Positions 1-64,000 of a DNA stretch of 64,000 bases are shown piece by piece (the first letter of the stretch is position 1; every line of letters starts with the position of its first letter). The position numbers and the translations under genes were made by a program. The notes below the pieces were generated by a model, which was given only the letters and a program-made list of their open reading frames with translations, did no database searches and had not been told where the DNA came from. Origin of the DNA: Lutjanus erythropterus (Eukaryota; Chordata; Actinopteri; Lutjaniformes; Lutjanidae); the NCBI GenBank assembly GCA_020091685.1, contig CM034607.1:16607221-16671220 (forward strand). The letters are read 5' to 3'.

Positions 1-1497
1 TTAAATGGCTGCTTTTTTTTTAGATGGATTGAACAAAATAATCAAGTTCCTTGAATAAGGTTATGGGACAGTTTTATGATGTGTCACTCCAGTTGATATT
101 TCAGCTAACAAGATTTTTCTCAAAGGTGAACAAAATAGAGCTTCTTCACAGAGCCAAATATGAGTAAGGCAAGCTTTTTAGTTTGCTAGGAAATTATGTA
201 ATGTTTTGTAGATTTTTTTTTTTTGCCAGCTAGCAATCAAAGCAACATTTTGTTAAGGACCACAGAGCAGCTGAAAGTTTGCCCTTCTGTCCCTCTTTTA
301 GGTCCCGACAACACTCAAATTTATTTTGTAATTATTTATTCATTTGTTTATTTTAATGTGGGTGTAGCAACTTCAGGGAACAAAAGAGTCGCTGAGAGGC
401 TGAGGTCGGGCTTGATACTTTGTCTGAAGTGTTTAAAAATTCACTGAGATCCGAAAAAGACTTATAACTTTTTATTAATGAAAAGTAATTAACTTGTGAT
501 GACGTGCACACACTTAGAATCGAAGTTATCAAAGAAAATAACGATCAACAAAAAAATAAAGTAGCCCGACTCACCCTCTTCCTCCCACTGACCACAAGAG
601 GTGAACAGGTGTTTATATTAACTTAACATACCCACTAATATCCATGTGACCCACTATGTCCCTCATCAGTATGATCACACAATAAATGATATCATAAACA
701 ATAACAAACACACCAAAATATAATCCATCACAAACACACACACATACACACACCTTAATACATACACTTAGATTACCTCTGTGAATTAATTCATGGCTCC
801 TACAGTGGGTAAGCAAGCATCTCCATAATAATTTCAGTTTACATCACTACACTTAGTTTTTAAGTGTGCAGCAGAGCTCTGCCAAACTTTAAATGTGGAT
901 TTACTCACTTTAAACCAAGGTTTGCTGAACTCTGATTAGAATTAATGTTAGATTAAATGCATTTTTGTTGACGCAACCCAGTGTAATAACAAATAATGTG
1001 TAAATGTATGTACATTTAGTTTCACTAATGGTCTGTTTTTATGTGATGAGCATGAAGAAGAAAGGTAAAGTATGACTACATTTGTATTATTACAATATCA
1101 AATGTAAATTATTGCAATAAACCTGGATGGAAATATTTCATACTTCCTAAATACCATAGGAATAATATTAATACGCATTTACCAATAGTTGTCTGTTAGC
1201 TTACTAGAGATTACATTGAAATTGGCTAATTAATACTAATTGTTACTAGGAAAAGTAAAACCATGCCAACACTATCCCAATAACACGATTTAGAATATTT
1301 TGCTTATACCTAATATTTCATCCAGCTCTTATTTTAACCATGTGTAAATGCCTTTGTGCTTTTGCATTGTGCCTTTACCACTCAGTGCTGTGAAAATGCA
1401 CTTATTTATTGCACTGGCTGAAATGCTTGTTTGATTATTTGCTTGTTTTCCCTTTGCTGTAGGTACTAATTTGTACATGTGCATGTGTCTGATGCAG
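1..1497. other. Presumed intron of the first gene, no coding exon seen
   Basis: This AT-rich stretch ends in a good splice acceptor at 1495-1497, so at least its 3' part should be intron of the gene whose last exon follows. It holds a short CA-rich tract at about 728-755. I see no convincing exon, RNA gene or recognisable mobile element in the rest. Short open frames here have no recognisable family features. Confidence 0.5.
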
Positions 1498-1616
1498 GTT
1501 CGAAGCTGGGCCTGGGTGACGTACAGGCGGAGCTAGACCGCATATCCAGCCGGGAGACTGACTCGGACTTGCCCAATGCCAACGAGACGCCTGCCACCGA
1601 TGGCCAGGACACATGA
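1498..1616 (+). CDS. Last coding exon of an unidentified gene (C-terminal 38 residues)
   Basis: An AG acceptor at 1496-1497 is followed by one open frame, read from 1500 with the first two bases completing a split codon, which ends at TGA 1614-1616. The tail begins SKLGLGDVQAELDRIS and ends ATDGQDT. It is hydrophilic and acidic, with a short amphipathic stretch (VQAELDRI), no membrane segment and no domain I can assign. The other two frames contain early stops, and the GC-rich, codon-like composition contrasts with the AT-rich flanks, which supports a real exon. The gene lies upstream of the window on the same strand as beta-catenin. I do not recognise the family and give no function. The exon call is fairly firm, the identity is unknown. 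Confidence 0.7.
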
Positions 1617-3465
1617 AGACCAACACACTTCACCTTGCTCTCTTTCTCTCCCCCTCCTCCTCTTCCTCCACCACCTCAGTCATCTTCCACCTCCCTTGTC
1701 CTTCCTTCCTCCACTCCATCACAACGATGCGGGGGGGAAAGGGCGGGTGGACACAGTTTTACCTCCCCCCGCCGTCTTTCACTTTTCTCCTCAAGGAGAA
1801 AAACTCGCCCTCTCTTCCATTACCCCCTTTTTCTCTCTCCTCGTTCTCTTTCGCCCCCTCTCTCTTCTCTTCCTGGCTGTTTCGCTGAGGGCGAGTATTT
1901 GTCACTGTTACATACAAGACTGTCTGTTACATGAAGGTAAATAGGTATATGGGGGACCAATGGGGGTGTGGAGGTTGGGATGAGAAGAAGTGAGAGGCAG
2001 GTTGAAAAAGATTGATTTCAGGAATGAAAGTGAGGGCGTTTTATCCATCCATTTCTTGTGATGGTGCAGTTAGTGTTTTTACTGTAGGAACTGCTGAAGG
2101 GCGCATGTTGAAGAATCTGCACTTAGATACTCTAGGGGTGAGTGTGTGTGATCGTGTGTTTAATGTATGTGCGGCAAGTCACGCTTGGCCAGAGGAAGAG
2201 ATTGAGAACAAAAAAAAAAATGCCTGAAACAAACTTGCAAACAGTTTTTTAAGATGAAGGGACAAACATACCAGTATTTGTGTGTGTGAGTGATTGTGTG
2301 TTTGTGTGTGAGTGTGTGTGTGTGAGAGAGAAAGTGAGGTAGATTGAGGAAAGTAAGGAAGTTACTTCAACCTAGACCAGTACGTCGAAAGATTTTTGGC
2401 TGTTTGCTTTTCAACCAAAAGGCAAAAAAACATTACTATGCTCTTACACTACAAGCTCTTAAAACAGTGCGCACACTATTATTACAGCAGCCCGTCTGCT
2501 ACACTACACAAACCAAACATGACAAAAAATATACTTCAGTCACACTCGAGCACTAGTCCTGTGTAGAAGGCACCTAAGGTCCATCATGGCACCCACTTTT
2601 ACAACTGATCCTTCCTAAGCCCCGCCACTTTTGGAACCTCAAGTCAGATTTCTCTTTTAGATAGATACGCTATATGTTAGGTTTGTTTATGCTGAAAAGA
2701 AAAACAAATTTTGAAGATGGTAAAAAGATGTTGCTGTGAGACCTGTAAAAGGGACAGTTAGCTAATGTTAAAAAAAATGTTAAAAACTTTCTAACTAGTC
2801 AGCTAATCTACATAAAGTGTTAGCTACGGTCACTAGTTACAGCCAATAGCTAATTTTAGCAAAACACAAGCTAATTAGCCAGCTAATCTATATCAATTGT
2901 TAGCCAGCTAGTGTTTTGCTAACATTAGCCAGAGATGTGAATTTATATGTTGCCTTTACAGCTCATGCAGTAACCATCTTTTAACTTTTATCTTCAAAAT
3001 TTGGTTTTCTTTTGAGCCTAGCATATGACATTTCTAAGTACAGGAAATGGGAAAGGAGAAATTTGACTGTGGTTCCACTGGGTACCAAGTGTGCTCAACT
3101 AGAACCACAGAGCAAAAAGGGGTTGGGCTTTGGAAGGGTCAATTGGCCAAACTTACCCTCGTTGTACATTCTGCTCAAACCTGTAGATAACTGACGGTGC
3201 ACTGGAAGGGGAGGGTGGTAGCGGTTAGTAGGGGGCTGGGTAGCTGAGCTTTATGTGTACAGAAAGAAGCACTAGTGATTCAATTCCATAGTTACTGCGG
3301 GCGGGGGTGGTGGGTGGGCGAAGAGGGTCAGAACGAGGGAGGGTCACACCAAGGAATGTACAGTCTGTGTTTCGCTGATTGGTCCTGTTATTTCAGAGCT
3401 CTGTGTTGGCGTTTGTATAATCAGATCTGTTAATCAGTCAAAATAAAAGGTGTATTTATTCGGAT
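1617..3465 (+). other. 3' UTR of the first gene, with poly(A) signal
   Basis: Non-coding sequence follows the stop at 1616. It opens with a CT-rich tract (about 1620-1880), then TG-rich patches near 2280-2330. An AATAAA lies at 3442-3447, followed by T- and GT-rich sequence, which places cleavage near 3460. The element at 2691-3017 lies inside it. The UTR end is inferred from the hexamer alone, and an earlier site could also be used. Confidence 0.55.
2691..3017. mobile_element. MITE-like element with ~28-bp terminal inverted repeats
   Basis: The left end, starting GCTGAAAAGAAAAACAAATT at 2691, is matched in reverse complement by the right end at 2990-3017, about 26 of 28 bases. The similarity continues inward less perfectly (GTTAGCTAATGTTA against TAACATTAGC), so the whole unit could fold into one long imperfect hairpin. 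The interior is rich in TTAGCTA-type motifs. There is no coding capacity. This is the structure of a non-autonomous DNA transposon, and the superfamily is not assignable by eye. Confidence 0.7.
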
Positions 3466-3774
3466 TCATCCATCTGGCTTCCCTTTGTTTCTTTCCTCCT
3501 CACTCAGAATAAAAAATGTTTATTTTGTGTTGGGGAATTGTTACGAAGAGTGAAAATAGCTTGCAGTTGAAGTTCCTTCAGTTAGATCACTACGGTTGAT
3601 CCCATGTAGGTAAACCTTCATCTGCTGTAGTGGCCTTGTACAGGACACTGAATTATAGAATTTTCTGGTTTAGAAAGAATTATATGATGGGAAATTATTT
3701 AGAAAACACCCTGAAGGCAGAAAATGGACATGAGTGGCTGAAATACAAACCTTAAAATGTTTGTTAATGTAAAA

Positions 3775-6060
3775 TGTAAATGGAAACAGAATGCAGTGAT
3801 TTGCAACAACTTTTTAAGCTCTCTTCAATCGAATACAGTAGAAAGACAAGATTTTTAATGTCCAAACTGATTAACTTAGTTCTGTGTACAATTCTAGTCC
3901 TGCATTGAAGTCAATAAGAATTAATAATTTAATCTCAAAGAAGTATTTTGCTGGTGGTCATGTGTCATGGTGACATTTTAAAATGTGAGTTATTATAGCA
4001 TCTTGTATGCCTTTAGAAGAGAAGAAAGACTTAAACGTGGAGTCAAAACAGGCTGTGGCCTAAATGAAACGGGTGTGGATACACTGACACACACTGACAT
4101 TTCATTGGAGGGCCTTTAGCTTTGATTAAGGTATGCATCAGAGAAGTAAAAATCCATTGATGGAAAAACCTGGTCATTCAGTGTACTCAGGTAGTGAGCT
4201 GACCTCATTTTTTTGGGCACATAACATTGCTGACCTCGACCTGAGCAACTGGAGCAACTGAAGCATCCCCAGATCATAACACTGCCCCCACAGACTTGTA
4301 TGTTAGGCACAAGGCATGATGGGAGCATCTCTTCATCCACATCTCTTCTTACCCTGATGCCCCCATCACTCTGGAACAGAGTTAATCTGGACTCATCAGA
4401 CCACATTACCTTTTTCCGTCGCTCCAGAATCCAATCTTTATGCTTCCTAACAAAATGAAGCCTTTTTTTCTGATTAGCCTCACTGATAAGTGGTTTTCTC
4501 AAAGCTGCACAGCTGTTTAGTCCCAATCCCCCTGAGTTCTCTTTGCATTGTGTGTGTGGAAATGCTCTTACTTTCACTGTTAAACTTAGCCGTGAGGTTT
4601 TGATTTTTTGAGCTGTTGATTTTTTTATGATTTGATTTCACCAAACGTTTCAGTGATTGTCAGTCACAATCATTCAAGATATTTTTCCAACCACATTTCC
4701 TAACCTAATTTTAGTAGTTTCATCAATCTCCTTAGTTGTTTTCTTTACTTGATGCCAATAATTTGACCTGTCTGAAACAGAGTAACATCTTTTCCACGAC
4801 CACAGGATATGTCTTCTGACATGGTCGTTTAAGAAATGAGAAGCTACTCACTGCATTAGTTAGGTTTAAATAACTTGTTGCCTGCTGAAACATATTAATC
4901 ACTGCAGTAATTATTCAGTGAAAGGCTCTTACCCATTTTCTTAGTTAAATCCAGCTGGTGGCTTTTTTATTTGGCCGGGCAGTGTGCATTCCTGATGCTC
5001 TTTCTGCCCCCCGTGGAAAGCAGAAAGAGGGATCTCACAAAAATTAAAAAAAATTCACAACAATTTAGCCTGAAAAAGACACATACTGACCTGCTTTTCT
5101 CTAGTGTTGTGACAAATATTTTGGTTAAATTTGTTTAAAAATGAGATGAACTAGAAAATATTACACATAATATATGAACTGAGTGATGGATTTTGAATTG
5201 ACCCTAGGTTGCAGTGAGACAAATTTTTGTCACCGTTCAGCAGATGTGCTGAAGAAATTTCAGCTCTGTAGGATGTACGGCTGATTATTTTTTCAAGTTT
5301 GGATTGTGAGATGTCTACAAATTTAGATTTATTGTAATAAGCCGGGCCCACTTTAAGCAGTTATTACCAAAATTCATATATTGATTGAATCATGACCCGA
5401 GATCATGTACACTGATCTTTGTGCAAATTCATGCAGCCGATTATTAGATAGAAACTGAGCTTTATGAATACTCCTGAACATGTCTCAGTTTTCATTTTGA
5501 TATCTCATTGTGTTCATGAGTTGTTACAGATTTGGAAAAAATCAGAGTCTGCAGATGATGCTGACTCATTTTCAGGATGATTGGCCTAACCGTCTGGGAG
5601 GAGTTCACAAAAATAGGATGTTCATAAAATCAAGAAAAAGTTTATATTTTTTTAAAGCAGAAGGCCAATTGAGAAAAGTTGCAGGTGCATTGAAGGATTA
5701 AATTGGCGAAAGAATTTTTAGTCTGCGCAGAGCAGACAAGATAACTGCAAAAACGTGAACTACCTAAACGTATTGCCACCATGAGGTCAATGAGTGTCAT
5801 TTTTTTGTCTGAGCAGTTGGTGGAATTTGTAGCCAAACTGTCAATTTTGGTGAGTTTTCGTCTTACGGTTTTTGCTGAACAAACACTTTTAGAACCCTTA
5901 ATGAGTGTATATTTACAAAAAAACAATAGTTTATTAGATTGAACATTGAAAATCTTGTCTTTGTACTGTATTCAATTGCATATAAGTTGAGGACCATTTG
6001 CGTTTTGTTTTTACTTATGTTTTACACGGTGATCCAACTATTTTGGAATTGGAGTTTGTA
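3775..6060. mobile_element. Element bounded by long inverted arms, with a nested Tc1 fossil
   Basis: Sequence around 3785-3870 (for example GAATACAGTAGAAAGACAAG) recurs in inverted orientation at about 5935-6030 (CTTGTCTTTGTACTGTATTC). Arms of about 100-150 bp in opposite orientation, about 2.1 kb apart, look like the ends of a DNA transposon that later took a Tc1-like insertion. The interior has no intact transposase. Two independent copies in opposite orientation remain possible. Confidence 0.5.
4110..4985 (-). pseudogene. Degenerate Tc1-like transposase
   Basis: The minus-strand open frame 4577-4116 carries Tc1-family landmarks: RLHFVRKHKDW, then MWSDESRLTLFQSDG, which holds the first catalytic Asp of the DDE domain, then GGSVMIWGCFS around the second catalytic position. 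The N-terminal DNA-binding half (about 4580-4950) is still recognisable as the matching element sequence but is broken by stops and shifts, and the C-terminal end is lost. The outer end near 4985 reads, on the minus strand, CACTGCCCGGCCAAATAAAA, a typical fish Tc1 terminus. It is inactive: no full frame, and no left terminal repeat was found. Confidence 0.85.
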
Positions 6061-6255
6061 GAATAAGTTTTGCAGGCGCTGCTGTTTTGAGGACAATGCT
6101 CTTCCTCGGGCAGAAACAGAAGAGTAATGGAAGACAAGATATTGAATATCACTAGCAGCACAAAACAACAAACACCTTAAAGTTGAATTTTTGCTGACTG
6201 TTGGCATTAAATCATTTCAGTTTATGAGCCTCACTACTAAGGTACGAACTGTAGG

Positions 6256-6350
6256 GATAAAATGAGATCGAACTTTATTAATCCCAAGGGAAACTATTCT
6301 GCAGCAGTTGCAATACAAAGTAGTAAAGAGTGTAAATATATAGTATTGTA
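6256..6350. repeat. Dispersed fish repeat ('ctttattaatccca' type)
   Basis: A stretch resembling the very common fish interspersed sequence built around 'ctttattgatcccaggggaaa', followed by a GCAGCAGTTGCAATACA tract. A related longer copy occurs at 7749-8190. Recognised from the motif only, class uncertain. Confidence 0.5.
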
Positions 6351-7748
6351 ACCATTGTAAGTGGTTTCTGTTATTTTGTTTACCCTTTGTAGGCATTATG
6401 CCAACTGCTGTCTGACTGATTCTGGTCTCTAAACCCTCTGAAGGAGAGCTTGGCTGATTTATATCATGTATTTACAGTATATTTATACAATCCTCTACTG
6501 TCTTATGTCAGAACAGTTTCTCTTTATATCTGCATAAGGGTTCTGCAGTCTTTGTGTGTTTTCATGTAGTTTAAGCAGATACAAATACATTTCAGATCAT
6601 TATTAGAAGACTGGAATGGCAAACCTTACATGCACTGATGGATTTCAAGGAATAAGAGCGACTAATTTTGCCAAATAATTTAATATGCATGTAAGAAAGG
6701 GTTTGGATTTCTATTTTGTAAATAAATCTTTGAGTTGTAGGAGTACTTCCTGATAGACACTCGAATATACTGATGAAACCTTGCAAACATACTGTAGTTG
6801 TGCTTTATATTGTCTTCTCTATTTACCATGCTCTATTTGTTATTACGTGGTAAATAAAACACACTCACTCCTCTCTGTATCACAGCTGGAGACGGCAGAT
6901 GAGTTCATATAGTTTTATTTCCGACGGTTTGATGTTAGTCCCACATACTGGCAGAAAAAAGCATAAAATAATGAAAATCCATAAGCAGCCGCCGGAATAA
7001 ATGTCACCACCTTGTGATAGATTCATTTTAAGCAGCATATGAAAAAGTAAATTGTCACTCTTCCATTTGCTCTGGTAGCATGTGGTCTATTACTGTCCTC
7101 ACTCTGATAATATTTATACTCCTCGCAGAGATGTGACTGAATATTGTTTTATTAGCCTACGACACATTTCTGTCGCTCTCTGAGAGATGATGTGAATAGA
7201 AAATGTTCCAGTTGATTATTGTGGTATAATGAATGATCATAACTTTCCTTTTTCATTTCTTGCAGTAAAACCCTGCAGGCTCCACAATCACACTTTGGAC
7301 TTTGACCCTTTCTGGTCTGTAGCATGAGTCAGACACATGAACATGTGCTATACTGTGTGTGACACTGTCTCTTTTGATTGAGGTTAACTGTAATTGTCCC
7401 AACACTTGTACGCATGTAATGCTAAGAAGCTGAAGTAGATACACAAGTAGACTAGCTGCATTTAAGTGGATGTTAGACGTCCAACTGTTGTTACGTAGAC
7501 ATTTGCATTGCAATTTGTTTGCAGCCAGCCAATGATTACTTGCTCAAAATGGAAGTGCATTCATTAGAAATTTTATACAATTTCAGGATTAACATGTTTT
7601 TATGCATTTAAAAGTAACACAAATAGTCTAGATGTGACAAAAATTCCATTTGAACTGTAGTACAGTATCATGTTATTGTATATTATTGCCACTTCATGTT
7701 TTTCTTTCTTTCAATCGATGTTTAGTTTTTAAGATGGACAATTTAATA

Positions 7749-8190
7749 GGTTAAGATAAACTTTACTGATCCTGCGCTGGGGAAATTCACTTGTTATGGC
7801 AGTTCAAGGATTCAAAGTACAAGTAGAAAAAGAGTGAATGATAAATCAAAATAGAAATTAAGAATAGAATAAAATATTAAAAATATGAGATAAAACTATA
7901 AAATAAAAACTAAGGGCAAATCTATATACACTACATAAACATTTCACTTATATTCATGTATAGATAACTGTGCAGGATAATGCACAAATGTTGTAATACA
8001 CACATGGTGTGTAGCCAAGAGAAAAATATAACATTGCCTTGTAAAAGTGGATAATTGCACAGAGATACAAGCACAGGCTGGTTTTACTGTATGAATAGAA
8101 ATTATTGCTTGGGATGCTTGCACAGTATAAAGATAAATATACAGTAGGATATATGTGTATAAATGAGTATAACAGCCGCCAGGGCACCCC
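7749..8190. repeat. Dispersed fish repeat, longer copy
   Basis: It begins near GATAAACTTTACTGATCC and runs through an A-rich tract of AATA-type words (7850-7920), then 'gcacaaatgttgtaatacac' and 'aattgcacagagata'. It has the look of a degenerate retroposon copy with no intact frame. The boundaries are approximate. Confidence 0.45.
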
Positions 8191-8899
8191 ATGTTAGTTA
8201 ATTTTTCAATGTTTTAAACTAAAATTCTTACATATTGCACCTTTAAGGTCAGACTCATATTGAGGCTTCCTAAAGTGTGATCATATCACTTTATATTGAA
8301 TGTATTTTCAAATGACAAATTCCTTTTTTAAAAATTAAATACATTTCTCCTACTAGTATTTTGCATTTTATTTAAAATACATTTGCAAGTATTTGTAATT
8401 TATAACTGCTTCCTAAATTATTTATTTTTATCTGTATGTTTTTTTTTCCTTTCCGCCTTCCTTTTGATACTGCAGTTTATCATGTGCAAAATAAGTCTTA
8501 ATTTAATTGTGTGTAGGTGTGTGAAACATCAATGAGCAAACTTCATTTCTGTCAAATTATGATTTTATTGAATAATATAAATGACAGAATGATATGGAGC
8601 TATTAGGGGAAATGTTAGTGTCTCTGAGTTAACTGCATGTTAATTAAATCCCTCCATCACATCACAGCAGCTCATGAATCACATTCCATTCTAATGAATG
8701 CACCTCGCCCTCCCCACCGTTACAGCAAGTATCACAGATCTCTCATTTACGTGCGTGAAAAATCTCAAAACTGGAATGACAGACTGCTCTAAACATAAAG
8801 AGATAGTAGCATCTGGCAATAACTGTAAAATAATAGTTTCGGTGGTAAAACTTTGTTTAAAACGGCGCCCTACTTTTCCGAGTGCGGCAGAATACTGTA

Positions 8900-9080
8900 T
8901 TTTCTCCTTCGCCATCTTGATGTTCGTTCGCACAGGCGGAAGCAACATCTTCGGCGGAGCAACAGCGGGTGTGGTTCGGACTTCTACGGGTGGTTCACCT
9001 AGCAGCCCTTTTCCTATTTTCAGCCAAGAGAAAGGAGAAAATTTTCCTGACAAGAACCACGGAGGAGCCGCTCGTCTCTG
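8900..9080 (+). other. ctnnb2: Non-coding first exon of the beta-catenin gene (with promoter)
   Basis: A CpG-rich block beginning around 8860 ends in a splice donor at 9081 (CTCTG|gtaacg). Its distance from the coding start and its composition fit the untranslated exon 1 and CpG-island promoter typical of beta-catenin genes. There is no TATA box. The start of transcription cannot be fixed, so 8900 is a rough left edge. The open frames through this block are chance frames of GC-rich DNA. Confidence 0.6.
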
Positions 9081-9269
9081 GTAACGACAGTATGTTTACT
9101 ACATCTATCATACAAACGCATTCACAGCGCGTCAGTGTTGGCTTCACCAGAGAAAATCATCTTTTGACCAGGGAGGGGGCTCCGGTGGGGTTTTCTGATT
9201 TGGCTGGCAGCACAGCAGGTTTTGTACGGTGGTGGCGCTTGGATCTACTTTTCATACGTCCTGGTTAGC

Positions 9270-10080
9270 TAAGCTAATCAAACCACAATTAAACATTTGG
9301 AGGGCTCGCTTAAAAGTCACGATTCCAATAATGAATTGATTTGTAACATTGATGACTTCTAATATCGGCTGCGTCTCGGGACAAGTCTTTACAATTTAGA
9401 CATTGTGAGTGAAGCCCTAAACAGTGTTTGTTTATGTTAGCTAGCCAGCTAACTAGCGGAGGGGTTAGCTAGGCACGTTAGCTTAGCGAGCTTTCAAGGT
9501 AAGCTAGCCAACCTGTTAGCCAGCAGTGGTGGCTAATACATGCTAGCGGCTCGCTCTTGAATTATATGCATATAAAATATGTTTGGTGAGTGATGTAACC
9601 GTTATCGGGGGGGGTTTAGTTATGATTAGGCAGCATGTTACGCTCGTAGTTAGACCCACCATGAGAGGAGGAGTCATGGAAGTGATTGCGGGGCGGAGGG
9701 GGTAGTTTCTCTCATTGGAAACCCAAGCTGCGAGGTCGGAACTTGGCCGTGGTAGGGGGAGGGGGAGAAATATGCCTTTGATGTTCTTTGCCGCTGAATG
9801 GTGAATTGTGTTCATGCTGGCCTGGAAATACCCACCGCTTTGCTCTCTCGGCTGGAGGTGGAGGCTCGGCATTTCCCCTCATAGCTGCGTTAGCAAGCCA
9901 AACAAGCGTCTGAATCAGGGGGAGCTGGCACAGGTAGCGCAGAAGACAGCGGGTTTATTATTGAGACCACGTAGGAGAAACGCATAAACATTACGATTAG
10001 GTTTGGCTTTGGCAAACAAGAATTCAAGGTTGGGTGTGAGTTGTCTGATTTTCCCCTGTGCACTTATTTCCTTTTACACA
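9270..10080. other. ctnnb2: Beta-catenin intron 1, distal part
   Basis: Non-coding and moderately GC-rich. It holds a run of GCTAGC/TTAGCTAGC-type words at about 9435-9545 and nothing else I can name. It ends in the acceptor at 10080-10081. Confidence 0.6.
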
Positions 10081-10118
10081 GACTTATCTGCTGTGCGGGC
10101 TGAGGGCAGGCAAGAACA

Positions 10119-22536
<12,418 letters not shown>

Positions 22537-22541
22537 GATTG

Positions 22542-22639
22542 GTGAGGCAAGACTTCCACGGAAAACAAAAAAAATAACAATATTCATACATAAATGACAA
22601 CACACTAATTGAAAATGTTGACCTGTGCTCTTTTTGCAG
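22542..22639 (+). other. ctnnb2: Short intron in the beta-catenin 3' UTR
   Basis: Six bases after the stop codon there is a strong donor (ATTG|gtgagg, 22542), and 98 bases later a pyrimidine-rich acceptor (ctctttttgcag, ending 22639). Mammalian CTNNB1 also carries an alternatively spliced intron in its 3' UTR, so this is likely the equivalent. The stop lies so close to the junction that splicing should not trigger nonsense-mediated decay. Confidence 0.6.
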
Positions 22640-23605
22640 TTGTATTCTGATAGAACCTGCATTGTGATTGGCCTGTATTGTCTGAATCAGCATTATGATT
22701 GGCCTGTAGAGTTGTTGAAGGTAAAGAGAGGAACAAGGGGTCTTGGAAAGTGCCTGACACAAGAAAACAAAGAAGATGGTTGCCACGGGAATGTTTTAAG
22801 CAAGTCGAAGCTGGGGGTGGGGGAGCAGGGGGTTAAAGTATCAGAGAGATGTGGAATCACACAATGAGGGTCTCGGAGCAGGTTACCTGAATGGATGAGT
22901 GCACATGAGGTGGATCTTAAAAAGTTTGAAACACATATGTTTTAGCCTTGCCTGTATTCTTATCAGTTTTTTGTTTCTATTTTTCTTATTCTATTTTTTT
23001 ATTTCTTTTTGTATTACTCATTCTCTGTTATGGTACTGACCCAGCTTGCCTTCGCACTAGCCATCTTCATTTTCTCTTCAATGCTAATCATTTGTAATTT
23101 TTTTTTTTAACGTATATTACATGTAGTGTTAAGTTATAGTGATATTATACAATGTTCCTTTGGTTTATGGCCGAATGTGTAGAACACTAATAATCAGTTG
23201 AATTGTACTCTGACTTAAAGTGTAACATTGTGTAGTTTTTTTTATAATCTCAAAAATGGAGAATTATGCATTCTTAATATGTGCTTGTTTAAGCATAAAA
23301 TATGTCAGTGTCACAAATGTTCTAAAGAGGGATATGGGGTGAAATTGAGGGTGGGTCGGGGATAAATCTAGAGACAAGTGTTTTATATACAGTATCACTG
23401 GTAGGTTAACAACTATTTTGTATGCTATCATTGGATGTCTGATAGAAAAGTCTTTAACGCTATCGTTGGTGGTCTAATAAAACCCAGTTTTATGTGCTAT
23501 CAAGGGTAGCTAGGTTGATGAACCAGTTGTAGTCCTGCTGTGCTTATTTTGGAGACGAGGTTATGACACGGCTGAACAATAAAATGGCATTTTATTTCAT
23601 TTAGT
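22640..23605 (+). other. ctnnb2: Beta-catenin 3' UTR with poly(A) signal
   Basis: AT-rich non-coding sequence with many T-runs ends at AATAAA 23578-23583, followed by T- and GT-rich sequence (ttagtctctgtcctgtgtct). Cleavage is expected near 23600. Confidence 0.75.
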
Positions 23606-24430
23606 CTCTGTCCTGTGTCTTCTGTCCTCACGTGATGAAGTGATTATTTACTTCTTTAATTGGCAAGCCTGTTTTTAAGCTTCTGTAGCAGTGTTTTTTT
23701 CAATTGGGAGCTGGGACTCCCCATGAGGACTCCAGTTTCAGACACTACTAATAACATTATTTATTAGATTAATATGAATAAACAACAAAAGGCCCATACA
23801 TGATCCAATCTGTCTCAACTAAATGTATTAACTAAACAACTCGGTGCAGGGACTGATAGATAAATCAGACATGATACACTTAATCACTGCATTTTAATCG
23901 TAAATGCTTTGGTAGCATTGGGAAGTTTATACAACATTAAACAGCTGGAACCTCTCCCATCATACAATCACTGAAATTATCCATAAATATAAACCATAAA
24001 CAAAATCCTCTTACCAGGGACAGAGTGAAGAGCATATTTAAGCTCTTTTAGTATGAAATACACATTTATGGGATCAGAATTATCCTCTTTTCTGCAACTT
24101 TTGCTCCTCTTCAGCTAATAGTTATCTTCCCCTGCAGAGCTCACAGTCTGATCCTGTTGCACTTTGCGTAGCCAGAAAAGCCATCACAAAGATTAACCTT
24201 CTGTGTTAATAGCAACTTTGTTTATAATATCTGTCCCTTCTTCCTTGGAAAAAAATGTGTAAATCAGTTAATTTTCATTGTGAATTAGAAAATGGTCAGA
24301 GAGCCACCCAGCACCATATCAAAGTGAGAATCACTGGTGTTTGATATCAAATGACATAATCATGATCCCTTAGACATCCAGGACTTCAGCAAATCGACAG
24401 TGAAAATATCAAAGCTGCATTATGCATGAG

Positions 24431-24916
24431 TTTAAAGGGAAAGTTCACCCCAAAATAAAAAAAAATACATGTTGTGCTGTTTTATCCATCTAGATTGTGT
24501 TGGTGTGAGTTGCCAAGTTTTGGAGATGACAGCTGCAGAGTTGTCTGTCTTCTCTCAAATATATCTTCTTTATATGCCTTTTATTGTTGTGGTGCTCAAA
24601 AAAAAAAAGAAAGAAAGAAAAAATCACTGGAAAAATTCAACACCAGTTCACAACAAGGCAAGTCTGTGGATTATCTTGTGAAATCAGGTCATGATTTGGT
24701 TTTGAATTTTTAAAATGAATTGATTTATTTATGTACTTTTTGGTGCTTTGTGTACCATACAGGGAGTGCCATTCAGTCACATTATACTGGGTACCTACAG
24801 CTGATATCTCCAGTACTCTGCAGCTGATATCAAAACTTATATTTAGCACTAAATAGCACTCTGTGCCTAAGAAAAAATATGTATTTTTGATTTTTGGTGA
24901 ACTGTTCCTTTCAAAG
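24431..24916 (+). mobile_element. ~485-bp MITE with AAAGGGAAAGTTCACCCCAA ends
   Basis: The left end TTTAAAGGGAAAGTTCACCC and the right end (reverse complement CTTTGAAAGGAACAGTTCAC) form terminal inverted repeats of about 26 bases. The interior contains TAGATTGTGTTGGTGTGAGT and 'ttggagatgacagctgcaga', typical of an abundant fish element. There is no coding capacity. Confidence 0.75.
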
Positions 24917-25111
24917 AGGCAGATACAAAAAAACAAACTGAGCTGCAGAATTGAAATATGGACACGACCTTGTCCATTAAAATGTTAGTGGAATACTTTC
25001 CACTAACATAGTTAAGTTAGTGCCGATGTAAGAACTTGAATCTGTGACCAAATCATTTTCGTCTGAAGGGAAAATATGAAAAACAGGAGGTCTGCACACT
25101 GTCGCTGCCCT

Positions 25112-25161
25112 AAGTGCAATTTAATGGCACATTCACAAGTACGTGCCAATAAATTGCACTT
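25112..25161. repeat. Near-perfect 19-bp inverted repeat (hairpin)
   Basis: AAGTGCAATTTAATGGCAC at 25112-25130 and GTGCCAATAAATTGCACTT at 25143-25161 pair at 18 of 19 positions across a 12-base loop. Weaker pairing continues outward (GAAAATATGAAAAA near 25072 against the complement of TTTTTCCATATTTTC near 25170) after a left-side bulge of about 20 bases. It is probably a fold-back element. An RNA hairpin is possible but unsupported. Confidence 0.6.
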
Positions 25162-25444
25162 AAGGGGCCTTTTTCCATATTTTCATTACCGTCTTCTTTT
25201 AGTCCATCGCCTGCCTTAAATGGTTTGTGGATATGTCTGACAATATGTTCCATCCCAGAAACATATAAAGATGTGAGGGCTGTTACAAAAATACATCTTT
25301 AGCTGTTTGGAGAGGCCAAGAAGAGTTGTTCTTGGTTGACGTAAGTTCAGCACCAAAAAGACCAGGCAGCTGAATTAGTACACCAAAAAGCAGTTATGTC
25401 ACCTTTATGGTGATTGCATTCACTGATTCATTCAAATTCAATTT

Positions 25445-25735
25445 ATCGATTCAGATTGCGTGTGAGTTGCCCAGTTTTTGTGGTATCAGCTGTAGAGATG
25501 TCAAGATGGCACTCGACTTGAAGTGCTCAAAATGCAGAAAAAAAGAAAAATGTTTCATGGGGGACTGCCTTTTTTTCTGTACTACAAAGAAAATAGTTCC
25601 TATATGAAACTGCTCACAACAAGGTCTGTGGATTATCTTCAGTAACTTCAGTGATTTCTGGAAAGAGACATTGCTGTTGAGTTTTCCAGAAGTATTTTTT
25701 GAAACTACCACAAGCTAAGTTCCATTTACGTCCAT
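25445..25735 (+). mobile_element. Partial second copy of the 24431-24916 MITE family
   Basis: It shares 'agattgcgtgtgagttgcc', 'atcagctgtagagatgtc', 'gtggattatctt' and the T-rich middle with the family, and includes an interior portion (CACTCGACTTGAAGTGCTCA, 'gaaactgctcacaacaaggt') that is reduced in the first copy. The terminal repeats are missing or decayed. Confidence 0.65.
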
Positions 25736-27782
25736 TATATTTCAGATACATGAATCCAACATATTATTTGCAAGGATAAATCATTACTGTTTGCTTGTTT
25801 AAAAAAAACAACAAAAACAAAGAAGAACTCCCTTTGTAGAGAAAATATTGTGTTCTAAAGATGTCCTCAATAATTGGTAGACTGTTCTAAGAAACGTGTG
25901 TAGCAAACAGCAGTAAACACATCTGTCCTACAAAACTTAATCACACTAAATCTCTTCATCTTCATCACTGCCATTAACTCCAGTAAATGTGCTGCTTCCT
26001 GAGCCTCACCTGCTCACAGAATCTGAAGAGTTACTCACAGTTTTGGGGATACAGAAGGAACATCTCACATATTAAACAGCAAAGAAAAAAAAGAAAAACA
26101 TTTAATAAATATAAAAAGTGCTTTTCATTCTGCCAAGTGGATTTCACCAGCCTTACAGAGCACTTTAATCAGCAAAAAGAACCTAGCACTGTATCTCGAG
26201 TACAACACACAATATAGCTCAAGGAAAACTGACTAAAACTCGATGTCAGCAAAGACATTTTATTTAATTCATCATCATTTCATCTCCAGTCATTGCATAA
26301 ATGGTTCTGGCTGTGAAGTGAGGACAGCAGCATTGTAAGTGAGGAGAAAAGCTCAGTACTGTGGTGTCACTGCAGTCAAGGTTCCTGCAGTTTTTTCCCA
26401 CTTTTGTGTATTGCAGAAAAGTTTAAGCAGCTTGTGACTGAGACATGCGGTCTCAAAGTACCTGATTGGTTCAATGGTCCTTCAAAAAAAAAAAGCATTC
26501 AACAGACTCTTCTAAAAGCTTTCCATCCTCAAAAGGTGCTTTCACGCCAGATGAGTTCAAATAGCAAAGAAAATATTTCAGATATCAGATTTCTAAAGCC
26601 CCAAACAGTCAGGAACAAGAGTCATGGCTGCAGAGCTTCAACAATGCTTCAGTGCTTATATAAGAGTGAAGGGTCACAAAGACATTCATGAGACAAAGTT
26701 TGTAGTGATTTATAAGAGCAGTTTAGAGGGGAGAAGATAGAAGTTCACCTCTGAATAAGATTTTCACAGTATGATAATAACTTTATTTATACATTCAAAA
26801 CAAAGTTACAAAGAGTTTTACGTTAAATGCAAATAAAAATCAATAGAATCCAAACATAAGATATAAAACAAGATGTAAAAAGTAGTAAGTACAGCAGAAC
26901 AGCAGCAGGCCTTAAAGTGTAGATGTATTCTGTTGTGTCCATATTTGTTAAAGAATAATTCTCTTGTGCATGTATGGAAATGATCGTCACAGGCTTTTAA
27001 GAGGATAATAAAGTGAAAATAAGTATTCTAGTTAATGGGGACTGTGGTGGAAAATCTGAAAGTGAAAACAGGCATGAAGACCAAGATTGTCTTTGTGGTG
27101 TTTTAATAGAGTTTCACAAAGGATCAGTACGCAGTCACACAGTCACAGAAAAAAAAGATTCATCATAAAAATCAACCGAACTGAGTTTGTCGCTGAACTT
27201 TCTTTGAAGAACTCGATTGTTTTTTTCAGTCCGTCTCAAACAGGCAGACATTTTTATAGTTAAATATCCTCCAGTGTAAATTCAAACTCCATACTGCATC
27301 ACAAATTGAAGATTTAAGTGTTGTTCCAACAGAATTAAATTCAATCTAGGTTAAAAGTTAAAACTAACTGATGTTGAAAGAGAGGTTTGAATTACAGTTT
27401 CTTAACTTTGAATCTAAAAGTTTGGGGCAACATAATTTTGAGTTAAAAAACGTATTAAAGCCTTAAATTAATAATTGTGTTACTGTCACTAAAGGAGGTG
27501 GAATTTGTTTGCAAATAAAACTCGTTAACTTGGCCACAAAGAAAAGAGAAACTCTATTCACAAAGTTAAAGACCTGTAGTCATTGGTCCACCGGCCACAC
27601 CCCCATATTTCCACCTCATTAAAGGAACAAAAGGTCCCCATTAACCTGCTGTCCACACCCTCTGGTGTCCTATTGTCCAAACATGACTTATATCCACTGC
27701 TGACCACTTCAGGTCCACATCTGTGATCACTCTGCTCTGTGTGTGTGTGGGACTGGACTCCTCTGATTCTCCAGTAAACAAG

Positions 27783-28811
27783 ATGCAGGACAGGATGGAG
27801 AAGTTTGGAGCTCAGCAGCCTCTCTTTGTTCCAGCCAGCAGCTCTCAGCCACGTCTGTTCAGGAGGAGCACCACCTACCTGGCTAAGATCGCCGTCGTCC
27901 TCCAAGACGCTCCAGGCAGGATGCTCACTTTTACTCAGGTGAGGAAGAGCCAAGACATTTGAAGTGACTGCCTTTAAAAAAATGTCATGTAAAACTCAAA
28001 CTGTAGTTTTAATTTCAACATGATGTTTTCTAGTTGATGGACAAGCTGGCACCAATAATCTGTGAAGACAGAAAATCTGTTGAGAACAACGTAAGAGTCT
28101 GTTTATCAACAAACAAATGTTTTGTCAAGGTAAGGTTTTATCACTATTTGAATATTTTATATTGGGACAAGTTAACCTCTGTCTCTAAAAGCCCTGTGTT
28201 GTCTGTTTCAGATTCCAGTGGTCCCAGATTCACTGGGCAGTAAGAGAAACTACTGGAAACTGGACCTCAGTCACATCACAGCAAAGATGGTGCGTCGTCA
28301 CTTCAAAGAAATCCTGCAGCTCTTCCCTGAGTTGGCCTCCAAAGTGGAAACGGAGAACCTGAACACACCGTCAGCTCTCCATCCTCCTGAAGCTGCAGTT
28401 CAGATCAGATGCGAGGTGAAGTTCAGCAGTCCTTTCTCCATCGAATCCCTCCTGAAGAGAGACGGTCCCTCTGCTCGGGCCTCCAGAGCTTCTCCTCTGT
28501 CCACCGTGCCGCTCAGAGCCGAGCAGCAGCCTCACTTCACACACGCACGAGTCGGGACAAAGAGGAGCTTCAGCTGGGACTCTGAGGAACCTCTCCTCCT
28601 TCAAGCTCCAACTGGAAGTTCCTCCATCTACTCAACAGGGGGCAGCACACACCACAGACTCCCTGCTAAGAGGCTGAATGTGAGCACTGAGGCTTCATTC
28701 CCTCTCTACACAAGAGCGAGTGCTGCTCCCTATTTCACCAGCCCACACAGCAGTTACATCACTTACTCTGGACCCACATTTACCCATGATGCTCTCCATT
28801 TTCGCTTGTAA
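27783..28811 (+). CDS. Divergent FoxH1-like forkhead transcription factor
   Basis: FoxH1 proteins are Smad2/4 partners in Nodal/activin signalling. The exons 27783-27938, 28034-28129 and 28212-28811 give 283 residues, with clean GT-AG sites in phase 0. The forkhead domain (about residues 31-105) starts YLAKIAVVLQDAP, like FoxH1, and closes with CFVKIPV and NYWKLDLSHI, matching the FoxH1 pattern of CFxKVP and NFWxVDxSxI. Two introns cut the domain. The recognition helix reads SVENNVRVCLSTNKCF instead of the usual W..SIRHNLS..CF, so the Trp, the base-contacting His and the Asn after it are replaced. Residues 159-165 (FSIESLL) form an EH1 Groucho-binding motif, also present in FoxH1. No Smad-interaction motif of the PPNK type is visible. 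An in-frame ATG at 27795 could be the true start. The family call is good, DNA binding is doubtful, and it may be a fast-evolving paralogue of foxh1. Confidence 0.82.
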
Positions 28812-29150
28812 ATATATTTTCTCCTGCTTCCAAATTGCACTTTTATATGTTTTATGTTTTTGAGTGTACACTTAAGAGAGATTTTTTCTTTAAAATCAGG
28901 CACACAGATTCAAATCACACACGGCCCATGGATGGTCATGTGTGTCATTGTGTCTGGAATATTTCTTTTATTTGTGGCTTTATTTTGTTGAAAAGTGCAC
29001 GTTCATATACCTGCTGTTCTACATGATGTGGACCAGAACACTTTATGCATTTTTACAGTTTCTTTTGTGTTTGAGGTCAGAGTCTGATCATAAGAGGGCA
29101 GCATAGTGCCTTGTATCAAACTCAAAATGATTAAAGCTATTTCTTCTGCA
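28812..29150 (+). other. 3' UTR of the FoxH1-like gene
   Basis: Short AT-rich 3' UTR ending at the variant poly(A) signal ATTAAA 29130-29135, followed by a T-rich stretch. No closer signal is visible after the stop at 28809-28811. Confidence 0.6.
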
Positions 29151-29267
29151 TGGTCCAGCATTTTATGTGATGTTTCTGTTAAGCATTATCATTATTGGAT
29201 TATTTATAGGCATACTTTTAGCTTCCTAATCTCACCTGCAAATCTAGGTCTTCTCATGTTTAAGGTC

Positions 29268-29873
29268 AGGCTTGGGGAGTAATGGATTTCATAATTAGGA
29301 TACAAAAAGGGTAACCCTATTCCATTACAGAAAAAGACATAATCAGATTAGATACATAAAGTAAAAATGGGGATTATAAACAGGATTCAAAGTCTCAACA
29401 CCACTCTGGTCTCAGTGAAACCAACTAATCTAAGTTATCTTGCTAATCTGTCATTTCTTGTTCATTCATTCATAATGTCAATACTAGCACTACTTAAAAA
29501 TGTTTTGGGGCTGTAGGTGGTGGTGCTGGTGACCAGGGTGGTATGTGGGTAAAAACAGAGGCCCCAGACTGATTTGATGTCAGTTTGCTTGAAGTTTAAG
29601 TGTCAAGTGTGAATAGTGTAATTCACAAAGTATAGTTAAAAGTGCTGCTATTAATCTAAACGTGCATTCACACATAACAAAGGAAAGAACAGCCGGACAA
29701 AGTTAACAAACCTAACATAGAAAATAAACATTAGGCTAAACAATTTCACCATATTTGTTATTTTGAAGATTACAGAAAGTAATCAAGTTACATTACTCAC
29801 TGACTGCGTTTTCTTAAGGTAATTTGTAATTGTATGGGAATTAATTTTAAAGTAACCTTCTCAGCCCTGTTTA
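29268..29873. mobile_element. Non-autonomous element rich in 'taatc/gtaac' words
   Basis: The left part (GGCTTGGGGAGTAATGGATT, 'gggtaaccctattccattac') and the right part ('gtaatcaagttacattactc', 'aagtaaccttctcagccctg') are in inverted correspondence, as in an abundant fish repeat of about 600 bp. Partial relatives are seen near 21740 and 44010-44170. Confidence 0.6.
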
Positions 29874-30411
29874 CAATGAACTACAATAAGTAATGGTGCC
29901 ATGATAGCACATATCAAAAACTGCAAACCATTCCGTTGCATTAACCATGATAATTGGTTGACATTGTGAAATATGAACTTTCAAACCTTGTTCTCTGAAG
30001 CTGCAGTCACCCTACTTGGTGTGTGACATAATCCTGAGTTGACTGACCACTGTGGCAAGGTTACGTAGAGCAAATATGTAGTAGATGAAATCTGTTTGTT
30101 TTTCTATTTGCAGCACATCTGTGCCACAGTTGTGTTGTCTGGAACATAACCTACTTAGAATGGGAGGCCAAGCAAGATAGTGTCTCACTCTCCATCATCA
30201 CATGTTGCTGTCAGGTCAGCGGGGAAGTCGTGAGCGCAGGCAAGACAGGTGGCGCTTTACGACCCACTCACTCAACACAAGACATCTGAACTTCACAAAC
30301 AGGCTTGGTAACAAGTGAAGGGGCACACAGTGAATAGTGTGCAACAGTGCATTGGTTTATCTGGGATGTTTGAAACCAGAAACACACTAGAAGACTTAAA
30401 ATCTTGTTAGA

Positions 30412-31277
30412 GGTCAGAGGTGTGGACTCAGTCTGACTGAAGTCACAAATTTAATTACTTTAGACTTGACAAAATCAAAAAATTCTTGCAACTCAACTTG
30501 AACTTTAACACCAAAACAAGATTATAAAGTATGTTATTTATTAAGTGTTTCTAAAAATAGAACCAATCTGAAGTCTTTATGGTGGTCTTTCACAAGCCGT
30601 GTGTCTATTACTAAGAAGAATGGGAGGAGAGCATTGTGTCCAGTGAGCAAATTTTGTTTTCCCAGGATGGCGACATCATGACTCACCCCACTCTGACTGG
30701 CTTGTATTTATTAGTCTTGATGGTTTGGGTGGTTTGGGCTGAGTAGGTTATGGGTATGTTTAGGTGTGAGGAGTGTGATTGGGTAGGGTTAGGGTAAGAA
30801 TATCAGGGCAGTCAGAGGGTGAGTAATGACAGGCCTTGCCATCATAGGAAAAAATATTGCATTTGGTTAAGTGTGTCCTGTCACACTGCTGTGCAATAAC
30901 CACGTTGACAAGCACCTACCTCAAGAATATTCTTCCGAAAAACAAAGCGTTTTTGAAAGCAGCTGCTGCTGCAATGACAGGCAGGTGCTTTGTATTGTTG
31001 GTGGAAAAATATGACTCCGTCATGTAAGTAATTTCCCAAGAAAATAGGCTTCAGTCATTGGTTCCACAAGTAGAATGCATTGTTTTTCCTTGTTAGTGGG
31101 TAGCACCGTGTTGTTGTTAGGGGCCATCCATAAACATGATTGGTAGGTGGAGAGATCTCTGATCGTTTGGTATCGCATGACTTGAATTGACTTAAGTTTG
31201 GACTTAACTTGGGACTCGAGTCTAAAAACTTTACTTGCGACTTGCAAAAAAGGACTTGGTCTCACCTCTGCCAGATG
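30412..31277. mobile_element. ~865-bp element with CAGAGGTG.GAC ends
   Basis: The left end CAGAGGTGTGGACTCAGTC is mirrored at the right by GGACTTGGTCTCACCTCTG (reverse complement CAGAGGTGAGACCAAGTCC). Both sub-ends contain GACTTG/CAAGTC-type words typical of this fish family. No transposase frame is present. A related fragment lies at about 54945-55330. Confidence 0.65.
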
Positions 31278-32633
31278 AAGAAATGGAAAATTTCAGTTTG
31301 AATGGTTTGAGTCTCCACCTGGAGGCAGTAGATTTAAATCATAAGCCTCCACATACCATAACATAATGTTTACAAGAAGATACAGTGCAAATTCTCCTCC
31401 ATGTCGGGCGCCATAGCTAAGTGGTGATAAATAGGTTTTAAATAATGTGGTGCACCTCAGTTCTGAGGCAATTGCGTTTTTATTTCGATCATTATGCAGC
31501 ATTATAACTTAATGAGTTATGAGGCAAAATAACTCAATAAATTGAGTGGTCTGAGGTCAAGTTTAGATCTTACTTATTATTCATTTTACCCCCTTTACTT
31601 GACATTTCATTGCAAGGTCAGGAATTTCTTGCAGATAACATCAAAGATCATGTGAGCCTCGTAGTCGAAGGCACACTGGAGGAGGTCAGTCATGAGACAA
31701 GAACTTGGCCGGACAGAGGTCAAAGGAGAGGAGTTGGGTGAGCTCAGCATTTGGCATCGTATGCCCACGACATACTTCCACCCTGTGGGATTACTGGTGC
31801 ACGACCTAGATTGCGATGCAGCCCTCCTGCCCTCCATCTTTTTTTCCCTCCCTCCCTCCCTGCACTGACTGGTCAACAGAGATTACACTCAGAGAGCAGA
31901 GCCTGGCAGTCAGACAGAACGGCTGAGCATGTGACTGACTGAGTGACACACTGAGGAAAAAAAAAAAACACTACTCTGTCCTCTTCTTCACTGCTTCTCA
32001 TTCTCCTCTCCTTATGCTTTTGTGTAATATACACAGAGCCTTTTATCCTCGGGAGCAGCTTCTTCAGAGATATTATATTAAGTCCTCTCCCGGGATGAAA
32101 AAGACCTCAGTCAGGCACAGAAACTGCTTTGTGTTGATTGTTTACGAGTCCCAGATTTTACTGCGACATGCAGAATTTAATAGAAGTGTTCAGAACATGA
32201 TACCAGGAGATTGAACTGACGAGATTTCCTTTAATTGCATGATCAGAGAAAACTGGAGCTCCTCTGTCTCTCTGTCCATCTACTGTTGAGGATTAACTTC
32301 AGTTGCTGGTTTACTGATTGAATAAACTGGTTCACGCATTAATCCTCTGAATGGTGCATTGTGCAGAAGATACTTACTGTATTTGCTGTACAGACCAGTG
32401 TTGCTCTGTATGTCAGAGTTTTCCTGACCTTGCCCTGTGTGCGAGTGTCTCTTTATGTACGTGTGTTTTTATGTTACTCTATTTGTTAATAGGTCTTCTT
32501 TTTCCAAAACTGCACCTCTGATGTTAATCCTCCTCCCGCCGAACCAAAACTGCCTCTTCTCTCCTTCCAGATAAGAAAGAAAGATAAGAATTATTTTCTG
32601 GGTCAAAAACACAAGTGCATGCACAGTGATGTT

Positions 32634-33180
32634 TAAAGGGATAGTTCGGATTATTTGATATAGGATTGCATGAGACACTTGTCGATAGTTAGTGTATTAC
32701 CTACAGTAGATGCCAGTTGTTCATGCAATGCAATGCAATGAACTAGCAACAGAATATATTTTAGTCACTTAAAAAAGGTCTATACATATATATATATATA
32801 TATAAAAAAATCTACATCAATTTATGCATAATCTGTGTTCAGAATATTTTCACTGCTTTACCTTGCTGTCAGACAGACTTTTCTGACAGGAAACCGCTGT
32901 TCTATAAGCCAAACGTTGCACTCCCCAAACCAACCAAACTCTGTAGGGTAACTTTGGTGAATCCATACCATCCTTTTAAAACACTTAAGTCACACAATAA
33001 CACAAACAATTGATCGAGATCAAGACAGCTGTAGAACACCAACCCCTGTGTTCTGTGAAGTGAAATTACTGATATAACTATGGAGATAGCAATGTTTGGC
33101 TTAGATAACAGCGATTTCCCATCAGAAAAGGCTGATGGCAAAGTAAAGCAGTGAAAATATTCTAAATACAGGTTTCACTT
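32634..33180 (+). mobile_element. Fish repeat starting TTAAAGGGATAGTTCGGATT
   Basis: The start matches a family of repeats that open 'aaagggatagttcggatt' and continue with 'gtgtattacctacagtagat', both present here. The right part (about 32880-33150) has 'ctgttctataagccaaac' and 'ttagataacagcgatttccc'. The right boundary is uncertain. It includes a short (TA)n at 32788-32804. Confidence 0.55.
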
Positions 33181-33303
33181 AAACTGATTACTTTGATGAT
33201 TTACTATGAGTAAATAAGTTTCTGTTTCACTATAATTTGCCTGACTGCCTTTGACTCTGGCCTCTCAGCATGACCTATTGTCTATTGTCTATTGCCTATT
33301 AAC

Positions 33304-33306
<3 letters not shown>

Positions 33307-33368
<62 letters not shown>

Positions 33369-33397
33369 TGTGTGTGCGTGTGCGCGTGTGTGTGTGT
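33307..33397 (+). repeat. (TG)n microsatellite
   Basis: About 45 TG dinucleotides, nearly perfect for the first 58 bases, then interrupted by TT, CG and CGCG variants. The open frames over it encode only VCVC or THTH repeats and are not genes. Confidence 0.97.
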
Positions 33398-33732
33398 ACA
33401 TGTTTCAGGCTAATCCTAGACAGTTGCTCTGCAGCTTGTTTACATGTAGGCCAGAAGACAACGTGGGAGGCTGCTGCACTGAGAACAAATGTACTAATAT
33501 TAGCCCTCAAAGACCTATTTCCTCCCATTTCACAGTGGAGTCAAGACAAAAATATCTTACTGTCATTATTACCTAACATCTCATGTTTTGTACTATTATA
33601 CCAAATACTTAAAAAAAACAACCTACATTTTAAACACAATATTTGTAAACTACAATGTAACATTTTGTCTTATTGTAAAATAAAAGTAAGTTCATACACA
33701 GACAGAATACAGTAGGAATGTTACAGTAACAC

Positions 33733-34165
33733 CCAGTGGTGGCCAAAGACTTAAGATCCCTACTCAGAAGTAAAAGTCACAATACCAAAAACATAAAGAT
33801 AATCAATTAGAATTAAGCTTAAAGTTCAGGTAATAACAATTTAATCAGTCAAATGTGTGTAAAGTATCAAAAATAAGGATATGATTATGTAACACCCCTG
33901 TCAGTGTTATTTTATTCTAATGTTAATCAAATGTTTCAGGTGCATTATCATAACTACACAGCACTCTTATGTTAAGACTTAGATTTAACTTGATATGCTG
34001 TTGAGTGGTTGATATTGCATCATATTTAAGTTCATCATGTGTTTTGTGTTTAAGATTTAAATGTAGTCTATAGCTGTCTGATAAATGTACCAGAGTAAAA
34101 AGTAGAATATTTCCCTCTAAAGTGTGGAGAAGAGGTATAAAGTAGCATAAAATAAACTACTTAAA
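33733..34165 (+). repeat. Fish interspersed repeat ('agtaaaagt' family)
   Basis: It contains the series 'actcagaagtaaaagtcaca', 'gtaaagtatcaaaa', 'gctgtctgataaatgtacca', 'gagtaaaaagtagaatattt' and 'gtataaagtagcataaaata', typical of an abundant fish repeat. A piece in opposite orientation follows at about 34855-34920, and another copy sits at 63378-63960. Confidence 0.6.
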
Positions 34166-34244
34166 CTTTCTTTATGGCAAATGTGTTTATGTTTTAATTT
34201 TTACTCCTCGTAGTTTCCTCTTTGTATTTCCATTTAAATGTTGT

Positions 34245-34310
34245 ATAAAGCACTTTGTGACTTATGTCTGTGAAAAGTGCTATATAAATAAATGTTCTTC
34301 TTCTTCTCAT
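34245..34310 (+). repeat. Retroposon-like 3' tail
   Basis: 'aaagcactttgtgactt' then 'gaaaagtgctatataaataa' followed by TTC repeats resembles the short conserved 3' tail of fish LINE/SINE families. The rest of the element is absent. Confidence 0.45.
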
Positions 34311-34429
34311 TCTTACTTATTTAATACCAGGTGGGCCTGACCCTGAGTAAACTACTGCTGGTATGTTGTGTGTATTTTTTCTTAAAGGGACAGCGGAATA
34401 TAAAGTCTTTCAGCCTGAAGCACTTCACC

Positions 34430-34830
34430 TCCCTGAACTCCCTGTCCTCCTGCTGTAAAGTCCGTAGCAGGAGGACCGGAGGTGTCCCGAGGGCGTGGCA
34501 CTGATCGGACGGACGTCAGAGGATAAACGAGCACCACGTCGATATCCGTACACAACAACACAACCGTCGAGGCAGTCACGTCGCGCTCGTCTTCCTCGTC
34601 CCCGGTCCCGCCCTTCACCGCCCACGTCTTCTGCTGTCTTCCTCAAAACTTAACCACTGTCTCATCATTTTTACAGCCTGCCGGTTTACTCAGCCTGCTG
34701 CCGGGCTGTGCTGCGTTCAAGGCTGCACATAAGAGCCACGTATCACATAACGGGGCGTGTTTTTGTTGTGGCGGACCGGCGGTGTTTTTATTTTCAAAGC
34801 TACGTGACGCTACTTTGTGCTGCAACAACT
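34430..34830. promoter_or_regulatory. Unexplained CpG-dense block
   Basis: About 400 bases with many CG dinucleotides (for example at 34484-34625 and 34740-34815) in a long AT-rich region. It includes an acceptor-like 'catttttacag' at about 34667-34677, but no open frame with family features. Such islands often mark promoters, but no exon on either strand is evident. It could also be a recent insertion. Confidence 0.4.
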
Positions 34831-34918
34831 TGAACGAAAATAAAAAAAAAGAAGTAATTAAGTACCTAATACTTAAGAACTAGGTTGAGGTACTTTACTT
34901 CACTAGAGTATTTCCATT

Positions 34919-34920
<2 letters not shown>

Positions 34921-34977
<57 letters not shown>

Positions 34978-34978
34978 T
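34921..34978 (+). repeat. (AAT)n microsatellite
   Basis: About 19 uninterrupted AAT units. The poly-Leu minus-strand frame across it is an artefact of the repeat. Confidence 0.97.
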
Positions 34979-36504
34979 GTACACTTTTTTGTACTTTTAG
35001 AGGTATATAATGTACTTTTTGCCCATTTACATTTTCCTGGTAGCTATTACTACTTAGGCCTGTTTTACAAATTAAGATTTTACACATAAAACATATGACG
35101 CATTGTCATAAATCAAAATATGCGAAAGTATATAAATTCTTAAATAAGTTAAGGTTAGCTTCACAGCAACAAAGTGGATGAAAGTGCTGTCATTTACTTT
35201 TTCAGACACCAAGATCCTTTAAGTTGGCCTAATAATTACATTAATTATGTGTTAAATAAACTTCATTTTATTCTCATGCTCAATGTTTAACTTTAGCAAT
35301 TAATTTAAAAGTTCCAAGTTCAAGTTCAAGTCTGTCACAAGTGGAGCCATGTTTTCATTTTTATTTTTTTCTTAATATTAATTAAATCTCATTCACATTA
35401 AATAGAACATTGGAAGGTCAAAATCGTAATTATTATTAATAAAATAAAATAAATATCAGTAATCCAAAATTATGTCATTGGTGTTACTGTAGATAAAACT
35501 TTTATTCTGAAATAATGCACTGACCTTTTGAAGTTCTTCATGGACCAAGAAGTCAATGGAGGAAGTGCAGTGGATGAAGGCATGTGGTACTGTAACATTC
35601 CCATGAGCCACCACTACTTAATTATGTACCATTTTGAATGTACTTTTACTTACATTGGCATATTTTAACAGTTTAGTGTTGTTACTTTTCCTTAAATATA
35701 GGAAATACTAATATCTGACTAATTCCTCTGCCACTGTTATTTTCCTGCTTCATTAAATTTTATCCCTAATTACAGAAGCAACATTTACAACACATCGCAA
35801 GGGCAGCATTACACACAATGTCCTTGTTGTGATAACTTTGAAAGTGCTTTGCAAAGTGCTACTGAGTTGACCTGAGACTGTCGAAAGTTTACCTGTGTCT
35901 TTATGTAACACACATGGCATTTACTTTGACCAATCACGGGATATCTCAGTAGAAATTTGCCATCGATGTCCCCTTTAAATATTCTAATCACAATCAGTAT
36001 TTTTCCACTTTATAGCACTTTTTATATTTTTATTAACAGCATTTGTTTTGCCCTCAGGTTTTGTAGGAGTGACCTTTGATTTACAACAGTGATATCATGT
36101 AATTATATTACCTGCCTTAGAAGAGAGTGCTGTTTGTTTATCTTCACTATTAGGTTAATAAGGAATAATTAACATCTGGCCTATCTGGGTCACCTACTAA
36201 TTCCTCACTAACTATTAACAACAACTCAGGCAGCGAAGTAAGGGACACAATATCTCAGTGCTCCAATTTCGTGTCCAACTTTTCCCAAAACAAACTGTCA
36301 ATCATTGAAAATATGGTTCAGTGCTCACTCCTTCCTGTAGTGCCGTGTGGTTTAGCCTGCGGTGAGTTAATCAACTGTAAGTTTTCCTTAGCCATGAATG
36401 AATCTGTAACTTTGAGGACACGCGGTCACTCAGAACATCCTTCACACGCACAGAACCATGCAAGAGTCTCCTTCCAAATCCAAATCTGCACCTCAGACGC
36501 CTTA

Positions 36505-37060
36505 ATCAATAGTTCGGCATTTTGGGGAATAATCTGTAATATGTAACATTTCTGCACTAAAATGGCTAAAACACTAATATGTTATATATTTTGTTGACTT
36601 GTGGACTTGCATTACAGTTTTTTTCATCATTTACTTAAAGTAACAGAGTGTTTCCTGCTGGCCATTGCTAGCTAGTTATTATAACGACGGGCAGGACAGG
36701 GGATACATTGGATACGTCAGTGTGCGAAGAAGGAAGTCGCCAGACACGCCAAAACATACCTAACGTCAGATGGATTTTCATCAGATATGGTTGCTGTTTA
36801 AAAATGAAAATAACAGCTCCCATGAGCGCACGCCACTTCACAGCATGTTTTAATGTGAGAGAGACCCCTAGTGGCAGAATTTAAATATTGTGCATTTGAT
36901 TAGTTTTAATGCTGAGAGTTAGATAAGAACATCAAAACTATTCACATATGTGTATGTTAAATATATGGACACAGATAGCAGCTGCTTAGCTTAGCATAAA
37001 GCGTAAAGACTTGAAACTTGAAACTCATACTGAGCAGGTCTCCATACCCCAAATGACATT
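36505..37060. repeat. Fragments of the 'aaaggaatagttygacatttt' fish repeat
   Basis: 'aatagttcggcattttgggg' (36507) and 'gcttagcttagcataaagcg' (36986) are pieces of a common fish repeat. Between them is other repeat-like sequence with 'gagacccctagtggcaga'. The boundaries are vague. Confidence 0.4.
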
Positions 37061-37962
37061 ATTTACAAAGATCCAACAGTTTCAGCCATGAGCAAGCACT
37101 TGGCAACAGTGGCAAAGAAAAACTAACTTTAACAGAGAGAAACCTGGAGAGGGGAGCTTCTTATTTTAGCGTACAGTGTGATATCAATGCATATAATGCA
37201 TATTTCCCATAATTTCAAACAATTTCTTTAAAAGATTATGGCAGTCTTCTGTTGAGATTTCCTGTGTTTATCTTTCCCATGTGAGTTCTTGCCAACTCCC
37301 TCCTTCCTATTCTTCTTTCTACTGTTACCCACTTTCCCCTCATCCTCAACATACTACCAACCCTTATTTCTATTTCATCTGACAGCCCCTCACCCTCACC
37401 CCAACAATCAAGACAGCTGTGGTGCTGTTTGCATACATACCCTGTTGTCCGCATACATCAACTAATTTTCCACCTGTGACACAGCAGGGGCTGTTATCAC
37501 AGTTTTCCCTCTGTATGCCACACAGATCCCCACCTTTAATGCATCCAGGAAGAGGCCCCTGACCAAGATTAGGCTTTTTATTACACTATTTGGCTTCCAA
37601 TCAGCTTGATAAGAACTGAACCGAGGTGTGGATTGAATTTCCTCTCAATATTCCACTGACTTCATATCTCTGTGGTCGGAGTTGAATCTAACACGCTGCA
37701 GTCTCACCCAGCAGCTGACGTCCTGTCATCCTGACCTCACATACTTTCCTCAGGAACCAAAACAGAGGCTGGTTAGGTGCAGTTTCCACTTTAGCAACCG
37801 GTCCAACTTTATCTGCGCAGGCTGACCTGCTGCTGCTGGAATGTGTTGCTCCTGCCAGGTCTGAATGCAGACAAATAACTTTGTAATTAGGTAAAATTTC
37901 CACACACGAAAAGTGACATGTATGGAGGTGAACACTGTAAAAATGAACTATTTGTTTTAACT

Positions 37963-38300
37963 CAAAGCTACTACAAGGAACTTCATATATTATTGATTTT
38001 AGACGTCCCTTTGGACAAATGTGGTAGTGTTTCCACTGTAATAACCACGAAATATAACACTGAAATAAAATTATCTGAATTAAAATATCCTACTGCTCGT
38101 TTTTAACTGGCTAACATACTACAGTGTGTACTTTGGCTGGGAAATTGTGACATTGGTTTGTTTCATCTGATTTCAAGGAGAATCCTGGCCAATCTTCTTG
38201 CAGATGGTCTCATTTGCTTTTGTAGGTCATATAAAGGGCATCATTATTCATTTACGACAGTTTGATAACCAGTCAGAAACTCCTCGCTTTAGCTTTAAAG
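37963..38300 (+). mobile_element. ~340-bp MITE, TTAAAGCTACTACAAGGAAC family, copy A
   Basis: It starts CAAAGCTACTACAAGGAACT and ends 'gctttagctttaa', the inverted counterpart. The interior has 'gtgtttccactgtaataacc', 'catctgatttcaaggagaat', 'ggtctcatttgcttttgtag' and 'tttgataaccagtcag'. Copies B to E of the same family lie at 51882-52082, 46905-47850 (interrupted), 58094-58340 (inverted) and 63445-63760. Confidence 0.75.
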
Positions 38301-39799
38301 AAAAAGCATCTGGACTGCTTTAAAATTTTAAGTTGTGCGAATTAACAAATAAAGTTGTCTAGTCAAACTTTTATTTCATTGTTGGGCCAGATAAGGGTGC
38401 ATAGGTGATGCACTATATTGTGCAAGATACGATAAAAAAAGTCTTTTATTTTTTGAACTGTGTTTAATATCACAGGCACAGTGGCACAACTGCATCAATA
38501 TTCTGCCAATATAACTAAATTAAATTTTCATCTCATTAAGGTGATTCCTGGGTAGCACCGATGCCAGGCCTGTACACAGCTACAGTAGAGCAGTACAGAC
38601 TTACAAACTGATACAAAGATAGACAGAGAGTACTACCCCAGCTTTACTCTAATGTGTCATCAGTACCCAGTGTGCTGTGACATGTTTACTGTATCTAAAA
38701 TTGGTGCTGGTGATAAACACATTAGCGCTGCGATGGGGAATTTGACGAACAGTGACTATGGCTCTGCGAGGATTAGTTTAGTCCACTCACTGTTTGTTTA
38801 TCTCCTTTTCTTATGCAACACGGACTGCACTCGCTCAGATGCATGCTGTTCATTCATACAGCCATCACCATCCTTGGCGCATAGCTTGATGGCGACTATT
38901 CCTTTTTAAAGTAATGATTTATAAAGACTGGTTTGGCATGAAAGGACAAGCATGCATATCAGATTGTCAGCTGACTGCACTGTAGAGTTCAGTTCAACAG
39001 TGTGAATATGTGAATTAATTTGTTACTAGTCTTGTGCCTTTGCTTTTCTTAGGAAAGACAGAAGGTTGTCCATGCCTTTTTAAAGATACAGTCCTTTAAT
39101 AATTACACAGACGTATTTGTCTCACTGCATAGAGAATGTGTCAGCTGACTGTCTGTGTGATTATGTGACTCCAAACTGCCCTCATTATAACAAGCCTGAT
39201 AAAAACGTGTTGATATCAATTAATAAGACAGATTTCTTGTCTTAATCATGTTTGACAGATATTTTCCAGTATTACATGCATTTAGACAGGAAATTCACTG
39301 AACTGTAAAGGAGTTTTGCAAGTGTCCAGTTAGTTTAACCTTTGTCCCCAAGAGTGCACAGACCAAACAAACAATGTTATTAAGGCTTTACTGTTTAATG
39401 ATGACTGTTACACATCCGTAACATTTACTCAGCCTGGCTAGTCACTCAGTAACAACCTTATCAACATCAAGAGAAAAGAGGACAGTCTTATCATAACAGA
39501 TACTGCACCTTATTGAGATAACCAGTATTGAATATAGGTCGCACTCAGGAAAACTTCACATCAGATCACTGCTGGGAGATTTACTCTATAGCAAAAAAAA
39601 AACTACAATGTTTGTTTTTCTCTTGACCTGTAATAAGGTTATTACATGTTGCATAAATCCATAAAACACCTGGGACAGGTAACAACAACATGTTGAAGTA
39701 GTATACAATAATCATTATCAGTGTGTCTGTTGAGTTACGCATGAATAAATTAGATGTCATAGAAAACATGTAATGTACAATGTGTTTGACACAGTTACT

Positions 39800-39945
39800 T
39801 GAATTTTTAAAGGAATAATTTGACATTTTTGGGACACAGACTTGGTTCTTTTTTTTTCTTTCTCGCTGAAAGTTAGACGACAGAGATTGTTAGATAACTT
39901 AGCTAGCTAGAAACAGGGGGAAACAGCCAGCCCAGAGCTCAGCAA
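39800..39945 (+). repeat. Partial 'aaaggaatagttygacatttt' fish repeat
   Basis: 'aaaggaataatttgacattt' at the left and 'aactagctagctagaaacagggggaaacag'-like words at 39899-39925 match the order seen in this abundant family. The middle is shortened. Confidence 0.5.
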
Positions 39946-40525
39946 GAGGGACTGCCTGATTTCCCAGGGCAAGTAAAATGGATGGCTGTAGGAAGAACTG
40001 AATACAGTGTTGGAGGTCACAGGGGCATTTCCAAACTTTTTGACAGGGGTGGAGTGTGTGTGGGCATGCATGTACGCACATGAGCACATTATGTTTTATA
40101 ATTTTTTTTGAGTGATAAATAGCCCTGTAGAACAACAGAGTAGAACAATAAAAAATACAATATAAACCTCCCATACCTTATTATTTAAAACCCCAAAAGA
40201 AGCTGTGAGACTGCCTACAGGGACTCAGAGTGACTGGATCAAATCCTTATAGTGAGACAAATCATTTTATGGGGGCTGTGAGGCTCAAGAAAATTTTGTT
40301 CACAATGTGAAGAATGGAATGGAAAAAAAAAATGTTTCTTTGGACTGCGGTGCATCTCATGATGTTTACAAGCTTTGGCCACTATGTAACTTCCTGGGGG
40401 CTTAAGATACCATTCCAGGCCAGTAATTCTAAAAACTCACTTGCCTAGTCAGACAAGTGGTAAAAAAAAAAAAAAAGAAAAGAACTGAAGACAGTTTTTT
40501 CTAGACCTGATGATGCATAAGCATT

Positions 40526-40571
40526 GACTCACTCACTCACTCACTCACTCACTCACTCACTCACTCACTCA
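40526..40571 (+). repeat. (ACTC)n microsatellite
   Basis: About eleven perfect ACTC tetranucleotide units. Confidence 0.97.
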
Positions 40572-41679
40572 CCACGCCCTTGTTCTGATTCATTTAGTTC
40601 AGTAAAGATTAAACAAGACAACTGACTTCAGTCTTTGTTACTATCTGATGACCATTATATTTAACAGTCAGACAGACATGACAGTGGTATTTAACAAGAA
40701 ACAAAAGAATGAAATCGGGCCACGCGCTGTTTGTAGTGATTCACGTGGACACCACAGGTAGCCCTAAACTTGGGACAGTAAATGTTCAACTTCTTTGTTG
40801 ATTTTACAAAACATTTGTTAAAATTTACCACTGAGGTCATCAGACACCGTCAGCGCCACAACATTAATGTTGTCTTGCTTTTCACTGAAAACACAATGGA
40901 GGAATACCTTTCTGTGTTTGTCACAAGTTTACATCACCTTACAGACCTTTTACTACGTGACCCCACACACATGCCATGTCATGTGTGTCTGAATCACCAA
41001 TTCCTGTTACGAGCACGTTGCATCACTGTGATTTTAATGTCTGGTTTAATCCACCCATGAAGAGGCCCACACACAGACTCCGGGATGAGTGTGTGTAGTA
41101 AGTACACTAAGTACAGTGTGTAGTTAATACATTTGCTGTACAGGATTCAGTATATGTGGAGGGTATGTAGCTCTGACCTTCCGAGTTACATGCTCTGTCT
41201 TTTATTATCTGCTCTGTTTGCAGTGGACAGCGGTGCATCATGGTCATGAACTCACAAATCAAACACACTTCAACTGGGTGACCCCTGACTGGCACACAGA
41301 GGGCAAGAGACAGCTTCAGCTTCAGTGCTGTACTGTGTGTAGTATGGGCCGACTGTAATTATGGAAGAGGCGGGAGGAGAAAAAGAAAAGAGGAACAAAT
41401 GAACAGCACAAAAATGAGGATCTCTCAGATTTCAGTATTCAAAAGTTGTACAGTATATTCCTGTTCTAGTCTTTCCATGCCGTGTCCTTACACCACCACA
41501 TCTAATGATTTATCTATCTTTACTTAACACTGCGCTCCCTGAAATCACTGTTACTAAAAATAACTATGGCTTTATTTGTCTAGCACTTTTAAAAATTAAG
41601 TCAACAAAGTGCTTCACGGGATGGAAATATGAGAACAGAATAAAACTTAATAAAGAGAAAGTTCCAATGTACAGAAGGG

Positions 41680-42176
41680 GCCCATACCTCAAGCTGATAC
41701 AGTACAGATACTTAAGTCGAACTCTCAGGTATTTACTTAAGTACTTATTTTTCAGACAAATTTTATTTTTACTCCTTATATGTTAACACAAATATTTGTG
41801 CTTTCTAATCCTTACCTTTTCTGGCCAAGCGCATTACTTTGGTTTTGATGCATTTGAGGGGAATAATTGAAGAAAATAACACGTAGAAAAGACAATTCCT
41901 TGCTTTATATATATCACATATGTCAGATGAAACAAGAAGAAATCAATGTAAAAGACATAAGATGAAACAGACAAGAGAGGGAGACTCGAGGATGAAGAAA
42001 AGTTGACTTTGCACAGAAACAGCTGACAGAAATGTCCTTCAGCTAATTTTTACTTTTATACATTGAGTACATTTCAAAGCCTGTACTTATTCACTTTTTA
42101 CCTGAGTCTTTTTTACACATATATCTGTACTTCTACTTAAGTCAGATGTGTATTTTTTTGCCACCTCTGCCCATAC
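41680..42176 (+). repeat. Fish interspersed repeat ('cagtacagatacttaagtcg')
   Basis: 'gatacagtacagatacttaa' at the left, 'ccaagcgcattactttggtt' in the middle and 'ctgtacttctacttaagtca' followed by 'gccacctctgccca' at the right are typical of a fish repeat that ends in 'ggcacct'. No coding frame is present. Confidence 0.55.
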
Positions 42177-42904
42177 TTGAGCACCTGTTTTGCCTCATAA
42201 AGTCTGCCAGCTGCTCCCACAAACACTGCAATCAGTCAGGTGAAAGTCCACTAGTTTTATCAAGCATTGAGACACACTGCGTCCCACATATGCTGCACTA
42301 AATCACTCAGTCTTTGTTTCACAATGATAACTGGACAGGAACTGTAGACGCATAAACTCATTCACTCATACGGATGCTCATTATGCAGCCTTTTTTTAAT
42401 GATCAGAAATGTATGTATTTATTTATTTGACTTCTGTCAATCGATATTGCTCCCCATGCTTTGCAATGCTACTAAGTGACTGACCTGAAATTAGCATACT
42501 GGTTATATTTTTCCCCTCCAATGCGCCTATTGTCCGATGTGTTCCTATTGAGGGCCTCACATTACAAGCTCACAGTGCAGCTATTGTATCTTGACAAGGA
42601 CCTTTCACACACTCATTGCCAATACTAGCACTTATTGGCAGATTCACAGTGTAACAGTCAGACCCTTGCAGGTGCGGAAATTTCCATGGAGAGCCCTGCG
42701 CTGTAGTACATGCTTAGTAAGTGAAACGAATGGATCTGGAATCACAAACAACATGCTTAGGAGATGCTGAGGGATGCATTTTTACACCCGAACCTCAACA
42801 CTCAGATTACATGTGCTCTGTGCAGTGGCAGAATCAGACTGTTTGTGGGACAGGGGCAGAAAAAATGCAAAGGGTACCAGCTGTATGCAGTTTGGTAAAT
42901 GGCA

Positions 42905-43350
42905 CTGTGTTTCATTTTATCCACTGAAATGGTGCACAGGATCTTGTTTTATCCACAGGAAGGGCAGCCTACAAGGCATTTTATCACGTTTTATCCACAA
43001 AATGACATCCCAGAGGACACTTTATCATGTTTTGTTTACCATATGGGCATCCAAGAAGGCACTTTATTATCTTTTATCCACCGGAAGCACACCTAGAGGG
43101 CACTTTAACACATTTTATCCACTGGAAGCACACTCTAGAGGGCACTTTATCACATTTTGGTGACTAGAAGTGCACCCTAAAGAGTGGAATCACACCCTAG
43201 AAGGCACTTAAACATGTCCTGTCTACTAAAAGCTCACCCTAGATGGCACTTTATTGCATTTTATCTGCCACAGGGGCACCCTAGAGGTGCACTTCATCAC
43301 AATTTGTCAGCTTGAAAGCCACCCTAGAGGGCACTTAATCATGTTTCTAT
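42905..43350 (+). repeat. Minisatellite, ~42-bp unit, about nine to ten diverged copies
   Basis: Tandem units with core words CACTTTATCACATTTTATCC, ACTGGAAGCACACCCTAGAG and GG recur from about 42905 to 43350. The cleanest pair begins at 43060 and 43100. The unit length is a multiple of three, so the 129-residue open frame over the left half repeats itself. That frame is an artefact. Confidence 0.8.
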
Positions 43351-44009
43351 TATAGAGTCATCCAAGAGTCCACTAGTGGCTATGTGCATGTTAAAAAGTG
43401 TCAAACCACAAAGAGGCCTTTCAGCATAGGCATTCTTTCAGATTAGATATCTACTTGAAGTCACTTATAGAGGGGTTTTCCCTCAAAGTAACATCTGTGC
43501 AGCAGCTCACACTGGAGCAAACTGTCTCTTTTGTGGTACTGATCACTGCATCTGGGGGACAAGCTAATTTTGATTAGACAATAGCAGTGTGCTATCAAGG
43601 AAAAGCGGTAGGATCCAAGGAGAGGGAAGGGCTTCCCTTTGTACAGACTTATCTCCTCTTGGCCTCAAATCAAGGTTGCAGGCCTGGCTGCATTCCTAGC
43701 TCCTCTGCCTCACACAACCACAGCCGACAATGCCTTAAATACGTCTTAAAAAATCTCAGCTGCAGGGATTGACTTTGACTTCTCAGTTAGAGTGAGATGA
43801 ATTATAGTTTGCAGTGGACAGTTTGAAAGAGATTCCTGCCCACACCCTGTCAGTTCATACTGGAGAGACAGAGCGCTGGCGGAGCAATGTAATTACCACC
43901 TTTCCATGACAGTGAACTATCAAATGTGTCACATCTTAAGTGTAAAAATGGCACAGCGACAACACACACTACACACAAGTGTTTTACAGAATAATCTGAT
44001 ACATCCGAG

Positions 44010-44170
44010 GTTGGGTGGTAACAGATTGCATGTAATCAGGATTACAAAATCAGATTACAATAAAAAGTAACTATAATAAACCCAAATTACATTAGACAAA
44101 ATGTGCACTTATAGTTACATTGCCGTTGATTACTTGATTACCTTTTTATTACAAATATGATATGCTGATA
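44010..44170. repeat. Partial 'taatc/gtaac' fish repeat
   Basis: 'ggttgggtggtaacagattg', 'atcaggattacaaaatcaga' and 'gttgattacttgattacctt' resemble the element at 29268-29873. It is truncated on the right. Confidence 0.45.
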
Positions 44171-45313
44171 TTTTAATCATTATTAAGTTTTGATTGCAAA
44201 CATGATATATAGGCCAGATGTGTTGTCTATCAAAGTAAGTTATTTATCTCAGGTTTTCAGTTGTGTTAATGGTGATGTAACTAATATATATTCATTTTTT
44301 AAAAGATGTCCATTTTATTTACACTGAAAATGGAAGACGAACATTTTGAATAAGTGTGCTCCTCTTACTGTTTTGTAAAATATCAAACTTACACTCAGGG
44401 GATGGTTGCAACATATTAATATACATAAAATTTTAACATTTGCTTTAGATCTAAGCATAGAGTTGTGAAAACAAGCAGTTTTACAATATTAGAATATCAT
44501 TTATTTATTTAGTAATATATTACCAGATAACAGTTGATGAGTCTTGTTTGTTTATTCATACGTTTATACATTTTTTAAGGAAAATGTTACAGGTTATTAT
44601 GTACCCTTTGATACGGCTGCTTAGTTTGAGGACAGTTGCAACAATGTTTTACAACAGTCCACACTCTGTCAACCATGGCAGGACATCATGTGCTAACTAC
44701 ACACACTGACCTAGATACATATTAAAAATATCATAGCAAGTCTTGATTATAACATTATGACAAAAAAACAGCTCATGAAATAATACATTCATATGTCCAA
44801 AACAAGTTTTTGTCAATAAATGCAGCAGCACGTGTTGAATGAGTCCTCTGTCTTCCTGCTGGGGAGAGGGTTGCATGCGTGACATCACTCTTGCATCTTT
44901 CTTGTTGCAACCATCCCCAGTTACAATGCTCCCCAGTCTCCCCCGTTACTAATGATTAAAAACTGCCATGTATTCATGTACTCAGTAACTGACCCAGTCC
45001 TGGATAAATCCCACGTACAGCTTAACTGTTTCATTCGCACCCATGTGAAAAACCAACTACCACACCCCATAAATAATGTTAAGAGAAAACAGGGAAGTGA
45101 AAGTGATTCTTCAAGATGCTTTTCAAAAATCCAAAGAAGTCACCATGAGGTGCCACGGGCAGTTTGGCAACACTGGGGCGGCACTGGTGATATGTCACGG
45201 GGGGTGAAATCGACCGAGTTTTCCCCCACGAGTCGCCCTCTGTCAACAGCTTCCTCATCATGCAACCGCTGGAAAGAGTCAAGCTGCGGAATCATTCCCA
45301 CAGCTGCTGTTGC

Positions 45314-45375
45314 CCAATAGAGAGAGCAGCTGGGAAATGGGCCGGGCCGCAGCACACCCCCAAGGCTTTATAAAA
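45314..45375 (+). promoter_or_regulatory. ndrg1: Upstream ndrg1 promoter (CCAAT and TATA)
   Basis: CCAAT at 45314-45318 and TATAAA at 45369-45374 sit in a locally GC-rich stretch, with initiation expected near 45400. About 140 bases later a good donor follows (CAACAG|gtaggt). The order CCAAT, TATA, short leader, donor is a standard promoter plus untranslated exon. Confidence 0.6.
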
Positions 45376-45399
45376 TTCCCTCATACATCCGCCTTGTGC

Positions 45400-45539
45400 T
45401 ACACGTTATAAACAAAGCGACGCTCCTGCCTGTCACTGCAACTATCTGCGCTGTTTGCAAAGAGAGAAAAAGAAAGTTTTGTGGACTTTTTTTTTTTTGT
45501 TGGGAGTGTTCATCTCAGGACAATCACAAGTTACAACAG
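45400..45539 (+). other. ndrg1: ndrg1 untranslated exon 1 (upstream promoter)
   Basis: The leader runs from the expected start site about 26-30 bases after the TATA box to the donor at 45540. It has no long open frame in phase with the next exon. It is proposed to splice across about 8 kb to the exon at 53534. The link is inferred from order, strand and splice signals. Confidence 0.5.
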
Positions 45540-45980
45540 GTAGGTTACTTGCAGATCCCTGTTTTTGATTATTTTATAAGGAACTGGGTGCTTCCTCGAG
45601 TCATAGTTGTAACATTAGTTTCGCAGCGTGTTTGAACACGTTGTTTTTCGTTTGGCAGTGCAGCTCCGCTCAAATACAACTTTAAGATAAGGGTTTAACT
45701 TCATTTCTCTGAGATATTTTAAAGGAAAACGGTGCAAAACATTTCAAATATATTTTAGAATATATTTAGAGTTTTATTCACAATAAGGGAATGCAGAAAC
45801 ATTAATTATTACGTGTTTATTACATGTTTTCAATATGTTTTTGTGTATTTCTGACATGATGTGATGTGCATTTCTATAGTGAGGCGGAGCAGTCCTCTTC
45901 CTCGCATGTAAACAGGTGGAGAATCATAGATCAACATACTTGTAACACGTGACACTGGAGGAACACACACAAGCAAGCAA

Positions 45981-46282
45981 TGCTACAACTAAGATCATGT
46001 TCATTGTCGATTAATCTGCCGATCATTCCCTCGACTGATTGATTAGTTATTTGGTCTATAAAATGGTGAAAACTGTGTCAGTTCTCGGTGTTTCCCAAAG
46101 TCTGACTTCCTTAAATTTTTGCTGTCAAAAAGGACTAAAGAAACTTGAATCATAGAATTTTGAGTTTTATTCTTTAAAAATCACTCAGTCCAAATCAAAT
46201 CAATTATTAAAAACCGATTATCAAAGTAAATGGCGGTCAATTTAATAGTTGACGACTAATCAATTAGTTGTTGCAGTTCTAC
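45981..46282 (+). mobile_element. AGCTGCAACTAAT-family MITE, copy 2
   Basis: Opens TGCTACAACTAAGATCATG and closes 'caattagttgttgcagttct', an inverted match. The interior shows 'gtcgattaatctgccgat' and 'ttggtctataaaatggtgaa', typical of the family. The middle third differs from copies 1 and 3. Confidence 0.7.
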
Positions 46283-46904
46283 AAGCAAGGAAGTTTTTAT
46301 ACAAAAAAATGTAAACACTATGAGTGAGAGCAATAATTGCATAACAAATCCGCTTTCTAGCCTTGATATTAAGAAAACAAACAAAAACATGCATGAGGGT
46401 GGAGAGATGGGGGATGGGAGGGGACAGCGCTTGTATCTGGCAGCATCAAAATATAAAAAATGGGAGGGAGCTAAAGCTGTTTTACTGGAACATGTAATAG
46501 CTTACGCTGCATGGGCAAACCAACAAAAACAGAAGGCACTTGAACCACAAATAAAACCTTTGTAAGACGACAGAAATGTCCCATTACTATTTTTCTTTTC
46601 CCAATACCAGTTCAATACCTGAACTTTGTGTATTGGCCAGTACTGAGTCCCTATCAGATAGTTTTAAAAAACTGCAGTCATTGTCAGTGGCTCAGGTTAA
46701 AACCTTTGTAAAACATGAACATATACATGCAGGGAATGGATACCATAGTGCATGACTTCGCCATCCTGGGAAAAGAAATTCCACACGGGACGCTGTTGGG
46801 AAGTCGCAGGGTCTTTTTTCAGGAATAATAAATTGTATACTATCAGATCAGTGCATGGACTAAATAGAAAACAGGAATAGTAACAGAAAAGCACAAATAG
46901 CTGA

Positions 46905-47850
46905 ATTTGATAAATACTATCAAAATTGTGTTGAGTTTGGAGCCCTCTGTGGATAAAAGTAGTAGTGATTCCACAGTAGTAACAACAAAATATACCCAGT
47001 GAGCACCCACTGGGATTTCAACATTGATTTCTTTCTGGTCGATATTCAATTTTCAACATCTAAAGCCTCTTTTCACTGTTTTCAACCAGCTAAAAAATGG
47101 TTTCAACATCACTGTATCACGAAACACTTAATTTATTTTTTATTATTATTTTAAAGAGAAACAATATCGATTAGTGCGAAGGCATTTCTCCAAAGTCATA
47201 TTTCACTGGTAGGTGAAATCTGGTCAGGACAAAGACGTAATTTCAACACATTTCATGTTTCATATAAAATGTCATAATTACGAACTGTAGAGGCCAGGGG
47301 TCTGCAACCTGTGGCTCGGGAGCTGCATGCGTCTCTTTCGTTCCTCTCCAGAGGCTCCCTGTGGCTTTGACAAAAAATTATGTGGAAATGAACAACAGTT
47401 ATTTTAATTACATTTTAATTTTCAAATATCATTGAAGTAGATCTAAAAATTCACTGCAGAGGATTCACAGCCTCGCTATATAATGCAAATCCTCCACCGA
47501 CTTAGCTTCCAGGCCACAACAGTTGTTTTTTTATTGTCTTTTCAATGAGAAAAAATTCTTGCTGGGTAATGTCAAGAATAAACTTACCAAAATAAAATCT
47601 CCTGCTTCATTTTAACTGGAAAATGTACTACCCGCTGTAACTTTGTCTGGGAAAATGTAAACACAGGCTCATTTCATCTGATTTCAAGGAGAATCCGACC
47701 CGGTGGCAGGCGCCAAAAATAACTATATAGGAATAGCAGATCTCAGTGATGCTCTCATTTGCTTATGTAGGTCATTTAGAGGCATCAGTATTAAATTAAG
47801 ACTATTTCATAACCAGTTAAAAACTTGTAGTAGCTTTAAGGAGGGAATGG
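46905..47850 (+). mobile_element. TTAAAGCTACTACAAG-family MITE, copy C, split by another insertion
   Basis: Left piece 46905-46993 ('gccctctgtggataaaagta', 'gtagtaacaacaaaatata'). Right piece about 47590-47850 ('aaaatctcctgcttcatttt', 'catctgatttcaaggagaat', 'ctcatttgcttatgtaggtc', ending 'aaaaacttgtagtagcttta'). The roughly 595 bases between belong to something else, including 'aggggtctgcaacctgtggc' at 47297, a hAT-type fish terminus. Part of the insert (about 47155-47300) recurs at 49935-50045. Confidence 0.65.
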
Positions 47851-49737
47851 CAGTCTGCCAAAATACAAAGCATATTCTCTATTGGATGTTACCCAGAAAA
47901 CAGTGCATCCTGACCTGTTTTCCAGTTGTGTTTCATTTCCCCATCTAATTCTAATGCTGAGATGTTTAACAAACACCTGTTTAAAAGATCATAAACCTGA
48001 CCTCAGAAGCTCTGATAAACTGTGGTGATACAGGAAGATACATCTCACTATAATGGTGTTTTTGAGCAATGATCCCCTGACCCCCACTCACCCATTTCCT
48101 GCAACACTGGAGACCCCCACGTTTGGATATCTTTCACAATCTGAAAATGTAGGTCTTTGTCAGCTTAGTCCAGCAGGCGTGCTGCTGCTGCTGCTGCTGT
48201 GCTGATATTTCAGAACCAGGGATTTGACAGATTAAGCGAGTTCCCAAAGATTAGGGAAGCAATCATTGTTTCTGCAGATGGATGCTGCAGGCTTGTGGAT
48301 TTAAAACTATATGGAGGCAACGGAGGGAGGGAGGATGGCCTGGCCTTGATTCTGGCTTCCTAAAATTGAGATTCGCTGTCCAAATCTAATCAGTACATAT
48401 GTTTGTCCCTCTCTCGGCGGGCAGAGAGAGTTTGAGCTCGTGTTGTTTTGTAACTTGGATGTTCTGGCTTAAAGTTGTGTGTCATATCTGTGGATTTGCT
48501 GTGGAAAACAAGCACTAATGTGTCATGTACTGTAGGCCTGCATCAGTGTTGTTTTCCCTCCAAAGCTCAATCCACATTATGTCGCTGTCAAGTGAAAACA
48601 TTGGATTTTCAAAAAGTCAGCTTTTCAGGAATCAACACATAAAGCCTAATCAGGAGAAATATGGTCATTTTCAAAGCTTAAGAGTAATGGATTATAATAC
48701 AGTCATGGAAAGGCTTTGTTACAGACTTTCAGTTTATTTTCATCTCTTGTTTCTGATAAAGTGAAACCATACCAGAATTTCACAGCCGAGTAGAGAGTTT
48801 GCATTCTTTGCTCTGCAGCTGATTTTGGGTTACACATTTCAGATCATCCTGAGCCTATATCCTCCCCCTGTTTCCTGTTCACGATTGCATAACACAGTCT
48901 CACTTCTGCCAGGCCGAAGCTGTTGCACTGAATAGTTTGTTTTCTTCCCCCACAGACTGACGTTCAACAAAAAGAAAAAAAAACACACACACACGAGTTT
49001 CAATAGGGAATATGCATGTAGGAACTGGTTTGACTTGGTTTAAGATAGTGTCTTACAGTTGCCTGTGACACCACCATGTCAGTTTGGAGTGAGGCCAGTT
49101 TAAAGAAAGCCCCATGCTGCAGCAGCAACATAAAATCCCTGTGAGAAAAAGATTCCCTGCAAAAATATCACTTCCATTTTAATTCATCGTTTGACAGCTC
49201 ATTTTAAATCTGAGAAACAACATAAAACCCTTTGTTCATTTATATGGATAGTTCAAATGTTTTCCCATGCAAATCATTTGATATACACGAGTCTGTCAGT
49301 ACAGGGTTATGATTCCATATATTGCAATGTATTGCAATACTGTACGCATCTAACTGCAGGAAAACTGTCATAGTGTAAATAACCATTATGCACCATATGC
49401 ATAAAATCTGAGTTTACGTTTTCATGCAATCAGATCAGTGAAGACAGATAACATCACTGTTATCTCTGCTGTTAAACACAGCACAAAATGAACCACTGCC
49501 ACAAATCTTAACGTATCACAAAATCACAATACAGTGTTTTTGAATCTTGCAATAATGTAAGCAAAGTGATCATTTGCTATTTTGAATCTAATTTTAGGAA
49601 AACCGTCACAGTATGAAGAACACACCACCATGTGCATAAAATCTGACAAGTTTCATTTTTTTGCGCATTTTTTTGAATCAGTACAGTATCACAAAACATA
49701 AAATGGTCATTCTCAAGTGAATCCGTATTTTCTTTAG

Positions 49738-50430
49738 GGTTGGGAAACAAGAGCCGCTTCCAAATAAAAATTGATTCCAAAATTGCGATTCCAAAAAAAT
49801 CATTAAGAAGTTTTAATTTGGTGCCGCTTATCAATTTCTTCTTTTCAGCCAGCTAATATGCAGGCAAAACATCAACATGTCACAAAAACTAATTTGTTCA
49901 ATCATTTTGATCATTTGTTCAACTTTAGATTGAAAGAAAAACGATATTGATTAGTGTGAATGCATTTCTCCAAAGTCCTATTTCACTTGTAGGTAAAATC
50001 TGTCTAAATGCCATAATTACAAACATGGGTCAGGGGTCTGCAACGACAGGCATGTGAGTTGAAAGCATGCATGTCTTCCCATCTCGTGACTCCAACATTA
50101 TTCTGTTAACCTACTAAACCATTTCTAAGTTACTTGACAAGCAGATGTGTAGCTCAAACTGTGTGAGTCTTGTAACAATCGCCTAAAAATACCAAATGCT
50201 ATGCTACAAAACGCTTTACAAGGACAGGATCGCTACAGCTAAGTAGCCAAAGTAAACCCCAAAATATTCAAGAAACCAGAAAAGAGACGGTTACGATTAT
50301 CTAACTAATGTTAGCTGAGTTCAATGTTTACCCTGGTAACATTTATCCATGGTAGCTTATTAGCGTTTCACACAATGCTGCTGTGAAGATCGCAGGAGGA
50401 CACTCAAAGACTTGGAAACCCCATTTTTCT
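49738..50430 (+). mobile_element. GGGTTGGG element, copy 1
   Basis: It begins GGGTTGGGAAACAAGAGCCG. Interior words ('gcatgcatgtcttcccatct', 'aaacgctttacaaggacagg', 'ccccaaaatattcaagaaac', 'gtttcacacaatgctgctgt') are shared in the same order with the copy at 51666-52411. The right end stops at about 50430 without the inverted terminus seen in copy 2. It carries its own insert near 49915-50045. Confidence 0.65.
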
Positions 50431-51665
50431 TACTATATGCAACTCTGCATTTATGAAATTAAATTGAAAAAAATAGTTATGTAAGAAATGCCAGGAGAGC
50501 AGCACCCATGATCCTGTGGGGTTAAACTAACACCCCCCCTCCCTCTTCTCCAGGTGAAACATTAGCTCAGCATTGCTGGTGTAAACAGCAGGTGACCCAG
50601 TTGCCTCGGCCTGCAGCCCAGCCAGCCTCTGTCTCTGCTGCCAGCTTGCTAACAGATGCTGATGGTGGCCAAGAACAGAGGAAGTCCGCTCTGTTTATTT
50701 GTTAATGAGCTCTCTTGGCCAGTTTTACGTAGCCATGTTTGCAAATATCGGCTTGAAAATAGGCTTAGAGGATTCCCCCCTCCGTGAACTGATTTTTCCC
50801 TCTTTTCCTAATCTGAAACGCCTGGCCTGAGTCGTTTCATCTTCTAACATCATGGACATGCTCTCTCTGTCTCTCATGGCTGTGGAATCTCAGCGGGGGC
50901 TGTTTTCTCGTCCTCTTCAACAAAGATCCTCCAGTGTGATGGCGGCCATGTTTTTGAGGGCCTCAGCAGAAAAATGAACCTGTTGTTTGATACTCCTCTT
51001 CCTCTGCGCTATTGTGAGATCCGGCTGGCTCCGGTCTCTGTTCTCCCAGACAGAGGAGCATGTGTGTGTGAGACACTGTGTGCGTCCAGGGCGTATTCTG
51101 CCGGACAGCCGTCATCTCCACATTTGAAATGTCATGAATCACTTCCTCTAAAAAGGCCACCTCGCTCTGACAGTCCTGTAGTTTGACTGGTTTGCTATAA
51201 ACAAAGACAGAGAGCACAAAACAGATGGAGGGAAGCTGGAAAGAGCAAACATTGCGACTGCAACCACGCAGAAAGCAAGACAAACAGAGAGAAGTGACAG
51301 AGCGAGAGGGATGAAAAGAGGCTGCAATGTGTTGATGGGAACCATGGTGTCCGTTGCTTCCTGTGCAAGACTGTGTGTGGGTCAGTGAAGGCCTCGTTCC
51401 GCAGGGAGAGAGAGGAGAGCAGGGTCCTGGCTGTCAGGAGCCACCGGTGCCAGTAGACAAAGAGCCCTCTTAACTGGCTAATTTGATTTGCATGCAGAGC
51501 CGCGGCCTGCCCGCTCTCGTCCAACACAGCATCATGATCAACAGCACAAGCTGACGCCTGGCTTCTCGTCACACTCTCCCTTTTTCTGATTTTTTTTCTC
51601 CCTGTTTTTCTCGCTCTGTTTCTCTTTGTCCCCCTCTTTTTTCTCTTAAGGGTTTCTCACTGATA

Positions 51666-52411
51666 GGGTTGGGCATCGACAACAAAAACGAATCAATTCC
51701 AAAAATAAATTGATCCCAAAATTACAATTCAAATTAACCGTGTACTGCAAGCATCTACTTTAAACTGATAGGTGTAGGCTATTAGTTTGTGGTTATAAAT
51801 AAACAAGTTGAATACATGCATGTCTTCCCATCTCCTATGCATTTGACTTATTAAATTAGCATTTTTTAGCATCATTCTCAGTTAAAGCTACTACAAGGAA
51901 CTTTTTATAGCAGTGATAGTGTTTCCATCATAATAACTACAAAATATAATATAGAAATTAACATCATCTAAAGGAAAATCTCCTCCTGCCTCCTGCAGAT
52001 GGTCTTGACACCTTATAGAGACATCAGTATTAAATTGAGACTGTTTCATAACAAGTTGAGAACACCTTGTAGTACATTTAATCTATTCAGCCATTGCGAA
52101 GTTGCTTGACTAGCAGGTGTATCGCACAAATTGAGCGAGTCTTGTAACACTCACCTCAATTTAACAAATGCTAGGCTATAAAATGCTTTACAAGGACAGG
52201 ATACTGTAGAGTACGTAAACCCCAAAATATTCAAGACACCAGAAAAGAGACCACTGGTGTTACCGTTATCTAGCTAACATTAGATTCGCTCACTATTTTT
52301 GCCAGTATTAATTAATTAGTGTTTCACACTACTCTGCTGTGAAGAACCCAGGAGAACACACAAAGAATTAGAACCAAGAGTCGTTAAAATCCAAACCATA
52401 CCCAACCCCGC
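51666..52411 (+). mobile_element. GGGTTGGG element, copy 2, with a nested MITE
   Basis: It begins GGGTTGGGCATCGA and ends CCATACCCAACCCC, giving inverted ends (GGGGTTGGGTATGG in reverse complement). It shares the ordered interior words of copy 1. Between 51882 and 52082 it is interrupted by a deleted copy (B) of the TTAAAGCTACTACAAG MITE, so that MITE inserted after this element. Confidence 0.7.
51882..52082 (+). mobile_element. TTAAAGCTACTACAAG-family MITE, copy B (internally deleted)
   Basis: Left end TTAAAGCTACTACAAGGAAC. Right end 'aacaccttgtagtacattta', a decayed inverted match. It has 'gatagtgtttccatcataat' and 'gacatcagtattaaattgag', but lacks the middle third present in copies A, C and E. 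Confidence 0.7.
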
Positions 52412-52925
52412 TCAGTGAAAAAGAACTAAATGTTCCTTTTTGAAATATGTTTCCAATCTTGAGACTATCACTGGGAGGGGCTGCCTCAGTTTCCAGTTGT
52501 CTTTGAGCCTTTTTCTGTGTGTGTGTGTCTCTAGGTGTGGCCCATTATGTGGTCCACATGTTAGTACAGATCACAGTGCCGGTCTCTGCATGCTCCTGTG
52601 TCTGTACACCTGTGTGTGTGTGTGTGTGTACGTGAGTTTGGTCAGGTCTCCAGTTCAACTCTCTTTTTATGAGCTTTATGTGGATAAGAAACACGCCCAC
52701 TCCAACAATCTGTCATTTTATTCTCTGCAAGTCAGCCCTCTATAGCCCGCCAACCTTTGCCACACCTTTTTTTTTAAAGAGGTTTGAATTCCAGTGAGTA
52801 AAATCATCTCAGTTCATTGAAAAGAACACAATTAAAGGTGATGTAAATGTCATTTACTTAACTCTGGAGATCTCAGTAGACCACCAGCATCTCAGACCAA
52901 AGCAAATGCAAATGCAAACTATGAA

Positions 52926-53195
52926 ATTAGACAGTGCTGATAAAATCCTGATTATCTTACTGCATTACCAAATATGTTTTCTGAAACTTTAGCTGATATA
53001 TGAGATATATTGTAACCAGGCAGTCGCCCATTTTGGCTCTGGTTTCCGACAGAGACTGCAGAAACTGTTAAATGAGACAGTGCTGATCACAGATAAATAA
53101 AGATTCTGCATTGCCGCGTTGCCAATTTATCACCTAAGAGTTTTCAGAAGCATGTATTACTGCGCTGTGTAGCTGTAATATGAGAAAGTTACTCA
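52926..53195 (+). repeat. Local direct duplication (~120-bp unit)
   Basis: 'agacagtgctgataaaatcc' at 52929 and 'agacagtgctgatcacagat' at 53074 start two related blocks sharing 'gcattaccaaatatgttttc' against 'gcattgccgcgttgccaatt', then 'tagctgatatatgaga' against 'tagctgtaatatgaga'. They are diverged copies side by side in ndrg1 intron 1. Confidence 0.55.
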
Positions 53196-53551
53196 CCAGG
53201 CCATCGTGTTGAAAACTGATATAGGGAAGTCAGAGAGGGACGCGCTCACATACATGTCCCACATAAACAGAGAAGTTTGGATAAGGATGTAAACAGGGAG
53301 TGTGATGTCACTCTATGTCTATTGAGACTGAATGTTGTATCTGTAAGTATTTGGTGAAATTTAGGAAAGCTTAAAACTTTAACCACACCTTTTTCCCCAT
53401 GTATTATCCAAACACATCTTTCTCTTTGCATAACCTTAAGCATCTTTTATCTGAAAGGCTTGAAAATCCTCTGAAACACAGGTTGAACCAGTGACTCACT
53501 CCCTATAACTCTTTCTGATCTCTCTGTCATCAGGCTCTGCAGCTCTTTGAA

Positions 53552-56500
53552 ATGGATGATATCCAGGTTGTTGAGTCCAAACCCCTGCTGGTCGACAGGG
53601 AACTGCCGGTATGTATTGTGAACAAAGCCAAGACAAATAGTGTCTGAGCAGACTTCTCAGAAATGTGTTGTGACCTGCTCAAGCATTATATCGCTCAGCA
53701 TTCATACCTGACAAGTTGGTGGTACAGTACATCTGTGGTTAAAATTGAATGAATGAATACATTCTGAGTATTCATTGCTTTGGCAATTAAAAAGTAGGTA
53801 AACCACAGTGAAAATGTGGTTTTCAAAGGAAAATTAACCATTAAATATGCCTCTATCAGCCCCACACTAGATACATAAAAAAACCTGAAAAAAAAAACAA
53901 GGCAAACCAACCACTCGGACCAACTCTAGGTCTTCATCTGACCCTGATGACCTGAAGACAAAGGTTCACCAGAACACTCAGTGCCTATTTTTTTTCTTGT
54001 TTTTTTCCATTGGTTGTCTGTATCGTTTAATATTAAACAAGACCTCCTGGATTTTGAATATTTGCACTTTCACCCGCTCCACCAAAGAGCACCTGTTTGA
54101 TCTGTCATCAGAGCCAAGCAGGACTTTCTCCTCCCATTGTAAACATATATTTCTTATGTTCTTCCAAAATGTGCTTTTCCTACCAGAAAAGGGTTCACTT
54201 AAAGTTTCTACAGTCTATATTAATATTTCTGTCTGCTGACCTTTGTTCCACCCGTCACTTAGAGCAGGGAGTTCTACAAAGAGTATAAACAGTTAATTTA
54301 TTGATCATTTGTCCACCACTACAAAGTTGTGCAGATGAAATGGTACGGTTATGACAGAGGTCATATAGATGTACAAATACATTAAGTGACAGGATGATGC
54401 CCTCAGGATATTAGATTATAGCACAGTAATTGCATTAGTTTTATATTTTCATCACTCTGTTGTTTCCTTGCAGGGCCTGAGAGAGGCTGTACAGCAGCTC
54501 GTTATCAAGGTATGTTGGCACACACAAGAAATAATACCCCTCTCAGCAGCAGTAAACCCCAGCTTTAGCTTGTGCTGACAGATGCCTATTACTGGTTGTA
54601 TCCACCAAAGGTTTTATTCTAGATTTTATTGTTTCAGCTTGTCTGGTACCATCTAGTGGTTGATAAAAAGAAATACTGTTGCAGTGGTTCATTTATCTTG
54701 GTGATGACCTTTCCTCTGCAGGGATTTTATTAAATCTAACTGGGCTCCAACTAATTCAGCGAGCAACTGAAAGTGATGAAATACACTTTGGACTGGATAT
54801 GTAAGATAACTCGGCTAAAGTGCATCAACCTTTTCGCTTCCCCCTCCAGCACACTGACACACACTCAAACACATATTTTGATTGGCCTGTGGGTGCTGCA
54901 GAGTCTGGGGGCCTCTCAGCACCCTGGACAGCGCTCCTAACCCTCAATCTTAAAGGTACAGTGTCAGTATGAAGTACCGTAGGTGGGACCAAGTCGTTGT
55001 TTTGAAAGTCGCAAGTCTTTCCGCTCAAGTCCGAAGTCAAGACAGGCAAGTCCTAAACTGTGCTTTGAGTTTTAACAGGTTTTCAGCAGGTCTTTAAGAA
55101 GTCTAAAATTCAATTAAAAGGATTGTAGGCCTTAAAATGTCTTTGATACGATTGAGTATTGAGTTTCTTAATGCGTATACTTGCATTCACGAAACAGTTA
55201 CATGCGTTCACTGCAGGATTATCTCGCCTGTGTGGCTTATGTGTTTGAGTGTGTGCCCGGTAGAGGCGGAGGGTAGGCGGAGCGAGGTGAATCCCCAGAT
55301 ATTTACGTGCACATTATGTCCAGTAAATAGGTTATACGCCTTCTTGGATGTTCCTCCAGAGCAGATCCCATGTCGTCAGAACTGGCTTGAAAACAACCCA
55401 ACAGGTCATCTTGATCTTGTGCAGTGTGCTGCACCTGCAGGCCAGGTCACCACAGGGCAGATCTGTGTTCACACAAACAGTTTGATTATTTGGGTGAAAA
55501 CATAGATATTTATGCCTGTGCACAAGCATTTTTCCTCTGTAACAACATTGTTCTGACATATCCACCCGCAAATTTTTAACTAGAGCTGTATTTTTCAGAC
55601 AAGAATCGTAGGACTGAAGAGTGTCCGTTTCCTACTCATGTTGGAATGAAATTCTTCAAACACACACCTTGAAATAAATGAACATTATTCATGCAATTCG
55701 GGGGAAATATTTGTAATCGCAAACAACTTCAAATATAATTTATCGTTATTATTTTAATTACATTTTTTATTATACTTACAGATTTTAGGGTCAGACATTA
55801 ATTTGAAAATGGCTCCCTGAAATATTGCTGAATAATGACTCCCCCTCCCCCATTCATTCAGCATGTTTTCCCATTGATCACGTACCCATTCTTACTCATC
55901 AGCTCAACTCTGTAGCCAATGCCCCTCTGTCTGACATTGGCTGATCCAATTTAGGGATCTTGTCAACTAGAGTTAGCTTGTTTTGACCAGCCTGCAGGCA
56001 CCATGGGAGGCCAGGAGCTTACGCCAACTGGTAAGCAGCGGGGGTATAAAATACAGCTCTCAGAGCCCGGCTGCACAACTTCAGAGGCTTATCCACGCTT
56101 GGATCTATAGAGAGGCCACTGCAACTGCACTTTTACAGTAGCGAGCAGTGTTGAACTCCTTACCTGCAAACATGGTTCTGGAGGATTCAGACGTGGAAAT
56201 GATTGTCGCTGAGATTGAAGTCAGCGTGAGTAGACTCATGTTGAAATGTTTGTGCTAGTTTCCAGTGGATTTGTTGGATTATGCTGCCTGCTGTCGGAGC
56301 GCTGATTTGTTTGATATTTTTGTTTGTCGCTTATTGGAAGGAATGGACAGGATCTGAATAAGTGGACAATCTTTAAAATTATATGGTTGCTATTTAGTTT
56401 GATTGGAGATTATTTTATTTATTAATGAATCAGTGGATTTTTTTTGATTTATTGAAAGTTGTTTGGTTTATATGTCAGAAAGTGATGATATTGATGTTGA

Positions 56501-59500
56501 TCATTGTTTCCCAAAGGACAAGGTGATGTCCTCAAATGTCTTGTTTGGTCTAAAACCCAAAGATATTCAGTTTACTGTCATAGAGGAGTAAAGAAAAAAG
56601 AAAATATTACTATGTGAGAAGCTGAAACAAAAGAATTGAGAAATGAGTGAAAATGATTAATCGATTATCAAAATAGTTGCTTAATCGATTAATCATTGCA
56701 ACTCATGTTGGAGAGAAGTTTTAAAAATTGAAATAAAGATTTTGATGGTGTGATAAAATTTTGTGAATGTATCTTTACAAAGCTAAATGCAAGAACAAAG
56801 ATCCTGTGTGGTTAACTGTGATAGTAGTGGTAGTAGCCAGGTTTGGCATGTTTCTGTTGCTGGATACAGATGAGATTAGATTCATTAATCTTGAAGGAAA
56901 TACATGTGCCAGAGACTGCTCAAACATTATACTTGAATGACAATTAAAACAAGAAATAAATATAAACAAGAAATATATAATGCAAAAAAACATAGTGAAC
57001 TATGTAAGATGTAAGATGACTATGTAAGATAGTAAAATAAGAAGATAGTAAAGTAAGTAAGATGCTAAAATCAGTATAAGAACATATTAAAATAAGTAAG
57101 AAAGTAAAACAAAGATAGTAAAATAAGTGAAATAGTCAAATAAGAAGATAATAAAATAGGAGTAGTAGTAGTAGTAGTACTGTGAAACTGGTAAAGCAGA
57201 TGTTTTTATCCACACATTTTATGCTAATTCTGGTCTTTTTTCTGCATTTATAGGAGCATGATGTGGAGACTCCTCACGGGAGAATCCACTGTACGGTGAA
57301 GGGGGTTCCCAAGGCTGACAGACCGGTCATCCTCACCATGCATGACATCGGACTGAACCGTAAGCCAGGCTCCTTATTCAGCTCTGCCTACATCTGTTGC
57401 TGCGCTTAAAGCCTGGGGTGTTTTGAATTACCGTACCACGTGGGATCAGATTAAGTCCCCCAAGCTAACTTTATATTGTTAAGTATATAAACTCCTCCAA
57501 GATTGCTGACAATTTTTTATGATGCTGTCAAATCTTGCAACATGATGTGGCAAAACACCTGCATATAAAAACAAACTCGACAAATCTTATTCTCAGGTTA
57601 CTTAAGGTTATTTCTATTTATCAGCCAAGGATCACTTATCTACCTAAGCCTCCTTTTTTTTCCAGACAAAACCTGCTGGAACACACTCTTCAACCACGAG
57701 GACATGTCAGAGATCATGCAGCACTTTGCTGTGTGTCATGTCGACGCCCCCGGGCAGCATGAGGGAGCTAACACCTTTTCCGCTGGGTGAGCCAGACACA
57801 CAAACACACAAACAGGCACTTAATGTATGTCTGTCAGTCAGTCAGGCTGTGACCTTTGACTCAACAGGTAGATCACTGCGGATGTACTTAAGACGACCTA
57901 ATTTGTCAAGAGTGTCGCCGGGGCAGGCGTTTATCTTGTTCAGCCTAATCTCCGCTCTAATGGTGGGACTTTACCTCATGCAACCTTAACTGAACATGGA
58001 AACAGATAGTGAAACACAGATGGCTTTTATAGGCTGATATCGACACCAAGGAGCAATGTAGACCCGTGATTAGATAGTGGTTGTTTTAAGCTGTTAAAGC
58101 TGCCACAAGGAGTTATTAACTGCTCATAAAATAGTCTGAATTTAACACCAATGCTTCTATATGACCTACATAAGCAAAGGAGACCATCAGTGACAAGATT
58201 GGCTATTTATTCTTAAAGGCTTCCACAGGGTCAGATTCTTTTTTGAAATCAGATGAAACAAGTGTGTGTTTAGATTTTTCTCAGACAAAGTTACAGTGAG
58301 TAGAAATTTAACTAGTTAAAAAGAAGCAGGAGGAGAGAGAGAACTTCCCCTACGATAACCCTTAACAAAGCAGGAGGAGCGTTAAAACAAATAGTTGATT
58401 TAGTAAGAGACAGACTGTTGCAATGAAGAACAGACTATACCTCTGATCGTAGACTCTGGAGAAGCAATAAAATAATTTTTTAATGAATATCTTTGGTCAA
58501 ATTATGGATAGGGTGGTGCAGACTTGAATCACCCTGAAGAGGTTTATTTCACAGTAACGACCCACTCACTGTACATTATCCCGCGTATTATTACAATCCA
58601 TTATATAACCCAATATATCAATTTAAAAAATGATGGGATATGATCAGAGCTGTGTCCATAGCAATGAACTTTTCTTCATAGCAACAGTCTGTTCCTCGTA
58701 GCAACCGTCTGTTATTCATAGTAATGGTCTATTCCTCATAGCAACGGTCTGGTGTCCATAGCAACAGTCTGTTATAGGTACAGAAATAATAGACCTTGAA
58801 TTCCATAAAATCAGAATCAAGTATTTAATAAAGCCATGCAATAAAGGTTTATAACAATGTCTTTTGTTTTCCAGATATGAGTACCCGTCTATGGACCAGG
58901 TCTCTGAGACCCTTCCTCTGGTGCTGAAGCACTTTGGGTAAGTTGAGCTGCAGTTTTCACACAAACTGTTCACCGTCTATTTTAAGATTTTTTTCTAACC
59001 TGTTGTTCTAACAGTATCCACATATGTTTGCCCGCAGACTGAAGAGTGTTATTGGAATGGGCATCGGAGCTGGGGCCTACGTACTGACCAGATTCGCCGT
59101 AGGTTTCCTCTCTCAATCAGGCTAAATAATTATGAGTTTTAATCATTTCAGGATTAGCAGAGCGGGCTAATGTGTTTCTACTTTTTTGCTGATTTTGGCA
59201 ATATAATGCTGCTTATTGCTTGAGCCTGCTGAGCCATAAAAGCCTCAGGAATGTTCCAGATCAGCTCAACACTAACACTGTGCTCAGTGGGAAGTCTCAC
59301 TCTATTGACACAAGGCTGACAGAGATACAACTATTAACTCCTTGCTGCAGCCCTCCCTGTAACTAAATCAACTGTGCACAAAATATTTAACTTATTTAGA
59401 AATGTTTGTTAACTGGCAAAGTCTCTTTGACATGAAAAATCTGTCATGCAAGATAAGCAGCAATAACCATAATTCCATAATGACCCACTCATTATATATT

Positions 59501-62500
59501 ATTCCATGTACTACATAGTTATACATTACATAGTTATTACATAGTCATTATTTTAGAAGTGATTTTATTGAGTTTTATTGATTAGAAAATAATTTGATTG
59601 TTTTTCCAGTCTATAATCAGAACTGCATCTATAGCAATGATCTGCAATTGGCCCTTCCCAAGTCCCGCTTATCATTCTGTCTTTTAGTATTTCATTTTCT
59701 GTTACTGTTCTATCTTGTGTGTTTCAGTAATAAATTTCATGTTGCATGTGTTTTAGCTTGACTACCCGAACATGGTTGAGGGTCTGTTGCTGATCAACAT
59801 CAACCCGTGCGCTGAGGGATGGATGGACTGGGCTGCACACAAGGTAACACACACATTATTAGCTCAAACATACACACATGTAGTATTTTTTTTTTAATAA
59901 CTGTATGAAGCATCACCAGAACCTAGCTGTAAACTGAAAAACTAAACTGTTTATTTTAGCTTAAAAGTGTTAGTTCCCATGCTGCCTTAAAATTTCAAGT
60001 TGACTAAATTTAAAACTAGTTGAGATCATTTTGCAATACTTCAAAGCAAACTTTTGTAGTCCAATGAACTTGATATTAATTCATTTGTACTTGAGAAAAC
60101 ATGTTGAATGAGCTTAAGATAATAAGTTGATCCTCCTCTGACTCTTCAGTCATCGTGACGAACATTACAGACAAACTTTCCTTTTACAATTTCTCAGTTT
60201 GAAAAGTCAGTTCTTCAAGTTCAGTTCAGTTTTAAACGATGCAGGCTGGAAGGTCTGCTAATACACTGATCATATTTCTTCAGAAACTTATTTTAATGAT
60301 TTGATTGAACTCTGCACTGTACATTCATTCAAGTCAGAAGACTTCAAGTCAGAAGAACTCATGTTTATGAGTTCTGAAACACTCTGTTAAGTTTAATTAA
60401 GTCGCATTTATTAAAAACTTGTATATGAATACAAATTCACTTAGAAAATATTAGTTGATAACATTTAATTCCTGTTTTACAGTGTAGCGAAAATGTAGGT
60501 GCTGTATTAAAACTGAATTTATTTGTTTATGTCTAATTTTAGCTCAGTGGACTGACTCATGACATGTCCGACATGATCATCACCCACCTCTTTGGAAAGG
60601 TACAGATTCTCTTAGAGTTTTTTTTATGATTTGTACCTAAATCTCACCCCGCTGGTGTAGGGCAGCGTGTTGTTAACAGATTTTGTGTTTGGTCACCACA
60701 GGAGGAGATCAACCACAACCAGGACCTGGTCGGAACCTACCGCCACCACATCCTCAACGACATGAACCAGTTTAACCTGCACCTCTTTGTCAAGTCCTAC
60801 GAAAGGTAAAGAAGACATATAAAAGTCCGTCGACTTTCTCAGGTAGCAAAGTGAAATTTTAGTCATGCTTAGAATACACAAGTAGTAAGTAAATGAAGTA
60901 CAACCTAAGATGCAAAAAATCCTAACTTTTATCGACCAAAAAAGGGAATTTATTGAAGATTTTCTATAACGTTTGTCTTTCTCTGTAGTCGGAGGGATCT
61001 GGAAATTGAGAGGCCGGTCCCTGGAAGCAACGTCAGAACCCTCAAGTATGTCGTTGTCAAGCAAAAATCAAACTTCACTAACTACATATCTTATTTTTAC
61101 ACTAACACTGATTTGTAATTGTACGTATTGCCATTATCCAGGTGCCCTTCTCTGTTGGTGGTTGGCGACAGCTCTCCCGCTGTGGAGGCAGTGGTGAGTT
61201 CATTCACACAGCCATTAACAACAAGGCTCTAATGCTAATGATTAGACTTCCTGAAGCCGTTAACCTAGATAACTTGTAGTGGACGTGTTTTCCATTCACT
61301 TCAGCCTCAGCCTGCTTAAGCCCAAGAGATAAGCGAGAGCAAACTTGGAGCAGAAATCAAGTGACGCTCAGGGAATAGTTATCAGTTTGTTAGCATTTAT
61401 TTGCAATAGCCAGTGATTATAAGTGATACAGTAAATAATTAAAGAAGAAATATGTAATATATTTAAATGACCATGATCGGAGATAAAGGAAACATGCTAA
61501 GTTGAAATACTTGTTTCTCTGACAACAACGCTACAGCCAGCATGTTACATTCCTGGCCAGAACGTCAGTTTTTGTTTGACAGTTTTATGTTTATTCACTT
61601 TGCATGGAATTAAAATCAATGCCAACTGTTCGCTGAATGAGCAAGCGTCTGTTTATGAGTCATAAGAAATCATTAATAATCGTTTAGAAGGAGTAGATGT
61701 TTCTAACTGTTAAATTTAGAAATATAATAATGGAGTCTTGCCAGCAGTAAGGCAGATGGTCACTGAACTCAAACTCCGGAGCGTGTATTTTCAGAGCAGT
61801 GGGCTTTTGTTGTCAGGATAACAGGCTTAGCTTTACATCGATAGACAATTGACAGTTCCAAAGAGCTCATCAACTTACAGTGTAAGAGTCTTTGTCAGTT
61901 GTCATTGTCAAAATGTAACGTGACACTCGTCATGCGCTCCTGCAGTGTTTGTGCAGCCTGCAGGTGACCTGCCTGAGCCTCAAGTCTAGGTAGTAGGGGA
62001 TAGACCATACATTAAATAGAAATTCAGCCTATTTAATGCACTGCCTGCGGTTCAAGCTCGCTATCTGAACTGAAGTACTCATTTTTGAAAGTGAGGATCT
62101 TACATATTGCTCCTTTAATTTATAACAATTGCTATATTCAACCTGCAATATGTGACCACTTATGTCTGATACTTTACTGAATAGTTTTATTTGTTCCCAC
62201 AGGTTGAATGCAACACCAAGCTAGACCCAACAAAGACTACTCTGCTCAAGGTAAAGGCCTGTTTCTCTTCTTGTTCAGATTACAACAGCCTTGATGGAAA
62301 CTCATTGCCTGATAAGATTCCACTGGCTCAGCATTTACCTGGTGACATATTAACCAAGGGTTAGGACAGCCGAATGCGTCCTCAGAAGCGACATGCGTAT
62401 GTATGTCGCCTGTGAGGACGCAATCTGCTTCAGCTGACCTACTTGTGTTGGCCTATGGCAACCTTTTACGATCCCCAACTGAAACCGAACGGCTGTTAGA

Positions 62501-63126
62501 GCGTAAATGGGCGCCATTTATTGGGGTTAACTGTTAAGGGTGTGGAGGAACACTGATTGGAGGTATAGGGACAAGGTGTTTGCCGTGTTCAAATGGGATG
62601 TGTGGCGTGTAATGGGAGGGTAATGGCGTGTATCCACTGCTGGGTGAATGTACAAGCGCTAATGGCCTCTTTTGTGTTTCCCCTCCTATCTCCAGATGGC
62701 TGACTGTGGAGGCATGCCCCAGGTTGACCAGGTGTGTATGTCTGTGTTTGTGCGACAGAACCAAAAAAACACCGTTAATGTTATTGAGCAGGCTGGACAG
62801 GGCTGGATAATCGGCGCAGAGGGTCAGGTGGATGGCTGGATGGCATAAGAAGGTTACACTTAAGAGCATTAGCAAGTGGCAGACATGAAGCACAGTTGTC
62901 AGGTTGTAATCCTCCGCCCTGCACAGCACCTGCTCATAGCAGCTGTCATATCTCAGACCCGGAGCAGTGAGCTGCTGGATGAGAGATTGAGTCTGCCAAT
63001 GTTGTGTAAACAAGTCAAATAATTAATGACAAGAGGACTAATTATCTCCCTTCCCGTGTTTTGCTTCTCTGCAGCCTGGCAAACTGACAGAAGCTTTCAA
63101 GTACTTCATTCAGGGCATGGGATACA
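53552..63126 (+). CDS. ndrg1: NDRG1, isoform from the upstream promoter (3' end outside the window)
   Basis: NDRG1 is a cytoplasmic stress- and differentiation-responsive protein with an alpha/beta-hydrolase fold but no catalytic triad. Exons: 53552-53608 (acceptor at 53533), 54474-54509, 57254-57359, 57666-57786, 58875-58937, 59038-59098, 59757-59843, 60543-60599, 60702-60805, 60989-61045, 61142-61193, 62203-62250, 62696-62731, 63075-63126, all phase-consistent, giving 312 residues so far. The N-terminus [13 protein letters not shown] resembles NDRG family starts. Diagnostic stretches are [27 protein letters not shown] (the nucleophile-elbow Ser is absent), [21 protein letters not shown] and [23 protein letters not shown] points to NDRG1 rather than NDRG3. 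The frame leaves the window after QGMGY, at a donor at 63127. The C-terminal tail, where NDRG1 has its phosphorylated repeats, is not in view. Whether this is ndrg1a or ndrg1b cannot be told. Confidence 0.93.
54945..55330 (+). repeat. Fragment of the 'accaagtc' fish element
   Basis: 'gaccaagtcgttgttttgaa', 'agtcgcaagtct' and 'caagtccgaagtcaagacag' are typical words of the family seen at 30412-31277. It is truncated, and the right end is uncertain. It lies in the intron between the upstream N-terminal exons and the alternative promoter. Confidence 0.45.
56045..56171 (+). promoter_or_regulatory. ndrg1: Internal ndrg1 promoter (TATA) and short leader
   Basis: TATAAAA at 56045-56051 lies about 127 bases before the ATG at 56172, with a leader rich in cap-like and purine sequence (initiation near 56075). 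No splice acceptor precedes the ATG, so the exon begins here. This is a second, TATA-driven promoter of the same gene. Confidence 0.7.
56172..63126 (+). CDS. ndrg1: NDRG1, isoform from the internal promoter (alternative N-terminus)
   Basis: The first coding exon 56172-56225 encodes [18 protein letters not shown] and ends at a donor (AGC|gtgagt) in phase 0, the same phase as the upstream exon at 54509, so it joins the common exon at 57254 ([10 protein letters not shown]) without a frame change. The 18-residue acidic start replaces the 31 residues of the other isoform. The body is shared. Support: TATA box at 56045, an ATG with a favourable context (aacATGg), an open frame to a good donor, and sequence similar in kind to NDRG N-termini. 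Its use in any tissue is inferred from structure only. Confidence 0.8.
56471..56706 (+). mobile_element. AGCTGCAACTAAT-family MITE, copy 3 (5' truncated)
   Basis: It shares 'gatgtcctcaaatgtcttgt', 'acccaaagatattcagttta' and 'tgtcatagaggagtaaagaa' with copy 1, and ends 'atcgattaatcattgcaact'. The left terminal repeat is missing. It lies in the ndrg1 intron after the internal first exon. Confidence 0.75.
57000..57182 (+). repeat. Degenerate tandem repeat (GTAAGATAGTAAAATAA) ending in (AGT)n
   Basis: AT-rich words 'gatagtaaaataag' recur about eight times, then six AGT units at 57162-57180. It is simple-sequence drift inside an ndrg1 intron. Confidence 0.75.
58094..58340 (-). mobile_element. TTAAAGCTACTACAAG-family MITE, copy D, inverted
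   Basis: 'ctgttaaagctgccacaagg' at the left corresponds to the right terminus of copies A and C. 'catatgacctacataagcaa'-type words (58160-58180), 'ttgaaatcagatgaaaca' and 'cttcccctacgataaccc' follow in reverse order. The far end is not recognisable. Confidence 0.65.
58550..58775 (+). repeat. Fish repeat with six 20-bp CATAGCAAC units
   Basis: 'cgacccactcactgtacatt' and 'acaatccattatataaccca' lead into six tandem ~20-bp units (58652-58771) with the core CATAGCAACGGTCTGTT. A related single copy is at about 59480-59645 ('tgacccactcattatatatt', 'catctatagcaatgatctgc'). It is therefore a dispersed element with a tandem part. Confidence 0.7.
62376..62421. repeat. Short hairpin (inverted GCGTCCTCA..GCGACAT)
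   Basis: GCGTCCTCAGAAGCGACAT at 62376-62394 pairs with ATGTCGCCTGTGAGGACGC at 62403-62421 at about 17 of 19 positions, across an 8-base loop. It lies in the ndrg1 intron between 62250 and 62696. It could be a fold-back element or an element terminus. Confidence 0.6.
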
Positions 63127-63377
63127 GTAAGTATTCAAGACATTAAGAATTTTTACTTGGTGACGTGCATGCAGTCTGTCTCTACCAACAGACAATTACG
63201 TACAGAACCCTGTAAAAGATGACTTTTTTGCCACCTTGTGGTAAGATTAAGATCTTTGGCCTCACAGTTCACATCTTCCTCCTCACCCCCTCCGTGTTGG
63301 TTAATAAATAAGCCATGAACTCACTGGGGACAGTGGGGTGTAATCCGATCTCAACTTAAAGTCAACTCCAGATGTTT

Positions 63378-63960
63378 ATAACAGCAGTGGAAGAAGTATC
63401 CAAGCAGTACCACTTGAGTAAAAGAGCATTGCATTCAAAACTATACTTAAAGACAAGGGACTTTAATATTTTGGTGATTTTGTTGATTTTGGAGGCCCCT
63501 TGTGGATAAAAGCAGTAGTATTTCCATGATCATAACCACAAAATATATCATCAAAAATCTCTTCCTGCCTTCTCTTTACTGGCTAACTCTACTCACTGTA
63601 ATTTTGGCCTATAAACACCGAGAGAATCTGACTTGGTGCCAGTTGGGTAAAACAGCTATACAGAAATAGTTAATTGCTGATGTTCTTGTTTGCTTATGTA
63701 GGTCATGTGGAGGAATCATATAACCAGTTAAAAACTTATTTTGGTACATTGAAATTATGATAAAAACAAATACCCACTCTTAAGGTGAAATGTCCATATT
63801 TTGCAGTTAAGGTGATAATGAGCCATTGGATATCATTACTGATATATAAGCATGTAAATAACATTTTATTGTTGTAGTTGGTCGGTGGAACTGACTCCAG
63901 CCATTTGATTTACTGCTGGGTGGTTTAATTTACTGCTCCTTTAGAAAAGCTTTTTATTTT
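63378..63960 (+). repeat. Fish 'agtaaaagt' repeat split by a MITE
   Basis: The left part (63378-63445: 'cagcagtggaagaagtatcc', 'cttgagtaaaagagcattgc') and the right part (63840-63960: 'gtagttggtcggtggaact', 'tactgctgggtggtttaatt') are parts of one repeat, relative of 33733-34165. A MITE sits between them. It lies in the last visible ndrg1 intron. Confidence 0.55.
63445..63760 (+). mobile_element. TTAAAGCTACTACAAG-family MITE, copy E
   Basis: It contains 'ggccccttgtggataaaagc', 'agtatttccatgatcataac', 'ctttactggctaactctact', 'cttgtttgcttatgtaggtc' and 'ataaccagttaaaaactta', in the order seen in copies A and C. The ends are partly decayed. Confidence 0.7.
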
Positions 63961-64000
63961 TCTTTAATTATTCATTTGTATAAAAATGTTTAGATTACTT

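Follow-up and report, generated by a model that had tools for sequence, protein, structure and literature searches.

The forkhead gene and its surroundings

The window, that is, the whole 64,000-nucleotide stretch of Lutjanus erythropterus DNA analysed here, carries on its forward strand a three-exon forkhead gene (27783–28811) encoding 283 amino acids followed by a stop codon. As the preliminary description had stated, the frame is intact over the three exons (27783–27938, 28034–28129 and 28212–28811). Both introns are of the GT–AG type and both exon junctions lie between codons, the first behind Gln52 and the second behind Lys84. Residues 30–104 match the Pfam Forkhead family (PF00250; E=2.6e-8) at 34.3 bits, the curated cut-off being 27. 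The features of the gene are listed below, with the evidence used to place them.

27783..27938 (+): exon 1, with the start codon ATG, the N-terminal arm and the beginning of the forkhead domain (MQDRMEK...STTYLAKIAVVLQDAPGRMLTFTQ); open frame, donor CAG/gtgagg
27870..28271 (+): forkhead domain, residues 30–104; Pfam PF00250, E=2.6e-8; the span includes two introns
28034..28129 (+): exon 2, with the end of helix 2 and the recognition helix (LMDKLAPIICEDRKSVENNVRVCLSTNKCFVK); acceptor tctag, donor AAG/gtaagg
28070..28111 (+): recognition helix, residues 65–78; FoxH1 chain alignment, helix in the AlphaFold2 model of homologue P0001, conservation
28079–28081 (+): V68, equivalent to FoxH1 Trp141; FoxH1 chain alignment
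28085–28087 (+): N70, equivalent to FoxH1 Asp143; FoxH1 chain alignment
28094–28096 (+): R73, equivalent to FoxH1 Arg146; FoxH1 chain alignment
28097–28099 (+): V74, equivalent to FoxH1 His147; FoxH1 chain alignment
28100–28102 (+): C75, equivalent to FoxH1 Asn148; FoxH1 chain alignment
28212..28811 (+): exon 3, encoding the wings, the C-terminal helices and the tail up to the stop codon; acceptor tttcag, frame open to TAA
28284..28301 (+): basic stretch K109-M-V-R-R-H114, following the domain; homologue conservation
28434..28454 (+): eh1-type Groucho/TLE motif FSIESLL, residues 159–165; homologue conservation, regular expression, shuffled tails
29130..29135 (+): possible polyadenylation signal ATTAAA; sequence

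When the window was searched by tblastn with its own protein and 120 homologues, the gene was found as one copy and no second copy was detected. Two further, short matches, at 31745–31843 (+; 67% over 33 amino acids) and 34373–34552 (+; 39% over 62 amino acids), were rejected as a second copy, as they resemble the atypical 3′ ends of two gene models of the family, P0110 (Takifugu) and P0016 (Pempheris), respectively; another terminal exon, conserved non-coding DNA or repeats could account for them. A beta-catenin gene of the ctnnb type precedes the forkhead gene on the forward strand, at about 11749–22533 (+), its extent having been judged by eye from the reading frames; two of its exons scored 171 and 148 bits with beta-catenin versus 143 and 115 with plakoglobin. 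A degraded piece of a Tc1/mariner-type transposase is found at 4119–4637 (−), its Pfam HTH_Tnp_Tc3_2 score of 25.6 bits lying under the cut-off of 31.5. Rfam gave zero matches in the window at gathering scores.

An altered recognition helix shared by many fishes

The recognition helix had been described as VENNVRVCLS in place of the usual sequence, with His, Asn and Trp replaced by Val, Cys and Val. Alignment with FoxH1 chains showed these replacements to be real: W141-R-D143-S-V-R146-H147-N148-L-S of zebrafish FoxH1 aligns with V68-E-N70-N-V-R73-V74-C75-L-S, and the domain of the window protein is three residues shorter just before the helix. Crystal structures of FoxH1 (PMC9701222) show major-groove bases being read by Asp143, Arg146 and His147, and the minor groove by two residues of an N-terminal arm, Tyr92 and Arg94, with further DNA contacts made by lysines of the wings; in the same paper, the reading triad of helix 3 is described as conserved in Fox proteins, and Asp at position i as unique to FoxH1. 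In the window protein, Arg146 is retained as R73 and Asp143 is replaced by Asn70, the usual Fox residue, so that of the triad Asn/Asp (i), Arg (i+3) and His (i+4), Asn and Arg are present while His has become Val.

The search of fish proteins that the preliminary description had proposed revealed open-frame relatives in abundance, with 188 homologues at E≤1e-3 and an identity of up to 79% over the full length among the best 120 of these 188; distant members, above all non-acanthomorph ones, may lie beyond those 120. When the soldierfish member was used as a further query, 14 identifiers were gained, including the gadiform hake Merluccius. In the 122 homologues with a complete helix (12 of 134 having been excluded for lack of one), the position of the His is occupied by Val in 117, with Leu, Ile, Ser, Met and Glu once each, and never by His; that of the Asn is Cys in 120 and never Asn; that of the Trp is Val, Ile, Phe, Ala or Leu and never Trp. 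Arg73 is found in 120 of the 122 and Asn70 in 109. Six rows that depart at positions 73–75 were kept in these counts, among them P0106, an apparent gene-model error. Since the altered pattern recurs in nearly all of the 122 sequences, it is far beyond chance.

The wings and the segment that follows them likewise preserve their basic residues well: among the homologue rows, K95 is present in 121 of 133, R96 in 105 of 133 (with Lys in 26 more) and K100 in 132 of 133, and after the domain, in the rows covering each site, K109 in 133/133, R112 in 130/132, and R113 and H114 each in 132/132. The near invariance of K100, K109, R113 and H114 fits a retained contact with DNA. In exon 3, residue 105 of the window protein is His and residue 117 is Glu, the corresponding residues being Gln in 108 and Gly in 109 of 121 aligned rows, respectively; because the closest fragment, P0036, has the same two residues, they look like lineage features.

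NCBI taxonomy assigns the hake to Gadiformes, the soldierfish to Holocentriformes and the best full-length match to Percomorphaceae. As these are three branches of Acanthomorphata, the origin of the family probably dates back at least to that group; the remaining named homologue species are presumably acanthomorphs too, three species having been placed by taxonomy. GenBank names one goby member (P0091) after zebrafish si:rp71-45k5.2, which suggests that the family is older than Acanthomorphata, orthology being by name only. In several species, e.g. Epinephelus, Scortum, Odontesthes, Leuresthes and Mugil, two of the listed proteins come from contigs of the same length, and these pairs look like small local duplications.

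Relationship to FoxH1 and to other Fox classes

FoxH1 is the vertebrate Nodal/activin effector also known as FAST1 or schmalspur (structures 7yz7, 7yzb and 7yzg). A canonical FoxH1 co-occurs with the altered gene in the 21 related species compared (21 of 22, P0047 having been dropped as its pattern was not found). Across these species, the domains of canonical FoxH1 are on average 97.2% identical in pairwise comparison and those of the altered family 75.3%, the former being more conserved in 210/210 species pairs; as judged from these sequences, the altered family is the faster evolving of the two. Within one species, the domains of the two genes share on average 29.7% identity. The proteins differ in length as well, with 283 amino acids in the window versus 420–621 for 116 fish FoxH1 among the best 120 of 311.

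With the family profile, the FoxH1 chains in the PDB came first (64, 54 and 53 bits), followed by FOXA3 (47), FOXC2 (46), FOXG1 (44) and FOXQ1 (28). The window sequence alone scored 48.6 bits with human FoxH1, 39.8 with FOXA3 and 37.4 with zebrafish FoxH1. Profile–profile comparison with canonical FoxH1 gave a match that spans the domain only (83 columns, probability 98.3). The full alignments comprise 77 of the best 120 homologues and 22 of 120 canonical proteins. For the trees, domains could be taken out of 105 of the 134 homologues and out of 114 of the 120 canonical proteins, the 228 rows being reduced to 175 once duplicates were removed; the first tree held 47 rows (28 homologues plus the window protein) and the second 26. 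The altered family comes out as a single clade (100/100), whose stem is very long (2.58 changes per column). In AU tests its grouping with FoxH1 was not rejected (p 0.47 and 0.54); the tests equally left FoxQ1 (p 0.31), C (0.11), G (0.39) and D (0.26), so that none of the classes tested was rejected, and one free tree set the family next to FoxA at 85/75. The AlphaFold2 model, made for homologue P0001 (89% identical to the window protein in the domain), places a helix at 65–78 and reaches pLDDT values above 90 for the greater part of the domain, and the winged-helix fold is thus predicted to be intact. Forkhead chains were its top matches in Foldseek and VIA, with FoxH1 nominally first in a tie with FoxP2.

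The assignment to FoxH1 made in the preliminary description holds as regards the profiles, by which FoxH1 is nearest; neither the tree that the same description had called for nor the fold singles out FoxH1. We therefore call the gene FoxH1-like and consider descent from FoxH1 likely. Alternatively, the gene may derive from another eh1-bearing Fox class, of the FoxQ, FoxC, FoxG, FoxD or FoxA type, its likeness to FoxH1 being superficial. This would agree with the groupings left by the AU tests, with the free tree next to FoxA and with the tie in fold between FoxH1 and FoxP2, and GenBank names of the homologues also include FoxQ1, C2, G1, I1 and others. The profile scores speak against such a descent, as do the three coding exons, a number shared with foxh1 as reported for the ricefield eel (PMC10531137). 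This match is one of exon number; the open-licence literature, as searched, yielded no junction positions for canonical foxh1. On balance, we regard descent from another class as doubtful. The names themselves are widely inconsistent across fishes (FoxH1, Q1, C2, G1, I1, D1, B1 and L3).

Outside the domain, likeness to FoxH1 is confined to one element, the eh1-type motif downstream of the domain, which, like the Arg of the recognition helix, is common to both proteins; of the FoxH1 features tested beyond the domain, it is the only one present in the altered family. Within FSIESLL, F159, S160 and L165 are found in 132/132 rows covering the site (of 134), I161 and S163 in 130 each, E162 in 127 and L164 in 119. 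The motif pattern matched all 113 homologues of at least 240 amino acids, compared with 2 of 15400 shuffled tails; the pattern used for canonical FoxH1 was slightly looser. The ten-residue block of lowest entropy in the protein, with a mean of 0.30 bits in 77 homologues, carries the start of this motif, and in the same alignment (77 of the best 120) the domain and eh1 are the least variable parts of the protein. Such low variation, despite the faster evolution of the family, suggests constraint on the encoded sequence.

The remaining FoxH1 elements were sought in the same 113 homologues, with 98 canonical proteins outside HMM building as controls. At E<1e-3, the Smad-interaction motif HMM matched 0/113 homologues versus 95/98 canonical proteins, that of the conserved segment of the FM motif 0/113 versus 96/98, and that of the basic N-terminal arm 0/113 versus 97/98. 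PPNK, which we take to be the core of the Smad-interaction motif, was likewise found in 0/113 homologues versus 117/120 canonical FoxH1. The segment after wing 2 was considered as a shared FoxH1 trait and discarded, its HMM matching 0/113 homologues and its addition to the domain HMM lifting the median only from 40.7 to 41.3 bits. Even for eh1, an HMM of the FoxH1 region with its context found none of the 113 homologues below E 1e-3 and five below 0.1; because the FoxH1 context does not match, the eh1 of the altered family could, on this comparison of sequences, stem from another Fox class.

Putative mode of action

The gene is most likely an old, fast-diverged FoxH1 paralogue in a fish forkhead subfamily, as far as the comparisons above allow one to judge. 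The preliminary description had left two possibilities for such a paralogue, a new DNA target or the lack of specific binding, and the conserved Arg, Val and Cys together with the basic residues favour the former. We give even chances to a repressor of FoxH1-like type that would be uncoupled from Smad and would still bind DNA through Arg and the basic wings, reading a different site. In this scheme, the domain would hold DNA via Arg73, Asn70 and the basic residues that lie within and downstream of the wings; at the site of the His used by FoxH1 and other Fox proteins, Val74 would make a hydrophobic contact, and the replacement of His by Val and of Asn by Cys would shift the target site away from the TGTGKATT of FoxH1. 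FSIESLL would then recruit Groucho/TLE at the bound site and so cause repression, independently of Nodal/activin–Smad input. An F-S-I-x-x-L/I-L motif able to bind Groucho/TLE is also carried by repressors of the Goosecoid/Engrailed type, which have a different DNA-binding domain; the fish motif is a candidate for such binding.

The clearest rival is a domain without sequence-specific reading, which would serve as a scaffold or contact DNA or chromatin non-specifically, for example titrating Groucho/TLE or reaching genes through a partner. Several specific FoxH1 contacts are indeed gone, both the base-reading His and the minor-groove arm having been lost, and as the His of FoxH1 reads bases directly, its loss might simply weaken specific binding. 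Arg73, Asn70 and several basic residues are, however, well conserved to nearly invariant, and the replaced positions do not drift but are themselves conserved (as Val and Cys), which points to selection on this surface; we therefore hold this reading to be rather unlikely. Still less probable is a dominant antagonist of FoxH1 that would occupy FoxH1 or forkhead sites and, having eh1 and lacking the Smad motif, shut them. The FoxH1-like domain, the association of eh1 with a missing Smad motif and the retained Arg contact would suit such a role, but the residues behind the GG/GT site contacts of FoxH1 (Asp143, His147 and the Tyr92/Arg94 arm) are changed or missing. Finally, a decaying duplicate with an accidentally open frame is hardly credible: the lesser conservation of the domain in all species pairs would fit it, yet the same helix and open frames recur in many fishes and variation is lowest in the domain and eh1 blocks, which rules out decay as the main reading and bears out the earlier opinion that this is not simple decay.

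If the proposed Smad-uncoupled repressor is taken one step further, it is tempting to speculate that the family might constitute a separate acanthomorph forkhead class, a Smad-free Groucho repressor reading a DNA site that no known Fox protein reads, with the activating and repressing halves of FoxH1 split between two genes; we put this forward tentatively, as something rather short of an even chance. A vertebrate subfamily that has stably lost the reading His is an unusual and testable case, function being deduced here from sequence alone, and the stable replacement of this residue, with Arg and basic residues kept, offers a natural test of forkhead specificity change. In Nodal/FoxH1 signalling, the gene is a candidate for the role of partner or antagonist, and its current GenBank names (FoxQ1, C2, G1, I1 and H1) mutually disagree.

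In searches of the open-licence literature, no description of the altered family came to light beyond the mention of si:rp71-45k5.2 in a gene list for a zebrafish mapping interval (PMC2924321). There it stands beside zgc:113424, a novel forkhead domain-containing protein; the kinship of the zebrafish genes to the altered family is putative, goby P0091 bearing the name of si:rp71-45k5.2, and no study of either was found in the same literature. Three apparent leads were set aside: the ricefield eel paper describes a canonical FoxH1 of 510 amino acids (PMC10531137), ‘Fast3’ in an amberjack paper is a sample name, and two other papers mentioning ‘rp71-45k5’ refer to a neighbouring proteasome gene.

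A parallel is offered by Xenopus FoxH3 (XFast-3), a FoxH1 paralogue which is compared here by description and which is described (PMC1939712) as having only one of the two outputs. The same text states that an eh1-type motif can recruit Groucho/TLE and that nearly all vertebrate FoxH proteins have one. FoxH3 represents the reverse case, lacking eh1 and being predicted to act only as an activator working with Smads, whereas the fish gene keeps eh1 and is without the Smad motif.
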